Positions 1 through 64,000 of a stretch of 64,000 nucleotides of DNA are shown here, one piece after another. Each line of letters opens with the position of its first letter. Position 1 is the stretch's first letter. The notes beneath the pieces are model-generated. The model saw only the letters and a program-made list of their open reading frames with translations, searched no databases and was not told where the DNA came from. A program made the position numbers and the translations under genes. This stretch comes from Paractinoplanes bogorensis (GTDB lineage Bacteria > Actinomycetota > Actinomycetes > Mycobacteriales > Micromonosporaceae), in contig NZ_JAHKKG010000007.1 of NCBI RefSeq assembly GCF_018829635.1, positions 1 through 64,000 on the forward strand, given 5' to 3'.

Positions 1-127
1 GGCCGCGCCCACGATCGCCCACGGGTCGCTGGCGGCTGCGCCCACGACGGTCGACGGCCGCGCCCACGATCGCCCACGGGTCGCTGGCGGCTGCGCCCAC
101 GACGGTCGACGGCCGCGCCCACGATCG
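1..127. repeat. 55-bp tandem repeat, 2.3 copies
   Basis: A 55-bp unit starting GGCCGCGCCCACGATCG occurs at 1-55 and 56-110 without mismatch, and a third partial copy begins at 111. It lies upstream of the kinase gene and could continue to the left of the window. No coding function is apparent. Confidence 0.9.
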
Positions 128-324
128 TCGGCGAACTCGTCGCGGCAGTAGCACATTCGGCGCGCCGCAGCCCGGTTGTCCACAGCGCGGGCTTGTCCAC
201 AGCGAGACGCTCGGTGCCCCGCGCGCGGCCGCTGATCTTGGCAGAATCGACGGTGGCGGGGGCCCCCTTGGGAGGGTGGGAACTGTGTGGTGTCCACGTG
301 TACAAGGGCTGACCTGGGAAGGCC

Positions 325-330
325 TAGGCT
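325..330 (+). promoter_or_regulatory. -10 box TAGGCT for a leaderless transcript
   Basis: TAGGCT ends 7 nt before the ATG at 338. The same hexamer sits 8 nt before the start at 12411. This spacing puts the transcription start at or next to the start codon, which decides the start of the kinase gene. Confidence 0.6.
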
Positions 331-337
331 GAGCGCC

Positions 338-1489
338 ATGGGTTGGCTGGGACGGCTCTTCGACAAGCGGGACACCTGGGCCCGCCTGTTCCTGCTCGAT
401 CTCACCGGGCTCAGCTATCTGCTCTTCACCCCGGACGGGCACGCCGTCAGCTCTCCGACTCAATGGGTGCTGGCCGTCATCGCCTTTGTCGCGCTTCCTC
501 TGCTCGGGCAGCGGCCGGCCGTCAACTTCGTGGTGCAGACCGGCCTGCTCGTCGCCGCCTGTCTGCTTGTCGACGACCCGACGATCAACCAGGTGGGCAG
601 CAGCTGGGCCTTGGGCGAGCTCGTCGTGTGGGCGGCCCTGCCCCGCACCTACGTGGCCGGCGCCGCGCTGCTCACCGCGGTCTACGTGGCTCTGAAGGTC
701 GTCCCGGACCAGTCCGGGTTCAAGGACGGGATCTTCAGCCTGATCTTCCCGGTCGGGCTTCCGTTGCTGTTCGGGCTGGTCGTGCGCACCTCGCGGGAGC
801 TCAGCCGCCAGGCCGAGCAGCGGGTCGAGATGGAAAACCGGGCGGCCCGGGCCGATGAGCGCAGCGCCATCGCGCGGGAGTTGCACGACGTGGTCGCGCA
901 CCACGTGGCTTCCATGGTGTTGCGGGTCGGGGTGGCCCGGCACGTGCTCCCCGACCTGGATCCGCGGGTGGCCGAGGTGCTCGACGACGTGCACGGCACC
1001 GGCACGGCCGCGCTCGGCGATCTGCGGCGGCTGGTGGCCGTGCTGCGTGACGACGGCGAGGTGCGGGACGCGGCGCTCACCGCGATCGAGCCGGGCGCGC
1101 TGCCCGCCGCGTTGGGGGCGGCCGTCGACATCGCGCGGCGTGCCGGGCTGACCGTGGAGGCGGACATCGACGAGGCGGTCACGACCCTTGATTCCGTACG
1201 CGGTCTGGCCGTGCTCCGGCTCACCCAGGAGGCACTGACCAATGTGGCCAAGCACGCCGGCCCGTCCGCGCACGCCCGGCTGCGCGTCGCCGTCGAGGGC
1301 GGCAACGTGATCTGGGAGGTGTCGGACGACGGCGGCCCGGACACCACGGCCAAGCCGCCACCCGGCGGCGGGCACGGGCTGACCGGCATGCGGGAGCGGG
1401 TCGAGGTGCTCGGCGGCGAGCTGACCGCGGGACCGGCGGGCCGGGGCTGGCGGGTCGGCACGGTGCTGCCGGTGGGGGCCACCGCGTGA
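338..1489 (+). CDS. sensor histidine kinase, NarL/DesK (HisKA_3) type
   Basis: This is a membrane histidine kinase of 383 residues. About five hydrophobic segments fill residues 15-150. They are followed by a HisKA_3 dimerisation helix with the motif ARELHDVVAHH (phospho-acceptor near His183) and a C-terminal HATPase domain ending in GHGLTGMRERVEVLGG. It should phosphorylate the response regulator whose GTG start overlaps its stop by 4 nt (GTGA). A longer GTG start at 287 has a GGGAGGGTGGG stretch upstream, but the ATG at 338 lies 7 nt after a TAGGCT box and starts just before the first membrane helix, so 338 is preferred. The signal sensed is unknown. Confidence 0.88.
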   Translation: MGWLGRLFDKRDTWARLFLLDLTGLSYLLFTPDGHAVSSPTQWVLAVIAFVALPLLGQRPAVNFVVQTGLLVAACLLVDDPTINQVGSSWALGELVVWAALPRTYVAGAALLTAVYVALKVVPDQSGFKDGIFSLIFPVGLPLLFGLVVRTSRELSRQAEQRVEMENRAARADERSAIARELHDVVAHHVASMVLRVGVARHVLPDLDPRVAEVLDDVHGTGTAALGDLRRLVAVLRDDGEVRDAALTAIEPGALPAALGAAVDIARRAGLTVEADIDEAVTTLDSVRGLAVLRLTQEALTNVAKHAGPSAHARLRVAVEGGNVIWEVSDDGGPDTTAKPPPGGGHGLTGMRERVEVLGGELTAGPAGRGWRVGTVLPVGATA

Positions 1490-2112
1490 TCCGGGTGCTT
1501 CTCGTCGACGACCAGCAGCTGATCCGGGCCGGGCTGCGCATGCTGTGTGACGCCGAACCCGACCTCGAGGTGGTGGGCGAGGCCGGCAACGGCAGGGAGG
1601 CGATCGACCAGGCGGCCCGGCTCGCACCTGACGTCATCGTGATGGATCTGCGGATGCCCGGCGTCGACGGGATCAGTGCCACCAGCCGGGTGCTGGCCGA
1701 GCGGCCGGCCACCCGGGTGCTGGTGCTGACCACGTTCGGCGACGACGACCACCTCTACCCGGCGCTGAACGCGGGGGCGTGCGGGTTCCTGCTCAAAGAT
1801 GCGCCACCCGAGGAGTTGCTCGACGGCATCCGGCGGGCCGCCGCGGGGGACAGCCCGTTCAGCCGGGACGTGCTGCGCCGCCTGGTGACACGCGCCACAA
1901 ACGCGGGCGTGCAGCGTTCGCGGCCGGTCGAGGGGCTCACGGCGCGCGAGCAGAGCGTGCTCGAGTTGGTGGGGGAGGGGCTGTCCAACACCGAGATCGC
2001 CGAGCGGCTGCACATCGGCGTCACCACGGTGAAAACGCACATCACGGCACTGATGACCAAGACCAACAGCCCCAACCGCGTACGGCTGGCCCTGCTCGCG
2101 CATCAACGATGA
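1486..2112 (+). CDS. response regulator, NarL/FixJ (LuxR-HTH) family
   Basis: The protein has 208 residues. The receiver domain (1-120) shows the acidic pair Asp8-Asp9, phospho-acceptor Asp54 in VIVMDLRMPG, and the conserved Lys in FLLKD. The C-terminal LuxR-type HTH (about 145-205) starts LTAREQSVLELV and contains LSNTEIAERL. It is translationally coupled to the kinase by a GTGA overlap and should be its cognate transcription factor. Target genes cannot be read from the sequence. A strong hairpin follows directly, so the pair is a two-gene operon. Confidence 0.93.
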   Translation: MIRVLLVDDQQLIRAGLRMLCDAEPDLEVVGEAGNGREAIDQAARLAPDVIVMDLRMPGVDGISATSRVLAERPATRVLVLTTFGDDDHLYPALNAGACGFLLKDAPPEELLDGIRRAAAGDSPFSRDVLRRLVTRATNAGVQRSRPVEGLTAREQSVLELVGEGLSNTEIAERLHIGVTTVKTHITALMTKTNSPNRVRLALLAHQR

Positions 2113-2117
2113 CAGTG

Positions 2118-2154
2118 AAAAGCCGGAGCCCCGTGGCGGCGGGACTCCGGCTTT
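2118..2154. terminator. bidirectional intrinsic terminator
   Basis: Arms at 2118-2132 (AAAGCCGGAGCCCCG) and 2140-2154 pair over 15 bp with one mismatch, flanked by A on the left and T on the right. It serves the response regulator (+) and, on the other strand, rpmJ (-). Confidence 0.85.
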
Positions 2155-2206
2155 GTCTCTTCCACGTTATCGCGGTTCGCCCCCGGCGTCCCGTGATCGT
2201 GCTGTA

Positions 2207-2329
2207 TCAGCCCTGACGGCCGTTCCAGCGCGGGTTCTTCCGGTTGATCACAACCATGCGGCCGCGACGACGGGTGACCACGCTGCCCGGCTTGCTCTTC
2301 AACGATCGAAGCGAGTTTCTCACCTTCAT
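2207..2329 (-). CDS. rpmJ: 50S ribosomal protein L36, zinc-free (C-) paralogue
   Basis: A 40-residue basic protein beginning [11 protein letters not shown] and containing [15 protein letters not shown], the signature of the alternative bacterial L36. The four zinc ligands (Cys/His) of the classical L36 are absent, so this is the type used when zinc is scarce. The ATG at 2329 was chosen because it starts exactly at the conserved MKVRNS; 21 upstream codons in the same frame do not fit the family. The gene is antisense to the spurious 5' extension of the downstream subtilisin frame and diverges from that protease with 94 bp between starts. I could not see a clear Zur or SigR box upstream. Confidence 0.93.
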
Positions 2330-2423
2330 ACCCAGCGGAACGCCGGGGGCAGGGCCGGTATTTCCGTGGTGCGAGCGGGGTCTTTTCCTCACCTGGACCA
2401 GGCCCGGCGCCGATCAGGCGGCC

Positions 2424-4073
<1,650 letters not shown>

Positions 4074-4090
4074 GTCTTCCCGTACGGAAT

Positions 4091-4127
4091 GAGTCGTCCC
4101 GCCCGGTCCAACCGGGCGGGACGACTC
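4091..4127 (+). terminator. terminator of the subtilisin gene
   Basis: Perfect 17-bp stem, left arm 4091-4107, right arm 4111-4127, loop CCA, starting 18 nt after the stop codon. Confidence 0.85.
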
Positions 4128-4211
4128 TGTTGCCAGGCAAGGACAGCAGCCGGCCCGGAAACGAGCCCGAACACGAGTCGAGCCGAGCGAGAAAGGCACC
4201 CCCGCCGGACA

Positions 4212-4265
4212 GGACTCGTCCCGTCCGGCGACCGGGGGCACGGCATCACCGAACGGGACGAGTCC
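4212..4265 (-). terminator. hairpin downstream of the FMN reductase gene
   Basis: GGACTCGTCCCGT at 4212-4224 pairs fully with 4253-4265 across a 28-nt loop. The arm sequence is related to the neighbouring terminator at 4091, as if both came from one ancestor. It lies past the 3' end of the minus-strand gene ending at 4333. Confidence 0.5.
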
Positions 4266-4332
4266 CATCTCGGCGGGGCGGTGCCAAGATCGAACACGCG
4301 GAAACGTACGGGGAAGCCCTATCAGTGCCCTG

Positions 4333-4815
4333 TCACGAACCTGTGGATGAGCTGAACGAGGCCGCGTACTTCTCGGCAATCGCCGCCGAATCGGGCAGGT
4401 CGGCCTCGACCACCGGCAGCCCCTCGGCCACGTCGGCGCCCAACTCGGTCAGCAACTGTCGGAGCAGAAGCGAAGCCGCGGCCGCCTGGGGCGCGACCCC
4501 CGCCGTCACCACCGGCACCGCCCGCTTGCCGGCCAGGGCCTGCGCGGGCAACTGGTCGAGCAGCACCTTGAGCACCCCGGTATAGCTGCCCTTGTAGGTC
4601 GGCGTGGCCACCACCAGCACGTCCGCCTCCTTCAGGGCGGTCACGGCGGCCGCGGTGGCCTCGTCGCCCGGCGTGAGCAGGCCCGGGCCGAGCTCGCCGA
4701 CCTCGATGAACCGCGGGTTCTCCAGGCCGGCCAGGGCTTTGCCGACGGCGGCGGCGAGGGTGGACGTGCGCGAACCGGGACGCGGGTTGCCGGACACGAC
4801 GACGAATTGAGTCAT
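4333..4815 (-). CDS. NADPH-dependent FMN reductase family flavoprotein
   Basis: The protein has 160 residues with a flavodoxin-like fold. The N-terminal VVVSGNPRPGSRTS is the phosphate-binding loop of the SsuE/MsuE-type NADPH:FMN reductases, and ATPTYKGSYTGVLKVLLD is the conserved region that contacts the flavin. It should reduce FMN or quinone-like acceptors in the cytosol; the physiological acceptor is unknown. The ATG at 4815 begins the family-typical first strand and is 7 nt from a TAGGAT -10 box, so it is preferred over the in-frame start 19 codons upstream. Confidence 0.85.
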   Translation of the reverse strand: MTQFVVVSGNPRPGSRTSTLAAAVGKALAGLENPRFIEVGELGPGLLTPGDEATAAAVTALKEADVLVVATPTYKGSYTGVLKVLLDQLPAQALAGKRAVPVVTAGVAPQAAAASLLLRQLLTELGADVAEGLPVVEADLPDSAAIAEKYAASFSSSTGS

Positions 4816-4822
4816 GGCCAAA

Positions 4823-4828
4823 ATCCTA
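4823..4828 (-). promoter_or_regulatory. -10 box TAGGAT, leaderless FMN reductase transcript
   Basis: On the minus strand TAGGAT ends 7 nt before the ATG at 4815. Confidence 0.55.
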
Positions 4829-4893
4829 GTTCGCCGGTGGGATATGGGCAATGTCGGCGAGATTCCCGCCACGACCCGCCGGTCGGGTCTTAA

Positions 4894-4910
4894 CCTATCT
4901 CGCAGATAGG
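4894..4910. promoter_or_regulatory. inverted repeat operator CCTATCT-CGC-AGATAGG
   Basis: A perfect 7-bp inverted repeat with a 3-bp centre lies 39 bp before the start of the winged-helix gene, followed by the AT-rich AGATATATTG. It looks like a transcription-factor operator at the promoter of the regulator/FAD-protein operon; the binding protein is unknown, possibly the regulator itself. Confidence 0.55.
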
Positions 4911-4949
4911 AGATATATTGATCGGGCCGTCACCGGAGGGAGAACCCCC

Positions 4950-5456
4950 ATGTCCGCGCTCGCCGTAGCCCACCCGGCCGTCCCGCGCCGCCGCCTGCAC
5001 CCCGTCCCCGATGTCTACGAATCGCCGGTCACCCTGACGATCAGCGTCTCGGGGGAGGGGGCCGGCCGGGACCGGGTCGTGGCCGCCCTGCGTGACCTGA
5101 TGCGTGCGGCCGGACCGGCGGTCGAGGTCAACCTCACCGAGCCGGCCGCCGCGACGGGCGACGGGCTGCGCCTCGACCCGGGCGCGCGTACCGCCGTCCG
5201 GGACGGCCGGCCGCTCGACCTGAGCCGCCTCGAGTACGACCTGCTGCTGTTCCTGGCCCGGCACCCGCGCCAGGTGTTCAGCCGCAGTCAGCTGCTGGCC
5301 CAGGTGTGGGGTCACACGCACACCACCAACCGCACGGTCGACGTGCACATCAGCCGCCTGCGCACCAAGCTGGCCGACCCCGAGGTCGTGACCACCGTCT
5401 ACGGGCTCGGCTACCGGCTGTCCGACGACGCCTGCGTCACGGTGGCCGAGCGGTGA
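4950..5456 (+). CDS. winged-helix transcriptional regulator (OmpR/PhoB-type DNA-binding domain, no receiver)
   Basis: The protein has 168 residues. Residues about 70-165 form a Trans_reg_C winged helix with LSRLEYDLLLFLARHP, the recognition-helix region TNRTVDVHISRLRTKL and the final wing VYGLGYRL. The N-terminal 65 residues are not a receiver domain: there is no aspartate pocket, so it is probably not phosphorylated by a kinase. The ATG at 4950 has a GGAGGG ribosome site 9 nt upstream. It overlaps the FAD-protein gene by 4 nt (GTGA), making a two-gene operon behind the operator at 4894. Confidence 0.85.
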   Translation: MSALAVAHPAVPRRRLHPVPDVYESPVTLTISVSGEGAGRDRVVAALRDLMRAAGPAVEVNLTEPAAATGDGLRLDPGARTAVRDGRPLDLSRLEYDLLLFLARHPRQVFSRSQLLAQVWGHTHTTNRTVDVHISRLRTKLADPEVVTTVYGLGYRLSDDACVTVAER

Positions 5457-6712
5457 CGACGGTCGCCGTCGTGGGCGGGGGCTGTGCCGGCGTGCTGGCC
5501 ACCCGCGAGCTGCTGCAGCACACCGACGACCGGGTCGTGCTGATCGAGCCGGACGAGCCGGGCGGTGGCCTGGCCTACGGGTCGGCCCGCCCGTGGCACC
5601 TGCTCAACTCGCGGGCCGGGGCGATGAGTGCCGTGGCCGACGATCCGGGTCACTTCGCGCGGTGGGCCGGCTGCTCACCCGATGACTTCCGCCCCCGTAC
5701 GGAGTACGGCCACTACCTGCGCTCGGTCTTCGCGGCCCTGCCCGGCGACCGGCTGACCGTACGGCAGTCGCGGGCGGCCGGCCTGTCCGCGACCGGCGTG
5801 CTGCTCGCCGACGGCGGGGAGGTCCGGGCTGACCGGGTCGTGGTGGCCACCGGCAACCCGGCTCCGGCCCAGCCGGCGGCCCGGCCCGACCACCCCGACT
5901 ACATCGCCGATCCGTGGACCAAGGGCGCGCTCGAGGCGATCCCGTCCGACGTGCCGGTGCTGCTGGTCGGGGCCGGCCTGACCGCGATCGACGTGGCGCT
6001 GACGCTCACCGCCGAGCGCGACCGGGACGCACCGATCACCGCGGTCAGCCGCCGGGGTCAGTTGCCGCTGACCCACACGGCGGTGGCCGCACCCCCGATC
6101 GGGCTCGCGCTCGACGACTGCACGACCCTGCGCGACATCGTGCGGGCGGTGCGGGCCGAGGCGGCACGGGCCGGGGACTGGCGGGCGGTGGTCGACGGGC
6201 TGCGGCCGTACCTGGACGAACTCTGGACCGCCTTCACCCCGGACGAGCAGGAGGCGTTCCTGCGTCACCTGGCCCGCCCCTGGGAGTGTCACCGGCACCG
6301 GATGGCGCCCTCGGTCGGCGCGCGGGTGGCCACCCTGCGCGAGGAGGGTCGCCTCGAGGTCCGCGCGGGCGGCGTCCGCTCGATCAGCGCCCCGCCCGCC
6401 GGTGGCCTGCTGGTCGAGCTCGAGGCCGGGGTGCAGTGGTTCGGGGCGGTGGTGAACTGCGCCGGCCCCGGTCGGCTGCCGGGCGCGGCCGGGTCGTTCG
6501 TCCGCAGCCTGCTCGACCGCGGCCAGGCCCGGGTCGGGCCGCACGGACTGGGACTCGACATCGACGCCGACGGGAGCCTGATCGGCGCCGACGGGCAGGT
6601 CCAGCACGGTCGCCGGCTGATCGGCCCGCTGCGCCGGGGCGCCCGCTGGGAGACCACGGCGGTGCCCGAGATCCGGGCCCAGGCGCATAACCTCGCCATC
6701 CCGGTTTGGTAA
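5453..6712 (+). CDS. FAD/NAD(P)-binding protein (NAD_binding_9 family)
   Basis: The protein has 419 residues. It has an N-terminal dinucleotide-binding fold VAVVGGGCAGVLA, the family-typical segment GGGLAYGSARPWHLLN, and a second Rossmann motif LLVGAGLTAIDVAL near residue 178. These features match the COG4529 group of uncharacterised FAD-dependent oxidoreductases. Substrate and pathway are unknown. The GTG start overlaps the stop of the regulator gene, so it is co-transcribed with, and perhaps controlled by, that regulator. Confidence 0.8.
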   Translation: MTTVAVVGGGCAGVLATRELLQHTDDRVVLIEPDEPGGGLAYGSARPWHLLNSRAGAMSAVADDPGHFARWAGCSPDDFRPRTEYGHYLRSVFAALPGDRLTVRQSRAAGLSATGVLLADGGEVRADRVVVATGNPAPAQPAARPDHPDYIADPWTKGALEAIPSDVPVLLVGAGLTAIDVALTLTAERDRDAPITAVSRRGQLPLTHTAVAAPPIGLALDDCTTLRDIVRAVRAEAARAGDWRAVVDGLRPYLDELWTAFTPDEQEAFLRHLARPWECHRHRMAPSVGARVATLREEGRLEVRAGGVRSISAPPAGGLLVELEAGVQWFGAVVNCAGPGRLPGAAGSFVRSLLDRGQARVGPHGLGLDIDADGSLIGADGQVQHGRRLIGPLRRGARWETTAVPEIRAQAHNLAIPVW

Positions 6713-6746
6713 TACGATTCGCGCTATGTGGGGTGTTTGAGCAGCT

Positions 6747-6768
6747 CAAGTCGGTTGTGAACGACTTG
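6747..6768. promoter_or_regulatory. inverted repeat CAAGTCG-N8-CGACTTG upstream of the S1 protease
   Basis: A perfect 7-bp inverted repeat lies 103 bp before the protease start, in a comparatively AT-rich 158-bp region that must hold the protease promoter. It may be an operator or part of the leader. Confidence 0.4.
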
Positions 6769-6870
6769 TGGCAACAATATCCGACTCTTGAACACGAATA
6801 GAGAAGTCTCAATACTTCCAGGGCAGGAGGTCCGCCGGTTCCGGCGTACCCCTCACCCCCTGGAGGAACC

Positions 6871-7902
6871 GTGCTCAACCGGAAGCTGCGCCGGCCGATC
6901 GTCGGCCTGGCCGCCTGCATGCTCGTCGGCACCGGACTCGCCGCGTCACCCGCGTCGGCCGCGCCGAGCGGCGACGCCTTCGCCCCCTCTGCCCTGGCCA
7001 GCAAGCTCGACGCCCAGTTCGGCGTCAACACCGCCGGGTCCTACATCGACTCGGCCGGCAAGGTCGTGGTCAACGTGACCGACGCCGCCACCGCCAAGTC
7101 GGTCAAGGCCTCCGGCGCCACCCCGCGCTTCGTCAGCCGCAGCGGAGCCGAGCTGGCCTCCGCCGACAACGCGCTCAAGTCCTCGCTGAAGACCCCCGGC
7201 ACCGCCTTCGCCATCGACCCGGTCAGCAACCAGGTTGTGGTCTCGGTCGACAGCACGGTCACCGGTGCTTCGCTGGCCGCCGTCGAGGCCACCGTGGCCA
7301 AGCTCGGCGAGAACGCCCGCATCGAGAAGACCGCGGGCGAGCTCAGCGTCAAGATCAGCGGCGGCGACGCCATCTACGCCGGCGGCGGCCGCTGCTCGCT
7401 CGGCTTCAACGTGCGCAACAGCGCCGGCACCACCTACTTCCTCACCGCCGGCCACTGCACCAACATCGGCTCGACCTGGACCAACGGTTCGGCCACGCTG
7501 GGCACCCGCGCGGGCACCAGCTTCCCCGGCAACGACTACGGCATCGTCCGCTACACCAACACGACGATCACCAAGACCGGTGGCGTCGGCTCGGTGGACA
7601 TCACCTCGGCCGGCACCCCGGCCGTCGGCGCCACGGTCTACCGCCGCGGTTCGACCACGGGTCTGCGCTCGGGCCGGGTGACCGCCCTGAACAGCACCGT
7701 GAACTACTCCGAGGGCTCGGTCTCCGGCCTCATCCGCACCACGGTCTGCGCCGAGCCCGGTGACAGCGGCGGCTCGCTCTACGCCGGTTCGACGGCCCTC
7801 GGCCTGACCTCGGGCGGCAGCGGCAACTGCTCCTCCGGCGGCACGACCTACTTCCAGCCGGTCGTCGAGCCGCTGAGCGTCTACGGCGTCAGCGTCTACT
7901 GA
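6871..7902 (+). CDS. secreted streptogrisin/alpha-lytic-type serine protease (S1) with propeptide
   Basis: The preproprotein has 343 residues. A signal peptide (1-30, ending SPASA) is followed by a propeptide to about residue 169 and a mature chymotrypsin-fold domain starting near [10 protein letters not shown]. Catalytic His195 (TAGHC), Asp222 (NDYGIV) and Ser299 (GDSGG) are present, as are the cysteines expected for the family disulfides. The GTG start has GGAGG 5 nt upstream. It is an extracellular protease typical of actinomycetes. A strong terminator follows. Confidence 0.94.
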
Positions 7903-7918
7903 TCGACGTTCCCCCGAG

Positions 7919-7957
7919 AGACCCCGCCGGCTTCGTTGCCCGGCGGGGTCTTTCTTT
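7919..7957 (+). terminator. rho-independent terminator of the S1 protease gene
   Basis: AGACCCCGCCGG (7919-7930) pairs perfectly with 7940-7951, followed by the T-rich TTTCTTTT. Confidence 0.9.
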
Positions 7958-8105
7958 TCCGTACGACCTCACTTTCTTCCCCGTACGACCCACTTTCTTT
8001 CCCGTACGACCCCACGCCGTCTTCTTCTCGCACGACCTCACTTTCTTTTCCGTGCGGCCCACGCCCTTTCCGTACGACCTCACTTCCTTTTCCGTACGGC
8101 CGAAC
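7951..8105. repeat. degenerate 20-26-bp tandem repeat array, about 7 copies
   Basis: The unit resembles TTTCCGTACGACCTCACTT. Its GTACGAC core (or a one-base variant) recurs near 7961, 7983, 8004, 8030, 8052, 8072 and 8095. The array fills the gap between the protease terminator and the receptor gene; open frames through it are repeat artefacts. The remaining 136 bp up to 8241 show no clear feature besides the ribosome site. Confidence 0.8.
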
Positions 8106-8241
8106 GCCCGCCCGCCTCTCCTCCTGCTCCGGTTTGCTCACCGTTTGGCAATCAGGCCTCCTCAACTGGGTCCGTCCGCGACCGAACTTCTCGGCACTCC
8201 GGGTGGCGAGGCGCCACTCTTCCCGACGAGAGGGAGTTGTG

Positions 8242-9795
8242 GTGCTTCGAAGCAGCAAGCGCGCGGCGGCCGAAAAGGTCGAGGCCGAACTGGCGGAGGC
8301 TCGCGCCGACGTCCAGGCGGTCACCGCCATCATGCGGGCGATGGAGAGCGCCGGCTCTCCCCAGCAGGCCATCGGCGACGCGCTCGAGATGGTGCGCAAC
8401 CTGCTCGGCTGGGCCTACGGCTCGTACTGGCAGCTCGACCCTACGGCCAAGGTTCTGCGGTTCGCCCAGGAGAGCGGCAGCGTCAACGAGGACTTCCGGC
8501 GGGTTACCCTCGAGGCCTCGTTCGCCGAGGGCGTCGGCCTGTCCGGGCGCGCCTGGCGCAGCCGCGATCTGGTCTTCGTCACCAACATCGCGGACGTCAA
8601 GGACTGCGTACGGGCGCCGATCGCCGCCCGCTCCGGGGTGCACAGCGGCGTCTGCTTCCCGCTGATCGAGGACGACAAGGTCGTCGGCACCATGGACTTC
8701 TTCGCCACCGAGGAGCTGAGCCTCTCGGAGGAGCGCCTCTCGGTGCTGCGCGCGGTCGGCCAGCTGGTCTCGAACGCGCTGGCCCGCCTGCACGAGGCCG
8801 TCCGGCAGGAGAAGGCGGCCCAGGACGTCGACGCGGTGTCCACAGTGATCCGCGAACTGACCCAGTCGACCAGCCGCGACGCCGCCCTGCGGTCCGCGCT
8901 CGAGATCATCCGGTCCGACTTCGACTGGCAGTACGGCTCGTTCTGGCAGCTCGACGAGAGCGAGGGCGTGCTCCGGTTCGCCCTCGAGTCGGGCGACGCC
9001 GGAGCCGAGTTCCGCCGGGTCACCATGTCGGCCTCGTTCGCCAAGGGCGTCGGCCTCTCCGGCCGGGCCTGGGCCCGCGACGACCTGGTCTTCGTCGAAG
9101 ACCTGGGCGAGCTGACCGACTGCGTCCGCCGCCCGGCCGCGCAGGCCGCCGGCGTCAAGTCCGGCGTGTGCCTGCCGATCAAGGTCGGCGGCAAGATCAT
9201 CGGCACGATGGACTTCTTCGCCACCCGTACGCTGATCATGTACCCGGGCCGGGAGAGCGCGCTGCGCAACACGGCGTTCCTGGTCGGACAGGCCCTGGAG
9301 CGCTTCGCCTCGACCGAGCAGCTGCACAGCGCCGGCCGCGAACTGCTCGACTCGATCGGCGAGGTGCAGCGCAACGTCGACGCCGCGGCCGGCGTGGCCG
9401 CCCAGGGCGAGCAGCTCACCGTCGAGGCCAACCAGCAGGTCGCCGCGCTCGGCCAGGCCAGCGCCGAGATCAACCACGTGGTGCAGAGCATTCAGTCCAT
9501 CGCGGCCCAGACCAAGCTGCTCGCGCTCAACGCGACCATCGAGGCGGCACGCGCGGGCGAGTCCGGCAAGGGCTTCGCGGTCGTCGCGGGCGAGGTCAAG
9601 GAACTGTCCAGCGAGACCGAGCGGGCCACCACCGAGGTCAGCGCCAAGGTCAACGCGATCCAGGCCCGGGTCGACGCCGTCACCGCGTCGCTCGCCGAGA
9701 TCCACACCGCGGTCGAGGAGATCAACAACACCCAGCGCCTGATCAGCGGCGTCCTCACCGAGCAGGTCGCCACCACCGGCGCCATCCTCAACTGA
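8242..9795 (+). CDS. soluble GAF-GAF methyl-accepting chemotaxis-type receptor
   Basis: The protein has 517 residues. Two consecutive GAF domains (about 25-185 and 200-350) are clear internal duplicates: both contain YGSx[27 protein letters not shown] and GTMDFFAT. The C-terminal part (about 360-517) is an MCP signalling hairpin with [18 protein letters not shown] and [12 protein letters not shown]. There is no membrane segment or HAMP domain, so it should sense a cytosolic ligand or partner. The GTG at 8242 has AGGGAG 5 nt upstream; the frame extends further upstream only through repeat sequence. No chemotaxis genes are in the window. Carbonic anhydrase follows after 19 nt. Confidence 0.87.
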
Positions 9796-9814
9796 CGAAA
9801 TCTGGAGCCCCCAC

Positions 9815-10420
9815 ATGACCTCCCCTTGGAATCGTCTCCTCGACGGCAACCGCCGCTGGACCGAGGACCGCAGCACGGCGGCCGGCGACCGCGGCGCCGC
9901 CCGGCGCGCCGAACTGAGCGAGTCGCAGGCACCGTTCGCGCTGGTGGTCGGTTGCGCCGACTCCCGCGTACCGGCCGAGATCCTGTTCGACCAGGGCCTC
10001 GGTGACCTCTTCGTGGTGCGCACGGCGGGCCACGTGGTCGACGCGGCCGCTCTCGGCTCGATCGAGTACGCGGTCGGCCACCTCGGCGTCTCCCTGATCG
10101 TGGTCCTCGGCCACGAGGGTTGCGGCGCGGTGGCCGCGGCGGCCGGCGTGGTCGACAACGCGGCGGTGCCGGCCGGCTACGTCCGCGACATCGCCGAGCG
10201 CATCGCCCCCGACGTGCTGCGCGCACGGGCCATGGGCGCCACCACCGCGAAGGAGCTCAGCGCGCAACACTCGCTCTACACGCTCGAGCTGCTGCGCGAA
10301 CGCTCGGCCCTGGTCGACAACGCCCTGCGCACCGGCACCATCGACGCCGTAGCCGCCCAGTACTGCCTCACCACCGGCGCCGTGACCGAGATCCAGACCC
10401 CGGCCCTCGCCGCCGCCTGA
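9815..10420 (+). CDS. beta-class carbonic anhydrase
   Basis: The protein has 201 residues and should hydrate CO2 to bicarbonate in the cytosol. All family ligands are visible: Cys47 and Asp49-Arg51 in CADSR, His100 and Cys103 in GHEGCGAV. TAGHVVD follows the usual position of the active-site loop. The ATG has GGAG 8 nt upstream. The 19-nt distance from the receptor gene suggests co-transcription, which would be an unusual pairing of a GAF/MCP sensor with CO2 hydration. Confidence 0.94.
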   Translation: MTSPWNRLLDGNRRWTEDRSTAAGDRGAARRAELSESQAPFALVVGCADSRVPAEILFDQGLGDLFVVRTAGHVVDAAALGSIEYAVGHLGVSLIVVLGHEGCGAVAAAAGVVDNAAVPAGYVRDIAERIAPDVLRARAMGATTAKELSAQHSLYTLELLRERSALVDNALRTGTIDAVAAQYCLTTGAVTEIQTPALAAA

Positions 10421-10447
10421 CCCCCACGACGGACGCCGGTTCCCCCA

Positions 10448-10700
10448 CCGGCGTCCGTCGGTTCCACCCCTGCGGCGTGTGCTGGTTCCCCTACCGGCGT
10501 TCGTCGGTTTCACCCCTGCGGCGTGTGCTGGTTCCCCTACCGGCGTTCGTCGGTTTCACCCCTGCGGCGTGTGCTGGTTCCCCTGCCGGCGTTCGTCGGT
10601 TTCACCCCTGCGGCGTGTGCTGGTTCCCCTGCTGGTGCTCGTCGGTGCTACCCCGCGGCGTTCGTCGGTTCCCCGCCGGCGTTCGTTGGTTCTCCCCTCT
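10448..10700. repeat. 46-bp tandem repeat array
   Basis: Units begin CCGGCGTTCGTCGG at 10448, 10494, 10540 and 10586, with a degenerate copy at 10632 and decaying pieces to about 10740. Copies 2-4 are almost identical. Because 46 is not a multiple of 3, it does not encode a regular peptide repeat. It lies after the carbonic anhydrase gene. Confidence 0.92.
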
Positions 10701-10757
10701 GCGACGTTCGTCGGTGCCCCCTCCGACGTTTGTCGCCGTTCGACCCCCACCGTGTTG

Positions 10758-10787
10758 GGGAGGCCCACTGTCGATGGTGGGCCTCCC
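10758..10787 (+). terminator. 11-bp perfect hairpin before the VOC gene
   Basis: GGGAGGCCCAC (10758-10768) pairs with 10777-10787. No T-run follows. It probably insulates the VOC gene from the array and the carbonic anhydrase gene upstream. Confidence 0.5.
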
Positions 10788-10793
10788 TACCAT
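10788..10793 (+). promoter_or_regulatory. -10 box TACCAT for the leaderless VOC gene
   Basis: TACCAT ends 6 nt before the ATG at 10800. Confidence 0.55.
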
Positions 10794-10799
10794 GGGGTC

Positions 10800-11135
10800 A
10801 TGGACCTGTTCGCCGGAATCTCCGTCAGCGACTATTCCGCCTCGCTGGCCTGGTACACCCGGCTGCTCGGCTCGCCGCCGTCATTCGTGGCACACGAGAC
10901 CGAGTGCGTGTGGGAACTGGCCGAACACCGTTTCGTCTTCATCGAGGAACAGCCCGACCACGCCGGCCACTCCCAGGTCACGATCTTCGTCGACGACCTG
11001 GACGGCTTCGTCGAGGCCGCCGCGTCCCGGGGCATCGAGCCGGCCAAGCGCGAGACCTACGACAACGGCGTACGCAAAGCCGACTACCGAGACCCCGACG
11101 GCAACGAGGTCAACTTCGGCGGCGCGCCCCTCTGA
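10800..11135 (+). CDS. VOC (glyoxalase/bleomycin-resistance fold) protein
   Basis: The protein has 111 residues, one vicinal-oxygen-chelate module pair. SVSDYSASLAWYTRLLG and the C-terminal DYRDPDGNEVNFGG are the hallmarks of the glyoxalase/bleomycin-resistance superfamily. The activity cannot be assigned because the family includes lyases, dioxygenases and binding proteins. The ATG at 10800 is 6 nt from a TACCAT box and begins the first beta strand. The reading frame upstream comes from the minisatellite and is not part of the gene. Confidence 0.85.
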   Translation: MDLFAGISVSDYSASLAWYTRLLGSPPSFVAHETECVWELAEHRFVFIEEQPDHAGHSQVTIFVDDLDGFVEAAASRGIEPAKRETYDNGVRKADYRDPDGNEVNFGGAPL

Positions 11136-11162
11136 CCGCGCCCGGCCGACACCTTTGCCGCA

Positions 11163-11273
11163 CTCACCCCGCCCGTGCCCAGCGGCGCGCCGCCCTGACG
11201 CCGGCGCGAACTCGCTCGGCTCTGCGCTCCGCCGCTCTCACCCCGCCCGTGCCCAGCGGTGCGCCGCTCTGAC
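11163..11273. repeat. two direct repeats of 37 bp, 74 bp apart
   Basis: CTCACCCCGCCCGTGCCCAG and its continuation occur at 11163-11199 and again at 11237-11273 with two or three differences. They lie between the convergent VOC and lytic-transglycosylase-like genes. Confidence 0.8.
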
Positions 11274-11283
11274 TCCGCCTGGC

Positions 11284-12255
11284 TCAGCGGGTCATGACCA
11301 ACTCGGCCTGACGCTGTGACTCGGTGAAGTAGCCCTCGCGCCGCCGCAGCGCCGCGCACTCGGAGGCCGGCGCCGGCGGCTCGACGCCCATGTAGAGGGC
11401 CACCGACGAGTCCTCGCTCAGCTTCGCGACGTCATAGTTGTAGTCGCGCAGCGTGCAGGCCAACTTGTCGTCAACCGCGTACTGCAGGAAGAGCTCGCGC
11501 CGATCGGTGGCACCACAGTTCCGTCCGCCGACCGTTCGCGTCGTCATCCAGTCGAGGTAGCCGGCCGCCACATAGATCGAGAACCCGGTGTCGTAGATCA
11601 GATGCTCGATGATCTGGTGGTCGCTGAGATCGGTCCGCCCGAACTTCTCCCGGAGCACCATGCGCGCCGTACCGGTCTGGATCTGCGCGATGCCGACCGA
11701 GGCGCCCCGGGTCTTGGCCAGCGCCTCCTCGGCCGCCGCGGTCGGCGCGCGCCGCACCGGGTCGAGGTAGTTCCCGCCCTCGTGGTGCAGGATCGCCGCC
11801 AGCAGCACCGGGTCGACCCCGACGTCGGCGGCCGCTTTCTCGATCGTGCCGCGCAACTCGAGCAGTTCTTTCTCCCGGCCGCCGAGCTCAGGTGCCTCGG
11901 CCGCGGGCGGCGACGAGCCGGCGGGCGGCGACGAGGCAGCGGCGGACAGCGCGTCCGCGGTCACCGCGCCGACCACGCCGTCCGCCCTGATCTGCTTGGC
12001 CTGCTGGAAGGCGATGACCGCGTTCAGGGTGTCCTGTCCGAAGATGCCGTCCACGTCGAGAACGAGACTCGTGTCGACCGCCTTGAGACGCTCCTGCAGG
12101 GTCACCACGCAGGGCCCGGCGAGCTTCACACCGAGCATGGGGCATCCGGGAAAGCTCCGCTCCTCGCCGGGAGCGGCCCACGCCGGAGCCGGCACGACAG
12201 CGGCCGAAACCAGGGCCGTGACGAGGACGGCGGTACGAATTCCGGAGAGCTTCAC
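11284..12255 (-). CDS. secreted peptidoglycan-binding / lysozyme-fold (lytic transglycosylase-like) protein
   Basis: The protein has 323 residues. A signal peptide (1-28, APAWA) is followed by a peptidoglycan-binding type 1 domain (about 48-105, with DVDGIFGQDTLNAVIAFQQ), a Ser/Pro linker and a helical C-terminal domain. The latter contains LLAAILHHEGGNY and GASVGIAQIQ, the arrangement of an SLT-type glycosidase with Glu159 as candidate catalytic acid. It probably cleaves or remodels the cell wall. The GTG at 12255 has GGGAGG 5 nt before it; the longer ATG frame starts 51 codons upstream and lacks a signal sequence. Confidence 0.75.
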   Translation of the reverse strand: MKLSGIRTAVLVTALVSAAVVPAPAWAAPGEERSFPGCPMLGVKLAGPCVVTLQERLKAVDTSLVLDVDGIFGQDTLNAVIAFQQAKQIRADGVVGAVTADALSAAASSPPAGSSPPAAEAPELGGREKELLELRGTIEKAAADVGVDPVLLAAILHHEGGNYLDPVRRAPTAAAEEALAKTRGASVGIAQIQTGTARMVLREKFGRTDLSDHQIIEHLIYDTGFSIYVAAGYLDWMTTRTVGGRNCGATDRRELFLQYAVDDKLACTLRDYNYDVAKLSEDSSVALYMGVEPPAPASECAALRRREGYFTESQRQAELVMTR

Positions 12256-12396
12256 TGTGGCCTCCCAAGGATCGGCATTGTCAGCGACGTCTACTCCACG
12301 GGCCGCCGCTCCACCAGGTTCACCGACCGTCGCGAGCGTGTCGCGAAAGCTTGCGCCGTCCCGTGCGACGGCCGGTGCCTGCTTGCCGGCGCCGCC

Positions 12397-12402
12397 TAGG
12401 CT
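12397..12402 (+). promoter_or_regulatory. -10 box TAGGCT
   Basis: TAGGCT ends 8 nt before the ATG at 12411, the same hexamer as before the kinase gene at 338. Confidence 0.55.
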
Positions 12403-12410
12403 CGCCACCC

Positions 12411-13127
12411 ATGCACAGGGACCGGTTCGACCAGCTCTTCGACAACGGCCGCACCGCGGTCCTCAGCGGACAGCACCAGCGCGACATTCCGCCGTACGAC
12501 GGAAGTGAGCGCTGGGGGATCTCGGTGATCTTCCGCCCGGACGACGACGCAGTGGCCCGACTCGACGCGGTCACCCGGCAGGCGATGGCCGTCGCGGGCC
12601 CCGGACACTGGCCCACCGGCAATGAGCGGGCACTGCACATCACCGTACGGGCGCTGGAATCTCATCGGACCGGCGTCGCCCCCGATGATCCGGCTGTTGC
12701 CCGCTATGGCCGTGCTCTGCGGCGGGCCGCTCGGGAGGCCCGGCCCGCGCGCTTCGGGATCACCGGGCTGACGCTGACGCCTGGGGGAGTGATGGCCTGC
12801 CTGCGCCCGGACGACGATGCCGCCGACTCGTTCGCCGCCCGGATCGCCGACGAGCTCGGGGCCGACGCCGCCTATGAAGCGGGCTTCCACCGCGACATCT
12901 GGTATTCCACGCTGGTGCATTTCGCCGGTCCTCTCGCCGATCCGCCGGCGCTCGTCGACTTCGTGGCGGCCGCGCGGAGCCACCATCTTGGACCTGTCCG
13001 GTCCGACGCGGCCGAAGTTATCCACTGGCGCTACGACGGGCGGCAAACGGTCCCCGAAGTTATCCACAGGTCCACGATGGAGGGCGCGGGAAGGGTCGGG
13101 GAGCGGGCAGAATCGCGGCATGGCTGA
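12411..13127 (+). CDS. conserved hypothetical protein, possibly 2H-phosphoesterase fold
   Basis: The protein has 238 residues and I do not recognise it securely. RALHITVRALE (H-x-T) near residue 80 and WYSTLVHFAG near residue 164 sit where the two catalytic motifs of 2H phosphoesterases (2'-5' RNA ligase type) would be, but the second lacks the histidine of HxT in register. No signal peptide or membrane helix. The last 8 nt overlap the DinB gene, so the two are probably expressed together, although the DinB gene also has its own promoter-like box. Confidence 0.6.
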   Translation: MHRDRFDQLFDNGRTAVLSGQHQRDIPPYDGSERWGISVIFRPDDDAVARLDAVTRQAMAVAGPGHWPTGNERALHITVRALESHRTGVAPDDPAVARYGRALRRAAREARPARFGITGLTLTPGGVMACLRPDDDAADSFAARIADELGADAAYEAGFHRDIWYSTLVHFAGPLADPPALVDFVAAARSHHLGPVRSDAAEVIHWRYDGRQTVPEVIHRSTMEGAGRVGERAESRHG

Positions 13128-13638
13128 CCATCCGCAGCTGCATCCGTCCGAGCGGGCGCTGCTCGAGCAGTTCCTCGAGGAGCATCGCGCGTCGACGCTG
13201 TCCGCGCTCGACGGCTTGAGCGACGAGACGGCGGCCGCGCGCTTGCTGCCGGCGACCGGGATGACCATCGGCGGCATCGTGAAGCACCTCGCGCACATGG
13301 AGGACCTGTGGTTCACGCACAAGCTGCTCGGTGCCGCCTGGCCACCGCCGTGGGAGTCCACGGGCGGCGACGAGACGTGGGCCTGGGAGTCGGCGCGCCA
13401 CGACCCGGTGCAGTCGCTGCGGGAGCTCTATCGATCGGCGTGCGAGCGCAGCCGGATCGCCGCAGCCCGCTTCGACGACCTCGACCATCGGGCGGCCCGG
13501 CCCTCGTTCGGCAAGGCACCGGTCAGCCTGCGCTGGATGCTCATGCAGATGATCCGCGAGACCGCCCAGCATCGCGGCCATCTCGACCTGATTCTCGACG
13601 TCGTGCGCGCGGGTCAGACCGAGCGCCGACCGACGTGA
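13120..13638 (+). CDS. DinB/DUF664 family protein (possible mycothiol-dependent enzyme)
   Basis: The protein has 172 residues, a four-helix bundle of the DinB/YfiT superfamily. The three metal-ligand regions are visible: IVKHLAHMEDLWF near residue 58, and the C-terminal QMIRETAQHRGHLDLILD. In actinomycetes DUF664 proteins are related to mycothiol S-transferases; the substrate here is unknown. The start ATG is 6 nt from CAGAAT, a plausible leaderless -10 box. Confidence 0.8.
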   Translation: MADHPQLHPSERALLEQFLEEHRASTLSALDGLSDETAAARLLPATGMTIGGIVKHLAHMEDLWFTHKLLGAAWPPPWESTGGDETWAWESARHDPVQSLRELYRSACERSRIAAARFDDLDHRAARPSFGKAPVSLRWMLMQMIRETAQHRGHLDLILDVVRAGQTERRPT

Positions 13639-13677
13639 GGCCACGTCCCGCCGCGGCCCGGCGGCAAGCGGTGGGAC

Positions 13678-13905
13678 CTCATAGTGGGCTGCCTGCTGCG
13701 GCAAGACAGAGCGACGGTGGGCTGCTGGACGCGGCAAGTCAGAGCGATGGTGGGCTGGTGGCCGTGGCAAGTCAGAGTGACACTGGGCTGCCGCCCGCGG
13801 CAGTGCAGAGCGACGGTGGGCTGTCGGCTGCGGCAGTGCAGAGCAATGGTGGGCTGCGGGCCGCGGCAAGTCAGAGCGATCGTGGGCTGGTGGCCGCGGC
13901 CGCGC
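13678..13905. repeat. 33-bp tandem repeat array, about 7 copies
   Basis: Units with the core GCGGCAAGTCAGAGCGA start near 13698, 13731, 13764, 13797, 13830, 13863 and 13896. The unit is 11 codons long, so every frame through it stays open and gives a repetitive but meaningless peptide on both strands. It lies between the convergent DinB and coiled-repeat genes. Confidence 0.92.
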
Positions 13906-13937
13906 ACAGCTGCGCGGTGGACCCGGTGGCTCGGAGG

Positions 13938-14999
13938 TCAGCGGTGCGATTCCTCGGTGCGCTCCTCGCCCCGGCGGCGCAGGAGTTTGAGGCCGGGCAG
14001 GCCGGCGATGGCGAGGTGCAGGTCTTCGGTGACCTCGAGCAGTTTGTGCAGGTCGGGGCCGACCTGGTCGAGCTTGCCGAGCAGCGGCATCACGTCGTCG
14101 ACCAGGTGCGACCGCAGCGCCGGGAGCTGGTCGATCATCCGGATCGCGGCCGTCACCTCTTCGGCCGACAGCTCGTCGACGAAGCGCTGGGCCAGCGGGG
14201 CACCCTTCAAGAGCGTTCCCGCGTACGCCTCCAACAACCGACTCGCCTCCCGAGCAGCCGCGTCGGCGCGTTCGACCACGCCCTCCGCCCGCGTGCTGAC
14301 CTGGGTGGCCCGCTCGACGACGCCCTCGGCCGCGTCCGAGATGCCGACGGCCCGCAGCACCACCCCGTCCGCCTTGCCGCTGATCGTGTCGGCCCGCTCC
14401 ACGATCTTCCCGGCGCGCCCACTGATCTCCTCACCGCTGCCCACGACGGCCCCGGCCCGCCCACTGATCTCTTCGGCCGTGCCCACCACAGCCCCGGCGC
14501 GCCCGCTGATGTCTTCGGCCGTGCTGACTACGGCTCCGGCGCGGCCGCTGATGTCTTCGGCGGTGACTACCACGGCGGCGGCTCGGGCGCTGATCTCCTC
14601 GGCGGTGACGACGACGCCGGTGGCGCTGGTGGTGATCTCTTCGGCCGAGGTGACGACCCCGGTGGCGCGGCCGGTGATGTCTTCCGCGCTCGCCACGATC
14701 GTCTCGGCTCGGGCGCTGATCGCGGCGGCCTGGTCGACCACGCCGGCGGCCGCGGCGGTGATCGTGCGGGCCTCGCCCACCGTTTCCTCGGCCGCGTCGA
14801 CGATCACGCCCACCCGGCGGATCAGGCCCTCGGCCTCGTCGGCGAGCATCGTCACCCGGCTGACCAGCAACTCTGTCTGGCCGAGGACCCCGATCACCCG
14901 CACTGGCAGGGTGGCCACCGCGGCCGCTGTCTCGACCACCTGGCCGACGGTGGAACGGGCAAGTTCGGCGATCGCGGACGGGGACACCAGGAAACGCAT
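13938..14999 (-). CDS. alanine-rich protein built of 14-residue helical repeats
   Basis: The protein has 353 residues. About 13 consecutive 14-residue units fill residues roughly 66-250. The consensus is ISGRAGAVVxTAEE, with hydrophobic positions spaced as in an amphipathic helix. They are followed by a non-repetitive C-terminal domain with LSAEEVTAAIRMIDQLPALR and LLEVTEDLHLAIAGLPG. There is no membrane segment or signal peptide. The regular 14-mer resembles long coiled or apolipoprotein-like amphipathic helices and suggests membrane-surface or filament binding, but no function can be assigned. The ATG at 14999 is 6 nt from CATGAT on the minus strand. Confidence 0.8.
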   Translation of the reverse strand: MRFLVSPSAIAELARSTVGQVVETAAAVATLPVRVIGVLGQTELLVSRVTMLADEAEGLIRRVGVIVDAAEETVGEARTITAAAAGVVDQAAAISARAETIVASAEDITGRATGVVTSAEEITTSATGVVVTAEEISARAAAVVVTAEDISGRAGAVVSTAEDISGRAGAVVGTAEEISGRAGAVVGSGEEISGRAGKIVERADTISGKADGVVLRAVGISDAAEGVVERATQVSTRAEGVVERADAAAREASRLLEAYAGTLLKGAPLAQRFVDELSAEEVTAAIRMIDQLPALRSHLVDDVMPLLGKLDQVGPDLHKLLEVTEDLHLAIAGLPGLKLLRRRGEERTEESHR

Positions 15000-15147
15000 G
15001 CCACCATCATGCGCCACCACGTCACGTCCGGCTGGCAGTCACCCGCGGTGAGTGGATGTAACCCGTACGTCGATATTCTTTGTCAATCTCATATGTGAAC
15101 CAGGCTAGGACGCACATGAACCGGCGTGACACGGCACAATGCCAGGC

Positions 15148-16098
15148 GTGCGACGTACGCGGAATCTGGTCTTGGCCATCGCCACGGTGGGGGTCCTCGG
15201 GGGTGCGGGGTTGGTCGGCGTGAGCATGATGCGCGACTCCGGGGGCGCTCCGACCTTTCACGAGGCGGCCCAGGCGGCCCCCGTGCAAAACCAGGCACCG
15301 GCGCAGACCCAGGCACCGGTCCAGGGGCGGGTGAACGCCGCGCCGGTGCAGGCGAGCCCGAAGCCCAGCGCACCGACAAGAGCTCAGCAGGTCAAGGCGC
15401 TCGACGCCGCGCTGAAGAAGTACGCGGCGACGGCCCCCGAGTTCTCGGTCGCCGTGCTCGACCGGCGCACCGGGCAGCGCTATTCGTTCCGCGGCACTGA
15501 GAAGTACGAGACCGCCAGCGTGGTCAAGGTGCAGGTGCTCGCGTGTCTGCTGCTCAAGGCCCAGGATGCCCGCCGCGACCTCACCTCGACCGAGTTGTCG
15601 CTGGCCAAGCGCATGATCCGGCTCAGTGACAACGACGCCACGACGTCGCTGTTCGGCAAGCTCGGGCGGGCGGGCGGGGTCGGCGCCTGCAACAAGCGGC
15701 TCGGGCTCACCCAGACCAAGGTCAACAGCGCCTGGGGTTTGACCCGGACGACCGTGAACGACCAGGTCAAGCTGCTGTCCGAGCTGGTCGACACGTCGGG
15801 GCCGCTGGACGCCGACTCGCGCAAGCTGGCCTACACGCTGATGAGCACGGTCGACGACAGCCAGGACTGGGGCGTTCCGGCCGTGGCCAAGAAGGGCGAG
15901 AAGTTCACGGTCAAGAACGGGTGGCTGGCCCGCTCGACCGAGAACAACCGCTGGATCATCAACTCGGTCGGCCGCATCACCGGGCCGGGCACCGACGTCT
16001 CGATCGCCGTCCTCACGCACGACAACGCCACCATGTCCGGCGGCATCACCTCGGTGCAGAAGGTCGCCAAGCTGACCCGCCAGCACCTGAAGTACTAG
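15148..16098 (+). CDS. secreted class A beta-lactamase-fold serine hydrolase
   Basis: The protein has 316 residues. An N-terminal hydrophobic anchor (about 7-27) is followed by a Gln/Ala/Pro-rich linker and a penicillin-recognising domain. The SxxK motif is Ser124-Val-Val-Lys127 and SDN is at 160-162. The KTG triad is changed to Lys256-Asn-Gly. No convincing omega-loop ExxLN glutamate is visible, so efficient beta-lactamase activity is doubtful; a cell-wall peptidase or inactive relative is equally possible. GTG 15148 lies 7 nt after CACAAT and is preferred to the ATG at 15139. The 3' end is duplicated downstream. Confidence 0.8.
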   Translation: MRRTRNLVLAIATVGVLGGAGLVGVSMMRDSGGAPTFHEAAQAAPVQNQAPAQTQAPVQGRVNAAPVQASPKPSAPTRAQQVKALDAALKKYAATAPEFSVAVLDRRTGQRYSFRGTEKYETASVVKVQVLACLLLKAQDARRDLTSTELSLAKRMIRLSDNDATTSLFGKLGRAGGVGACNKRLGLTQTKVNSAWGLTRTTVNDQVKLLSELVDTSGPLDADSRKLAYTLMSTVDDSQDWGVPAVAKKGEKFTVKNGWLARSTENNRWIINSVGRITGPGTDVSIAVLTHDNATMSGGITSVQKVAKLTRQHLKY

Positions 16099-16320
16099 AG
16101 GCGCCGCCAAAGAAGTACCAAGGCGCCGCCAAACCAGCCAGCACCTGAAGTACCAGAGGCGCCGCCAAAGAAGTGCCAAGGCGCCGGCAAGGACGGAAGC
16201 GCCGACCCCGCACGGGAGATCGACCCAGCCCGCCAGCACCTGAAGCACTAGACGCGCCGCCAAAGAAGTGCCAAGGCGCCGGCAAGGACGGAAGCGCCGA
16301 CCCGCACGGGAGATCGACCC
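16079..16320. repeat. three copies of the hydrolase gene 3' end plus downstream spacer
   Basis: CAGCACCTGAAG, the last codons of the hydrolase gene, begins at 16081 and recurs at 16139 and 16234, each time followed by GGCGCCGCCAAAGAAGT or a near copy. Copies 2 and 3 also share GGCAAGGACGGAAGCGCCGA. Periods are 58 and 95 bp. The first stop codon makes the later copies non-coding. Confidence 0.88.
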
Positions 16321-16358
16321 GGCACGGGGAGACAGCCCGCGCACGGGAACGGCCGGCC

Positions 16359-16973
16359 TCAGGCCTCCGACGGAGACTCGGTCGCGGTGCCGGAGGCGGT
16401 GCCCGCACCCGCTCGGGCCTCGCGCCGCTTGGTGACGAACGAGTAGATCTGGTTGACGACCAGGATGAGCAGGACGGCGGCGACCACGCCCTCCCACGGC
16501 TCGGGGAAGATCGAGCCCCCGGCCACGCCGATGCCCGCGTAGACGCTCGACCACAGTGCGCACGCGGGCGCGTTGGCGACCACGAAGGTGCGCCACGGCA
16601 TGCCCAGGAAAGCGGCCGCCAGCAGCACCGGCACCCGGCCGCCGGGGATCAGGCGGGACACCAGCAGCACCGGGATCTGGCTCTTGGTCAGGCGTTCCTT
16701 GACCGAGACCAGGTGTTCCTCGTCGCGTAGCCAGCGCAGCCGCCGGGCCAGTTTCTCGCCGCCGAACCGGCACATCGCGTACATGGCCAGGTCGCCCACG
16801 TAAGCCCCGGCGGCCCCGGACGCGATCACGAACACGATGGTCACCGGATGGTGCTCGTGGAAGGCGAGGGCGGCCGACCCGCTCACCGCGGCGCCGGTGG
16901 GCACGATGGGGATGATGGCGCCGAACGCCACGACCCCGAACAGCCAGGCCATTACCCCGAGGGTGTACGTCAC
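16359..16973 (-). CDS. DedA/SNARE-associated family membrane protein
   Basis: The protein has 204 residues with about five membrane segments. GAAGAYVGDLAMYAMCRFGG followed by the loop with SRLIPGGRVPVLLAAAF is the DedA signature; family members are implicated in flipping polyprenyl- or phospholipids. The GTG at 16973 overlaps the upstream metallo-hydrolase stop by 4 nt, so the two form an operon. An ATG 7 codons later (16952) is an alternative start. The C-terminus is a charged, Ala-rich tail. Confidence 0.85.
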   Translation of the reverse strand: MTYTLGVMAWLFGVVAFGAIIPIVPTGAAVSGSAALAFHEHHPVTIVFVIASGAAGAYVGDLAMYAMCRFGGEKLARRLRWLRDEEHLVSVKERLTKSQIPVLLVSRLIPGGRVPVLLAAAFLGMPWRTFVVANAPACALWSSVYAGIGVAGGSIFPEPWEGVVAAVLLILVVNQIYSFVTKRREARAGAGTASGTATESPSEA

Positions 16974-17746
16974 GCGGGCGGGCCGATCGTCAGCGTCTCG
17001 CCCGGCGCCAGCACCCTCACCTCGGAGTCGGGGGCGGCCCGCTCGGCCAGGCGCGCGAAGTTGACGCCGGGCTCGCGGAACATGTGCGAGCGCACGCGGC
17101 CCATGCCGAGCGGCCACAGCGTGCCGTAGTGCACCGGCACCGCCCACGACGCCTTCGCGCGGCGCAGTGCTTCCGCACCCGCCGAAGCGTCGAGGTGGCC
17201 GTGCGAGCCCAGCGTGGGACCCCAGCCGCCGACCGGGATCAGGGCCAGGTCGAGCGGGGCCAGGTCGCTCATCTCGTCGAACAGGCCGGTGTCGCCCGCA
17301 TACCAGGTGCGGGCGGCGCCTTCGACGACGAAACCGATGGCCAGGGCGCGATCACGGGACCACGGGCCGCGTCCGCCGTCGTGCGCCGCGGGGACGGCTT
17401 TCACCCGTACGGAGGAAACGGTTGTCTCTTCGCCCGGAGCCAGCTCGATCGTGCGGGAGGCAGCCTCGTTGCCCAGGCAGCGCGCCACGAACGGGCCGGC
17501 GCCGCGCGGCACGATGAGCTGCGGGGTGCCGCCGAGCTTGCGCAGCGAGGCCACGTGGAAGTGGTCGGCGTGCAGGTGCGAGAGCAGCACCGCGTCGGGC
17601 ACCCCGGGCAGGGTCGGCGTCGGGCCCGCCATGCGCTTGAGGTGGGCGATGCGGTCGGTCAGCACCGGGTCGGTGAGCAGGGTCGTGCCCGAGTCAGCCA
17701 GCCAGACCGTGCTGTGACCCCACCAGGTGACCGATGTCGCGCTCAC
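16970..17746 (-). CDS. MBL-fold metallo-hydrolase (UlaG-like)
   Basis: The protein has 258 residues. SHLHADHFH near residue 55 is the HxHxDH zinc motif. TWYAGDTGLFDEM supplies the downstream Asp ligand and VPVHYGT the last His. The pattern fits the UlaG/YtkL-type hydrolases, which act on phosphate or lactone substrates; the true substrate is unknown. It is the first gene of an operon with DedA. The GTG start lies 6 nt from a TACCGT box on the minus strand, and the gene diverges from the lipid-kinase gene with 64 bp between starts. Confidence 0.85.
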   Translation of the reverse strand: MSATSVTWWGHSTVWLADSGTTLLTDPVLTDRIAHLKRMAGPTPTLPGVPDAVLLSHLHADHFHVASLRKLGGTPQLIVPRGAGPFVARCLGNEAASRTIELAPGEETTVSSVRVKAVPAAHDGGRGPWSRDRALAIGFVVEGAARTWYAGDTGLFDEMSDLAPLDLALIPVGGWGPTLGSHGHLDASAGAEALRRAKASWAVPVHYGTLWPLGMGRVRSHMFREPGVNFARLAERAAPDSEVRVLAPGETLTIGPPA

Positions 17747-17752
17747 GAGCTA

Positions 17753-17758
17753 ACGGTA
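17753..17758 (-). promoter_or_regulatory. -10 box TACCGT for the MBL-fold gene
   Basis: On the minus strand TACCGT ends 6 nt before the GTG start at 17746. Confidence 0.5.
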
Positions 17759-17810
17759 CAGAGCCTCGGGGACGTTTCAGCTGTTACCTCGTCAGGGCAA
17801 ACTGTGCCGC

Positions 17811-18776
17811 GTGACGGGACCCCGCAGCGCAGTCGTCGTGAACCCCACCAAAGTGGCCGATATGGATCTTCTCCGGCGCACCATCGCCGAGGGACTGGAC
17901 AGTGTCGGCTGGCCTGAACCCTCCTGGTACGAGACCACCCCCGACGACCCCGGCGAGGGTCAGGCCAAGCAGGCGATGGAGGAGGGCGCCGAGCTCGTCT
18001 TCGCGTGCGGCGGCGACGGCACCGTCCGGGCCGTGGTGACCGCCCTGGCCGGCACCGACGTGACCATGGCCGTGCTGCCCGCCGGCACCGGCAACCTGCT
18101 GGCGGCCAACCTGGGCCTCGGCGCCGACGCCGCGACCGGGGTGCAGGTCGCGATCGACGGCGGCCGGCGCCGCATCGACGTGGGTGTCGTCGACGGCCAG
18201 TGCTTCGTGGTGATGGCCGGCATGGGCTTCGACGCCCAGATGCTCGAGGGCACCTCCGAGGTGGCCAAGAAGCGGATCGGCTGGATCGCCTATATCGGCG
18301 GGGCGGTCAAGGCGCTGCGCAACCGGCCGATGCACGCCCGGGTCATCCTGGACGGACGGCCGCCGATGCCGCGCCGCCCGCGCACGGTGATCGTCGGCAA
18401 CGTCGGCCGCCTGCAGGGCGGGGTACGCCTGCTGACCGAGGCCGACCCGGCCGACGGGCAGCTCGACGTGGCCGTCCTCAGCCCCAACAACCTGGCCCAC
18501 TGGGCCTCGCTGGCCTGGGGTGTGGTCCGCCGCCGCGAGCGGGTGCCGCTGATGGAGACGTACACCGCCTCCGACATCGAGATCCAGTCGCTGAGCTACC
18601 AGCCGCGGCAGCTCGACGGCGACCTCATCGACCCCGGCCGCCAGCTCAAGATCACCGTGAAGCCCAAGGCGCTGTTGCTCAGCGTCCCGCGGCCCGAGGG
18701 CGACCCCGATCTCGCCTACGATGTCAGCGTCGCCGCCGAGGCGGCCGAGGAGATCCGAGAGGCGGCCCGTGAGTAG
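17811..18776 (+). CDS. diacylglycerol/lipid kinase family protein
   Basis: The protein has 321 residues of the DAGK/YegS/sphingosine-kinase fold. FACGGDGTVRAVV near residue 65 is the nucleotide-binding GGDGT loop and LPAGTGNLLA the second conserved motif; MAGMGFDAQML follows as in family members. It should phosphorylate a membrane lipid with ATP. It is the first gene of a run (kinase, YihY, PAP2, EEP) whose neighbours overlap or nearly touch, which suggests a lipid-phosphate turnover unit. Confidence 0.88.
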   Translation: MTGPRSAVVVNPTKVADMDLLRRTIAEGLDSVGWPEPSWYETTPDDPGEGQAKQAMEEGAELVFACGGDGTVRAVVTALAGTDVTMAVLPAGTGNLLAANLGLGADAATGVQVAIDGGRRRIDVGVVDGQCFVVMAGMGFDAQMLEGTSEVAKKRIGWIAYIGGAVKALRNRPMHARVILDGRPPMPRRPRTVIVGNVGRLQGGVRLLTEADPADGQLDVAVLSPNNLAHWASLAWGVVRRRERVPLMETYTASDIEIQSLSYQPRQLDGDLIDPGRQLKITVKPKALLLSVPRPEGDPDLAYDVSVAAEAAEEIREAARE

Positions 18777-19824
18777 TACCGAGCCGGTCCCCGAGACCAC
18801 CGACATGCGCGGTGACGACCTCTCGGCGGACGACGCGGTACACGCGCTCTGGCACTACGGCCGGTGGCCGCTGCTGCGCGACGCGTTCATCCGGTTCCGC
18901 TACGGCGACGGGTTCAGTCACGCCCGCGCCTTCGCGTTTCAGCTGTGCCTGGCCATCGTCCCGTTCCTCATCGCGCTCGCCGGGCTGGCGGCCGACCTGG
19001 GGGCCGAGGACGGTGGCCGGGTGGTGGCCGACACGGTGCTGGCGCTCACCCCGGGGGCCAGCGATCCGCTGGTGCGTGACCTGCTGGAAGACAGCGAGAA
19101 GGCCGACGAGGCGGGCGAGCTCGCGCTGACCCTCGGTCTGATCACCGGCCTGATCGCCCTGACCAGTGCGATGGCCCAGATCGAACGCGGCGCCAACCGC
19201 ATCTACGGCGTCGAGCGCGACCGGCCCGCGGTGTTCAAATACATCCGGGCCTCGCTGCTGGCCGTGTTCGCCGGCCTGCCCGCGCTGTTCGGCTTCCTGC
19301 TGCTGGTGGCCGGGCGACCGTTCGGCGATGCGGCCGCACGACATTGGCCGTGGTTCGCCGACGTCCGGGTGGCCTGGGACTTCGTCCGCTGGCCGCTCAG
19401 CCTGGTGCTGATCGTGTTCGCGGTCGGCGTGCTGTTCAAGTACTCGCCGCGCCGGCACCAGCCGGGCCTGTCGTGGCTGCTCTTCGGTGCCGTGATCTCG
19501 ACCGTGCTGTGGTGGGTGGCCAGCCTGCTGCTGGCCGGTTACGTGCGGTTCGGCAGCAACTTCGGGGCCACGTACGGGCCGCTCACCGCGATCATGGCGC
19601 TGCTGCTCTGGGCCAACCTGACCGGCATCGCGCTCTTCCTCGGCATCGCGTTCGCGGCCCAGCTGGAGGCGGCCCGGGTCGGCGTGGCGCGTCCGGCCAA
19701 ACGCGACACCTGGGACCCGAGCCGCAGCGTCCCCAAACCGGTCAGTGAGAGCCCCGGCCCACCCCGGCAGGGTGGAAAGACGCGGAAAAGTCGCGGGGGT
19801 GTACGCGCGAAGGGCTCCGGGTAA
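18769..19824 (+). CDS. YihY/BrkB family integral membrane protein
   Basis: The protein has 351 residues with about six membrane helices. ARAFAFQLCLAIVPFLIALAG, the ANRIYGVER segment and the C-terminal YGPLTAIMALLLWANLTGIA are typical of the family once called RNase BN. The function is unknown; it is not a ribonuclease. The last 35 residues are a basic, Pro/Ser-rich cytosolic tail. The GTG start overlaps the lipid-kinase gene by 8 nt. Confidence 0.85.
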   Translation: MSSTEPVPETTDMRGDDLSADDAVHALWHYGRWPLLRDAFIRFRYGDGFSHARAFAFQLCLAIVPFLIALAGLAADLGAEDGGRVVADTVLALTPGASDPLVRDLLEDSEKADEAGELALTLGLITGLIALTSAMAQIERGANRIYGVERDRPAVFKYIRASLLAVFAGLPALFGFLLLVAGRPFGDAAARHWPWFADVRVAWDFVRWPLSLVLIVFAVGVLFKYSPRRHQPGLSWLLFGAVISTVLWWVASLLLAGYVRFGSNFGATYGPLTAIMALLLWANLTGIALFLGIAFAAQLEAARVGVARPAKRDTWDPSRSVPKPVSESPGPPRQGGKTRKSRGGVRAKGSG

Positions 19825-19833
19825 GCCCGTTAT

Positions 19834-21303
19834 GTGACGGACGACAACCATGTGATCGAGCGCGCCGGATGGGCGCCGGTGCGGCATTTCGCCGAGCGCA
19901 GCCTTCTCGGCCTGCTGGCGGTGGTCGCCGCCGGGCTCGGGTTCGGCGCGCTGCTGCTGCTCGTACGCACCAACTGGAGCCCGCTGCGCCGCCTCGACCA
20001 GTCGATCGCCGAGGGCATGAACGGCCTGGTCGCGCCGCACGAGGGCGTGGTCAAGGTGATCACCACGATCACGTCGCTGGGCGGCCGGAACGTGCTGATC
20101 TCGGTGGTCGTCATGGCCGCGGCCTGGCTGCTGATCCGCCGCCGCCCCCGCCTGGCGATCTATCTGGCCGTGACCGGTCTGGGCGCCCTGGTGCTCGACC
20201 CGTCGCTCAAGGCCTTGGTCGGCCGGGTGCGCCCGGTGGTCGACGATCCGGTCGCGTTCGGCGGCGGCAACAGCTTCCCGAGCGGGCACACACTGGGCAC
20301 GACCATCGTCTACGGCGCGCTGGCGCTGGTGCTGCTCTCGGCCACCCGCGGCCGGTGGAAGGGCTGGATCCTGACGGCCGCCGCGCTGATCATCGTGCTG
20401 GTCGGGCTGACCCGCATCGCGCTGAGCGTGCATTTCCTGTCCGACGTGCTGGCCGGCTGGCTGCTCGGGCTGGCCTGGATCAGCATCACCGCGTACGCCT
20501 TCCGGGTGTGGCGCCGCGAGACCGGGCACGTGACGCCCCCGGTCACCGACGGGCTCGAGCCGGAAGCAGCGGACGACCTCAAGCCTGCCCCCGCCGAAGG
20601 CCCGGTGCTGCCCCACCCGTGGGCCAAGGGTGCCGAGATCCTGGTCAGCTGGGTGTTCACGTTCGGGGTCCTCTATTTCCTCGGGTACGCGGTCACGAGG
20701 TGGAACCCGCCCTTCGACGATGCGGTGCCCCGTTGGCTCCAGACGTTCCGCACCGAGCGGCTCGATCACCTGAGCTGGCTCGCGTCGAAGGCCGGCGACA
20801 CCCACGCCATCCTGTTGATCTGCCTGGTCGTCGGTCCGCTGGCGCTGGCCCTGTGGCGGCAGTGGCGGCCGATCGTGTTCCTCGTGCTGACCATGGCCGG
20901 CGAGATCACCCTGTTCCTGACCAGCGCCGCCGCCGTGGGCCGCCCGCGTCCGGCGGCCGAACAGCTGGACGGGCAGATGCCGACCTCGTCGTTCCCGTCC
21001 GGCCACATCGCCGCGACGATGTGCGTGTGGGTCGCCATTGCGGTTGTGGCGATGCCCCGCGTACGGCAATGGTGGCGGTGGATCTTCCCTGCGCTCGCCG
21101 TCGTCATGCCGTTGCTGGTGGCGACGTCCCGGATGTACCGCGGCATGCACCACCCGACCGACGTGCTCGGTGCGCTGCTGCTGACGGCCTGTTGGGTGGG
21201 TGCGCTCTATGTGATCGTGCGACCCGACGCCCACGCCGAGACGGTCTCCGAGGCGGCCCACGAAGCTCAGGAAGTAGCGCAGCGCAGGCCGGTGGCCGCG
21301 TGA
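19834..21303 (+). CDS. membrane phosphatase with two tandem PAP2 domains
   Basis: The protein has 489 residues. The first PAP2 module (about 10-225) shows KALVGRVRP, FPSGHTLGTT and SVHFLSDVLAGWL. The second (about 260-470) shows AVGRPRP, FPSGHIAATM and SRMYRGMHHPTDVLG. Each has the three motifs of active PA-phosphatase-like enzymes and its own membrane helices, so this is a duplicated or fused enzyme of roughly twice the usual length. It should dephosphorylate lipid phosphates, opposing the kinase at 17811. Confidence 0.88.
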   Translation: MTDDNHVIERAGWAPVRHFAERSLLGLLAVVAAGLGFGALLLLVRTNWSPLRRLDQSIAEGMNGLVAPHEGVVKVITTITSLGGRNVLISVVVMAAAWLLIRRRPRLAIYLAVTGLGALVLDPSLKALVGRVRPVVDDPVAFGGGNSFPSGHTLGTTIVYGALALVLLSATRGRWKGWILTAAALIIVLVGLTRIALSVHFLSDVLAGWLLGLAWISITAYAFRVWRRETGHVTPPVTDGLEPEAADDLKPAPAEGPVLPHPWAKGAEILVSWVFTFGVLYFLGYAVTRWNPPFDDAVPRWLQTFRTERLDHLSWLASKAGDTHAILLICLVVGPLALALWRQWRPIVFLVLTMAGEITLFLTSAAAVGRPRPAAEQLDGQMPTSSFPSGHIAATMCVWVAIAVVAMPRVRQWWRWIFPALAVVMPLLVATSRMYRGMHHPTDVLGALLLTACWVGALYVIVRPDAHAETVSEAAHEAQEVAQRRPVAA

Positions 21304-22097
21304 GGTTCATGACCTGGAACATCAAGACCGGTGGGCGCGGGCGGCTCGAGGCGATCATCGCGGTGATCAACCGGGAGCGGCCCGACCTGCTCGCCCTGCA
21401 GGAGCTGCGCGGCTGGGAAAGCGGCGACGCCCGGATCCTCCGCCAGATCGCCGACGCCGTCGACATGGTGCCGCACCTGGCCCGCTCGTTCCTGGGCCAG
21501 CCGGTCGCCGTGTTCGTCCGGGCGCCGCTCGAGGTCACCGACCGCTCGGCCGTACGTTTCCGCCTGCACCACGCCGCCGCCGTCGTCACTGTCAGCACAC
21601 CGATGGGTCCACTGCGTGTAGTGAGTACTCACTTAAATCCGTTCTCGCCTCCGCGTCGCCGGCGGGAGGCGGTCTGGCTGGCCCACCGCTACCAGCCCGG
21701 CGCCGTGCCCACGGTGATCGCCGGCGACCTGAACGGCCTCGACCCGGGCACCGACCACACCGAGACGCTGGCCCCGCAGCCCGGCTTCCTGCGGGCCCGG
21801 CACCTCGCCGCCGACGGCACGGCCGATACCCGGGCGGTCGGCGCCTTCCTCGACGCCGGCTACACCGACCTGTGGAAAGTGGCCGGTTCGGGCTCGCCGC
21901 TGACCGTGCCGACCACGCGCGGAGGCGGGCGCGAGTTCTCCCGGATGCGCCTCGACTACGTGCTGGCCGGCCCCTCGATCGCCGCGGGGGCCAAGGACAT
22001 GGTCGTCGTGCGGGGAGAGGAGACGGAATTCGCGTCCGATCATTATCCCGTACGGGTGGAATTGCCGCCAATGATCGATTTGATGAAACGGTTCTGA
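21300..22097 (+). CDS. endonuclease/exonuclease/phosphatase (EEP) family protein
   Basis: The protein has 265 residues. FMTWNIKTGG (Asn), LALQELRG (Glu), VIAGDLNGLDPG (Asp-x-Asn) and the C-terminal FASDHYPV (Asp-His) are the catalytic motifs of the DNase I/exo III/inositol-phosphatase superfamily. No signal peptide. Substrate could be a nucleic acid or a phospho-lipid; the lipid-phosphate neighbours favour the latter weakly. The GTG start overlaps the PAP2 stop by 4 nt. Confidence 0.87.
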   Translation: MRFMTWNIKTGGRGRLEAIIAVINRERPDLLALQELRGWESGDARILRQIADAVDMVPHLARSFLGQPVAVFVRAPLEVTDRSAVRFRLHHAAAVVTVSTPMGPLRVVSTHLNPFSPPRRRREAVWLAHRYQPGAVPTVIAGDLNGLDPGTDHTETLAPQPGFLRARHLAADGTADTRAVGAFLDAGYTDLWKVAGSGSPLTVPTTRGGGREFSRMRLDYVLAGPSIAAGAKDMVVVRGEETEFASDHYPVRVELPPMIDLMKRF

Positions 22098-22158
22098 TCG
22101 CTATCATCAGCCACGCCGTACTCGGAGCATGCCCGTGCTCTACAACCGGAGGCGTTCG

Positions 22159-24261
22159 ATGGCACATCAGCGCTTCGCGGTGATCGTGGGTGTCAACGAC
22201 GCCCACTCCCGCCTGCGCTTCGCCGAACGGGACGCCGAGGCCATGTGCGAGCTGCTGCAGCTCGAAGGCTTCGACGCGCGGCTGTTCACGGGCTCCCGGG
22301 TCACGGCGAGTGACGTCAAGGCTGCGCTCCGCCAATTCGCGATGCGCGCCGACCGCACCGATCTGTTTGTTGTCTATTTCGCCGGGCGCGCTCTGACACC
22401 ATCGTGGAGCCACGGTTCGGAGACCTATCTGGTCACCTCCGAACTGGACGAAACGATTCTCGGCGACAATCCCGACTCCGGGCTGCGGATGGCTTTCCTG
22501 GAAAGGGACGTGCTCGACTTCTTCCCCGGCTCGGCGGTGCTGATCGCCGACACGGTGGGCGGTGTCCGTCCGCAGGGGCGTCGTTACAGCGCGCTCGTCT
22601 CCGGGGCCGACGACGCGGCGGAACGCGAGACCGCGGTGATCGGGCACGGCGTGCTGACCGCGCACGTGCTGGCCACCCTCGCACGGCGGCCCGACCTCAG
22701 CTTTTCGGGACTGGCTTCGGCCGTACGGGAACATGGGTTGTCTCCGCAGGTGACCGGCCCGGATTCGGTGCTCCTGGGCGCCCTCGGCGAGCCCGGACCG
22801 GCCATCGTGCCGCTGGCCAACCCGCTCGACGTCGCGACCGATGACGTCCTCGACCTCATCCAGCGGCTCTCCTACCACGCCCGCATGCCTCGGCACGCCG
22901 CCCCGCGCTCGTCCGGCACACGCGCCGATGCGGGCAGTGCGGCGCCGTCCCGGGTCGAATACGTGCGCGCGGCGACCAAGGCCCACTCGACGGCCCTGCT
23001 CGAATACACCGCGGGCGGGTTCCAGCCGATCGACTCGAGCAAGCGGTTCGACCTCGAGGCGGTCCACCCGCTGCTGCGCTTCCCGCCCGGCGCCGACTGG
23101 TTCGGTCACGCCGTCCACGACGACCACCGCGCGGTGCTGTGTGTGCCGCTGCGCCACGCCGAGGGCCGGTCGCTGCTGCTGGCCGTGGTCGACCCGGCGC
23201 CCGGCCTGGCCACGCTCGGTCAGCCGCTGGCCAAGATCCTCGAGACGATTTGGCGTACGGACTTCGCCGCGTCCCCCGACGAGGCCGAGATCGAGGTGCT
23301 GACCGCCCTGCGTGACGCCTTCGGCCGGCTGCCGGTGCCCCTGTTCGAACACTGCTTCGAACTCTATCGGCGCGTGCTCGAGTCGTACTGCGTCGTCTTC
23401 CAGCCGGTCGTCACCCTCGGCAAGACCGCCCGGCGGGTCGAGGTGCACAGCTACGAGGCACTGGCCCGGCGCTCGGCCTCCGACTCGCGGGCCCCGGTGG
23501 CGATGCTGCGGCTGGCCGAGGTGTGGGGCGACCGGTTCGTGGTCGAACGCGACAAGGTGATCCTGCGGATGGCCCTGTACGCGTACGCCCGCGCCCACGC
23601 CGACGGCCCGTGGGACGAGCCCAAGCCGCTGTCGATCAACGTGGCGGTCCGCTCCCTGCTCAGCGACGACTACGTCGAGGTGCTGCGCACGGCCATCGCC
23701 GAACTCGGCATCGAGCCCGCGGCGATCACCCTGGAGATCTCGGAACAGGACCCGATCGAACCCCGCCGCGGCGAGCAGTGGTCGGAGGCCCCGCACGCCT
23801 ACTTCCACAACCGTCTGGCCGCGATCGCCCGCGACGTCGGGGTGGCGTTCGCGGTGGACGACTTCGGTGAGGGCTACGCGTCGCTGTCCCGGATGGCCGA
23901 GCTGCCGCTGACCCAGATCAAGGTGGACCGGGCGATCCTGCACCACCCGCTCGCGGCGAAAGAGCTGTCCCTGGTGATGGACACGGCCCGCCACGCCAGC
24001 CACGCCCCGCGGGTGGTCATCGTCGAGGGCGTCGACGACGAGTCGCCGCTGACCCTGCGCGAGATCTACGAACAGCGGATCCGGCACGTCCAGGGCTACA
24101 TCACCCAGCAGCCGGCCCGCCCCGACCTGGCCGAACTGTCACCCGAGATCTGCGAGTACATCGCCGCCCTGGTCCGCGGCGACCACGAGGGCCGGGGCAC
24201 GCTGATCAGCCGTTCCGAAGAGATCCCGCTGCAACGGGACTCCCTGTCTCGCGGCGCCTGA
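22159..24261 (+). CDS. degenerate caspase-like domain fused to an EAL (c-di-GMP phosphodiesterase) domain
   Basis: The protein has 700 residues. Residues 1-215 follow the caspase/metacaspase (C14) fold: FAVIVGVND, FAERDAEAMCELLQLEGF, DLFVVYFAG and a C-terminal VLIADTVGG. The catalytic His position (normally FSGHG) is Arg77 and the catalytic Cys position (DACxSG) is Val133, so it should not be a protease. Residues about 265-370 could be a GAF-like sensor. Residues 400-670 are an EAL domain with Glu433 (EAL), Asn494, Glu529, Asp567-Asp568 in DDFGEGY, Lys588, Glu623 and Gln645, the set needed for phosphodiesterase activity. The ATG at 22159 has GGAGG 6 nt upstream and is preferred to 22129. No GGDEF domain is present. 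Confidence 0.82.
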   Translation: MAHQRFAVIVGVNDAHSRLRFAERDAEAMCELLQLEGFDARLFTGSRVTASDVKAALRQFAMRADRTDLFVVYFAGRALTPSWSHGSETYLVTSELDETILGDNPDSGLRMAFLERDVLDFFPGSAVLIADTVGGVRPQGRRYSALVSGADDAAERETAVIGHGVLTAHVLATLARRPDLSFSGLASAVREHGLSPQVTGPDSVLLGALGEPGPAIVPLANPLDVATDDVLDLIQRLSYHARMPRHAAPRSSGTRADAGSAAPSRVEYVRAATKAHSTALLEYTAGGFQPIDSSKRFDLEAVHPLLRFPPGADWFGHAVHDDHRAVLCVPLRHAEGRSLLLAVVDPAPGLATLGQPLAKILETIWRTDFAASPDEAEIEVLTALRDAFGRLPVPLFEHCFELYRRVLESYCVVFQPVVTLGKTARRVEVHSYEALARRSASDSRAPVAMLRLAEVWGDRFVVERDKVILRMALYAYARAHADGPWDEPKPLSINVAVRSLLSDDYVEVLRTAIAELGIEPAAITLEISEQDPIEPRRGEQWSEAPHAYFHNRLAAIARDVGVAFAVDDFGEGYASLSRMAELPLTQIKVDRAILHHPLAAKELSLVMDTARHASHAPRVVIVEGVDDESPLTLREIYEQRIRHVQGYITQQPARPDLAELSPEICEYIAALVRGDHEGRGTLISRSEEIPLQRDSLSRGA

Positions 24262-24265
24262 CCGC

Positions 24266-24271
24266 TACTGT
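24266..24271 (+). promoter_or_regulatory. -10 box TACTGT
   Basis: TACTGT ends 6 nt before the ATG at 24278. Confidence 0.55.
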
Positions 24272-24277
24272 CGACCC

Positions 24278-24748
24278 ATGAGCACCGGCGGCACCGACGC
24301 GAGCCTGCTGCAGCTGGTGGTGGGCTTCTTCATCGTGGCCGCGGTCATCTCGCTGCTCACGGTCGTGCTCCGCCGTCGCCGCAACGCCCGCCAAGACCTG
24401 ATGGGCACGCAGCTCCGAGAGATGGAGGCGCGGGCGGCGGCCACGCGCACCCGCCTGAACGACGTGGTCACTCAGATCGCCGAGACCCGCCCGGCCACGC
24501 CGGCTTTCGTCCCGCCGCCTCCCGTCGTGGCCTCCGAGCCCCAGTTTCCGGATGCCACGGCACCGTCGGGCGGCGAACACGACGCGATGGCCGACGCGTA
24601 CGCCTGGCTCCGGATCGCCGCCATGGTGGAGGCCGGCCAACGCGAGCAGGCGGTCGAGCTGCTGAGCACCACGATGTCCATCTCACCCGACGAGGCCGAG
24701 CTCCTGGTCGACGGCCTGACCGACGCGGGCGGCGAACGCCGCGTGTAG
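24278..24748 (+). CDS. small single-pass membrane protein of unknown function
   Basis: The protein has 156 residues. One membrane helix (about 10-31, LLQLVVGFFIVAAVISLLTV) is followed by a basic stop-transfer RRRRNAR, a short coiled region, a Pro-rich linker and a helical acidic C-terminal part. The latter, ADAYAWLRIAAMVEAGQREQ and EAELLVDGL, resembles the repeated helix of ribosomal L7/L12-like or UBA-like bundles only loosely. It has its own leaderless-type promoter after the EAL gene. Confidence 0.7.
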   Translation: MSTGGTDASLLQLVVGFFIVAAVISLLTVVLRRRRNARQDLMGTQLREMEARAAATRTRLNDVVTQIAETRPATPAFVPPPPVVASEPQFPDATAPSGGEHDAMADAYAWLRIAAMVEAGQREQAVELLSTTMSISPDEAELLVDGLTDAGGERRV

Positions 24749-24749
24749 T

Positions 24750-24802
24750 TGCTTGACCGCATTCTGTTACATGGGAGTCGCATCGTCCTCGAGAGAATGC
24801 GA
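24750..24802 (+). repeat. 53-bp hairpin element, copy 1
   Basis: This stretch matches the reverse complement of 45729-45781 at 52 of 53 positions. It contains an inverted repeat, CGCATTCT (24758-24765) with AGAATGCG (24794-24801), and an internal CTCGAG. It begins 2 nt after the preceding stop codon. The downstream 140 bp contain a further CGAAAGAATGCG related to one arm and no gene. Confidence 0.9.
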
Positions 24803-24944
24803 CGCAAGGCCGGTACACCTTCTATATGTAAGACGCGTCGAAAGAATGCGCCTCTGCCCCAGCTCTCACTCGGCAGAGTTGCACGCGATGCGTCTACGCA
24901 GGCTGTTCGGTCGGGACGCCGAGGGAGGAGGGGACGGTCCGGCA

Positions 24945-26513
24945 CTAATCGGTGGCCGAGAGTGGTGTATAGACGACCAGCGAGACGGAATTCGGCCGGG
25001 CCGGGAAGCTCCGTCTCAAGTCGGCCCCGGCGGCGAAGACGAAGTCCTCGACCTTCTCCAAGCCGGCCCGATCGGGGTTCGCGTTGTAGTTGCTGTGCGT
25101 CGCGTCGATCAGGTAGCGCTCGAAACGAATGCGGCGGCCGGCCCAAGGCAGCACGCCCGGATCGAAGGTCACCGAATGCTCATCCGTTCGATCGAACGCT
25201 TGATAGTTGGTGACCATGGCGGCCAAGCCGCTTTCGTCGGCCGTGGCGAGTACGTTGATTCCGCGACCGTTGTACGGTGCGCTGTCCACTGCGGTATCCG
25301 TCAGCAGATTTCGCTTGAGCATCGTCTGCATGCGGACCATGCTGAAGTAGGGCAACACTGCCCCGTCGACGTCGTCCACGAACATCGACTTACGATCCCA
25401 GGTGTCGTGGTTGAATCCCCAGTGGAATTGCGCATCCATCCCGCCGAGCGTGTAGTACATGTCGATGGTCGCCATTCCGGCCGCTTGGATCTGCTGATCC
25501 AGGGCCGGCGGGTTGGGCCGGTTGTCGACGGTGGTGCCAGTTTTCGGGCCGGCGAACAGGCCGCTCTCTGTGACGTAGACGGGAATGTCGGTGGGCAGCC
25601 CGAGCCGACCCAGGAGGTCGCTGAGCATCGTCTTCTCCAGCGCGGCGTGCGGTGGGAAGACTGGCTGGCGGCAGGCATCGAGTTCTTTCTGCGCAAGGTT
25701 GTAGCTGTGGTAAGAGATGAAGTCGAGTCTCTTGCCGGGGGCCGGGTCCTCCGCGTACGCCTGCAGGAAGTCCTTGATCCATCCGCTGTCGCTGGTCTCG
25801 CAGTATCGAAAGCCGGATGCGGACGGGCCACCCACTTCGACCGGTATGCTCGGCGCCAACTCGGCGTTCACGCGATTGACCATTTCGTAGCCACGCCGGT
25901 ACCAATGATAATAGTCCGTGGCCGTCATTTCCGTGTCGAGCTCGTTGTAGAATTCCACGTATCCGATCGACGGGTAACGCTCCTTGAAATGCTTCAGGCC
26001 TTCCTCGGTGCGCGTGAGACATTCGCCGGGATCGGCTTTTTCGAACAACTTGTCGCACGGCAGAATTACCAGCATGATGCGGTGAGAGTAGGCGGCGGCC
26101 TGATCCAGGAGGCGGTATTTGGATGCCCATCCGTCTTTGGTCAGGATCGCGTCCGGTGACAACCAGACACGTGTGATCTGCACACTCAGCGATGCGACGG
26201 ATCGAAAATCTCCCGGCGGCAGGGCCGATTGCTGGTTCTGATACCACGCCGGATTGTTCAACAGTCGGCTCGGGCCGGTCGGGTCGATTGTCACCGTGGT
26301 GGTGGCCGGCGCCGGCGGGGTGGACCCGGGCGCGGTCGCGGCGATGACCACCAACGCGAGGATCAACGACGCCCGTATTAAATACTTCGCTTTGGATGGA
26401 CGTCGGAGTCCGTTGGGGCGATGCATCGGGGTCCGCTGGTCCAAGGGATTCGAAGTCGTTGTCGCGCGCGGCCGCACGAGACGGGCCGGAGACTCGCGTG
26501 CCCATCTTCCCAT
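24945..26513 (-). CDS. membrane-anchored clan-A glycoside hydrolase
   Basis: The protein has 522 residues. A positively charged N-terminal region precedes one membrane anchor or signal segment (about residues 43-63, LIRASLILALVVIAATA), then a TIM-barrel hydrolase. YVEFYNELDTE holds the Asn-Glu acid/base pair and VYVTESGLF the probable nucleophile Glu, as in GH39/GH5-like enzymes. It probably trims the polysaccharide made by the divergent synthase. The ATG at 26513 has AGGGGGGAG 4 nt upstream; the ATG at 26426, nearer the hydrophobic segment, is the alternative. Base composition is clearly lower in GC than in neighbouring genes. Confidence 0.78.
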   Translation of the reverse strand: MGRWARESPARLVRPRATTTSNPLDQRTPMHRPNGLRRPSKAKYLIRASLILALVVIAATAPGSTPPAPATTTVTIDPTGPSRLLNNPAWYQNQQSALPPGDFRSVASLSVQITRVWLSPDAILTKDGWASKYRLLDQAAAYSHRIMLVILPCDKLFEKADPGECLTRTEEGLKHFKERYPSIGYVEFYNELDTEMTATDYYHWYRRGYEMVNRVNAELAPSIPVEVGGPSASGFRYCETSDSGWIKDFLQAYAEDPAPGKRLDFISYHSYNLAQKELDACRQPVFPPHAALEKTMLSDLLGRLGLPTDIPVYVTESGLFAGPKTGTTVDNRPNPPALDQQIQAAGMATIDMYYTLGGMDAQFHWGFNHDTWDRKSMFVDDVDGAVLPYFSMVRMQTMLKRNLLTDTAVDSAPYNGRGINVLATADESGLAAMVTNYQAFDRTDEHSVTFDPGVLPWAGRRIRFERYLIDATHSNYNANPDRAGLEKVEDFVFAAGADLRRSFPARPNSVSLVVYTPLSATD

Positions 26514-26862
26514 CGATCTCCCCCCTATGGCGGCCGAAGCCGGTGATCCGGGCCCGCTCGTGACGCTCGACGACGACGGACAGGCATGGGCCGGCACTCC
26601 GGCCGGCATCACCGGCCGCATTACTTCATTCGAGCGAAAATCGTCCCGCGCACGAGTGGTGTCGCGCCTCCGCAGCGAGTGGCGTCAGCCGGAAAACGAA
26701 CCGGAGTGCGGCATCCTACTGCCGTCTCCGCCGTAATTCTTTTCCGTCCAAGTTCGCAGCTTGAATTCCGACGACGGGAGTGCCGTTTTGATGATCGCCT
26801 CGCCTTGGCCGGCGCATTCATCGAAACGTCTCGTCCGTGCGAAACAATATTGAAAGATCACA
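26514..26862. other. 349-bp divergent promoter region of the exopolysaccharide genes
   Basis: It separates the glycoside hydrolase (-) and the GT2 synthase (+). It is moderately AT-rich near both genes and contains a GC-rich GGCCGGCACTCCGGCCGG patch near 26591. I see no convincing gene or operator. Confidence 0.5.
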
Positions 26863-28566
26863 ATGAATCACGCTTCTGACCCGCATCACCCGCACCAACG
26901 ACGCCCCTTGGCCGACCACGACACCAGTTTGCTGGACGTACCAGCCGGCACACCGTCGCAAGGCTCTGCACATTCCGAGACGATCTATCTTCCGCAACCG
27001 CCCAGCGAGGTCGAGAAGTTCGCCTATTTCGGCCGGCAGAATCGATGGCTGTTCGCGTTTCTCTTCCTGGCGTTCGCCGGAGTGCAGTACGGTCTCGCGC
27101 GGCTCGCACTCCACACCTGGTGGACGAACCTGCTGTATGTGCTCATGGCCATTCAGATCGCGGCCGTACTCATCAGTCTGCGGTCGTCCACGCGGCGGCG
27201 CCGCCTCGATCTGAACGAGCACCAGGACCTGGTGGCGAACTGGTCGCCACCGCACTACCCGTCGATCGACGTGTTCCTGCCGTCGGCCGGTGAGGATCTT
27301 CGCATCCTGGAGAACACGTACCGCCACGTTCAAGCGATGGTGTGGCCGGGGTGGAAGCGCGTCCTGGTCCTGGACGACTCCGATCGCGAGCAGGTCGAGG
27401 AACTGGCCGCACAGTACGGATTCGAGTATCTGGTCCGGCCGGACCGCGGACACCTCAAGAAAGCCGGCAACCTCGCCTATGGCTTCGCGCACTCCGACGG
27501 CGACCTGATCCACATCTTCGACGCCGACTTCGCTCCCCGGCCGGACATGAGCATGGAGATGGTGCCGTATTTCGACGACCCGCGCGTCGCCATCGTGCAG
27601 TCACCACAGTTCTTCGACGTCGTCACGCCCGGCTTCAACTGGCTGAAGCGTGCGGCCGGCGCGACCCAGGAACTGTTCTACCGCTGGGTGCAGCCGGCTC
27701 GCGACAGCGTGAACGCCGCCATCTGCGTCGGCACGAACGCGATCTACCGTCGAGCGGCGCTCGAGGCCAGCGGCGGGTTCGCTCAGATCGGTCATTCGGA
27801 GGACGTTCACACCGGCGTCAAGCTCACCAAGCATGGCTACTACGTGCGATATGTGCCGGTGAATCTCGCCAAAGGTGAGTGCCCGCAGGAGTTCGACCCG
27901 TTCGCCAACCAGCAGTACCGATGGTGCACCGGGTCGATGTCCCTCCTCGGTGACATGTCATTCCACCGTTCGAAGGCGATCAGCCGCGCGCAGAAGGCAT
28001 GCTTCTGGACCGGTTTCCTCTACTACATCACGACCGCTTTGGCCGTGTTCACCAGCCCACTTCCCGGGTTGCTGATGGTCTGGTTCTTTCCCGAGTACGT
28101 CAAGCCCATGAACTACGTACCGCTGCTCGGCACCCTGGCGGTGTGGTCGGTCGTCATGCCACGCATCACCGACGAACGCTGGACACTCATTGTTGTCCGG
28201 CTGCAATTGCTGATCGGGTACTGCCACGCCGTCGCATTGTTCGACGTACTCCGTGGGCGGACCGCAGCCTGGGTGGCTACCGGAGCCGCGAAGAACACTC
28301 CGACCGGCCGCCGAGTGCTCCGCCTCGTGCGAGTGTGGTCCACCTTCACACTCACGGCTCTGTGGACCGGAATCGCCATCGGGCTGTACCGCTACGGTCT
28401 GGCGAACTTCTGGGCTTCGCTGCTGATGGGAATTCCCGGCCTCTACTTCACTGTGCCGTTGATGCTCGGCCCGCACGGCCTGCGCGCGCCGAAGCTTGTC
28501 CGGCGCCGAATCCAACGGCAGCGGGCCGAGACCTCCCTGCCCGTAGCGGTCGGTGACGATCGTTGA
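26863..28566 (+). CDS. cellulose-synthase-like family 2 glycosyltransferase
   Basis: The protein has 567 residues. Two membrane helices (about 62-105) are followed by a cytosolic GT-A domain and four or five C-terminal helices. VLVLDDSD, HIFDADFAPR, HSEDVHTGVKL and QQYRWCTGSMSL are the D, DxD, TED-like and QxxRW motifs of processive beta-glycan synthases. No PilZ domain follows, unlike BcsA. It should polymerise and export a polysaccharide. The ATG has GAAAG upstream. It starts a two-gene unit with the GT39-like gene. Confidence 0.88.
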   Translation: MNHASDPHHPHQRRPLADHDTSLLDVPAGTPSQGSAHSETIYLPQPPSEVEKFAYFGRQNRWLFAFLFLAFAGVQYGLARLALHTWWTNLLYVLMAIQIAAVLISLRSSTRRRRLDLNEHQDLVANWSPPHYPSIDVFLPSAGEDLRILENTYRHVQAMVWPGWKRVLVLDDSDREQVEELAAQYGFEYLVRPDRGHLKKAGNLAYGFAHSDGDLIHIFDADFAPRPDMSMEMVPYFDDPRVAIVQSPQFFDVVTPGFNWLKRAAGATQELFYRWVQPARDSVNAAICVGTNAIYRRAALEASGGFAQIGHSEDVHTGVKLTKHGYYVRYVPVNLAKGECPQEFDPFANQQYRWCTGSMSLLGDMSFHRSKAISRAQKACFWTGFLYYITTALAVFTSPLPGLLMVWFFPEYVKPMNYVPLLGTLAVWSVVMPRITDERWTLIVVRLQLLIGYCHAVALFDVLRGRTAAWVATGAAKNTPTGRRVLRLVRVWSTFTLTALWTGIAIGLYRYGLANFWASLLMGIPGLYFTVPLMLGPHGLRAPKLVRRRIQRQRAETSLPVAVGDDR

Positions 28567-28636
28567 GGCGCCCCCGAACATCCTTGCCCACCGGCCGATG
28601 CAGACCAATGCACGAACTCGTTCGGGAGACCTCTCG

Positions 28637-30190
28637 ATGAACTCAGACACCATCACTCAGCCCCTGACGGCAGCCACGACTCACGCACCTCGTTCCATGC
28701 CGCGCACCACGCTGACGGTCCAGAATCCGCCGCCGGCCGCCCGGGTCCTGTCCAGCGCCGTAGCCGCGATCCTGGTCGTCGCGGCTTCCCTGCCGGGGCT
28801 GAATCGTCAGCTCTGGCAGGACGAGTACGCCACCTGGTGGGCGGCGAATCTTCCCCTGTCCCAATTACGCACGCTCACCGACAACATCGACTTCGCGATC
28901 CTGCCCTACTACCTGCTCATGCATTTCTGGGTCGGCTTGTTCGGTGACTCACCGCAGGCCCTGCGAGCACCCTCCATCATCGCCATGGCGGTCGCGGCCA
29001 TCCTCGTTTCCCAGCTGGCCACCAAACTGTTCGGCGGTGTCATCGGACTGACCGCCGGAGTTCTGTTCGCGATTCTGCCGGCCGTCGGCCGCTACACCCA
29101 GGAAGCCCGGCCCTACGCCATCGCCACCGCCGCGGCTGTCCTCGCGAGTCTCCTGCTGGTGCGTGCCGTGGAGAGGCCGACCTTCTGGCGATGGGCGGCA
29201 TACGCTCCTACGCTGATCCTGCTGGGCGCCGCCCACCTGGTGGCGATGACTCTGCTCATCGCTCATCTGATCGCCGTCGTTCAAGCCGCTCGGCGCCGAG
29301 GTTCTCTTCGCCTCATCATCCAGTGGGCGATCACGGTCGCCGTCGCCGTCGCCCCGGTGGTGCCGATCGTCGTGATCAGCCAGCATCAATCCGCACAGAT
29401 CGCCTGGAACGTGTTCTCCGAGGGCCAGCTCGTCGCCATGCCGGCGAACCTCTTCCGCTCCGGCATTCTCGCCTGCGTGATCCTCGCATTCGGGGCGATC
29501 ACCGTGGCCGCTCCACGACCCGGCCGGGGCCGGCACCTACCCCTCCTGATCGTCTGGGCCGTCGTCCCGTTCCTGCTGACCCTCGCGACCACCTCTTGGC
29601 TGCACATGTTCCTGTCCCGGTACCTGCTGTTCACGGTGCCGGCCTTCGTGATCCTGGCCGCGGTCGGATTGTGCGACATGCTGCGTTCGGAGCACGGCAC
29701 GATCACCCGCATCGGCGTTGCCGTTCTCGTGATCCCGGTCCTTGCCCTCTTCAGCCTGCACGATCAGCATTCCGTTCGGGCCAACCCGGTCAAGGGCCAG
29801 CCTGACTATCGCCAAGCGGCCGCCACGGTCACGAGCCTGCTCCGGCCGGGGGACGGAATCACCTACATCGGGCCGACCCAGCCGCGGACGGCCTTCAGTT
29901 ACCAGATGCGCCGGCAGTCGGCACGGCCCCGCGACCTCTTCCTGCAGAACCCGCCTCCGGTTGCCGGCGGTTGGTTCTCGGGCCGGGAGTGCGACTACGA
30001 GTCTCGCTGCCTCGGCGCCACCCGTCGGCTCTGGGTTGTCTCCACTATCGACAGCGGTGACCCCTACCAGGCCATGCGTCCCGCACGCGCGAGACTTCTC
30101 CAAGCGCACTTCCGTGTCGCCCGGAAGCAACAGCTGACAAACGTGTGGGTCTTCCTGTTGACCCGGAGCCGAGCGACGGTAGTCGCGTAG
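28637..30190 (+). CDS. GT39/ArnT-like polytopic glycosyltransferase
   Basis: The protein has 517 residues and about ten membrane helices. LNRQLWQDEYATWW places the Asp-Glu pair in the first periplasmic loop, as in lipid-linked-sugar-using GT-C enzymes (PMT/ArnT/DUF2723 relatives). A soluble C-terminal domain contains RQAAATVTSLLRPGDGITYIG. It may decorate the polymer made by the adjacent synthase. ATG 28637 with GGGAG 8 nt upstream is used; a GTG at 28553 overlapping the synthase gene would add 28 residues. Confidence 0.82.
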   Translation: MNSDTITQPLTAATTHAPRSMPRTTLTVQNPPPAARVLSSAVAAILVVAASLPGLNRQLWQDEYATWWAANLPLSQLRTLTDNIDFAILPYYLLMHFWVGLFGDSPQALRAPSIIAMAVAAILVSQLATKLFGGVIGLTAGVLFAILPAVGRYTQEARPYAIATAAAVLASLLLVRAVERPTFWRWAAYAPTLILLGAAHLVAMTLLIAHLIAVVQAARRRGSLRLIIQWAITVAVAVAPVVPIVVISQHQSAQIAWNVFSEGQLVAMPANLFRSGILACVILAFGAITVAAPRPGRGRHLPLLIVWAVVPFLLTLATTSWLHMFLSRYLLFTVPAFVILAAVGLCDMLRSEHGTITRIGVAVLVIPVLALFSLHDQHSVRANPVKGQPDYRQAAATVTSLLRPGDGITYIGPTQPRTAFSYQMRRQSARPRDLFLQNPPPVAGGWFSGRECDYESRCLGATRRLWVVSTIDSGDPYQAMRPARARLLQAHFRVARKQQLTNVWVFLLTRSRATVVA

Positions 30191-30203
30191 GAAAGTTCGA
30201 GGT

Positions 30204-30239
30204 CCGACGGTGACCCGCGTACTCGCAGGTCACCGTCGG
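30204..30239. terminator. bidirectional terminator between convergent genes
   Basis: CCGACGGTGACC (30204-30215) pairs perfectly with 30228-30239. It separates the GT39-like gene (+) from the betaine-binding protein gene (-). Confidence 0.8.
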
Positions 30240-30252
30240 TGCCGGTGGTTGC

Positions 30253-31203
30253 TCAGCCGAGGAGGTTCTGGTCCTCGAGCCACTTCTTGGCGACCGTCTC
30301 GGGGCGTTGGCCGTCGACTGAGACCTGCTTGTTGAGTTCGGTCATGGCGTCCTGGGAGAGGGCGGCCGAGATCGGGTCGAAGATCTTCTTCAGGTCTTCG
30401 GCGTGGGCGTCGTAGTACTCCGAGCGGAACACCGGCGACGCGTTGTAGAGGGGGAAGAACTTCTTGTCGTCCTCGAGGACGACCAGGTCGAGGGCCTTGA
30501 TCCGGCCGTCGGTGGTGAAGACCTCGCCGAAGTTGCACGGGTCCTGCTTGTCCGTCGACGTGTAGACGATGCCGGTGTCGAGGACCGTCACGTTCGGGCC
30601 GGGCAGTTGGAAGCCGTACTTCTTCTGCAGACCGGGCAGGCCGTCGTCGCGGGTGGAGAACTCGCTCTCGACGCACATGGTGGCGTCGCCCGGCTTGGAC
30701 GCGGCCAGGGTGCCCAGGTCACTCACGGTCTTGGGGCTGCCCAGCTTGGCCGCCGCCTTGGAGCTGTAGGCGATCCCGTACGTGTTGTTGAACTTCGCCG
30801 CGTCCATCCAGACCAGCTTGTTCTCCTTGAGGTCGCGCTCGGCCACCTTCTGCCACTGCTCGGCGGAGTCGGTGATCGGCGTCGTCTCCTTGAAGAAGCT
30901 GATCCACGCCGTGCCGGTGTACTCCCAGTACACGTCGACGTTGCCCGAGGTCAGCGCGGCCCGCGCGGCGTTGGTGCCGCCCAGGTTGGTCTGGTCGGTG
31001 ACCTTGGCGCCGCCGTGCTCGAGGGCCAGCTTGGTGATCTGGCCGAGCACCAGCTGCTCGTCGAAGTCCTTGGAGCCGACGATGACCGAGGTGCCCGCGA
31101 GGGGTCCGTCCGAGTTGCTGCCGCCGTCGCCGCCGCAGGCCGCGGAGGCAAGCAGCAGGCTGAGAGCGGTGGCGGTGACCGTGATCTTTTTACCGAAATT
31201 CAT
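30253..31203 (-). CDS. glycine betaine/choline ABC importer, substrate-binding lipoprotein
   Basis: The protein has 316 residues. A lipobox LLLASAAC with Cys23 anchors it to the membrane. The mature domain is of the OpuAC/ProX type: VIVGSKDFDEQLVLGQI at the N-terminus, VDVYWEYTGTAWISFF and FGEVFTTDGRI carry the usual ligand-pocket aromatics. It should bind betaine, choline or a related osmolyte outside the cell. It is the last gene of the four-gene operon, with AAAGGGAAC as ribosome site and 9 nt from the permease. Confidence 0.9.
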   Translation of the reverse strand: MNFGKKITVTATALSLLLASAACGGDGGSNSDGPLAGTSVIVGSKDFDEQLVLGQITKLALEHGGAKVTDQTNLGGTNAARAALTSGNVDVYWEYTGTAWISFFKETTPITDSAEQWQKVAERDLKENKLVWMDAAKFNNTYGIAYSSKAAAKLGSPKTVSDLGTLAASKPGDATMCVESEFSTRDDGLPGLQKKYGFQLPGPNVTVLDTGIVYTSTDKQDPCNFGEVFTTDGRIKALDLVVLEDDKKFFPLYNASPVFRSEYYDAHAEDLKKIFDPISAALSQDAMTELNKQVSVDGQRPETVAKKWLEDQNLLG

Positions 31204-31212
31204 AGTTCCCTT

Positions 31213-31974
31213 TCAGAGGCCACGGGGGGTGAGGAGTTCCTCCACCACGCCGGCCAGGTAGTCGACCAGCAGCGCGAGGCCCGAGGCCATCACCGCGCCG
31301 ACGATCAGGACCGGTGTGCGGTCCAGCTGGATGCCTTGGAAGATGACGTATCCGAGCGCCTGGACACCGAAAAAGGTGGACAGCGTCGCGGTGCCGATGT
31401 TGATGATCAGGGCCGTGCGGACGCCGGCCAGGATCACCGGGACGGCCAGCGGCAGCTCGACGCGGGTCAGGGTCTGCCAGGCGGACATGCCCATGCCGCG
31501 CGCGGACTTCACCAGCGTCTGGTCGACCTGCTGCAGACCGACCATGGTGTTGCGCAGGATCGGCAGCGCCGAGTACGCCACCAGGCCGAACACGATCGAC
31601 TTGAAGCCGACCCCGGCCAGCAGCACGACCAGGGTGATCAGGCCCAGTGACGGGATGGCCTGGCCGAGGTTGCCCAGAATCAGCACGACCGGTGCGACGA
31701 AGCGGGCGCCGCGCCGGGTGGCCAGGATGCCCAGCGGCACCGCGATGGCGATCACGACGAGGGTCGACAGCCCGGCCAGTTGCAGGTGCTCGATCACCCG
31801 GTCGGTGAGCCCGGGTGCGTTGAGGACGCGTCGCTCGATGGTGTCGAGCTCCTGCGTGGACACGTACGCGTAAAGGGAAATCCCGACGACGGCCAGTAAG
31901 AGCGGCATGCCGAGCCAGCGCAGCACCCGGCGGCGGCTGTGCTCGACCGGCGCCGCCATCACGTCGACGGCCAT
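31213..31974 (-). CDS. betaine/choline ABC importer, permease 2
   Basis: The protein has 253 residues with about six membrane helices and the ABC permease EAA loop VDQTLVKSARGMGMSAWQTL. It is closely similar in layout to the permease at 33125 (shared ARGMGM and PILRNTMVGL), so the transporter is probably a heterodimer. The ATG overlaps the ATPase stop by 4 nt. Confidence 0.9.
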   Translation of the reverse strand: MAVDVMAAPVEHSRRRVLRWLGMPLLLAVVGISLYAYVSTQELDTIERRVLNAPGLTDRVIEHLQLAGLSTLVVIAIAVPLGILATRRGARFVAPVVLILGNLGQAIPSLGLITLVVLLAGVGFKSIVFGLVAYSALPILRNTMVGLQQVDQTLVKSARGMGMSAWQTLTRVELPLAVPVILAGVRTALIINIGTATLSTFFGVQALGYVIFQGIQLDRTPVLIVGAVMASGLALLVDYLAGVVEELLTPRGL

Positions 31975-33128
31975 CAGCTCGGCACCTTCGCGGCTCGGTA
32001 GAAGTCCCGCTCGGACCGGGCCGCCACCATGACCGTCTCGAAGTCGAGCAGGCCCTGGAACGCTCCGCTGCGGTCTATGACGACGGCGACCCCCGAGTTG
32101 GAGGTGAGCATCGCGTTGAGCGCCTCGGACAGCGTCGAGGTCGACTCGACCACAGCGCCCACCGGCTCACCCGCTTTGAACAAGTCAGTCGAAGAGAGGT
32201 CGCCGGCATCGACCCAGCGCTGCGGCCGGCCGTCCGCGTCGAGCAGCAGCAGCGCGGCCCGCTCGGACGCCCGCAGGCGCTCGCGAGCCTGTTCGGCATC
32301 GCCGTCGATCCGCGCCGTCACACACCCCGTGTCCAGCTCGACCGAGCTCACCTGGCTCAGGTGCAGCCGCTTGAGCGACGCCCCGGCCCCGATGAAGTCG
32401 GCCACGTACGGGCTGGCCGGACTGGCCAGGATGTTGGCCGGGGTGTCGTACTGGGCGATCTGTGAGCGCTCGCCGAGGATGGCGATCCGGTCGCCCAGCT
32501 TGATCGCCTCGTCGATGTCGTGCGTGACGAAGACGATCGTCTTCTGCACCTGCTGCTGCAGGCGGAGGAACTCGTTCTGCAGGCGGTCGCGGGTGATCGG
32601 GTCGATCGCGCCGAACGGCTCGTCCATGAGCATGACGGGCGGGTCGGCGGCCATCGCGCGGGCTACGCCGATGCGCTGACGCTGCCCGCCGGACAGCTGC
32701 TTGGGGTAGCGCCCACGGAACTCCGACGGGTCCATCCCGACCATGTCGAGCAGCTCGTCGACGCGGTCGCCGATCTTCTTCTTGTCCCAGCCGAGCAGCT
32801 TGGGCACGGTGGCGATGTTCTCGGCCACGGTGAAGTGCGGGAACAGGCCGATCTGCTGGATCACGTAGCCGATGCGGCGGCGCAGCGAGTCCGGGTCGGC
32901 CCGGGTGACGTCGTCGCCGTCGAGATAGATGCGCCCCGACGTCGGCTCGATCAGCCGGTTGATCAGCTCCATCGTGGTCGTCTTGCCGCAGCCGGACGGG
33001 CCGACCAGGACGATGATCTCGCCGCGGGGCATGTCCATCGACACCCGGTCGACCGCCGGGTGGGGCTGGCCACGGTAGGTCTTCGTCAGCTCGTCGAGCC
33101 GGATCATCGGTGTGGCCTGCGAAGTCAT
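31974..33128 (-). CDS. betaine/choline ABC importer, ATPase with C-terminal CBS region
   Basis: The protein has 384 residues. Walker A GPSGCGKTTT, signature LSGGQRQRIGVARA and Walker B VMLMDEPFGAIDP are complete. The last 130 residues carry a CBS-like tandem (AMLTSNSGVAVVIDRSG), which in OpuA/ProV senses ionic strength. The ATG at 33128 has AGGGGA 6 nt upstream and overlaps the permease stop (ATGA). It powers uptake of an osmoprotectant. Confidence 0.93.
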   Translation of the reverse strand: MTSQATPMIRLDELTKTYRGQPHPAVDRVSMDMPRGEIIVLVGPSGCGKTTTMELINRLIEPTSGRIYLDGDDVTRADPDSLRRRIGYVIQQIGLFPHFTVAENIATVPKLLGWDKKKIGDRVDELLDMVGMDPSEFRGRYPKQLSGGQRQRIGVARAMAADPPVMLMDEPFGAIDPITRDRLQNEFLRLQQQVQKTIVFVTHDIDEAIKLGDRIAILGERSQIAQYDTPANILASPASPYVADFIGAGASLKRLHLSQVSSVELDTGCVTARIDGDAEQARERLRASERAALLLLDADGRPQRWVDAGDLSSTDLFKAGEPVGAVVESTSTLSEALNAMLTSNSGVAVVIDRSGAFQGLLDFETVMVAARSERDFYRAAKVPS

Positions 33129-33769
33129 CTGATTCCCCTGGCGGTGGTGAGGCGGCGCAACGCGATGAAGAAGGCGTCGAAGAGCAGCGCCACCACGACG
33201 ATCCCGAGCGTGCCGCCGAGAACAAGATTGAGAGCGAACGGGCTGCCCAGCGAGCGCAGCCCGCGGAAGATCTCGTTGCCCAGGCCGGGCCCGTTGACCA
33301 GGGCGGCGATGGCCGCGATGCCGACCACGACCTGGGTCGAGACGCGCACCCCGGTCAGCACGACAGGCCAGGCCAGTGGCAGTTCGATGCGCAGGAAGCG
33401 GCGCCACGACCCCATGCCCATGCCGCGGGCCGCTCGCAGCACGCTCTGGTCGACCGACCCGAGGCCGACGACGGTGTTGCGGACGATCGGCAGCAGTGCG
33501 TACAGCACCAGCGCGACCACGGCGGGCGGTGTGCCCAGGCCCAGCAGCGGGATGAACATCGCGAAGAGCGCCAGGGAGGGGATCGTCAGCAGCGTGGCGG
33601 ACACGGCGAGGATCGGCGGGCGCAGCCGCGGGGAGCGATGGGCCAGCACCCCGAGGGCGCAGCCGAGGACGAGGGCGATGCCGACCGAGATGCCGACGAC
33701 CACGATGTGGTCAAGGGCCTCTTGCGACAATGGTTCTGCGTTATCCACTAGATATTCGTAAAAATCCAT
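33125..33769 (-). CDS. betaine/choline ABC importer, permease 1
   Basis: The protein has 214 residues and about five membrane helices, with the coupling loop VDQSVLRAARGMGMGSWRRF. It is the first gene of the operon 33769-30253. The ATG at 33769 follows GAAGAAAG; the frame extends 8 codons further but starts less well. Confidence 0.88.
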   Translation of the reverse strand: MDFYEYLVDNAEPLSQEALDHIVVVGISVGIALVLGCALGVLAHRSPRLRPPILAVSATLLTIPSLALFAMFIPLLGLGTPPAVVALVLYALLPIVRNTVVGLGSVDQSVLRAARGMGMGSWRRFLRIELPLAWPVVLTGVRVSTQVVVGIAAIAALVNGPGLGNEIFRGLRSLGSPFALNLVLGGTLGIVVVALLFDAFFIALRRLTTARGIR

Positions 33770-34278
33770 AGGCTTTCTTCGGGTCGGGAACACATTAATG
33801 GCGCACGACCTCAGCCGTGCGCCAGCGATTCAGTAATCGACCTCGACGATAAGGCCGGTCGGGTAAGCGCACCAACCGTAGGCCAAGATCCAGTCAATCT
33901 CCATGACATTCCCGTGACAGTTCCATGGTGATTTGACAATGACTAAACTGGATGCTTAGATGCCGCCCCGCCCTAGTCAGAGGCTTTTCCCGTACGCTCG
34001 TGGCGGCCAACTCATGCCAATTGCATAGGAGTTGACGGGTCGGCGATCGGGCCCCGTCCGTACATTCAGGACGCCATTCTGGTCCATGCCGGCGAACCCT
34101 GTCGAGGCACCGTTCCGGGAGGTCAGAGCGGCGAATCAGGGGTGCGGTTCATCGCGCGCTCGAGGCGCTGGCGTAGAGTGAGCGCGGTTCACTTCACTGC
34201 GTGACGCAGGCCGCGATCGTTAACCCGGCGAGCCCGCGAGCCCGCGAGCCGTCCGCGACCGCGGAGAAGAGGAGCACA
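33770..34278. other. 509-bp intergenic region between the ABC operon and the DivIVA gene
   Basis: It carries a hairpin GGCGCAC-N10-GTGCGCC near 33798-33824, an AT-rich stretch (33890-33965) and a TAGAGT box at 34174-34179 about 100 nt before the DivIVA start. I find no protein gene. The length would allow a small RNA or long leader for either gene, but nothing here matches an RNA family I recognise. Confidence 0.45.
33933..33961 (+). promoter_or_regulatory. SigA-like promoter TTGACA-N17-TTAGAT
   Basis: The -35 box TTGACA at 33933-33938 and the -10-like TTAGAT at 33956-33961 have 17-bp spacing. It points to the plus strand, with no gene for 310 bp. Confidence 0.5.
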
Positions 34279-34950
34279 GTGCAGCTCACACCGGCCGACA
34301 TCCACAACATCGTCTTCGGCAAGCCCCCGATCGGCAAGCGGGGCTACGACGAGGAGGAGGTCGACGCCCTCCTCGACGAGGCCGGCCAGGAGATGATCCG
34401 GCTGCTGGAGGAAAACGCGTCCCTGCGCCGCCAGGCCGACACCGCTCCGGCCGATGACCGGGGCCTCCGCGACGACCGTGGCGTCCGCGACGAGCTGGCC
34501 GCGGCCGGCGCCGAGCTCGACCGGGCCCGCCGGGCCTGCGACGTCGCCGAGCGCACCGCCGAACAGACCCGCGACCAGCTGAACGAGGCCCGCCGCAGCG
34601 CCGCCCCCAAGGCACCGACCCCGGGCATGGACGTCGAACGTGTCCTGGCGATGGCCCAGCGCACCGCCGACGATCACATGCGCGACGCCCAGGAGCAGTC
34701 GTCGTCGCTGCTGTCCGAGGCCCGCGAGCGCTCCGACCGGGTGATGCGCGAGGCCCGGACGAACGCGTCCGCCGTCGAGGACAAGGCCCGCCGGCATCAC
34801 GACGAGTCGCTGGCCGACATCCAGACCGGGCGGCGCCGCGTCGTCGAGGAGATCGAGGGCCTCGAACTCATGGCCGGGCAATATCGCGACGCGCTGGTCG
34901 GCCATATCGCCCGGCAGGAACAGTTGCTGGCCGGTTCGCCCGACGAGTGA
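34279..34950 (+). CDS. DivIVA/Wag31-like coiled-coil protein
   Basis: The protein has 223 residues. [34 protein letters not shown] is replaced here in short form: the segment 3-36 holds the Wag31 lipid-binding start ([17 protein letters not shown]). Coiled-coil regions follow (about 40-75 and 135-215) with an Ala-rich middle. Wag31 organises polar growth in actinomycetes; this copy could be a paralogue because it is outside the usual division cluster. The GTG at 34279 has AGAGGAG 4-5 nt upstream and starts exactly at the family's N-terminus. Confidence 0.87.
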
Positions 34951-35457
34951 TCAGGCGGTGGCCCGGCGCGGAAGCTTCCAGTCGGGCCGCGGGAAGTGGC
35001 AGGTGTAGCCGTCCGGGATGCGCTCCAGATAGTCCTGGTGCTCCGGCTCGGCCTCCCAGAACGGTCCGGCCGCGGTCACCTCGGTGACCACCCGGCCCGG
35101 CCACAGCCCCGACGCCTCGACGTCGGCGATCGTGTCCTCGGCGACGCGCTTCTGCTCGTCGGTCTCATAGAAGATCGCCGACCGGTAGCTGGTGCCGATG
35201 TCGTTGCCCTGCCGGTTCAGCGTCGTCGGGTCGTGGATCTGGAAGAAGAACTCGAGCAGATCCCGGTACGACGTCACGGCCGGATCGAAGGTGATCTCGA
35301 TCGCCTCGGCGTGCCCGTCGTGGTTGTAGTACGTCGCGTTCTCGACCCGGCCACCGGTGTAACCGACCCGCGTCGAGATCACCCCGGGCCGCCGGCGGAT
35401 CAGATCCTGCATCCCCCAGAAACAGCCGCCGGCCAGAATCGCCTTCTCGGTCGCCAT
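34951..35457 (-). CDS. msrA: peptide methionine-S-sulfoxide reductase
   Basis: The protein has 168 residues. GGCFWGMQD places the catalytic Cys at residue 12. [22 protein letters not shown] and [19 protein letters not shown] are the further MsrA signatures. It repairs oxidised methionine in the cytosol using thioredoxin. AAGGGGTG lies 7 nt before the ATG. It ends convergently against the DivIVA gene with no gap. Confidence 0.96.
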
Positions 35458-35485
35458 GTCCGCACACCCCTTCGTCGAGTCGCCC

Positions 35486-37024
35486 TCAAGCTTCGCCCGC
35501 CGCAGTCGATTCGGCCACTGTCTCGTCCGTCACCGGCCGGCTGTCCGGCAATGGAGCCAGGAAGGGAGTCAGCAGCCCGGGCACCGCGGCGTCGGCTGCG
35601 GCCAGACCGGTCTCGGCTCCCACGTCACGGATGGCATAGGCCCCGGCCCCGGCCGCGGTGGTCGCCCACACGGTGGCCAGGCCGGCCCGGCGCTGGAAGG
35701 CCGACTGGCGGACGGTCCAGCCGATGATCCCGCGACGCTGCAGGGCGACCGTGGAACGGCGTATCGTGCCGCTCCGGGTGACCAGATAGCCGCCGACGCG
35801 GCCGTGCCCGAGGCTGCGGTACGCGTCCACAGCCAGCACCAGCGCGATCGGCAGGGCCAGGGCGGCGGTGATCCAGGCGACGTGCAGCAGCACCTCGGTC
35901 AGCAGCACCCCGAGCACGATCAGCGGAAGCTCACCGGCCAGCACGGTCGCCAGGGCCCAGCGCACCCGGCGGCCACGCGCCGCGATCGGGTGCGGTGACA
36001 GCACCACCGCCGCGGTCGGCGAGACCTCTTCCCGCAGCACGTCGGCGGCCACCCGGTCGGCCAACGCCCGGGGCACGGCCGGCAGCAGCGTGCGCTGGTC
36101 GGCCTTGTTGTCCTCGACCGTTGTGGGCAGTCCGGTAGCCACGGCGTCGACCCGGGCCGCGCCGGCCAGCCGGGTCCCGAGCGCCTCGACGACGTCGACC
36201 CCGCGCAACCGTTCCTCCTCGACCGAGATCGACCGGGTGGTGAACAGGCCGCGGCGGACCCGCAGGGTGCCGCCCGCCTCCCGGTCGAGCCGGTAGGCCC
36301 ACCACATCTCGATCCAGAACCCGAGCGCGCCGATCGTGCCGATCAGCAGCGTCACCGCGACCAGGACGGCGATGGCCCCGATCAGGCCCAGCCCGGCCAG
36401 CAGGTCGATCGCCCAGCCGACGAGCCCCTCGACCCGGCCGAACCAGTCGGCCACGTTGAACAGGCCACCGACCGCGGCCGCCCCGAGCGCAGGCGCCAGG
36501 AAGGAGAGCGGGGCGTACCGGATCCAGCCCAGGTCGAACGTGGCGAGCCGGCCGTCGGCCGGGACACTGGTGGAGACGCGCGCGAGCAGGACGCGGCGCA
36601 GCTCGTCCCCGGTGGCGCGGGCGACCGGGCGGAGCTGGACGGTACCGCCCTTGCTGTGCTCGCCGGTGCCGATCCGCACCGTGACAACGCCGAAGACGCG
36701 CTGGAGGGGATCGGCGGTGACGTCGACCGTACGGATCCGGTCGCGCTGCAGCGAGCGGCGGTTGCGGATCAGCACGCCCGAGCGGACCTCGACGCGCTCG
36801 GCGCCGACCTGGTAGCGGGTGAAGCGCCAGTCGAGCCAGGCCGCGCCCGCGCCGGCCGCGATCACCACCACCGCACCCGGCAGTACCCAGGCCAGCGCGA
36901 CCCCGACCGAGATGCCGGACAGCCCGATGGCCGACGGCACCCCGGCCAGGAAGGCGACACCGACCATCGTCACCGCGGCGACGGGCACGGCCCGCTTGTC
37001 GAGCCGGCGCCAGTCGCCGTTCAC
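35486..37024 (-). CDS. bacterial PH-domain membrane protein, YdbT-like
   Basis: The protein has 512 residues with three bPH2 (PF03703-type) modules separated by membrane helices: [20 protein letters not shown] near 65, [22 protein letters not shown] near 255, and [20 protein letters not shown] near 425. YdbT-like proteins have been linked to resistance to antimicrobial peptides or envelope stress in Bacillus; a role here is inference. The GTG start overlaps the preceding PH gene by 4 nt. Confidence 0.85.
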
Positions 37025-37554
37025 GTCGCGTCGCCCGGTATCGCCTGCGTGGTCACGGTGAGCCGCTCGGCGATCTCTTCGGCGACGTCGCGCGCCAGCC
37101 CGGGCATGGTCACCGCGCCCTTGGCCGACGCCGTCGTCACCACCACGGTGGCCAGGCCGAACCGTTGCTCGAGCGGCCCCCGGCGGGTGTCGACGGTCTG
37201 GATCCGCGAGAGCGGCGCCACCCGCCACTCCTGCCAGAACCGGCCGGTGCGGGTGTAGACGGCGGTGTCGGTGACCTCCCACCGATGCACCCGGAACCAC
37301 CAGCGCGGCAGAGCCAGCACCGCAGCCAGGCCGGCGAACGCGATGACCACGGCCGGGGTGAACAGCCAGAACCGGGCCGGCGTGATGAGCAGCCCGAGCA
37401 CCACCAGAACGACGACCGGCACGGCGAAACCGATCAGAAGATTGACCGTCCACCAGCCGACGGCCCGGCGGTCGACCGGGTTGGTGGGCGGGCGAAGGAG
37501 AACCGCCCCCGGCTGGACCGGAGCGGCGGACGTGGCGACAGGTTCACCGGCCAT
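37021..37554 (-). CDS. bacterial PH-domain membrane protein, YdbS-like
   Basis: The protein has 177 residues. Two membrane helices (about 38-85) precede one bPH2 domain with VHRWEVTDTAVYTRTGRF and SRIQTVDTRRGPLEQRFGLA. It pairs with the three-module protein downstream in the way YdbS pairs with YdbT. ATG 37554 has GGGGG 9 nt upstream; ATG 37563 would add three residues but leaves no room for a ribosome site. Confidence 0.85.
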   Translation of the reverse strand: MAGEPVATSAAPVQPGAVLLRPPTNPVDRRAVGWWTVNLLIGFAVPVVVLVVLGLLITPARFWLFTPAVVIAFAGLAAVLALPRWWFRVHRWEVTDTAVYTRTGRFWQEWRVAPLSRIQTVDTRRGPLEQRFGLATVVVTTASAKGAVTMPGLARDVAEEIAERLTVTTQAIPGDAT

Positions 37555-37600
37555 GTGAAGCATCCCCCGATGCCTGGAACGAACCTGCGGACGGCGAGGC

Positions 37601-39184
37601 TCAGCGCTTGGTGCAGACCGGAACCGAGCGGGCGATGTTGCTGCTCGAATAGGCCACCGAGATCGTGAAGCAGTAGTTCAGCGACTCGTTGAGCCCGTAG
37701 ACCACGTAGTCGTTGCTGCCCGCGGCGAGCTGCTGGAACGGCTTCTGGGGCTGGCCTGCGCGCCCGCCCGAGACCAGCACCGGGCCCTCGGAGTTCTTCG
37801 GGTAGGTCCATTGCAGCACGACGCTGTCGTTGTTGTCCTTCAGCTTCACGTTGGTCGGGGCGCCGGGCGCGGCCGTGGGCGCCCGTGTGGTGGCGGACGC
37901 GGTCGGTGCCGCCGCGGAGGGGGCCGCCGTGGTCGGTGCGGCGGCGGGTGGCGGGCCCTCGGCGCCGTCGGCGTTGGGGAGGGTCAGGGCCACCACGGCG
38001 ACCGCGGCGGCGACCCCGGCGACCAGCACAGCGGCCAGGAGGAACGGCTGGCGGCGGCGCGGCGTGGGATCGGTCGCGGGCTCACCGCGTACGGGAAGAC
38101 GCCTCTCGGTGTTGGGTGGCAGGGTGAATGTCGAGGCCGGCGCCGAACCGACCGGCTGCGGACGACCGTCGGGACCGTAATCGGGGGCGCGGCGGCCCGG
38201 CATCGGCGGCGGCGTGTCGGCCCGCACGTGGCGTCCCTGCAGGTCGTCGGGCGACTGGTGCACGTCGGCGAGGTAGAGCGGCTGCTGATAGACCGTGCCG
38301 TTGGGGTCGGTCGCACGGTTGTCGGGCGGCGGCTGGCTCGGATCGGCGGACGGTTCCGGATCAGGCACCGTGGGACGACGCGGGAACGGCAGCGTCCGTA
38401 CGCCCGGAGCCCCGACCGTGGTCACACCAGGCGCCTCGGCCGGACCGTCGGACTGCTCGACCCGCCCGCACACATGCTTGCCCGACGGCGCCGCCCGGAC
38501 CAGCGCGGCCACCTGGGCGACGAGCGGATGATCGGCCGGCAGGTAGCGTGCGCACAGCTCCTGGGCCTTGGCCAGATGGTCGTGCGACTCCGCGTCGCGG
38601 CCGCACTCGCGTTCCATCGCGCCCAGACGGGCCAGCATCTTGATGCCCGCGGGGTTGGCGTCGCCGTAACGGCGGCTGTGCCGATGCCAGGCCGCGGTCA
38701 ACCGGGACCGCGCGGCCGTGCAGTGGCCCGCCGCGTGCTCAGCCGTGGCCAGGTCGGCCTCGGCCGCCAGCACGCGGGGCGACTCGGCGCCCTCGAGCTC
38801 GGTGAGGTCTCCGACGAGACGACGGTAGACCTGGGCGGCGCGTCCGTAGTGGCCGGCACGCTGCAGCACCGCGGCGTGGGTGGCGGCGGCCGCGATCGTC
38901 CGGTCGTGGTGCGGCCCGTGCAGGCGTTCCTCGGCGGCGTGGGCGTAACCGGCCCAGAGCCGGGCACCGTTGAGGTCGCCCAGGGCGATCAGGATGCGGG
39001 CGTGCAGGGCGGCCGCGAAGGCCAGATCGGCGGTGGCCCGGAGCGGGTCGGTGGCGTCGGCCGGCTCGAGCACGTGGGCCAGCACACGACGGGCGCCCGC
39101 GAGGTCGCCGGCAGACGAGAGCGTCTGGGCGCGCGCGGTGAGCTCGGCGAGCGGTGGAGGGGCCACGTCTCCCATAGTGCTCAT
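37601..39184 (-). CDS. TPR protein with a membrane helix and a C-terminal Fn3-like domain
   Basis: The protein has 527 residues. Residues 10-235 are TPR-like helical repeats (LAGARRVLAHVLE, GHYGRAAQVYRRLV). A Pro-rich linker follows, then a membrane helix near 375-398 (FLLAAVLVAGVAAAVAVVAL), an Ala/Thr/Pro stalk and a C-terminal Fn3-type segment starting APTNVKLKDNNDSVVLQWTYP with two cysteines. Topology predicts TPR inside and Fn3 outside. The function is unknown. The ATG lies 6 nt after a TACAGT box on the minus strand. Confidence 0.75.
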   Translation of the reverse strand: MSTMGDVAPPPLAELTARAQTLSSAGDLAGARRVLAHVLEPADATDPLRATADLAFAAALHARILIALGDLNGARLWAGYAHAAEERLHGPHHDRTIAAAATHAAVLQRAGHYGRAAQVYRRLVGDLTELEGAESPRVLAAEADLATAEHAAGHCTAARSRLTAAWHRHSRRYGDANPAGIKMLARLGAMERECGRDAESHDHLAKAQELCARYLPADHPLVAQVAALVRAAPSGKHVCGRVEQSDGPAEAPGVTTVGAPGVRTLPFPRRPTVPDPEPSADPSQPPPDNRATDPNGTVYQQPLYLADVHQSPDDLQGRHVRADTPPPMPGRRAPDYGPDGRPQPVGSAPASTFTLPPNTERRLPVRGEPATDPTPRRRQPFLLAAVLVAGVAAAVAVVALTLPNADGAEGPPPAAAPTTAAPSAAAPTASATTRAPTAAPGAPTNVKLKDNNDSVVLQWTYPKNSEGPVLVSGGRAGQPQKPFQQLAAGSNDYVVYGLNESLNYCFTISVAYSSSNIARSVPVCTKR

Positions 39185-39190
39185 GCGACC

Positions 39191-39196
39191 ACTGTA
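39191..39196 (-). promoter_or_regulatory. -10 box TACAGT
   Basis: On the minus strand TACAGT ends 6 nt before the ATG at 39184. The divergent gene has TAGAAC 6 nt before its ATG at 39252, so both promoters face each other within 67 bp. Confidence 0.55.
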
Positions 39197-39251
39197 GGTA
39201 CAAGTGCAAAGTTGCGAACGCCTCGTGACCCGGACACTGTAGAACTCGTAT

Positions 39252-40148
39252 ATGTCCTACTCAGCGATCGCGACCGTCAAGCGGGAACTTCTCGTCCGTT
39301 ACCTCGAGGCTTGGGCGCCGGCCGCCCTGCACCGGGCCCGCCGGGTGATCTACGCCCACGGTTACGCGGACGCCGACGGGGGCGCCGCGGTCGAGGCGGC
39401 GATGCGGGTGCTGGCCGAGCAGTCCGATCTCGTACGCGGTCGCGAGCTGACCATGGTGGCCACCGGCGACGATCTGGGGGCGATCGCGCCCCGGCTGGCG
39501 GCGATCCAGGCGGAGTCGGGGGCGGGGGCCGGGCTGGCCGTGCACACGATCTCCGGCGGGACGGACGGGCGGCTGCCGGTCGGACTCAAGGCGATCGGTG
39601 CTGCCCGCGTACCGGTGCTGGGGTTTCTCGACGCCTCTTCGTCGTCGGTTGCTCCCGCCACGGTGTCCGCGCTGACCGCGGGCAAACCGGCCGACGTGTT
39701 ACTGGTGCTGCCGCCGGGGGCTTCCAGCGATTCCTTCCGTACGGGATGGCCTCTGTTCTCGCAGGTGGAGTTGGCCGTCTCGGACGAACCGGGTGAGCTG
39801 CTGGTCTTCGGCACGACGGCCGGGAAGAGCCTCGAGGGCTTCAAGGAGGCACTGTGGTCGGTCGACGAGTTCGCCGGGGTCCGCTATCGGGACCCGGGTG
39901 ACCCGGACCGGCATCTGATCGACATCTCTCTCACGCCGCACCCAGGGCCGCTGCGGCGCGAGATCCTCGCTTTTCTACACCGCGTGGGGTCGGCTTCCGT
40001 GACCGAGCTGCGGACCTTCGCGCTGACCGAGACGGTCTATCGGGCCGCGGACGCCACGCGGGTGCTGCACACGCTGATCGACGCGGGGACGGTCACCCGC
40101 GAGCCGTCACACGGACGGCTCGGCGGGGACGTCGTCATCACTTTATGA
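39252..40148 (+). CDS. hypothetical protein, possibly TcmP-like (three-Cys-motif partner)
   Basis: The protein has 298 residues. KRELLVRYLEAWAPAALHRA followed by VIYAHGYADADGG resembles the start of the TcmP family, where the second motif is normally a DGFAGPG-type loop; here the Asp and Pro are altered. The C-terminal 80 residues (LHRVGSASVTELRTFALTE, LHTLIDAGTVTREP) look like a winged helix. No catalytic residues can be assigned. It starts leaderless-like, divergent from the TPR gene, and ends overlapping the small gene on the other strand by 6 nt. Confidence 0.6.
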   Translation: MSYSAIATVKRELLVRYLEAWAPAALHRARRVIYAHGYADADGGAAVEAAMRVLAEQSDLVRGRELTMVATGDDLGAIAPRLAAIQAESGAGAGLAVHTISGGTDGRLPVGLKAIGAARVPVLGFLDASSSSVAPATVSALTAGKPADVLLVLPPGASSDSFRTGWPLFSQVELAVSDEPGELLVFGTTAGKSLEGFKEALWSVDEFAGVRYRDPGDPDRHLIDISLTPHPGPLRREILAFLHRVGSASVTELRTFALTETVYRAADATRVLHTLIDAGTVTREPSHGRLGGDVVITL

Positions 40149-40322
40149 GCGGCTCTTGTCCTGCTTCCAGCTGAACGGGCCGGGCAGGTCGAAGCGGTGC
40201 GCCTTGGCGCGCGAGTTCCAGGACCAGCGGCCGATCTTGAGACTCCACGACGAGTAGCCGTTCTCGGTGAAGTTCAGGATCAACGGGCCGATCTTCTTGC
40301 GCTTGCGGAAAACGAGGCCCAT
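40143..40322 (-). CDS. small DUF4236-like protein
   Basis: The protein has 59 residues and starts MGLVFRKRKKIGPLILNF, then NGYSSWSLKIGRWSWNSRAK and ends in a basic tail. The opening FRKR..GP..LNF pattern is that of DUF4236-type small proteins of unknown function. GGAGGG lies 7 nt before the ATG, which supports translation. Its last codons overlap the end of the convergent gene at 40148. Confidence 0.8.
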   Translation of the reverse strand: MGLVFRKRKKIGPLILNFTENGYSSWSLKIGRWSWNSRAKAHRFDLPGPFSWKQDKSRS

Positions 40323-40395
40323 CGGTACGTCCCTCCAAGGTTCGTTCGGATGGACGTTCGATTCCCTATTGGAGAAATCGGCAAACGTGCTTGCT

Positions 40396-40455
40396 CTTTA
40401 CCGGGCTTCTTTACCTGGGCTGCCGCGCGCTCTTTACCTGGGCTGCCACGCGTCG
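40396..40455. repeat. duplicated 3' end of the Rrf2 gene
   Basis: CTTTACCTGGGCTGCCRCGCG occurs at 40409 and, 23 bp later, at the true 3' end of the Rrf2 gene (40432 onward); a shorter piece, CTCTTTACCGGGCTT, precedes at 40394. The extra copies lie just past the stop codon. Confidence 0.75.
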
Positions 40456-40889
40456 GGGCGGGTGGTCAGCTTGCGGACGTGGGCCGGCATCCGGCCGCTG
40501 ATCAGCTCGGCCAGGTTGACCTCGTCGACCACCTCACGCACGGCGGCGCGGACCGCGACCCAGAGATTGGGCAGATTTTCCGCGGCGCCGGTGTAACGAG
40601 TCTCTTCCGGACGGAGGCCGCGGACCCCGGCCAGCGGACCGTCGACCGCGCGCAGGATCTGGCCGATCGTCACATCGCGAGGGGACTGTGACAATGTGTA
40701 GCCACCCTCGGCGCCCCGCTGCGCGCGCACCACCCCGGCCCGCCGCAGATCGGCGAGCACCGCCTCGAGGAACTTGCGAGGCATTTCCTGGTCCTGGGCG
40801 ATGGCTTGGGCGGACATCAATGCCGGGTAGGCCCTGGCCAAGCTCAGGGCGGCCCGGACCGCGTAGTCGCCGCGCGCGGAGATCTGCAC
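40434..40889 (-). CDS. Rrf2 family transcriptional regulator without cluster cysteines
   Basis: The protein has 151 residues. The winged helix MQISARGDYAVRAALSLA, AIAQDQEMPRKFLEAVLADL and VVRAQRGAEGGYTLSQ are typical of Rrf2/IscR/NsrR. The region that holds three Cys in iron-sulfur members (after VDGPLAGVRGLRPEE) has none, so it is probably a non-cluster sensor. The GTG start lies 6 nt from CATGAT on the minus strand. Confidence 0.88.
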   Translation of the reverse strand: MQISARGDYAVRAALSLARAYPALMSAQAIAQDQEMPRKFLEAVLADLRRAGVVRAQRGAEGGYTLSQSPRDVTIGQILRAVDGPLAGVRGLRPEETRYTGAAENLPNLWVAVRAAVREVVDEVNLAELISGRMPAHVRKLTTRPDAWQPR

Positions 40890-40954
40890 CCATTCATCAT
40901 GCCCCCTCGACGCGAAAGACTCGCACATACCCCACGGTTTTATGGGAATTACGC

Positions 40955-41809
40955 TCAGTCAGATGATCGTCGCTGTGCGGGAATGACCCCGCGGGGCTCG
41001 CCCGAGGCCTCCGACCGGAACTGGCCCGGGCTCATCCCGGCCTCCCGGTGGAAGAAGCGACCGAAGTTCGTCGGCTCAGGAAAACCCAGGTGACGGCCCA
41101 CCTCGGCGACCGAGAGGTCGGTGCAGGCGAGCAGCCGGCGGGCCTCGAGCGAGACCCGGTCGTCGACCACCTGCTTGGCGGTGCGGCCGGTGACGGACAG
41201 GCAGGCCCGGGTGAGCGTACGCACCGAGCAGCCGAGCTCTTCGGCATAGTCTTCGACGCGACGGCTGTGCGGGTGACCGGCCTCGAGCAGGCTCCGGAAC
41301 CGCGCATAGGTCCGGCTCTCGGGCCCGGCCGGCTCGCCCTCGCTGAGCAGCGAGAGCCGCAGCAGCAGGACATGCAGCTGGTGACGCAGCAGGTCACCGG
41401 CCACCGGCCCGGGCGGGTGGCGCTCGCAGTCGACCGCCAGCTGGGTGAACTCGCTGATCACGGCGTCTTCGTCCTCGCCGCGCAGCTGCCAGCGATTTTG
41501 CCAGGGGTTTCCGCCCTCCTGCGGCTGCAACCGGGGCTCGAAGGTCACCACCGAGGCGATCAGGCCGTTGCGCCCTACACGAAGCGCCTGACCCGGCTGG
41601 ATCCACAGCAGGGTGCCGGGCCGGCAGGAATGGCCGAAGAAGTCGACCTCGACCGTGCCGTGGCCGGCCGTGGCCAGCAGCAGCACGTGATAGGGCAGGC
41701 GGACCGGCGGCTGGGCCGAGGTGGCGTCGAGAGCACAGCAGCCGACGCCCGCCCAGCCGGGCGGTCGGAACGTGATGGCGGTCTCGGACCGCGCCGCTGT
41801 AATGGACAT
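40955..41809 (-). CDS. AraC family transcriptional regulator
   Basis: The protein has 284 residues. The N-terminal half is a cupin-like ligand domain (VLLLATAGHGTVEVDFFGHS, GTLLWIQPGQALRVGRNG). The C-terminal 100 residues hold two HTH motifs: RVEDYAEELGCSVRTLTRACL and LSVAEVGRHLGFPEPTNFGRFFHREAGMSPGQF in shortened form. The ATG at 41809 is used; ATG at 41833 is an alternative. The effector and targets are unknown. A 16-bp palindrome lies upstream. Confidence 0.87.
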   Translation of the reverse strand: MSITAARSETAITFRPPGWAGVGCCALDATSAQPPVRLPYHVLLLATAGHGTVEVDFFGHSCRPGTLLWIQPGQALRVGRNGLIASVVTFEPRLQPQEGGNPWQNRWQLRGEDEDAVISEFTQLAVDCERHPPGPVAGDLLRHQLHVLLLRLSLLSEGEPAGPESRTYARFRSLLEAGHPHSRRVEDYAEELGCSVRTLTRACLSVTGRTAKQVVDDRVSLEARRLLACTDLSVAEVGRHLGFPEPTNFGRFFHREAGMSPGQFRSEASGEPRGVIPAQRRSSD

Positions 41810-41883
41810 CGCGCCACGACGGTAACCGGCCATGACCAGCGATGCACGAGGCAAAACGCGCCACGGGCCCGGGTGTCGGCTTT

Positions 41884-41899
41884 CCGCTCGATCGAGCGG
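41884..41899. promoter_or_regulatory. 16-bp perfect palindrome CCGCTCGATCGAGCGG
   Basis: It lies about 75 bp upstream of the AraC start, between that gene and the ssgB terminator, where an operator for autoregulation would be expected. Confidence 0.45.
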
Positions 41900-41951
41900 T
41901 ATTTCTGCGACGAATGTCTGGTTATTTGTATATCGGGCGGTTTATGCAAAA

Positions 41952-41990
41952 GGCGACCCGTACGGACCGGCAGTGTCCGTACGGGTCGCC
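41952..41990 (-). terminator. rho-independent terminator of ssgB
   Basis: A perfect 16-bp stem (41952-41967 with 41975-41990, loop of 7) is followed on the minus strand by TTTTG. Confidence 0.9.
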
Positions 41991-42006
41991 TGTCGCATTT
42001 AGCGAA

Positions 42007-42438
42007 CTATCGGCCGGCCAGCAACCGATTGACGGCCGCATCGACGTCCAGATGTTCCGATTCCCGTCCCCGGGGCACCACCACATAGGTGCGACGGAGG
42101 AATCGGACAAGGACGCTGCGAGGCACCTCGAACAGTGCATTACCGTCAGGTGATGACAGCGCGAGGGCAACGAAGTCGCCCCGAGGCGTGGCCCACGGCC
42201 ACACCCGGACGTCTCCGATACCCGCCGGCTCGTCGAGCCCGGTCACGAGCAGTTCCCGCGCAAAGGACCAGCTCACGGCTTCCCCACCGGCTGATTCTGC
42301 GTGGAACAACACGTGTACCGCATAAGGGTCGGCTGGGTCGTAACGCAGGCTGGCGCGCACGGGCAGAGCCGTGGCATCAGGCGCTACGAGCCGCAGCGAG
42401 GTTTCGACCTCGACGGTCGTTGGACGAATGGTACTCAT
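42007..42438 (-). CDS. ssgB: SsgA-like sporulation/cell-division protein, SsgB type
   Basis: The protein has 143 residues. The start VEVETSLRLVAPD, the central YDPADPYAVHVLFHAES, WSFARELL and FLRRTYVVVPRGRESEHL are SsgA-like protein signatures, closest to SsgB of Micromonosporaceae-type genomes. SsgB recruits FtsZ to septum sites during sporulation. GGGGGGAG lies about 7 nt before the ATG. A strong terminator follows, so the gene is monocistronic. Confidence 0.9.
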   Translation of the reverse strand: MSTIRPTTVEVETSLRLVAPDATALPVRASLRYDPADPYAVHVLFHAESAGGEAVSWSFARELLVTGLDEPAGIGDVRVWPWATPRGDFVALALSSPDGNALFEVPRSVLVRFLRRTYVVVPRGRESEHLDVDAAVNRLLAGR

Positions 42439-42715
42439 GGACGAACTCCCCCCGGCACCGCTGCGAGGCTGGTGAACCCCGCGTTTCCCATACTCAGGTG
42501 ATCCCTGTCGTTACGCTCCGCCATACGCTGATCTCACCCAGTAGTGGGAAGACGGTTCCGAAAACCCTTTCGCACAAGACGTAAAGCGATATCTTGTACT
42601 GTTCTGCCCCAAGTACTCGGTTCCGCCCGGCGTCGGGTGGTCCAGCAGTTGACTTACTCCGGTAACGTCCATTTCTCCCGGGTGGTGACGGGGCTCCGGA
42701 ACACTGGGGGATGAA
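42439..42715. other. 277-bp divergent promoter region ssgB / PGPGW gene
   Basis: Relatively AT-rich around 42540-42610 (ACGTAAAGCGATATCTTGTA). Both flanking genes must be transcribed from here. No palindromic operator stands out. Confidence 0.4.
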
Positions 42716-43117
42716 ATGACTACGAAACCCGACCAAGATCGGGCCCCTACGGGTGTGCTGGACAAGATCCGCGCCAACCCCACAGGCCGGCTCGCACTCA
42801 AGATCTCCATCGCCGCGCTCGGCGCCATCGTCGTCGCCGCGGGCATCGTGATGATCCCGCTACCCGGCCCCGGGTGGGCGGTCGTCATCGCCGGCCTGGC
42901 GATCTGGGCCATCGAATTCGCGTGGGCCAAACACCTGCTCGAGTTCACCAAGAAACACGTGCTGTCCTGGACGCACTGGATCGGCCGCCAGTCATGGCCG
43001 GTAAAAGGGCTGGTCGGGCTGGCCACGTTCCTGTTCGTCAGCGCCATCGTCTACCTGTCGGTGCGCGTCAGCTTCGGCATCGACCTGATCGACAAGGCGC
43101 GGGAGTGGCTGAGCTGA
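42716..43117 (+). CDS. small membrane protein with PGPGW motif (TIGR02611 type)
   Basis: The protein has 133 residues and three membrane helices. IVMIPLPGPGWAVVIAGLA contains the PGPGW motif that defines this actinobacterial family; the function is unknown. GGGGG lies before ATGAA-ATG, and ATG 42716 starts the family-typical hydrophilic N-terminus. Confidence 0.85.
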   Translation: MTTKPDQDRAPTGVLDKIRANPTGRLALKISIAALGAIVVAAGIVMIPLPGPGWAVVIAGLAIWAIEFAWAKHLLEFTKKHVLSWTHWIGRQSWPVKGLVGLATFLFVSAIVYLSVRVSFGIDLIDKAREWLS

Positions 43118-43167
43118 CCCCTGTTAGCCGCCAAGGGCAGCGGTCTAGTACAGTCAGTCCTCGTTGA

Positions 43168-43239
43168 GGGCGATTAGCTCAGCGGGAGAGCGCTCCGTTC
43201 ACACCGGAGAGGTCACTGGTTCGATCCCAGTATCGCCCA
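43168..43239 (+). tRNA. tRNA-Val (anticodon CAC)
   Basis: The cloverleaf is complete: acceptor GGGCGAT with ATCGCCC, D stem GCTC/GAGC, anticodon stem CTCCG/CGGAG enclosing TTCACAC (anticodon CAC), T arm ACTGG-TTCGATC-CCAGT. CCA is not fully encoded. No integrase or duplicated tRNA 3' end is nearby, so it is not visibly used as an attachment site in this window. Confidence 0.95.
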
Positions 43240-43324
43240 CGAGTCGGGGGCTGTCGTGTGTCTGCGGAGAGCGCAGACCTGGCCGCCTCGTTCCTTCCGG
43301 CGCGACTTCGTCGCGCCAGGCGGG

Positions 43325-43493
43325 GGCTTCGCCACCCGCACCCCCTCTGCCGCGCTCACCCTTCGGGTATTGCTGAGCTGGAAGTGGCTTCGCCACGCGC
43401 ATCCCGTGTGCCGCGCTCGCCCTTCGGGTATTGCTGAGCTGGAAGTGGCTTCGCCACCCGCGCCCGTGTGCCGCGCTCACCCTTCGGGCTTCG
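43325..43493. repeat. 61-bp tandem repeat, 2.8 copies
   Basis: Units starting GGCTTCGCCAC begin at 43325, 43386 and 43447; each contains GCCGCGCTCACCCTTCGGG or a near copy. A related fragment (GCTTCGCCACCCGCTGCCGC) appears at 44266. The array fills most of the gap between tRNA-Val and the next gene. Confidence 0.9.
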
Positions 43494-43579
43494 TTGGCGG
43501 CTACCCATGCGGGGTACGGAGAGTATTTGCGTGGCGTCGTTGAGTAATGTTGGGTGCGCTTTGGTCGATGTTTGTGGCC

Positions 43580-44185
43580 GTGACTCATGACTCGTACGGC
43601 AACTTTCAGCAGCCTCAGCACTCGGCCTTTCCTCAGCCTCAGCACTCGGCCTTTCCTCAGCCTCAGCCTTATCAGCAGGTTTCGCCGGGCGGGATGATGC
43701 CTGGGCCGCTGCCTGGGCGGCGGGGGCGTCGGGGTCTCGTTGTCGGGCTTGTGGTTGCCGGCGTTCTCGCGGTTGGGGCGGCCGCTGTGGGGACTACGGC
43801 GGTTGTCCTCAGCGGACGCCAAACCGGCTCGGCGGTGGCGGCGATACCGGTGCTGGCACCCAAGACGCTGACGGTCAGCGGCACCATGGCGCTTCATGAT
43901 GATGACCTGCTGTCGTACGACGGGGGCTGCGCCGGCAACGGTGGATACGACGACATCAGCGACGGCGCCTCCGTCACAGTCACCGACGCCGGCGGTGAGA
44001 TCGTCGGGCTGGGAAGCCTGACCGGCTCGACGATGGTCAGCGGCACCGAGTGCGACTTCTCGTTTACGGTCACCGGTGTTCCGGCCGGCAAGGGCTTCTA
44101 CGGGGTCGAGGTCTCGCACCGGGGCTCGGTCAAGTACGCGGAGGCCGACCTTGCGTCTCCGGTGGGTGTCACTCTCGGAAGCTGA
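43580..44185 (+). CDS. membrane-anchored protein of unknown function with Gln/Pro-rich N-terminus
   Basis: The protein has 201 residues. The N-terminal 45 residues are Gln/Pro-rich, with a 24-bp direct repeat in the DNA coding QPQHSAFP twice. One membrane helix (GLVVGLVVAGVLAVGAAAVG) precedes an extracellular domain with two cysteines and a mostly beta character (TLTVSGTMALHDDD, GASVTVTDAGGEIVGLGSL). I do not recognise the domain. GTG 43580 is chosen because MTHDSYG resembles the hydrophilic start of such proteins; ATG 43547 and 43568 are also possible. Confidence 0.65.
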   Translation: MTHDSYGNFQQPQHSAFPQPQHSAFPQPQPYQQVSPGGMMPGPLPGRRGRRGLVVGLVVAGVLAVGAAAVGTTAVVLSGRQTGSAVAAIPVLAPKTLTVSGTMALHDDDLLSYDGGCAGNGGYDDISDGASVTVTDAGGEIVGLGSLTGSTMVSGTECDFSFTVTGVPAGKGFYGVEVSHRGSVKYAEADLASPVGVTLGS

Positions 44186-44359
44186 AGGCCACGGCGGTGG
44201 GCCTTTCAGCGGTCCAGGGGCGGCCTCGTCGTGTCGGGTGCCGATACCCAGCTCGCGCCGGAGCTTCGCCACCCGCTGCCGCGCCCATCCTTCGGGTCAT
44301 GCTGCGATCGTCTGTTTCGGGCAGAACTCTGATGGCTCGCGTCGGCCAGAATGGCGGTC

Positions 44360-44890
44360 GTGACGATCATTCTGCCCGCCGCCGGGTCGGGGACCGGCCT
44401 GCTGCTGCGTCCGTGGCGGCCCGCGGACATGCCGGCACTGGTTGTGGCCCATCAGGATCCGGCGCTGGGCCGTCACCTGCGCACCTCGCTGGCCGACGAA
44501 GGCGAGGCACGCCAGTGGCTCGACGTGCAGGACGCCGGTTGGGCCGCGGCCACGCGGTTCAGCTTCGCCGTGGTGGCCGACGTGGACGACCACTCGCCGC
44601 TCGCGCACGTCGCAGTGACGGTAGGAGACGCCGGCACAGCCGAGGTCGGCTACTGGACTGCCGCGCACGCGCGTGGGCAAGGCGTGGCCGCGCGCGCCCT
44701 GGAAACCGTGTCGCGCTGGGCGTTGGCCACTCAGGAGATCATGCGCCTGGACCTGTTCCACTCGGTCGACAACCCGGCGTCCTGCCGGGTGGCGCTCAAG
44801 AGTGGCTACCCGCTGCGCGATCTGCTCCCGGCCGCCCCGCCCGACTACCCGAGGAGCGGCCACCGACACGTACGGCAGGATGGTTCTTAG
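44360..44890 (+). CDS. GNAT family N-acetyltransferase
   Basis: The protein has 176 residues. LLLRPWRPADMPALVVAHQD and EVGYWTAAHARGQGVAARAL, the latter with the acetyl-CoA-binding RGQGVA loop, identify it as a RimJ-like GNAT. The acceptor is unknown. The GTG at 44360 lies 7 nt after CAGAAT, favouring a leaderless start over the ATG at 44351. It ends overlapping the convergent NERD gene by 4 nt. Confidence 0.87.
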   Translation: MTIILPAAGSGTGLLLRPWRPADMPALVVAHQDPALGRHLRTSLADEGEARQWLDVQDAGWAAATRFSFAVVADVDDHSPLAHVAVTVGDAGTAEVGYWTAAHARGQGVAARALETVSRWALATQEIMRLDLFHSVDNPASCRVALKSGYPLRDLLPAAPPDYPRSGHRHVRQDGS

Positions 44891-45723
44891 TCGCCGCGCC
44901 GCGGGCGGTTGCGCCGCTGCTCGTGGAAACGGTGGTCGCGACAGATCAGGGCGACGATCTGCTGGCATTCGCCGGCGGTCAGCGGCGAGGCGTACCGTCC
45001 GATCGCGTCGAGCAACTGCGCCGGGTGGGTGCCGATCATCGTGACGGTCAGGTGCTCGCATCGGCCGAACTGGGCCTGTTCGTGCATGAGCATCACCGCG
45101 GTACGGATGCGAGTCGGGTGCCCGTTGCGGGCAAGCCACGCCGCCAGATCATCGGCCACATCGTTCACCTGCCGGGCCCAGGTCCGACCGCCACCGTCAA
45201 CTGCCCAACCGGCCTCCACGACGTTGCCGCGAGCGCTGAGCTTCTCGTACCACCACTGCTCACCCACCGCATGCACCCGCACCCGGCGCCGCTTCACCTC
45301 GACCGCCCACACACCGAGCGGACCGACCAGCACCGAATCGGTCTCGCCACGCCGGTTCCGATAACCGCGCAGCATCGTCCAGGAATCGTCGAGCCCGGAC
45401 AGACCCAGAACCAGATCCAGCTCACCCTGCACGCCCGCCGCCTGCTGCCGCACCCGCTGGTCGAGCTGTTCACGACCGGCGACGGCCTGCTGCACTCCCT
45501 GCCAAGCGTTCTCCGTCTGGGCGAGGGCCTGCTGCTCGGTCGGAGTGGAGAAGGCGAACAGGCGCCTCCAGAACGACTTCGCCCGACGGCTGGACTCCAG
45601 ATCCTGCTGAGCCCGCTGATAGGAGCGCTGCCGGGCGACAACGTTCGTGTCGGCGGCCCGTAGCTGCCGACCGGTCTGCGCCAACTGCTGTCCGCCGTGG
45701 TCGGAGAGCACCTCAACCCGCAT
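44887..45723 (-). CDS. NERD (nuclease-related) domain protein
   Basis: The protein has 278 residues. A helical N-terminal part (1-95) precedes a NERD domain with GELDLVLGLSGL, RGETDSVLVGPLGVWAVEVK and W near the end of the core. The Asp of ETD and Glu-x-Lys of VEVK match a PD-(D/E)xK-type active site. The family is predicted to act on nucleic acids. Its start codon lies only 5 nt from copy 2 of the 53-bp hairpin element. Confidence 0.82.
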   Translation of the reverse strand: MRVEVLSDHGGQQLAQTGRQLRAADTNVVARQRSYQRAQQDLESSRRAKSFWRRLFAFSTPTEQQALAQTENAWQGVQQAVAGREQLDQRVRQQAAGVQGELDLVLGLSGLDDSWTMLRGYRNRRGETDSVLVGPLGVWAVEVKRRRVRVHAVGEQWWYEKLSARGNVVEAGWAVDGGGRTWARQVNDVADDLAAWLARNGHPTRIRTAVMLMHEQAQFGRCEHLTVTMIGTHPAQLLDAIGRYASPLTAGECQQIVALICRDHRFHEQRRNRPRRGD

Positions 45724-45728
45724 ATCGA

Positions 45729-45781
45729 TCGCATTCTCTCGAGGACGATGCGACTTCCATGTAACAGAATGCGGTCAAGCA
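45729..45781 (-). repeat. 53-bp hairpin element, copy 2 (inverted)
   Basis: The reverse complement matches 24750-24802 at 52 of 53 positions. It lies between the NERD gene (-) and the dehydrogenase gene (+), directly in the NERD 5' region. Confidence 0.9.
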
Positions 45782-45862
45782 GTTACGCACGGCGCTCGCT
45801 GGCGGACTTCGGACACGCCGGGGTGGCTCCCCAAGTCGCCGCCTGGGTGGATGGTTGGCGGT

Positions 45863-46843
45863 ATGCCGGAAACGATGAGCGGCTCGGCGCGGGTGGGATT
45901 TGTCGGGCTTGGCGTGATGGGTCAGCCGATGGCGTTGAACCTCGCCCGGGCCGGCACCCCGCTCGTGGTCTGGAACCGAACCCCCGCACGCGCCGATCCA
46001 CTGCGCGAGCTGGGCGCGATCGTCGCCGAGACCGTCGATGACGTGTTCGCGCGGGCCGATGTGGTGCTGATCATGCTGCTCGACGAGAGCGTCACCGACC
46101 GGGTGCTGGGCCGCGGCACCGCCGAATTCGGTCGGCGGGTGCAGGGACATCTGGTTGTCTCCGCCGGGTCGGTGTCACCCGGCTTCTCCCGGGCCCTGGC
46201 GGCGGACGTACGCGCGGCCGGCGGACGATTCGTCGAGTCGCCGGTTTCCGGATCGCGGGGGCCGGCGGAAGCGGGAACCCTGGTCGCGCTTGTCGGCGGT
46301 GAGCCCGATGATGTCGAGCGGGCCCGTCCGCTCATCGCCCGGATGAGCAAGCACATGGTGATGTGCGGGCCGGTCGGCAGCGGACTGCTGATGAAGCTGA
46401 CCGTGAACCATTATCTCAACGTCATGCTGGCCGCGCTGGCCGAGGCCGTTCACTTCGCTGACAGTCATGGCCTCGACCGCGCCCTCGTGCAGGACGCGAT
46501 CATGCACGGCCCGATGGCCGGGGAACTCGCCGGCGTCAAGCTTCAGCAGCTCGTCGACCACGACTTCGAGACGCGCGCCGAGATCCGCGACGCCTACGCC
46601 AGCACCCGGCTCATCGCCACTTCCGCGCGCGCCGCCGGGATCGCGTCGCCGCTGCTCGACGTGGCCGGCGACCTCTATCGCGAAGCCGTCGCGGCGTCGG
46701 CCACGCGGCGCGACATGATCTCTGTGATCGAAGCCATCGACCAGCGCAGCCGGCAACTGCACCTACTCGTCGGCGAGGCCGGCGAGGCCGGCGAGGTCGG
46801 AGAAGCCGGCGAGGTCGGCCAGGTCGATGAGCGGGAAGTCTGA
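45863..46843 (+). CDS. beta-hydroxyacid dehydrogenase family (3-hydroxyisobutyrate dehydrogenase-like)
   Basis: The protein has 326 residues. RVGFVGLGVMGQPMALNLARAG is given here only by its GxGxMG core at residues 10-22; FVESPVSGSRGPAEAG and GSGLLMKLTVNHY (catalytic Lys) follow. It should reduce or oxidise a short beta-hydroxyacid with NAD(P). ATG 45863 is used; 45851 is an alternative. The last 22 residues are a Gly-Glu-Ala/Val repeat encoded by 9-bp repeats and overlap the convergent gene by 81 bp. Confidence 0.88.
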   Translation: MPETMSGSARVGFVGLGVMGQPMALNLARAGTPLVVWNRTPARADPLRELGAIVAETVDDVFARADVVLIMLLDESVTDRVLGRGTAEFGRRVQGHLVVSAGSVSPGFSRALAADVRAAGGRFVESPVSGSRGPAEAGTLVALVGGEPDDVERARPLIARMSKHMVMCGPVGSGLLMKLTVNHYLNVMLAALAEAVHFADSHGLDRALVQDAIMHGPMAGELAGVKLQQLVDHDFETRAEIRDAYASTRLIATSARAAGIASPLLDVAGDLYREAVAASATRRDMISVIEAIDQRSRQLHLLVGEAGEAGEVGEAGEVGQVDEREV

Positions 46844-47113
46844 CGCGTCGACGGCGGCCTCGAACGCGGTCGTCCAGCGATGCCAGTCGGCGGCGGGCAG
46901 TTCGCCGTAGACGTGCAGGCCGGATGGCTCGATGGAGGCGACCAGCCACCCGTCCGGGCTGCCTTCCGGCCCGAACCACGCGCCCGCCAGGTCGGCCGAG
47001 CTGCCGGGCAGCGACCGGTAGATCTCGGCCAAGTGCTGCCACTGCTCGGTCGTCATGTCGTAGTGGATGCCGTAGACACGGTCGACATCGCCGTTGTCGT
47101 AGAACTGGACCAC
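46763..47113 (-). CDS. hypothetical protein, TetR-linked
   Basis: The protein has 116 residues with no recognised domain. It has an acidic, aromatic-rich core (WQHLAEIYRSLPG, WFGPEGSPDGWLVASIEPSG) and a C-terminus of repeated LAGL/DLAGF units encoded by the shared 9-bp repeat. The start is 7 nt behind the TetR stop, so the two are co-transcribed. No membrane segment or signal peptide. Confidence 0.6.
   Translation of the reverse strand: MVQFYDNGDVDRVYGIHYDMTTEQWQHLAEIYRSLPGSSADLAGAWFGPEGSPDGWLVASIEPSGLHVYGELPAADWHRWTTAFEAAVDASDFPLIDLADLAGFSDLAGLAGLADE
46769..46826. repeat. 9-bp tandem repeat in two overlapping coding ends
   Basis: Units of GCCGGCGAG or GGTCGGCGAG-like variants repeat about six times. 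They are read as Gly-Glu-Ala/Val on the plus strand and as Leu-Ala-Gly/Asp on the minus strand. Confidence 0.8.
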
Positions 47114-47120
47114 GCTGGTG

Positions 47121-47735
47121 TCAGCTCGTGGGTGTGGGGAACAGGGCGTTCAGGCCGGCGATGTAGGCGGCCGGCGTGGTCCCGTTGATCAGCAGGTGCT
47201 GCAGGACGAAACCCTGGACCAGGCCCAGCATGGCGGCGCCGACGTGGTCGGGGTCGGCGTCGTCCGGGAGCAGGCCGGCCTGTTGGCGGCGCCGGGCGAC
47301 CTCGGCGCAGTGGCCCCGCAGCCGCAGGTAGACCGCGTCGGCCCGGGTGGCCAGGGCGGGACTCCGCAGCGCCTCGGCCCACACCTGGACGCCGATGCGG
47401 GTGAAGTCGACGCCGGTTTCCGGTTCGTTCATGAGCCGGGCGGTGATCGCCTCGATCAGCACGGAGACGGCGTGGGCGGGGGAGGGGGCCGCGTTGTCGG
47501 CCAGCAGTTCGGCGAACACCTCGTCGGCGGCCGACAGGGCGGTCTCGGCCACGGCGGCGACCAGGTCTTCCTTGCTGGGGAAGTACCGGTACACCGCCCC
47601 GGCCGACAGGCCCGCCTCGCCGATGATGTCGGCCATCGAGGTGGCGTGGAAGCCGTTGGCGGCGAAGAGCCGGGCGGCGGCGCCCAGGATCTCGGCCCGG
47701 CGGTCGGCCCGGTACTGCTCGGAGACGCGTGGCAT
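47121..47735 (-). CDS. TetR family transcriptional regulator
   Basis: The protein has 204 residues. The N-terminal HTH contains RAEILGAAARLFAANGFHA, MADIIGEAGLSAGAVYRYF and PSKEDLV; the C-terminal ligand domain is helical. It should repress its own promoter and the divergent flippase-like gene through two operators. The ATG lies 6 nt from TAGCAT, so the mRNA is probably leaderless. Confidence 0.93.
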   Translation of the reverse strand: MPRVSEQYRADRRAEILGAAARLFAANGFHATSMADIIGEAGLSAGAVYRYFPSKEDLVAAVAETALSAADEVFAELLADNAAPSPAHAVSVLIEAITARLMNEPETGVDFTRIGVQVWAEALRSPALATRADAVYLRLRGHCAEVARRRQQAGLLPDDADPDHVGAAMLGLVQGFVLQHLLINGTTPAAYIAGLNALFPTPTS

Positions 47736-47741
47736 GGGCCG

Positions 47742-47747
47742 ATGCTA
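47742..47747 (-). promoter_or_regulatory. -10 box TAGCAT of the tetR promoter
   Basis: On the minus strand TAGCAT ends 6 nt before the ATG at 47735; operator 1 lies immediately upstream of it. Confidence 0.6.
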
Positions 47748-47752
47748 AAAGC

Positions 47753-47764
47753 GAACGTTCGTTC
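47753..47764. promoter_or_regulatory. TetR operator 1, GAACGTTCGTTC
   Basis: Dyad GAACG-TT-CGTTC next to the tetR -10 box and touching the plus-strand TTGACA (47765-47770). Operator 2 has the same half-sites. Confidence 0.7.
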
Positions 47765-47798
47765 TTGACAAACCGCGACACGATGTTCACTCTAAAAC

Positions 47799-47810
47799 GA
47801 ACGTCCGTTC
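47799..47810. promoter_or_regulatory. TetR operator 2, GAACGTCCGTTC
   Basis: Same half-sites as operator 1, 46 bp away, just before the ribosome site of the flippase-like gene. Confidence 0.7.
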
Positions 47811-47825
47811 TCTTAAGGGGTAGCT

Positions 47826-48866
47826 GTGCGAGCCAGGGTTGCCGTGGCCGGGCTGATCGCCCTGTTCGCGGTGGAACTCGTGCTCGGCTGGCCGGCCCTG
47901 GCGTCCGCGGTCTCGCACCTGCGGGCACCCCGTCCCGGCTGGCTCGCCGCCGCGGTCGTCGCCGAAGTGATCGCCATGGCCGCGTACGGGCGCATGCAGC
48001 AGTTCCTGCTCCGATCGGCCGGTCTGCGGGTGCCCGCCTACCGCAATGTCGCCGTCGCCTACGCCGCCCACTCCCTCAACGAGACCCTGCCCGGCGGCCC
48101 CGCGTTCTCCACCCGGTTCAACTACCAGCAGATGCGGCGCTTCGGGGCGACACCCGCGGTGGCGGCGTGGTGCATCGCGCTCTCCGGCATCCTGTCGACC
48201 GCGGCCCTGGCCCTGGTGACCGCCTTCGGGGCGCTCACGTCGAGGCAGGATCCGCAGTGGTACGGCCTGGCCGGGCTGATCGCGGCGGTCGGCCTGGTTG
48301 TGCTCGGCGTCCGGCTGGTGACCCGGCGGCCCGACCTGGTGCACCCGCCGGTCCGGTGGCTGCTGGCCGGGCTCAACCGGTGCCGCCGCCGCCCGGCCGC
48401 GGACGGCTTCGACCGGGTGCGCGGCTTCCTCGAGCAGCTCGGCGCGGCCCGTCTCACGGCCGGTCACGGCGCCGCGGCGGCCGCCTTCGCCATCCTCAAC
48501 TGGGCCCTCGACGCCGTCTGCCTCTGGATGTGCCTGCGCGCGGTCACCGATCAGCCGACCGGCGCCGGCCAGGTGCTGCTGGCGTTCTGCGCGGGCATGG
48601 CCGCCGGGACCATCACGATCGTCCCGGGTGGACTCGGCATCATCGACAGCGCCCTGATCCTGGGCCTGGTGGGCGGTGGCGTCGACACCCCGACCGCGAT
48701 CGCCGCGGTGGTGCTCTACCGCATCGTGAGCTTCGGGTTCATCATCGGCGCCGGGTGGATCACGTGGTTCCTGATCCGGCGCCGGTGTAGCGTTCCGGCC
48801 ATGGTGACTCCCGAGTCGGACACGTCGGGGGCTTTCGGTCACGCCGTCAGCCCCTACGACCGCTGA
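47826..48866 (+). CDS. lysylphosphatidylglycerol-synthase-TM / UPF0104-type membrane protein
   Basis: The protein has 346 residues with about eight membrane helices. HSLNETLPGGPAFSTRFNYQ and the C-terminal GTITIVPGGLGIIDSALIL are the conserved loops of the UPF0104 (flippase-like) family. No synthase domain is attached. It probably moves a lipid or glycolipid and is regulated by the divergent TetR. The GTG has AAGGGG 6-7 nt upstream. Confidence 0.86.
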   Translation: MRARVAVAGLIALFAVELVLGWPALASAVSHLRAPRPGWLAAAVVAEVIAMAAYGRMQQFLLRSAGLRVPAYRNVAVAYAAHSLNETLPGGPAFSTRFNYQQMRRFGATPAVAAWCIALSGILSTAALALVTAFGALTSRQDPQWYGLAGLIAAVGLVVLGVRLVTRRPDLVHPPVRWLLAGLNRCRRRPAADGFDRVRGFLEQLGAARLTAGHGAAAAAFAILNWALDAVCLWMCLRAVTDQPTGAGQVLLAFCAGMAAGTITIVPGGLGIIDSALILGLVGGGVDTPTAIAAVVLYRIVSFGFIIGAGWITWFLIRRRCSVPAMVTPESDTSGAFGHAVSPYDR

Positions 48867-48923
48867 GTCCTCCGCGCGGGTGCCAGTCGGGCGTCGGCCG
48901 GGGGCCGGCCTCGGAGTCCAACG

Positions 48924-50084
48924 ATGCCTTTCTCGCTGTTTGTCCTCGCCCTGGCCGTGTTCGCCATGGGCACCTCGGAGTTCATGCTCGCCGGTCTGCT
49001 GCCGGACATCGCCGCCGATCTGGGCGTGTCGGTGGGTGCGGCCGGTTCCCTCAATTCCGCGTACGCCCTCGGCATGCTCGCCGGCGCACCCCTGATGGCG
49101 GCCCTCGCCCGGAGCTGGCCCGGCCGCCGCAGCCTGCTCGGATTCGTCCTGACGTTCGTGGCCGCGCACGTCGCCGGGGCGGTGACCACGAGCTTCCCGG
49201 TGCTGCTGGTGACCCGGGTGGTCGCGGCCGTGGCCAACGCCGGCTTCCTGGCCGTGGCCCTGACCGTCGCCGTGGGCCTGGTCGCCGCCGAACGCAAGGG
49301 GCGCGCGCTGGCCGTGCTGCTGTCCGGCACCACCGTGGCCACCATCGCCGGAGTGCCGGCCGGATCGGTGATCGGCACGTTGTCCGGCTGGCGGGCCACC
49401 TTCTGGTCGATCGCCGCGCTCGGTCTTCTCGCCGTGGCGGGACTCACCCGCGCGATGCCTGCGCCGGGCGGGTCGCGGCCTGATCTGCGTACGGAAATCG
49501 GTCTGCTCGGAAAGCCGCGCCTGCTGCTGGTCATGGTGCTGGGAGCGTTGGTCAACGCGGGCACGTTCGGCGCCTTCACGTTCCTGGCCCCGGTCGTGAC
49601 CGGCACGGCGGGGCTGGGCGAGTGGTGGGTCGCCGTCGTGCTGATGCTCTTCGGGGCCGGCTCGCTGGTCGGCGTCACGGTCGCCGGGCGCCTGTCCGAC
49701 CGGCGGCCGGGAACGGTCGTCGCCGTCGGCGGCCCGCTGCTGGCCGGCGGCTGGGTGGCCCTGGCGCTGCTGGCCGGGCACCCGGTCGCGCTGCTGATCC
49801 TGGTGTTCACGCAGGGGACGCTGTCGTTTGCGCTGGGCAGCACGCTGATCACGCGGGTGCTGTACGAGGCCGCCGCCGCGCCGACGATGGCCGGTTCCTA
49901 TGCGACGGCGGCCCTCAACGTCGGTGCGGCGGCGGGCCCGCTGATCGCCGCGGGTGCGCTCGGCGCCGGGAACGCCGGTCCGTTCTGGGTCGGCGCGGGC
50001 CTGGTGACGGCGGCCCTGATCGTGGCCGCCCTCCGTCCGCGCGCCCTTCAGGCCAGGGTCTGCTCGGCGGCCAGCGTGGCGTAG
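48924..50084 (+). CDS. MFS transporter, DHA1-type drug efflux
   Basis: The protein has 386 residues and twelve predicted helices. AMGTSEFMLAGLLPDIAADL and LAGAPLMAALARSW are typical of the Cmx/CraA-like efflux group. GGAGT lies 6 nt before the ATG. The last 37 bp overlap the 3' end of the convergent ABC exporter gene, and the C-terminal residues (LQARVCSAAS) are the antisense reading of that gene, suggesting a lost original stop. Confidence 0.9.
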   Translation: MPFSLFVLALAVFAMGTSEFMLAGLLPDIAADLGVSVGAAGSLNSAYALGMLAGAPLMAALARSWPGRRSLLGFVLTFVAAHVAGAVTTSFPVLLVTRVVAAVANAGFLAVALTVAVGLVAAERKGRALAVLLSGTTVATIAGVPAGSVIGTLSGWRATFWSIAALGLLAVAGLTRAMPAPGGSRPDLRTEIGLLGKPRLLLVMVLGALVNAGTFGAFTFLAPVVTGTAGLGEWWVAVVLMLFGAGSLVGVTVAGRLSDRRPGTVVAVGGPLLAGGWVALALLAGHPVALLILVFTQGTLSFALGSTLITRVLYEAAAAPTMAGSYATAALNVGAAAGPLIAAGALGAGNAGPFWVGAGLVTAALIVAALRPRALQARVCSAASVA

Positions 50085-51772
50085 AGGGAGTCCGTGCGGA
50101 CCAGGTCGGGGTGGGAGCCGGCGGAACGGGCGGTTCCGTTGTCCAGGACCACGATCTGGTCGGCGGCCAGCACAGTGGACAGCCGGTGGGCCACCACGAT
50201 GACGGTGGTCCGGCGGGAGATCTCCTGGATCACCTCGCGGAGCGCGGCCTCGTTGGTGGCGTCCAGCTGTGAGGTCACCTCGTCGAGCAGGAGCAGCCGG
50301 GGCTGGCGGAGCAGGGCGCGGGCCACCGCGATCCGCTGGCGTTCGCCGCCGGAGAGGGACAGGCCCCGGTGCCGGACCGGCGCGTCCAGGTCGCCGCCGA
50401 GACGGTCGAGCAGGGGTTCGAGCCGGGTCGTCCGCAGCACCTCGTGGATCTGCTCGTCGGAGACGCCCGGTGCGGCGTACGTGATGTTCTCCCGCAGGGT
50501 TCCGGCCAGCACCGAGACGTCCTGTTCGACGTAGCCGATCGCGGCCCGCAAGTCGCGCAGCGGCCAGTCGGTCAGCGGCCGCCCGTCGACCAGGATGCGG
50601 CCGTGCTGCGGCTCGTGGAAGCGCTCGATCAGGGCGAGCACCGTGGTCTTGCCCGAGCCGGACGGGCCGACCAGCGCGGTCAGCCCACCCGCGGGCACGG
50701 TAAGCGTGAGGTCGCTCAGGGCCGGCTCGTCCCGGTCCGGATAGCGGAAGCCGACCCCCTCGAACACGACCGTCGCGGGCGGACCGCTGGCCATCTCTCC
50801 TCTATCGAAAAGGAGAGGCTCGGTCGGCAGCGCGTCGATCTCGGCGATCCGGGTCAGGGCGGCCCGCCCGACCTGCAGGTAGGTGCCGGCGCCGATGAGC
50901 TGCATCACCGGCTGGCTCAGGTAGGCCACGTACAGCAGGAACGCGACCAGCGCCGAGACCGGCATCGCCCCGCCGGCCACCCGGGCGCCGCCGACCCCGA
51001 GGACGACCAGGAACGCGATCTGGATGGCCAGGCCGGCGCTGGTTCCGGCGACCGAGCCCCAACGGGCCAGGCTCACCCCTTGCCGGTACGCCGTCACGGC
51101 CGCCCCGTCGATCCGGGCCACCTCGGCCACCTCGGCTCCGGAGGCCTTCATGGTGGTGAAGGCGCCCAGCGCCCGCTCCAGGGCGGCGCCGATCTCGCCG
51201 ACCGATTCCTGCGAGCGCAGCGCCGCGTCCCGGATGCGCGGCATCAGCAACTTCATGATCAGCACCAGCAGCAGCCCGACGACCACGGTCACCACGAGCA
51301 GGGTGAGGTCGACGATCGCCATCAGCACCAGCGCGCCGAGCAGCATGACGGCACCGGTGAACAGGTCGATCAGCGACTGGCTGGCGACCTGCCGCAGCAG
51401 CATGGTGTCGCCGGCCACCCGGGCCAGCAGGTCACCCGGAGCCTGCCGCTGCAGGGCGGGCACGGTGAGCCGGAGCAGGTGCCGGACCAGGCCGCGCCGC
51501 CCGTCCAGGGTGACCGCCTCGGCGGTGCGCAGGATCAGATAGTTGCCCAGGCCGAGCAGCACCGCGGCGACCAGGACGAGTCCGGTCAGCCAGGCCAGCG
51601 GCCGGCCCACGCCCAGCCCGTCGGTGAGGTGGTCGATCAGCGCCTTGGCCGCCAGCGGCTGGGCCAGTCCGAGCACGCTCGAGGCGAGCAGCAGCGTGGC
51701 CGCGGCCAGGAACGGTCCGCGGTGCGGCCGGACGTACCCGACGATCATGCGCATCCAGTGGCGGTCGCTCAT
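50048..51772 (-). CDS. ABC exporter (fused permease-ATPase)
   Basis: The protein has 574 residues. The six-helix type I exporter domain (1-310) is followed by the ATPase: Walker A GPSGSGKTTV, Q-loop VEQDVSVLAGTL, signature LSLSGGERQRIAVARAL and Walker B LLLLDEVTSQLD. There is no N-terminal C39 peptidase domain, so a peptide substrate would need separate processing. It is the last gene of the peptide-type operon; its ATG overlaps the methyltransferase stop (ATGA). It is the best candidate for product export. Confidence 0.92.
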   Translation of the reverse strand: MSDRHWMRMIVGYVRPHRGPFLAAATLLLASSVLGLAQPLAAKALIDHLTDGLGVGRPLAWLTGLVLVAAVLLGLGNYLILRTAEAVTLDGRRGLVRHLLRLTVPALQRQAPGDLLARVAGDTMLLRQVASQSLIDLFTGAVMLLGALVLMAIVDLTLLVVTVVVGLLLVLIMKLLMPRIRDAALRSQESVGEIGAALERALGAFTTMKASGAEVAEVARIDGAAVTAYRQGVSLARWGSVAGTSAGLAIQIAFLVVLGVGGARVAGGAMPVSALVAFLLYVAYLSQPVMQLIGAGTYLQVGRAALTRIAEIDALPTEPLLFDRGEMASGPPATVVFEGVGFRYPDRDEPALSDLTLTVPAGGLTALVGPSGSGKTTVLALIERFHEPQHGRILVDGRPLTDWPLRDLRAAIGYVEQDVSVLAGTLRENITYAAPGVSDEQIHEVLRTTRLEPLLDRLGGDLDAPVRHRGLSLSGGERQRIAVARALLRQPRLLLLDEVTSQLDATNEAALREVIQEISRRTTVIVVAHRLSTVLAADQIVVLDNGTARSAGSHPDLVRTDSLYATLAAEQTLA

Positions 51773-52530
51773 CACTCGCCCCGATGGCGGTAGACGCTGA
51801 CGTACATCGGTTCCACACCGGTGAACTCGTTGCCGAACCAGTCGCTGTGCCGCGCCGCGAGGATCAGACCCGCATTTTCCGCGTACGCGTCGACCTCCTC
51901 GGCGGTCGTCAACCGGCTCACCTCCGACGCGATCCGGGAGCGGCCGTCCTCGATCCACAGATGCGTCAGCTGCCAGATCCGGTTGGCCACGTCGATCGTC
52001 GAGTAGGACAGCAGCCCGGTGTCGCGGCCCGGGTAGGGGATCAGGTACGAGTCCCGGGCCCGGCCCTGGTTGATCACGTGCACCGCGAAGTCCGGGTTGT
52101 GCGTCTCGACCACGAGGGTGCCGCCGGGGTCCAGCCGAGCCGCGGCGGCCGTGATCGTCTGCTGCTGCTCGGCCGGGTCCAGCAGCATCGACAAGGTGCC
52201 GCAGATGCAATAGACCAGCCCGTACGAACGGTGGTCGGCCCAGTCGCGGATGTCGCCGTCGACCGGGGTGACCGGGCGCGGCTGGTCCTTCAGCGCGGCC
52301 CGGAGCACGTCGAGCATCTCGGGAGAGGAGTCGACGCCGACGATCTCGCCGACCCGGTCGGCCAGCGGCAGCGCGATCCGCCCGGTGCCGACGCCGAGTT
52401 CCAGAGTGGATCGACCGTCGCCGGGGTGCAGGTCGGCGAGGTAGGCGACCGCCGGTTCCGCGGCCGGCCCGCCGGGGAAGATCCGGTCGTAGAAGTCGGC
52501 GAACTGACGGCCGTAACCGAGGTCAGTCAT
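51772..52530 (-). CDS. class I SAM-dependent methyltransferase
   Basis: The protein has 252 residues. LELGVGTGRIALPLAD is motif I, IVGVDSSPEML motif II, and VTPVDGDIRDW and YCICGTLSMLLD follow as in the UbiE/small-molecule group. The target is unknown. It lies inside the peptide-type operon with 8-nt and 4-nt overlaps to its neighbours, so it may modify the peptide product or a cofactor. Confidence 0.9.
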   Translation of the reverse strand: MTDLGYGRQFADFYDRIFPGGPAAEPAVAYLADLHPGDGRSTLELGVGTGRIALPLADRVGEIVGVDSSPEMLDVLRAALKDQPRPVTPVDGDIRDWADHRSYGLVYCICGTLSMLLDPAEQQQTITAAAARLDPGGTLVVETHNPDFAVHVINQGRARDSYLIPYPGRDTGLLSYSTIDVANRIWQLTHLWIEDGRSRIASEVSRLTTAEEVDAYAENAGLILAARHSDWFGNEFTGVEPMYVSVYRHRGE

Positions 52531-53089
52531 GGACAGCGTCCTCCAGCGGTACGAACGGGGACACCAGCAGATAATCCGGCTTGTTCGATTCGTCGTAGCC
52601 GGTGCTGCGGGCGATCACGAACTGGAACCCCCGGGGCCGCTCGGACCCGGGATATTGCGCCCGTACGGCGTGCTCGACGACGTCGCGCATCACCTCGTAC
52701 GGCGTGGTGGCGGTGATGTCGACCCCGGGCCGGCCGAGGTAGGCGATCAGGTCGGCGCAGATGTCGAAGATCGCCTTGTCCTGCCGGCGCTCCGGGAACC
52801 AGACCATCTGCCGCCACCGCCGTTGCGGGATGACGATCGTCTCGGACCACCGGGTCTGCTCGCCGTCCGCGGTCAGCACCCGGTGCAGCAGGTGGAAATC
52901 GTGCTGGGCCGGCTCGGGGGCGAAGAACCGCCAGTTGCCGATCAGCAGCCCGGGCACGTCGTACTTGCGGAACCGGTCGAAGACCTGCTGCGGGTGCTGG
53001 CTGAGCACCGTCACCCCGAACCACCCGACCAGGCCGGCGGTGATCGCGGTGGTCAGGGGGCGCAGGTCGGCGCCGACCCGGCGGCTCAC
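52523..53089 (-). CDS. SdpA-like partner protein
   Basis: The protein has 188 residues. One membrane helix (about 12-28, TAITAGLVGWFGVTVL) is followed by KYDVPGLLIGNWRFFAPEPA and a soluble domain. The NW-FFAPEP segment after a single helix is the layout of SdpA and of the DUF-type partners that accompany HTTM/SdpB proteins; the assignment rests on layout and neighbour, not on close identity. The GTG start overlaps the fusion gene (GTGA). The last 8 bp overlap the methyltransferase gene. Confidence 0.6.
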   Translation of the reverse strand: MSRRVGADLRPLTTAITAGLVGWFGVTVLSQHPQQVFDRFRKYDVPGLLIGNWRFFAPEPAQHDFHLLHRVLTADGEQTRWSETIVIPQRRWRQMVWFPERRQDKAIFDICADLIAYLGRPGVDITATTPYEVMRDVVEHAVRAQYPGSERPRGFQFVIARSTGYDESNKPDYLLVSPFVPLEDAVHD

Positions 53090-54897
53090 CGGTCCACCCC
53101 GGTGACGTCGTCGACGAAGGCCGTCAGGATCTTGGCCACCTCGGCCGCCCGGGCCTCGTCGGTGAGGATGCCGTCGTGGTCGGCGCCCTCGATCACGTGC
53201 CGCTCGGCCCGGGGCGCCGAAGCGGCGAACTCGTCGTGCAGGTCGGCCTGGACGGCGTCGGCGCGCGCGGTGGTGCCGGCCGTCACCACCACCAGCGGAG
53301 CGTCGATCCGGGGCAGTCCGACCGACTCGTCCTCGAAGCGCTCCCGCACCACCTTCCACTCCCGCCGGGCGGCCGACCACAGCTCAGGGTCGCGATATTG
53401 AGCGAGGGCAAGCGGCCGTACGGGCTCGGGCAGCCGATCCACCCAGGCCGCGCGGGGCAGCAGCGACCCGAGCCCGGCCCGCAGCGATCCCGGCATGATG
53501 GACAGGATGCTGGTCAGCACCCGGCCGCCCTCGGCTTGGCGCAGCGAACGACGCAGCTCGGCGGGGTGACTGGAGTCGATCAGGGCGACCCCGCTGACCT
53601 GACGACCCAGCCGCTCGGCGGCGAGCAGGGCCAGATAGCCGCCGAGCGAGTGGCCGACCAGGATCACCGGGCGCTCGCCGGCCACGTGCCGGGCCAGGTC
53701 GACGAGATCGTCCACCATGGCCTCGAAGCGGTATTCGCCGGAACCCCGGTAGCGGCTGGACCCGTAACCGGCCCGCTGATAGGTCACCGTCGTGAAGCGC
53801 GTGCCCAGCGCCCCGCCGATCCGTTCCCAGTGCTCCCCGGTGGCGGCCAGCCCGCTCTCCAGCAGCACCACCGGTCCGCCGTTGTCGGCGCCGGGGTAGC
53901 GGTAGGAGAGGACGTTGCCCGCGGCCGTGGTGAAGGTGCGCTCGTCGCCGCGGCCCCGCTCGATCATCCGGCGCCGGCGGATCCGGGCCACCTGCCCGGC
54001 GGCGAACAGGACGAGCCCGGCCGCGGCGGCCACTGCGGGCAGCGTGTCGTCGCGGCGGACCCCGTTCGCGTCGGCGGTCCGCTCCCGGGGGCGGGTGGTG
54101 TAGGTGATCGCCGGGTAGGTCGACGTGAACGCCCAGAAGAACCGGCCCAGCCCCATCACCCGTGCGTTGACCAGATGGAACGTGCCCGCCGTGGCCAGCA
54201 GATAGGGCGCGGGACGGCCCCGGGCGGCGTACGCGAGCGGGAAGGCGCACTCCATGGCCAGCACCCCGTGGGCGGCGAGCCGGGTCAGCCGGGGATAGCG
54301 GCTGAGCAGCTGCCAGACCTGCGGATCGCCGTAGGTGAAGGTGCGGGTGATGCCGGGCAGGGCACGCCCGCTGCGCCAGGTGTCGCTGGGCAGTTTGGCC
54401 CAGCCGGAGACCGTGTAGGACAGCACCGACTGCAGTGAGATGAACCAGAGTGCGGCGTCGACGATCGCGGGGCGGCGGTGACCGGCCCGGGCGATCGTGG
54501 TGAGCGCCTGCACGAGGAACGAGACCTGGTCGGCGCCGTCGCTGCCGTAGAGGTGCTGGGCGTGCAGCGCGGCCTGGCTGCCGGTGAGCACGGCGTTGGC
54601 GGCGACCCGCTGCCGGTGGGTGAGCGGCATCCAGAGCGCGACCGCGGCCAGCGCCCGGCTCGCGTGCAGGGCCGTGACCATCCGGTCGCCGCTGGTCAGG
54701 TCGAGCACCCGGGTCAGGCGCGGGGCGTGCTCGGCGAACGTACGCCGGTTCACGGCCCAGTTGTTCGCACCGCCCTGCCGCCGGTCCCGGCCACGGGTCA
54801 GGTATTCCAGACTGGCCAACAGGTGCGTGACCGAGCTGATCCGTTCGGTCCAGTTCAGCACGGCGGAGCGGTCGAGGGCGCGGAGGGGGTTGGGCAT
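53086..54897 (-). CDS. SdpB/HTTM-like membrane domain fused to an alpha/beta hydrolase
   Basis: The protein has 603 residues. Residues 1-305 are polytopic and contain YGSDGADQVSFLVQAL (about 117-132) and YTVSGWAKLPSDTWRSG (161-177), the pattern of HTTM proteins such as SdpB and vitamin-K-dependent carboxylase. Residues 320-600 are a canonical hydrolase: LLESGLAATGEHW (oxyanion loop), VGHSLGGYLALLA with Ser417, and EGADHDGIL with the catalytic His. AGGAAGAG lies 8 nt before the ATG. The fusion suggests that peptide maturation and an ester/peptide-cleaving step work in one membrane protein; no such fusion is familiar to me. Confidence 0.75.
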   Translation of the reverse strand: MPNPLRALDRSAVLNWTERISSVTHLLASLEYLTRGRDRRQGGANNWAVNRRTFAEHAPRLTRVLDLTSGDRMVTALHASRALAAVALWMPLTHRQRVAANAVLTGSQAALHAQHLYGSDGADQVSFLVQALTTIARAGHRRPAIVDAALWFISLQSVLSYTVSGWAKLPSDTWRSGRALPGITRTFTYGDPQVWQLLSRYPRLTRLAAHGVLAMECAFPLAYAARGRPAPYLLATAGTFHLVNARVMGLGRFFWAFTSTYPAITYTTRPRERTADANGVRRDDTLPAVAAAAGLVLFAAGQVARIRRRRMIERGRGDERTFTTAAGNVLSYRYPGADNGGPVVLLESGLAATGEHWERIGGALGTRFTTVTYQRAGYGSSRYRGSGEYRFEAMVDDLVDLARHVAGERPVILVGHSLGGYLALLAAERLGRQVSGVALIDSSHPAELRRSLRQAEGGRVLTSILSIMPGSLRAGLGSLLPRAAWVDRLPEPVRPLALAQYRDPELWSAARREWKVVRERFEDESVGLPRIDAPLVVVTAGTTARADAVQADLHDEFAASAPRAERHVIEGADHDGILTDEARAAEVAKILTAFVDDVTGVDR

Positions 54898-54925
54898 GGT
54901 CGCGGCTCTTCCTGGAGAAGTTTGG

Positions 54926-54958
54926 GGGCCGGTGTGCCAGGTCCCGGCACACCGGCCC
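54926..54958 (-). promoter_or_regulatory. 13-bp hairpin between precursor genes and processing genes (attenuator-like)
   Basis: A perfect stem (54926-54938 with 54946-54958, 7-nt loop) lies 11 nt after the second peptide gene. No T-run follows it on the minus strand, so it would slow transcription or protect the 3' end of the peptide mRNA rather than stop it fully. Confidence 0.65.
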
Positions 54959-54969
54959 GGTACGCCCGG

Positions 54970-55209
54970 CTAGAGCTGGCTGTTCTCGGCCGGGGGACGG
55001 GGACCACCGAAATTGCGTCCGGCGGCGTAACCGGCGGCGAAGAGTCCGGCGACCGAACCGACCGCGGCGACGCCGGCCGCCACCGCGACGAACGTCGCCG
55101 GAGTGGCCAGGACGGGCATGCCCCCGACCTGGTCACACGCCTCGTCGGCGTCGATCCGGACGGTGGCCAGAACGGGATCCGCGTTCACCCTGGTGGCGAT
55201 GACGGACAT
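54970..55209 (-). CDS. candidate peptide precursor 2
   Basis: The protein has 79 residues. Residues 1-30 form a hydrophilic, acidic region ending in Gly29-Gly30. Then PVLATP (32-37), a Gly/Ala/Val-rich hydrophobic helix (38-64) with AAGYAAGRN, and a polar Pro-rich tail. One Cys (25) lies in the leader. A second PVLAT occurs at 12-16. AGGAGGTG, a near-perfect ribosome site, is 5 nt before the ATG, unlike most genes here. It is paralogous to the gene 20 nt upstream. I infer a bacteriocin-like prepeptide; a small membrane subunit is the alternative. Confidence 0.65.
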   Translation of the reverse strand: MSVIATRVNADPVLATVRIDADEACDQVGGMPVLATPATFVAVAAGVAAVGSVAGLFAAGYAAGRNFGGPRPPAENSQL

Positions 55210-55229
55210 GGGGCACCTCCTGATCGGCT

Positions 55230-55454
55230 TTACTTCGGAACCGGGTGCGTGCCCTCGGCCATGTTGCGGGCGATTCCCACCATGTAGCCGGCGTGGAACG
55301 CCGCGGCACCGACGGCGACGCCGAGCGCCACCGCCGTCGGAGTGGCGAGCACCGGGGTGAGCCCGGCCAGCCCCCGTACGGTCCGGTCCTGCTCGCTGAG
55401 TGAGCCGAACGCGTCCGCCGAGACGTCGTTGATGTGATCGATAAGTGCGGTCAT
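55230..55454 (-). CDS. candidate peptide precursor 1
   Basis: The protein has 74 residues and no Cys. A hydrophilic N-terminal part (1-31, SLSEQDRTVRGLAG at its end) precedes PVLATP (34-39), a hydrophobic Gly-zipper-like helix (40-62) with HAGYMVGIARN, and a short tail EGTHPVPK. GGGAGGTG lies 6 nt before the ATG. It is the first gene of the operon, downstream of the divergent dyad. PVLATP, GY-x2-G and RN align with precursor 2, so the two arose by duplication. Confidence 0.65.
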   Translation of the reverse strand: MTALIDHINDVSADAFGSLSEQDRTVRGLAGLTPVLATPTAVALGVAVGAAAFHAGYMVGIARNMAEGTHPVPK

Positions 55455-55476
55455 CTATTTCACCTCCCGCAAACTT

Positions 55477-55523
55477 TTTAGCGGCTGTGAGTCTCGGGGC
55501 ACAAGAGATTCACGTCAGCTAAA
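55477..55523. promoter_or_regulatory. nested dyad operator in the XRE / peptide-gene divergent promoter
   Basis: Centred at 55500: outer arms TTTAGC (55477-55482) and GCTAAA (55518-55523), inner arms GTGAGTCTC (55487-55495) and GAGATTCAC (55505-55513, one mismatch). It overlaps TTGTGC/TAAAAA boxes that could drive the peptide genes. The XRE protein encoded next door is the natural ligand. TAGCGGCT (55479) is also repeated inverted at 55530. Confidence 0.7.
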
Positions 55524-55592
55524 TTCTGGAGCCGCTACGATGGCCGGGTAGATCAGCTCGGCCGGCCGGGAGTAGTGGAGGAGGGCGCCACA

Positions 55593-56051
55593 ATGGACGA
55601 ATCACCCCACGGCCCCCTCGCCGTGAAGGTCAACCGGCTCTTCGAGGTGATCCGGCGCCCCGACCGCACGCCCTATCGCAACGAGGAAGTGGCCACGGCC
55701 TGCCGCGAGGCGACCGGCGAGAGCTTCTCCACCACGTACCTGTGGCAGCTGCGCAACGGCAAGCGCACCAACCCGACCAAGCGGCATCTGGAGGCTCTGG
55801 CCCAGTTCTTCCAGGTCCCCGCGGCGTATTTCTTCGACGACGAGCAGAGCACGCGCATCGCCGAGGAGCTCGAGCTGCTCGGCGCGCTGCGCGACAACGC
55901 GGTCCGGCAGATCGCGCTGCGGGCGGTCACGCTCTCGCCCGAGGGGCTCGACACGATCAGCGACATGATCGACGTCATCGGGCGGCGAGAGGCCCGCCAG
56001 GCCGGCCTCTCGCGTGACGCTGACGGCGGGGCCGGGCCCGATGGCGGTTGA
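55593..56051 (+). CDS. XRE family transcriptional regulator
   Basis: The protein has 152 residues. The HTH region (about 8-72) includes NEEVATACREATGESFSTTYLWQLRNGKRTNP in the form typical of actinobacterial XRE proteins (core STTYLWQLRNGKR), then FQVPAAYFFDDEQ. The C-terminal half is helical. GGAGGAGGG lies 8 nt before the ATG. It overlaps the ImmA-like gene by 11 nt; ImmA-type proteases cleave such repressors in mobile elements, so this pair may form a switch for the divergent peptide genes. Confidence 0.87.
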   Translation: MDESPHGPLAVKVNRLFEVIRRPDRTPYRNEEVATACREATGESFSTTYLWQLRNGKRTNPTKRHLEALAQFFQVPAAYFFDDEQSTRIAEELELLGALRDNAVRQIALRAVTLSPEGLDTISDMIDVIGRREARQAGLSRDADGGAGPDGG

Positions 56052-56553
56052 GCGCGACATGTGGCGCCGGTGCCGCCGGATCGTCGACTCGCTGCCGATC
56101 CCGGCGCCGTTCGACCCGGCCCGGTTCGTCGACGCGCTGGCCCGCCGGCGCGGTCGCCCGGTCGAGCTGGTGCCGATGCCTGGCGGCATGAAACAGTGCG
56201 GCGCGCTGGTCGCGACCGACCGGGCCGACTACCTCTTCTACGCCGCCAGCACGACCCGGCTGCACCAGGAGCACATCCTGTTGCACGAGGTCGGGCACCT
56301 GCTCTGCGGCCACACCGACGACCGCACCCTCACCGCCCTGCCGGCCATGCTGCTGCCCAACCTGTCCGACGACCTGGTCCGCCGGGTGCTCGGCCGCTCC
56401 GACTACTCGGTCGCCCAGGAACAGGAGGCCGAGCTGATCGCCTCGATGATCGCGCAGCGGGCCCGCCGCGGCCCGGCCGCCGGCACCGGTCCGGTCGACC
56501 CCGAGGTGGCCGACGGCCTGGCCCGGCTCGGCTCGATCTTCGACACCGGCTGA
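56041..56553 (+). CDS. ImmA/IrrE-type zinc metalloprotease domain protein
   Basis: The protein has 170 residues. HILLHEVGHLLCGH holds the HExxH zinc site (His82-Glu83, His86), and EQEAELIASMIAQRA downstream supplies the usual third-ligand helix. The layout matches ImmA/IrrE proteins that cleave or act with XRE repressors. ATG 56041 is used; GTG 56014 is possible. Confidence 0.82.
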   Translation: MAVERDMWRRCRRIVDSLPIPAPFDPARFVDALARRRGRPVELVPMPGGMKQCGALVATDRADYLFYAASTTRLHQEHILLHEVGHLLCGHTDDRTLTALPAMLLPNLSDDLVRRVLGRSDYSVAQEQEAELIASMIAQRARRGPAAGTGPVDPEVADGLARLGSIFDTG

Positions 56554-56567
56554 CCCCGGCGGGCGCG

Positions 56568-57752
56568 GTGCTGATCTGGCTCAACATCCTGGCCCTGCCC
56601 TGTGCCGCCCTGGTCGCGGCGTACAAGCTGATCCCGGTGAACGGCCGGCGCCCGGCCGAGGGCACCCGTTACCTCTCCGCCTTCTTCCTCTGCATCGGCC
56701 TCGGACTGGCCGTGATGTCGCATCCGGTGCTGACCGCGATCAGCCAGGTCGAGCCGCTGCCCAACCTGGGCCGGCTGCTCGGCAACTCGCTGGAGATGCT
56801 GGCCGCCTACTTCCTCGGCGCGCTCGGCCACAGCATCGCCCGTCCGTCCGGCACCCGGCGCTGGCTCCGCCGGTATGCCGTCCTGCTGATCGGCGCGATC
56901 ACGCTGATGCTGGTGCTGCTGGCCACCGCCGGCACCACGTTCACCCTCAACTACGTCAACGCCTACTCGCGGAACCCGGCGGTCGTCGTCTACCTGCTGG
57001 TCTTTTTCGGCTACATCATGCTGTGCCTGGTCACGTTCATCGCCAACGTGGGCGGCTACGTGCGGCACCTGGCCCCCGGCGTGTTGCGGGTCGGGCTGAG
57101 TCTGGTGGTCGCGGGCGCCGCGCTGGGCATCGTGTGGGCCGGCTGGTCCGGGTTGCGACCGGTGGTCACGCTCACCACCGGCCGATCGCTGGCCACCACC
57201 CTGCCGGTCGGCACCACGCTGGGCGCGATCTGCCTGCTGCTGTGGCTGATCGGGGCGACCCTGACCGCCTGGGGTGACCGGATCACCGCCCCGCTGCGCT
57301 GGTGGCGCGCGCTGCGCGAACTGCGCCGCATCCAGCCACTCTGGCGGGCGCTGCGGACGGCGGTGCCGCAGGTCGCCCTCGACACCGGCGGCGGCTGGCC
57401 GTCGGCCGGGGTGGAGTTCGCGCTCTACCGGCGGGTGATCGAGGTCCGCGACGCCCAGCTGACCCTGCGCCCCTATGCGCATCCCGACGTCTCCGAATGG
57501 CTGGGCCCGGCCGCCGATCCGGCCACGCTGGAGGCGGCGGTGATCGCGTCGGCGCTGGTCGGGCACGCCCGGGGCCGCAACTACGGCACCGAGCACCCGT
57601 TCCAGGAGCTGGACGCCTCACTGGCCTCGGAGAGCGCCTGGCTGTCCGAGGTGTCCCGCCAGTTCACCGGCTCGTCCGAGGTGCAGCGAATCCGCCGCCT
57701 GGCCGACACGTCCCTGGGTGGTGACGGGTCACAAGGCGGCTCGGCGGGATGA
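56568..57752 (+). CDS. MAB_1171c-type seven-helix membrane protein
   Basis: The protein has 394 residues. About seven helices fill residues 1-235 (LIWLNILALPCAALVAAYKL first). A soluble C-terminal domain follows with LRRIQPLWRALRTAVPQV and EFALYRRVIEVRDAQLTLRPY, the typical end of the MAB_1171c family of putative transporters commonly found after XRE genes. It may act as sensor or immunity protein of the peptide locus. The GTG starts 14 nt after the ImmA-like stop. Confidence 0.8.
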   Translation: MLIWLNILALPCAALVAAYKLIPVNGRRPAEGTRYLSAFFLCIGLGLAVMSHPVLTAISQVEPLPNLGRLLGNSLEMLAAYFLGALGHSIARPSGTRRWLRRYAVLLIGAITLMLVLLATAGTTFTLNYVNAYSRNPAVVVYLLVFFGYIMLCLVTFIANVGGYVRHLAPGVLRVGLSLVVAGAALGIVWAGWSGLRPVVTLTTGRSLATTLPVGTTLGAICLLLWLIGATLTAWGDRITAPLRWWRALRELRRIQPLWRALRTAVPQVALDTGGGWPSAGVEFALYRRVIEVRDAQLTLRPYAHPDVSEWLGPAADPATLEAAVIASALVGHARGRNYGTEHPFQELDASLASESAWLSEVSRQFTGSSEVQRIRRLADTSLGGDGSQGGSAG

Positions 57753-57758
57753 CCGGGG

Positions 57759-58361
57759 TCAGCGCTGAGCCTCCCAGCGAGGCGTGAAGGTGATGGACTG
57801 GGCCTGGGCGGCGTCGTTGCTCTGGACGATCCACTCGAGTTTCCAGGTTCGGCTGGTGCCGGTGGTGGCCGACCAGGTGCCGACGCCGTTCGCCCAGGAG
57901 CCAGTGGCGGCGATGAAGGCGTCGAGGGTCTTGGTGCCGTCCTTCATGCCGGTCGTGTTGTAGAGGGTGCTGGTGGAGCTGAAGTCGCTGCAGTCGGTGT
58001 TGTTGCCGGTGCCGACCTGCAGGCGAAACACCATGTACGAGCCGAGCGCGCCGGTCGCCGGGGGTATGTACATCTTCACCGTGGCCGGCAGCGAACCGGT
58101 GTAGGTCGTGATCACGCACGCGAGGGCGGTGCTGCCGGGGATGACATTCGTCGCCGTGAAGAACTGGCTGCCCGAGGCCGCGGTGCCGGTGAGCACCACC
58201 GTGCCGGTGTAGAGGGTGTTGCCGTTGTTCGAGGTCTGCGCGGTGAACCGCGCGTCGGCCGGGCGCAGTTGAGTGACCGTGACGGCGAGTGCCGCGGCCA
58301 CGGCGTACCAGCGCAGACGTCGCCAGAGGTGGCGCCGCGGCCGGCGGGTATGTCTGCCCAC
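57759..58361 (-). CDS. secreted TasA/CalY-like protein with SipW-class signal
   Basis: The protein has 200 residues. A basic N-terminus and hydrophobic helix (about 18-31) are followed by DARFTAQTSNNGNTLYTGT, the region just after cleavage in SipW-dependent proteins such as TasA/CalY. The rest is beta-rich with two Cys. It ends 6 nt from the convergent membrane gene. It should be processed by the peptidase at 59165 and exposed or assembled on the surface. Confidence 0.78.
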   Translation of the reverse strand: MGRHTRRPRRHLWRRLRWYAVAAALAVTVTQLRPADARFTAQTSNNGNTLYTGTVVLTGTAASGSQFFTATNVIPGSTALACVITTYTGSLPATVKMYIPPATGALGSYMVFRLQVGTGNNTDCSDFSSTSTLYNTTGMKDGTKTLDAFIAATGSWANGVGTWSATTGTSRTWKLEWIVQSNDAAQAQSITFTPRWEAQR

Positions 58362-58419
58362 AGCTCCGGCCTCCTCACCTCACCTGTTCGGCAGGTTGGG
58401 AATCGGGCTGAACGCGGAA

Positions 58420-58450
58420 CGGCTCCGGCGGCTGGAAGCCACCGGAGCCG
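58420..58450 (-). terminator. hairpin between the two TasA-like genes
   Basis: GGCTCCGG with CCGGAGCC plus an inner GGCT/AGCC make a stem of 12 pairs with one mismatch and a GGA loop, after the 58473 gene. It may limit read-through into 57759. Confidence 0.7.
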
Positions 58451-58472
58451 ATCTCACTGGTCCGTTTGGTGA

Positions 58473-59168
58473 TTAGCGCTGCGCCTCCCACGTGACGCCG
58501 AACTTGACGCCGTCACCCTGCACCGAGTCGGGCGCGGTGGACGGGAGCGCATAGGTGAAGCGGAAGACGCGCCACTGGTTCTGGCCGATGGTCGGGGCCG
58601 ACAGGGTCGTGCCGGCGTAGTTCTGGTTGTTCTTGATGAGGGTCCGGAGGCTGGTCGCCGCCGTCACGTTGCTGAAGGTGCCGACGCCGGACGGCGCGCA
58701 GTTGCCGTAGCCGGGGTCGGTGGCCAGGTCGGCGCTGTTCACCTCGATCTGCAGGGTGGTGTAGTCGTCCATCTCCGACGCGGCGCTGTCGGCCCAGTCG
58801 ACGTAGGCGGCGCCGGCGGCGCTCTCCTGCGCCTTGTTGGTGCCGGTGATGGGGAAGTACATCTTGATCGCGGTGGGCGTCAGCGAACCGGTGTAGGTGA
58901 CGGCCATACACACCGTTCCCGTGGCGCCCGGCGCCATGGCCGACGGGGTGAACATCGCGGTCGAACCGCCGTCGTTGTCCGCGATGGCGACCGTACCGGC
59001 GCCCAGGGTGTTGCCGTCGTTGCTGGTGGTCGCGGTGAACGTCGCGTGCGACGACTGCCACACGACGCCCGAACACGCGATCAGGCCGACGACCGCGGCA
59101 ACCCCGCGACGAGCGCGGTTGCTCTTGACGGCCTTGGTGATGATCCCCCGCATATGTTTCCCCTTCAT
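58473..59168 (-). CDS. secreted TasA/CalY-like protein
   Basis: The protein has 231 residues. The signal region RGVAAVVGLIACSGVVWQSS is followed by HATFTATTSNDGNTLGAGT and AIADNDGGS, the family motif. The body is beta-rich with paired Cys. The ATG overlaps the peptidase stop (ATGA) and has GGGGG 4 nt upstream; a second ATG at 59153 with AAGGGG is also good. Co-expression with its peptidase is built in by the overlap. Confidence 0.82.
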   Translation of the reverse strand: MKGKHMRGIITKAVKSNRARRGVAAVVGLIACSGVVWQSSHATFTATTSNDGNTLGAGTVAIADNDGGSTAMFTPSAMAPGATGTVCMAVTYTGSLTPTAIKMYFPITGTNKAQESAAGAAYVDWADSAASEMDDYTTLQIEVNSADLATDPGYGNCAPSGVGTFSNVTAATSLRTLIKNNQNYAGTTLSAPTIGQNQWRVFRFTYALPSTAPDSVQGDGVKFGVTWEAQR

Positions 59169-59944
59169 CGATCCCCCATGGAAACCGCTGCGGCGGTCTC
59201 AGGGATCCAGTTCGGTCGAGGGGCGGGGGCCATCGAGTCGCGAATCAGTGCAGCTGAGTTGCCAATCGGTGCACGGCGCAGGCGGTAGGAGTCGGCGTCC
59301 ACGGGACCGTCGAGAACCCCGTGAGCGACCGGGACACGCCGGACGCGGTACGGGTCGGCGTCCACCGGCCCGTCCGACAGGCGCCGCGGGGCGCTGGGCG
59401 GCGGCGTGGGCGGCTCGTTCCGGCGTGGCTGCCAGAGCAGCAGGGTGAGCAGCAGGATGGCGGCCGCGACGACCGGCACGTAACGCCCCTGCCGGATCCA
59501 GAGGTAGGGCAGCCCGATGTACGGGATGCGGATCCGCGGAATGCCGACCAGGTGGTCCATCGGCACCGGCGTGCTGTCGGCGGTCGGGTTGGCGTCGCCC
59601 TTGGTGATCATGCGGCCGGCCTCGTCCAGGCGGATCACCCGGTGCATGAGCAGCTCACCGGGATGCGCGGGGTCGTTGACCAGGACGACCGTGCCGACCT
59701 CGACGTGCGTCGGCGGCGGGGCGGCGGCGGAGATGACGTCGCCGGGCCGGATCCTGGGCATCATCGAACCGGAGACCACAACCGTGGACTTCCACCCCAG
59801 CAGCACCGGGGCCATCGACACCAGCAGCAGTCCCACGATGCACGCGAGGGCCGCGTCCCGGGCGTCGAAGAGCAGCACGCGACCCTCGGAACGAGCGCGG
59901 AGCAGCAGCGCCCGTCCGTCCCTGGGTGCACAGTGCTTGCCCAC
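59165..59944 (-). CDS. SipW/ER-type signal peptidase I
   Basis: The protein has 259 residues. A helix (about 30-52) precedes VVVSGSMMPRIRPGD with Ser60. MHRVIRL puts His101 where bacterial type I enzymes have Lys, and TKGDANPTAD supplies the Asp, so this is the Ser-His (SipW/archaeal) class. A second helix is at about 155-172. The tail contains two copies of DGPVDADxYRxRR. It should cleave the neighbouring TasA-like proteins. GTG start with AGGGGG 10 nt upstream. Confidence 0.9.
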   Translation of the reverse strand: MGKHCAPRDGRALLLRARSEGRVLLFDARDAALACIVGLLLVSMAPVLLGWKSTVVVSGSMMPRIRPGDVISAAAPPPTHVEVGTVVLVNDPAHPGELLMHRVIRLDEAGRMITKGDANPTADSTPVPMDHLVGIPRIRIPYIGLPYLWIRQGRYVPVVAAAILLLTLLLWQPRRNEPPTPPPSAPRRLSDGPVDADPYRVRRVPVAHGVLDGPVDADSYRLRRAPIGNSAALIRDSMAPAPRPNWIPETAAAVSMGDR

Positions 59945-60074
59945 GGCGCGCTAACCCCCTGTCATCCGTTTGTCACATCGGCGTACCGGTGAGACGACTG
60001 AGCCCGACTCCTTATCCGGGCCACCCGCGGGACCGATCAAACGGCGGTCAGCACACCCGGGGGAGGAGAAAAGC

Positions 60075-61028
60075 ATGGCGGCCGTACGGCGTTCACGTGT
60101 GACAGCCGTCCTGATGACCCTCGCGGCGTCGGGGGTGCTGCTGTCGGCCGCGCTCGGTGGCAACAGCACCGAGATGGCCCGGATGTCGCTCGCCGGAAGC
60201 GCCGGAAGCGCCGGAAGCGAAGGCACGCCCGCGATGTTCAGCGCACGCCAGCTCGTTCCCGGCCACGCGGTCAGCAACTGCCTGCCGATCGTCAACGGCA
60301 ACACCGCCGACCGCGGGCCCGTACGCCTGACCGCCGCCGATCTGACCGGTCCGCTCGTCGCCGGCCTGCACATCCGGGTCGAGCTCGGCACCGGCGGAGC
60401 TTTCGGCAACTGCACCGGATTCACCGGCACCACCGTGTTCGACGGGCCGCTGACCGGCCTGGCCGCGAGCGGAGTCTCCACCGGCTGGGTGCCGGCCGCG
60501 CGGGAGACCCGCACCTATCGGCTCACGGTAGAGGTCGCCGACGACAACGCACTCCAGCACAGCCGCGCCACCGGAACGCTCACCTGGCTGCGCACCCCGG
60601 GCACAGCCATACCGAGCACGCCGAGCACACCGGCCACACCAGATACATCGGGTACTCCGGCTACCACGGATCCCAGGATCAACGCCGACGGTCAGACCCA
60701 GGCTTCCGTACGCCGTACGAACGCGCCCTTCTTCGACGCCGCATCGACGGGCAACGCGCCACAACCGAACGCGGCGCGATCCGGCGGTCCGGCTGGAGGA
60801 AGCGCGGTCCCGGCGCCCACCGGCTGGCACGCGGCGGCGAAGACGGCGGCCGACACGATCGACGTCGCCATGAAGCTGGTCGGCGCCACCGCCCGCCATC
60901 CCTGGTACGTGCTGTCCTCGCTGGCCGTCATGTGGCTGTTCCTGTTCGCCGCCGACCGCTCCGAGAAGCGTGACCCCAAGCGTGCCTATCTGCGGTTTCC
61001 CCCCGACCCCGAGGACGGCCGAAAGTGA
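60075..61028 (+). CDS. secreted or surface protein with C-terminal membrane anchor
   Basis: The protein has 317 residues. A signal segment (about 8-25) is followed by a beta-rich domain (LTGPLVAGLHIRVELGTG, FGNCTGFTGTTVF) similar in style to the TasA-like neighbours, a Thr/Pro/Ser-rich stalk, and a C-terminal membrane helix (YVLSSLAVMWLFLFAA) with a basic cytosolic end. It could tether the fibre proteins to the cell. GGAGGAG lies 7-8 nt before the ATG. First gene of a plus-strand operon divergent from the signal peptidase. Confidence 0.7.
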   Translation: MAAVRRSRVTAVLMTLAASGVLLSAALGGNSTEMARMSLAGSAGSAGSEGTPAMFSARQLVPGHAVSNCLPIVNGNTADRGPVRLTAADLTGPLVAGLHIRVELGTGGAFGNCTGFTGTTVFDGPLTGLAASGVSTGWVPAARETRTYRLTVEVADDNALQHSRATGTLTWLRTPGTAIPSTPSTPATPDTSGTPATTDPRINADGQTQASVRRTNAPFFDAASTGNAPQPNAARSGGPAGGSAVPAPTGWHAAAKTAADTIDVAMKLVGATARHPWYVLSSLAVMWLFLFAADRSEKRDPKRAYLRFPPDPEDGRK

Positions 61029-61963
61029 CCCCGACGCGCGATCGGATCCGATGGATGCTCGTCGGCCGGGTGATCCTGGCCGCGGTGGTGCTCTTCCTGT
61101 GGTGGCGCGGCGCTCCGCCGTACGGGGAAGCCCCGGTCTGGCTCGGCTGGGGCGTGGCCTGGCCCGCGATCACCGCGCTGACCCTGTTCGCCGGCCGGTT
61201 CGCCCGGATGGCTCTGACCGCGACCCTGCTCGGTGACGGTCTGCTGCTCGGCGCGGCCGGCTGGGCCCTGGGCGACCTGGCCGGCCGGATGGGCGTGCTG
61301 ATCGTGCTGCACGCGGTGGCGGTCACCCTGTTCGCCTCGTTCCGCACCGGGGTCCGCATCGCGTTCTGGCACAGCCTGGTCGCCATGCTGCTGATCGACG
61401 CGGTCGGCCTCGGCCTGCTCCCGGACACCGGGGGATGGACGTGGTCCGCATCCTGGCCGTATTTCGCGGTGCTGTGGCTCGCGGTGTCGAGCGCGGCGGT
61501 CTACGCGGCCCGGAACGAGCGGACGCTGCGCCGGCGGCACGACGAGGAAGCGGTCCGGCAGTTCGGCGTGGCCGTCGCGGAGGCGCCCGGTCCGGTGGCG
61601 GTCACGACGGCGCTGGCCGAGTTCGGACGGCGGGAACTCGCGGGCCGGCGGGCGGCCGTCCTCGCGTACGGGGAAGGCTTCGGTCTGGGGGTGGTGGCCG
61701 ACGGCGTCACCCACGTCGACCGGCCGGGACCGGAGAACGAACCTGCCTTTGCCCGTGATGAGCCGGACTACCGCCTGCTTTCGCGGCTCGACGACCGTAC
61801 GGGGAAATGGTTTGCCTCGGTCTTGCCTGGTGCCCGGAACGTGGTTGTCATGCCGTGGGCGACCGGCGCGCTCGTGGTCGAGGTCGGCGCCGAGCGGGTC
61901 GAGCGCGGCGCGGTCGAGAACGTGGTGCGGGCCGTCCGGATGGTCGCGGAGACGGCCCGATGA
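61025..61963 (+). CDS. membrane protein with C-terminal GAF-like domain
   Basis: The protein has 312 residues. Five or six helices fill residues 10-165 in the manner of a sensor-kinase input domain. The cytosolic part (AVAEAPGPVAVTTALAEFGR, VLAYGEGFGLGVVADG, VVVMPWATGALVVEVG) looks like a GAF-type fold. No kinase, cyclase or EAL/GGDEF domain follows. Overlaps both neighbours by 4 nt (GTGA and ATGA), so it is part of the surface-protein operon; role unknown. Confidence 0.65.
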   Translation: MTPTRDRIRWMLVGRVILAAVVLFLWWRGAPPYGEAPVWLGWGVAWPAITALTLFAGRFARMALTATLLGDGLLLGAAGWALGDLAGRMGVLIVLHAVAVTLFASFRTGVRIAFWHSLVAMLLIDAVGLGLLPDTGGWTWSASWPYFAVLWLAVSSAAVYAARNERTLRRRHDEEAVRQFGVAVAEAPGPVAVTTALAEFGRRELAGRRAAVLAYGEGFGLGVVADGVTHVDRPGPENEPAFARDEPDYRLLSRLDDRTGKWFASVLPGARNVVVMPWATGALVVEVGAERVERGAVENVVRAVRMVAETAR

Positions 61964-62508
61964 GGCTGATGCGGCGGCGCGCCCTGGCCGTGGTCGGGCT
62001 GCTGGTGACGGCGGGGACGGTGTGGCAGGCGAGTTACGCGAGTTTCGCCGACGGCATCACCAGCCCGGGCAACAGTTGGGAGACCGGGGCGGTGACGCTG
62101 ACCGACAGTGCCGGCGGAAGCGCGTTGTTCGCGGGCTACGGAACCGGTCTGGCGCCCGGCCCGCAGCCTTCGCGGTGCATCGAGGTGACCTACGGCGGTG
62201 ATGTGGCCGCCGACGTCCGGCTCTATCTGGCCGGGCTGGACAACTACGGCGGGCGGCTCGACACGTTGGTGACGATGCGGATCGAGCTCGGTTCCGGCTC
62301 GTCGTGCGCGGCGCCGGGCACATGGACGACGCTCTCGGACACCACCCTGCGGGCCACGCCGAGCACCTGGGCGGCCGGACCGGGCGGGTGGACCGTGTCG
62401 GGTCGCGAGACCCACCCGTACCGCTTCACGCCCACGATCGCCGGCGACAACGCGGCCCAGGGTTCCCGGGTGTCGGCCGACTTCGTCTGGGAGGCGCGCA
62501 GCCGGTAG
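61960..62508 (+). CDS. secreted TasA/CalY-like protein
   Basis: The protein has 182 residues. The signal RALAVVGLLVTAGTVWQA is followed by SYASFADGITSPGNSWETG and VTLTDSAGGS, matching the post-cleavage region of its neighbours though with an altered SFADG start. Two Cys flank the middle. The ATG overlaps the preceding stop (ATGA). Confidence 0.75.
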   Translation: MRLMRRRALAVVGLLVTAGTVWQASYASFADGITSPGNSWETGAVTLTDSAGGSALFAGYGTGLAPGPQPSRCIEVTYGGDVAADVRLYLAGLDNYGGRLDTLVTMRIELGSGSSCAAPGTWTTLSDTTLRATPSTWAAGPGGWTVSGRETHPYRFTPTIAGDNAAQGSRVSADFVWEARSR

Positions 62509-62548
62509 GCCCGCTCAGTTTCCGTCCGGTTGCGCCGAACCGGTAACT

Positions 62549-64000
62549 ATGCGGCGCAAGCGATGGGGAACCGCCCTTGTGGTGGCGCTCGCCGGGCTGA
62601 TGGGCGTGCTGTTCCTGCTGCCGCCGTCGTCGGCCACCTTCACCTCGCAGGTGAACACCCCGGCGACGATCGCCGCCTCGGCCAGTTTTCCCGGTCAGCC
62701 CAAGCTGATCAGCGACAAGGGCCCGGTCTTCTACCACCGCATGGAGGAGGCCCCGGCGGCCACGACCGGGTCGGTCGCGGCCGACACGATGAGCTCGAGC
62801 GCGGGCGTCTACGGACCGGTCACCAACTCGTCGTCGCTGTGGTGGCGCTTCGACGAGACCGCGACGACGGCCCCGTTCAGCGACGTCTCCGGCTCGGCCG
62901 ACACCGCCTCGATCAACGGCACCGCGACCGCGGGCGGCGCCGGGCCGATGGGCGGATCGGTCCAGCTGGGCAGCGGCAGCTCGCTGTCGTCGGCCCTGTC
63001 CCCGTTCCGGGCCGGTTACAGCTTCACGATGTCGGTCTGGGTGAACATCGGGTCGGTGGTGCCCTCCGGGAGCACCCGCTTCGGGGTGCTGAGCATGACC
63101 GGGAACTCGGCCGGCACCCCGAACGGATCCGGCACGTACGCCCGCAGCGACGCCATGATCATCGCGGACGCGCCGGCCAACTGCCCGGTGACGTCCAGCC
63201 CGTGCTGGGCGTTCGGGATGGCCGGCAACCCGCAGAACGCCGCGGTCGCCTTCGACTACACGCGCAGCACGACCGCGGTGGTGGCCAACACCTGGGTCAA
63301 CCTCACCGCGGTGTACGACACGTCGACCTCGCTCATGTCGCTCTATGTCAACGGGGTGCTGGAGGGCACCCCCAAGGCGCACACGGTTCCCACCGGTGCC
63401 GCCACCAACAGCGGGCTGGACGTCGGGCGTTTCCGGGACACCACTTGGCAGGGCACGACCGGCGGCACGACGCTGATCGGCGAGACGCGGACCTGGCGAC
63501 GGGCGGTCACGGCGGCCGACATCACCCAGCTCGTGGTGCGGCCCAACGTCCGCTACGGGTTCACCGAGGCCGCCGGCACCAGCACGACCTATACGAGCGC
63601 GGCCAACAGCACCGGCGCTCCGGGCGCGGTCAGCCGGTCGTCCGCGCTCACCACGCAGTCCGGCGCGAGTCTGGTCGCGGGCCGGGAGGGAAGCGCCTTC
63701 TGGGCCGGCACCAACCTCGGCTACATCATGGGCCCGAACACCCAGCTCAACACGGCCAGCAGCTTCACCGTCTCGGCCTGGGTGAAACTGACCGACACCA
63801 CGGTCGACAAGACCTTCTTCTCGGCCAACTACGGGGCCGGCACGGTCGTCAGCCTCGGTTATGTGCAGAGCACCAACCGGTGGACGATGGGCGTCCTGAG
63901 CGGGCTGACCACCTATCCGATCAACAGCGACGTCACCACTCCGGTGGTGACCAACCAGTGGGTGCACCTGGTCGGCGTCCACGACGACTTCAACAACCTG
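62549..64000 (+). CDS. secreted LamG-domain protein (3' end outside window)
   Basis: The frame is open for 484 codons to the window edge, so the C-terminus is missing. A signal region (VALAGLMGVLFLLPP, cleavage after SSA) is followed by TFTSQVNTPATIAASAS, again SipW-class. Then two concanavalin/LamG-like domains: the first with AGYSFTMSVWVNIGS and TTAVVANTWVNLTAVYDTS, the second with ASSFTVSAWVKLTDTTVD and NQWVHLVGVHDDF. It is probably a large adhesive surface protein carried with the TasA-like genes. ATG 62549 begins the signal region. Confidence 0.82.
   Translation, partial: MRRKRWGTALVVALAGLMGVLFLLPPSSATFTSQVNTPATIAASASFPGQPKLISDKGPVFYHRMEEAPAATTGSVAADTMSSSAGVYGPVTNSSSLWWRFDETATTAPFSDVSGSADTASINGTATAGGAGPMGGSVQLGSGSSLSSALSPFRAGYSFTMSVWVNIGSVVPSGSTRFGVLSMTGNSAGTPNGSGTYARSDAMIIADAPANCPVTSSPCWAFGMAGNPQNAAVAFDYTRSTTAVVANTWVNLTAVYDTSTSLMSLYVNGVLEGTPKAHTVPTGAATNSGLDVGRFRDTTWQGTTGGTTLIGETRTWRRAVTAADITQLVVRPNVRYGFTEAAGTSTTYTSAANSTGAPGAVSRSSALTTQSGASLVAGREGSAFWAGTNLGYIMGPNTQLNTASSFTVSAWVKLTDTTVDKTFFSANYGAGTVVSLGYVQSTNRWTMGVLSGLTTYPINSDVTTPVVTNQWVHLVGVHDDFNNL

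Follow-up and report, generated by a model that had tools for sequence, protein, structure and literature searches.

A probable linaridin-type biosynthesis cluster with paired precursor genes in Paractinoplanes bogorensis

The question raised by this locus is which kind of peptide it produces, and whether that kind is new. The locus lies in a 64,000-nucleotide stretch of Paractinoplanes bogorensis DNA (the window), and the initial annotation read it as an undescribed bacteriocin-like system with SdpAB-like processing. Our analysis supports a secreted-peptide, bacteriocin-like (RiPP) locus with HTTM-superfamily processing proteins and regulatory genes of its own. The gene positions given in the annotation stand (Table 1); the Sdp-like identity does not, and is replaced by a linaridin-type one. 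Judging from its genes, the locus very probably directs the biosynthesis of linaridin-type RiPPs and falls in a branch whose precursors are paired.

Table 1. Features of the locus in window coordinates
Feature	Position	Strand	Remarks
ABC exporter, LinT-like permease-ATPase fusion	50048..51772	-	574 aa from ATG (575 from GTG one codon earlier)
CypM/YunM-like peptide N-terminal methyltransferase	51772..52530	-	252 aa
LinL/CypL-like protein	52523..53089	-	188 aa; WRFFAPxP motif; "SdpA-like" in the initial annotation
LinH/CypH-like fusion, HTTM membrane domain + alpha/beta hydrolase	53086..54897	-	603 aa
Hairpin	54926..54958	-	between precursor and enzyme genes
Precursor B (pepB)	54970..55209	-	79 aa; leader and core ATPATFVAVAAGVAAVGSVAGLFAAGYAAGRNFGGPRPPAENSQL, cut between PVL and ATP placed by analogy
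Precursor A (pepA)	55230..55454	-	74 aa; leader and core ATPTAVALGVAVGAAAFHAGYMVGIARNMAEGTHPVPK, cut between PVL and ATP placed by analogy
Operator-like dyad	55477..55523		lies upstream of the precursor A gene; half-site resembles TTAGCTGAGATGAA; about 45-47 bp from end to end
EspR-like DNA-binding regulator	55593..56051	+	PDB EspR 3qf3, E 3.5e-24
ImmA/IrrE-type (M78) metalloprotease	56041..56553	+	HEVGH in translation; Pfam Peptidase_M78 E 0.0038, below cut-off
MAB_1171c-family (DUF6545) membrane protein	56568..57752	+	NF042915 E 3.2e-70, above cut-off; PF20182 5.1e-33

Gene content and linaridin marks

Three linaridin marks were found in the window: a LinL homologue, PxxxTP precursors, and HTTM and alpha/beta hydrolase domains, here fused. 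LinM is represented by a homologue of the N-terminal dimethylation enzyme, whose activity is predicted. According to PMC9927463, a LinL homologue and PxxxTP serve as marks for finding linaridins, whose clusters typically carry HTTM, alpha/beta hydrolase and methyltransferase genes and no protease gene; LinM is usual, and absent in corynaridin. As first described, four overlapping enzyme and exporter genes (H, L, M and T) stand in a row, each end overlapping the next start.

The anchor of our comparison, L113, is a cypemycin-type cluster with a PAMVTP precursor ending in STICLVC and matches to CypD (6jdd, E 7.5e-94) and CypM (7wzg, E 4.9e-123). It also carries a fused HTTM-hydrolase and LinL, and its gene order is that of the window apart from CypD. 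The window fusion aligned with its L113 counterpart across both domains (29% over 556 aa, E 1e-31). In Pfam, the hydrolase was clear (Abhydrolase_6, E 2.2e-19) and HTTM fell below the cut-off (E 4.6e-4); a PDB profile search with the HTTM alignment gave chance-level matches only (best E 0.11). In L009, a second cluster of the same genome, the two domains are separate genes. The fusion had been described as HTTM/SdpB-like with a hydrolase; both domains are upheld, HTTM by the sub-cut-off match and the L113 homology, and the SdpB assignment is not, since no window protein matched SdpB in NCBIfam at E 0.1, where an SdpB model is present.

The window LinL resembled the protein at the LinL position of L113 (36% over 89 residues, E 2e-13), matched no NCBIfam model at all, and its alignment gave chance-level PDB matches only (best E 0.023). 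Of its earlier "SdpA-like" label, a remote profile resemblance to SdpA-like proteins of other genomes survives (hhalign 99.9%, E 4.4e-31). SdpA family membership does not: no SdpA-named model was matched by this protein or by six SdpA-like proteins, the NCBIfam library showing no SdpA model, and the protein is instead a LinL homologue.

The closest solved relative of the methyltransferase is YunM (PDB 7wzf, E 2.5e-69, covering residues 2-247) from Streptomyces yunnanensis (PMC12719100). The cypemycin N-terminal methyltransferase (7wzg, E 1.1e-13) and the L113 methyltransferase (E 2e-17) also matched. The exporter has the Pfam domains ABC_membrane and ABC_tran and no match to a peptidase domain.

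The scan covered 9 ORFs of the cluster and 10 flanking ones (hand-picked as likely genes, 7 of them without a Pfam match). It gave no Flavoprotein match that would indicate a CypD decarboxylase and no SDR-type oxidoreductase, as in type B linaridins. Since the genes overlap, there is no room for CypD between them. The combination of CypD and C-terminal Cys that marks type A is lacking, and with neither CypD nor SDR found the window fits neither described linaridin type. The claim of an undescribed kind is not supported, in view of the PVLATP motif, the YunM/CypM homologue, and the homology of the fusion and LinL to same-position proteins of L113. The locus groups with the known linaridin family, yet its branch is an unusual one in which precursors come in pairs and the cluster has regulators of its own.

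Precursor peptides and related clusters

The two small peptide genes with good ribosome sites proposed at the outset look like real genes. Strong ribosome sites (GGGAGGTG, AGGAGGTG) precede both, and orthologues of both occur in five other genomes. The dN/dS values (pepA 0.18-0.51, pepB 0.21-0.48; 15 pairs each) indicate that both precursors evolve under purifying selection. PVLATP, the linaridin PxxxTP motif, is present in both, and PxxxTP is kept in the orthologues. When the two peptides were shuffled with composition preserved, PxxxTP arose in 1.3% and 1.9% of cases. Of 56 small ORFs in the window that are preceded by an SD sequence, 4 contain P...TP, and precursors A and B are two of these.

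LinL is common to the 41 related clusters compared. Three pairs of handles (L036/L051, L037/L062 and L038/L064) denote one locus each and were counted once, and L061 (without a LinL match) and the HTTM/LinL pairs without a hydrolase match (L039-L041, L108, L111, L112, L114-L116) were excluded. The proposed neighbourhood check for conserved small motif genes beside homologues gave at least two PxxxTP precursors in 28 of the 41, corresponding to 28 of the 32 clusters on the tree branch of the window; fewer than two were seen in 4 of the 32. Precursors were picked by eye among PxxxTP ORFs, excluding Arg/Pro-rich frames, with one ORF set filtered by rule. Two separately conserved precursor lineages are found per cluster (clade-wise identities were taken from nine chosen Streptomyces/Micromonospora-clade clusters, leaving out L053, L055 and L060). 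In the tree, this branch stands as a sister group beside the clade that contains the cypemycin-type cluster and is not nested in it (UFBoot 87; the branch has a FastTree support of only 0.62).

The core begins with Ala in 53 of 62 compiled precursors (four others stand outside this set, the start codon of that in L102 being uncertain), which fits the dimethylation of N-terminal Ala by CypM reported in PMC11285071. The window cores contain 3 Thr (A) and 2 Thr plus 2 Ser (B), i.e. 8% and 4% Thr versus 18% in L113, and no Cys; the precursors end in K and L. Branch cores are Ala/Gly/Val-rich and mostly Thr-poor: over 57 cores Thr averages 8.1% (range 2.6-16.2%, so that low Thr is not universal), and 5 cores that do not belong to the branch have 10-19%. 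GxxxG was in excess over all cores (95 vs 47.6), a figure inflated by the relatedness of the cores. Among 22 hand-picked representatives, in which GxxxG was likewise enriched, the control spacing G....G was also somewhat high (27 vs 20.3, a count reached in 105 of 2000 shuffles), while G..G was low (13 vs 22.0).

Regulatory genes and the intergenic hairpin

The divergent regulator-ImmA-membrane trio noted earlier was confirmed with all three genes, as was the dyad between the divergent genes, which is an inverted repeat. Its half-site recurs, with 0-2 mismatches, in each of the six clusters that make up the window's clade, and the full dyad in four of them (the window, L035, L044 and L045; not L042 or L043). 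The derepression by ImmA suggested in the initial annotation is a hypothesis; by its sequence match, the regulator is EspR-like and not a classical phage-type repressor. The trio accompanies the cluster in 6/6 clade members; in the remaining 35 of the 41 clusters it was not found complete within the stretches examined. The MAB_1171c family is also found where no such cluster is present (26 of 61 genomes have PF20182; L117).

The hairpin described after the peptide genes is likewise borne out. Its folding energy is -41.1 kcal/mol (z -4.18), which none of 200 shuffled sequences equalled. All six clade members have a hairpin at this place between the genes, with a stem of 12-17 bp whose sequence differs between several; in four of the six, z is only -1.95 to -2.51, and in L044 and L045 the fold covered part of the gap. 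The hairpin is likely a partial terminator, which would hold precursor mRNA in excess over enzyme mRNA.

Readings of the locus and comparison with known systems

A true Sdp-type killing-peptide system, in which HTTM and SdpA-like proteins mature an SdpC-like toxin, is highly unlikely. The SdpA-like proteins that align with LinL do adjoin HTTM proteins elsewhere, and the HTTM proteins of L112 and L041 match SdpB at E 1.5e-6 (below the cut-off) and 0.015. However, no NCBIfam Sdp model was matched by the window proteins at E 0.1, SdpC had no match in Pfam or NCBIfam, and the locus has PxxxTP precursors and a fusion, methyltransferase and LinL matching a cypemycin-type cluster. With the Sdp models unmatched, we rejected this reading; as far as sequence comparison goes, the Sdp resemblance of the locus is remote. 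A daptide-like cluster is scarcely credible. It is suggested by the best NCBIfam model of the methyltransferase, daptide methyltransferase (daptide_MTase, NF041820, E 5.5e-23), but the score is 81.7 against a cut-off of 175, and with YunM far closer we rejected it. Moreover, the scan of 9 ORFs of the cluster and 10 flanking ones gave no aminotransferase or decarboxylating oxidoreductase match, and the window precursors lack the C-terminal Thr from which daptides start (PMC10036551).

The linaridin-type cluster could be incomplete, its active product no longer made, since an Amino_oxidase-type flavoenzyme found in 31 of the 41 related clusters, including 4/6 of the clade, is absent from the window and L044. 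We regard such a loss as improbable: the remaining genes are open and overlapping, the precursors are under purifying selection, 10 of the 41 clusters lack the flavoenzyme, and L009 encodes one (L009:11634-13088) that may supply it. It is also rather unlikely that the peptides are signals and not antimicrobials, sensed through the EspR-ImmA-MAB_1171c trio. The coupling of a membrane protein and a protease to the regulator alongside the cluster throughout the clade agrees with this idea, whereas the distribution of the trio and of the MAB_1171c family argues against it, as does corynaridin, a characterised linaridin that is bactericidal (PMC9927463).

Returning to a linaridin-type cluster making antimicrobial peptides, we propose that the precursor promoter is under the control of the EspR-like protein, bound at the dyad and gated by ImmA and the membrane protein. 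Epimerisation and/or dehydration have been ascribed to LinH/LinL homologues in grisemycin and cypemycin; by analogy, the membrane-bound LinH/LinL pair would act on the hydrophobic core, with epimerisation and/or dehydration of its few Thr. Leader cleavage between PVL and ATP, again by analogy, would expose an N-terminal Ala for dimethylation by the methyltransferase, and the ABC protein would export two peptides, some 38 and 45 residues long, that most likely act together on the membranes of competing bacteria. The predicted product is most likely two N-dimethylated, membrane-active peptides. Dehydrobutyrine is the defining residue of linaridins, and the low number of Thr in the window cores (3 and 2) counts against the assignment, as do the position of the branch outside the cypemycin-type clade, the failure to find CypD or an SDR, and the sub-cut-off HTTM and M78 matches. 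We tentatively raise the possibility of a third linaridin branch of obligate two-peptide bacteriocins, in which one LinH/LinL/LinM set serves Thr-poor, GxxxG-rich helical peptides, the membrane pair serves chiefly for epimerisation (or for processing alone) and not for dehydrobutyrine formation, and an EspR-ImmA-MAB_1171c switch governs expression.

These would be natural clusters where the linaridin membrane pair acts on Thr-poor cores. Since the cores have few Thr, the activities of LinH/LinL (epimerisation, dehydration and possibly leader cleavage) could be distinguished, and the occurrence of precursors in pairs, each conserved separately, suggests a mode of action involving two peptides. 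The linaridin literature searched, partly available to us and not extending to the 561-cluster survey and key primary papers, yielded no description of two-precursor linaridins or two-peptide action. The branch may already be within that survey of 561 predicted linaridin clusters, cited in PMC9927463. Should the product turn out to be an ordinary linaridin, the locus would add only modestly to a family that already numbers hundreds of predicted clusters.

Among known systems, cypemycin and grisemycin (type A; L113) share PxxxTP, the fused HTTM-hydrolase, LinL, a CypM-type methyltransferase and ABC genes with the window, which differs in lacking CypD and a C-terminal Cys, in having two precursors and the regulatory trio, and in Ala/Gly/Val-rich cores with less Thr. 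Corynaridin (type B; PMC9927463) shares LinL, HTTM, the alpha/beta hydrolase, an ABC transporter, PxxxTP and the absence of CypD; it has an SDR, no methyltransferase and one precursor with seven Thr, whereas the window has a methyltransferase, two precursors and no SDR among the ORFs scanned. The likeness to YunM concerns the methyltransferase protein. The SDP system (SdpABC) of Bacillus shares the HTTM superfamily and the remote LinL/SdpA-like resemblance, a link (with HTTM/SdpB) that suggests common ancestry of the two peptide-maturation systems; the window differs in its accessory genes and in having no Sdp model matches. GxxxG is a trait of class IIb two-peptide bacteriocins, which, like the window, have two co-encoded hydrophobic peptides. 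The two separately conserved precursor lineages are only suggestive of a two-peptide bacteriocin in which both peptides are needed; in contrast to class IIb, it would combine this with linaridin-type enzymes and PxxxTP.

Gene content and relatives of the cluster

Our analysis bore out the gene set of the initial annotation (two small peptides, a hairpin, four overlapping genes and a divergent trio) by ORFs and matches within this 10.19-Mb genome. The genes for the fusion, the 188-aa protein, the methyltransferase and the ABC exporter are joined by end-to-start overlaps. Beyond the trio, positions 57759-60514 of the window hold a weak signal-peptidase-like ORF (59168-59944; Peptidase_S26, E = 7.5e-4, under the cut-off) among three ORFs without Pfam hits, an arrangement that may be reminiscent of SipW/TasA-type operons.

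Features of the cluster in the window, with strand and gene order
Feature	Position	Strand	Remark
Precursor A gene	55230-55454	-	first in order
Precursor B gene	54970-55209	-	after precursor A
Hairpin	54926-54958	-	between precursor B and fusion gene
HTTM-alpha/beta-hydrolase fusion	53086-54897	-	
LinL-like protein, 188 aa	52523-53089	-	
Methyltransferase	51772-52530	-	
ABC exporter	50048-51772	-	last in order
EspR-like regulator	55593-56051		divergent to precursors/enzymes
M78/ImmA-type protease	56041-56553		divergent to precursors/enzymes
MAB_1171c-family membrane protein	56568-57752		divergent to precursors/enzymes

According to the corynaridin paper (PMC9927463), linaridin clusters are recognized by LinL, contain genes for HTTM, an alpha/beta hydrolase, an ABC transporter and often a methyltransferase, and lack a protease gene; their precursors are cleaved at a PxxxTP motif. 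The window has every one of the listed traits: both precursors contain PVLATP, HTTM and hydrolase are fused in one protein, and genes for a LinL-like protein, a methyltransferase and an ABC exporter are present. Gene content, homology, motif and conservation are direct observations. We assign the locus as a genuine linaridin-type cluster whose genes are open, belonging to a paired-precursor, mostly Thr-poor branch and having its own regulatory trio. The closest solved relatives of the methyltransferase include YunM (E = 2.5e-69) and, more distantly, the cypemycin N-terminal methyltransferase CypM (E = 1.1e-13); CcbJ, which is not known to be a RiPP enzyme, was intermediate (E = 1.4e-23).

The relatives of the window's genome are actinobacteria. 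When named genomes were scanned once with the HTTM alignment, 27 loci came up, in Micromonospora, Sphaerimonospora, Streptomyces, Kitasatospora, Phytohabitans, Goekera and Embleya. HTTM matches, mostly weak, were obtained in 33 of 150 further genomes of the family, and LinL matches in 30 of 394 further genomes of the class, from which 18 places were taken with flanks for analysis. HTTM, hydrolase and LinL occurred together in 41 distinct clusters, three duplicates having been removed. The window's own genome contains a second, diverged linaridin-type cluster (L009:6135-13088, G000:C37) with two PVMATP precursors, LinL, a methyltransferase, a small hydrophobic ORF, an ABC exporter and a flavoenzyme; its HTTM and hydrolase are separate genes.

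Neither CypD nor an SDR was found between the window's genes or, by Pfam scan, in nine cluster and ten flanking ORFs. An Amino_oxidase/NAD_binding_8 flavoenzyme lies in or beside 31 of the 41 clusters (the match in L066 being partial only), usually as the last gene in order, L106 being an exception; examples are L042:14099-15523 and L009:11634-13088. Four of the six clusters of the window's clade have it, and it is absent from the window and L044.

Paired precursors and their predicted cores

At least two PxxxTP precursors occur in 28 of the 41 clusters and in 28 of the 32 of the window's branch; these comprise 24 clusters scored initially and L047, L060, L100 and L102, added after closer inspection, the start of the L102 precursor being uncertain. 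In two clades, the A precursors and the B precursors fall into lineages of their own. Mean identities are 77% (A-A), 74% (B-B) and 47% (A-B within one cluster) in the six-member clade, and 80%, 78% and 51%, respectively, in a Streptomyces/Micromonospora clade, for which nine chosen clusters were compared. From this separation we conclude that the A-B pair is old and has been retained together. One cluster (L107:10336-10967) carries three precursors with a common C-terminal THPTLPHA and otherwise different cores.

The predicted cores, after PVL, begin with ATP, and the first residue is Ala in 53 of 62 compiled precursors. One window core has three Thr, the other two Thr and two Ser. Across 57 branch cores, Ala, Gly and Val together make up 42-83%, and Thr averages 8.1% (2.6-16.2%), against 18% in the cypemycin-type cluster L113 and 10-19% in five cores outside the branch; "Thr-poor" thus describes a tendency and no rule. 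In 22 chosen representatives, GxxxG occurred 33 times versus 21.2 in shuffles (sd 3.9), 2 of 2000 shuffles being equally high; among control spacings, G....G was weakly enriched and G..G was not. GxxxG-like helix-packing motifs are a trait of two-peptide bacteriocins. Because of this resemblance, the products may be two-peptide linaridins, the most interesting reading of the locus.

Regulatory trio

All six clade members (window, L035, L042-L045) carry the EspR-like, ImmA and MAB_1171c genes together with the cluster; the trio is divergent in five of them, whereas in L045 it lies downstream. The complete trio was found in none of the remaining 35 clusters within the stretches examined. The closest solved relative of the regulator is EspR (E = 3.5e-24). 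A half-site like TTAGCTGAGATGAA lies 5' of precursor A in all six, with 0-2 mismatches, and a matching dyad is present in the window, L035, L044 and L045; no half-site-matching dyad was found in L042, and the L043 palindrome is unrelated. The hairpin between B and the fusion recurs in 6/6; four of these hairpins have z values of only -1.95 to -2.51. The trio is not specific to linaridin clusters: within the family, 26 of 61 genomes contain PF20182, and a second, differently arranged EspR-like/ImmA/MAB_1171c set in the window's genome (L117:5793-7742, G000:C35) has no linaridin genes in the 14 kb examined.

Proposed biosynthesis and comparison with known systems

By its title, the study of Xue 2023 reportedly assigns the activity that defines the family to a pair of membrane-associated proteins. 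A review (PMC10373908) describes grmL as indispensable and potentially epimerase-encoding; it and PMC11285071 name CypM as the maker of N,N-dimethyl-alanine. All chemistry and activity of the window cluster we infer. On these precedents, LinH/LinL would carry out epimerisation and/or dehydration of the core, the leader would be removed before ATP and Ala would be capped by the CypM-like methyltransferase; both peptides would leave the cell through the ABC protein.

The resemblance to SdpAB noted initially has some foundation at the superfamily level, although no Sdp model matched a window protein. Over 168 columns, LinL aligned with SdpA-like proteins from other genomes (hhalign probability 99.9, E = 4.4e-31). 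Beside one of these proteins, in locus L112, lies an HTTM protein that matches SdpB with E = 1.5e-6, under the cut-off. We regard the resemblance as a lead toward common ancestry rather than as membership. In L039-L041, L111, L112 and L114-L116, an SdpA-like gene adjoins an HTTM gene with no hydrolase match; scanned members stayed below the NCBIfam SdpB cut-off, and these loci are possible remote Sdp-type systems in actinobacteria.

In a tree of concatenated HTTM and LinL (45 loci, 453 columns), L113 groups with seven clusters of different layout, in which hydrolase and LinL precede HTTM in that order (support 0.99, UFBoot 100 for the grouping), and the 32-cluster window branch is sister to this group (FastTree 0.62, UFBoot 87). 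The window is not nested within the cypemycin type, and the split is only moderately supported.

As a direct test of the class assignment we used L113:5459-11556, a cypemycin-type (type A) linaridin cluster: its precursor has PAMVTP inside and STICLVC at the end, its decarboxylase matches CypD (6jdd, E = 7.5e-94) and its methyltransferase matches CypM (7wzg, E = 4.9e-123). The window proteins match those of L113 in the fusion (E = 1e-31, 29% over 556 aa, both domains), the LinL-like protein (E = 2e-13, 36% over 89 aa) and the methyltransferase (E = 2e-17). From their position and the cyp gene names, we take the first two L113 proteins to be CypH and CypL. A Brevibacterium paper (PMC5719810) lists cypH, cypL, cypD and cypT among the genes of linaridin clusters. 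Except for CypD, the gene order of the window equals that of the cypemycin-type cluster.
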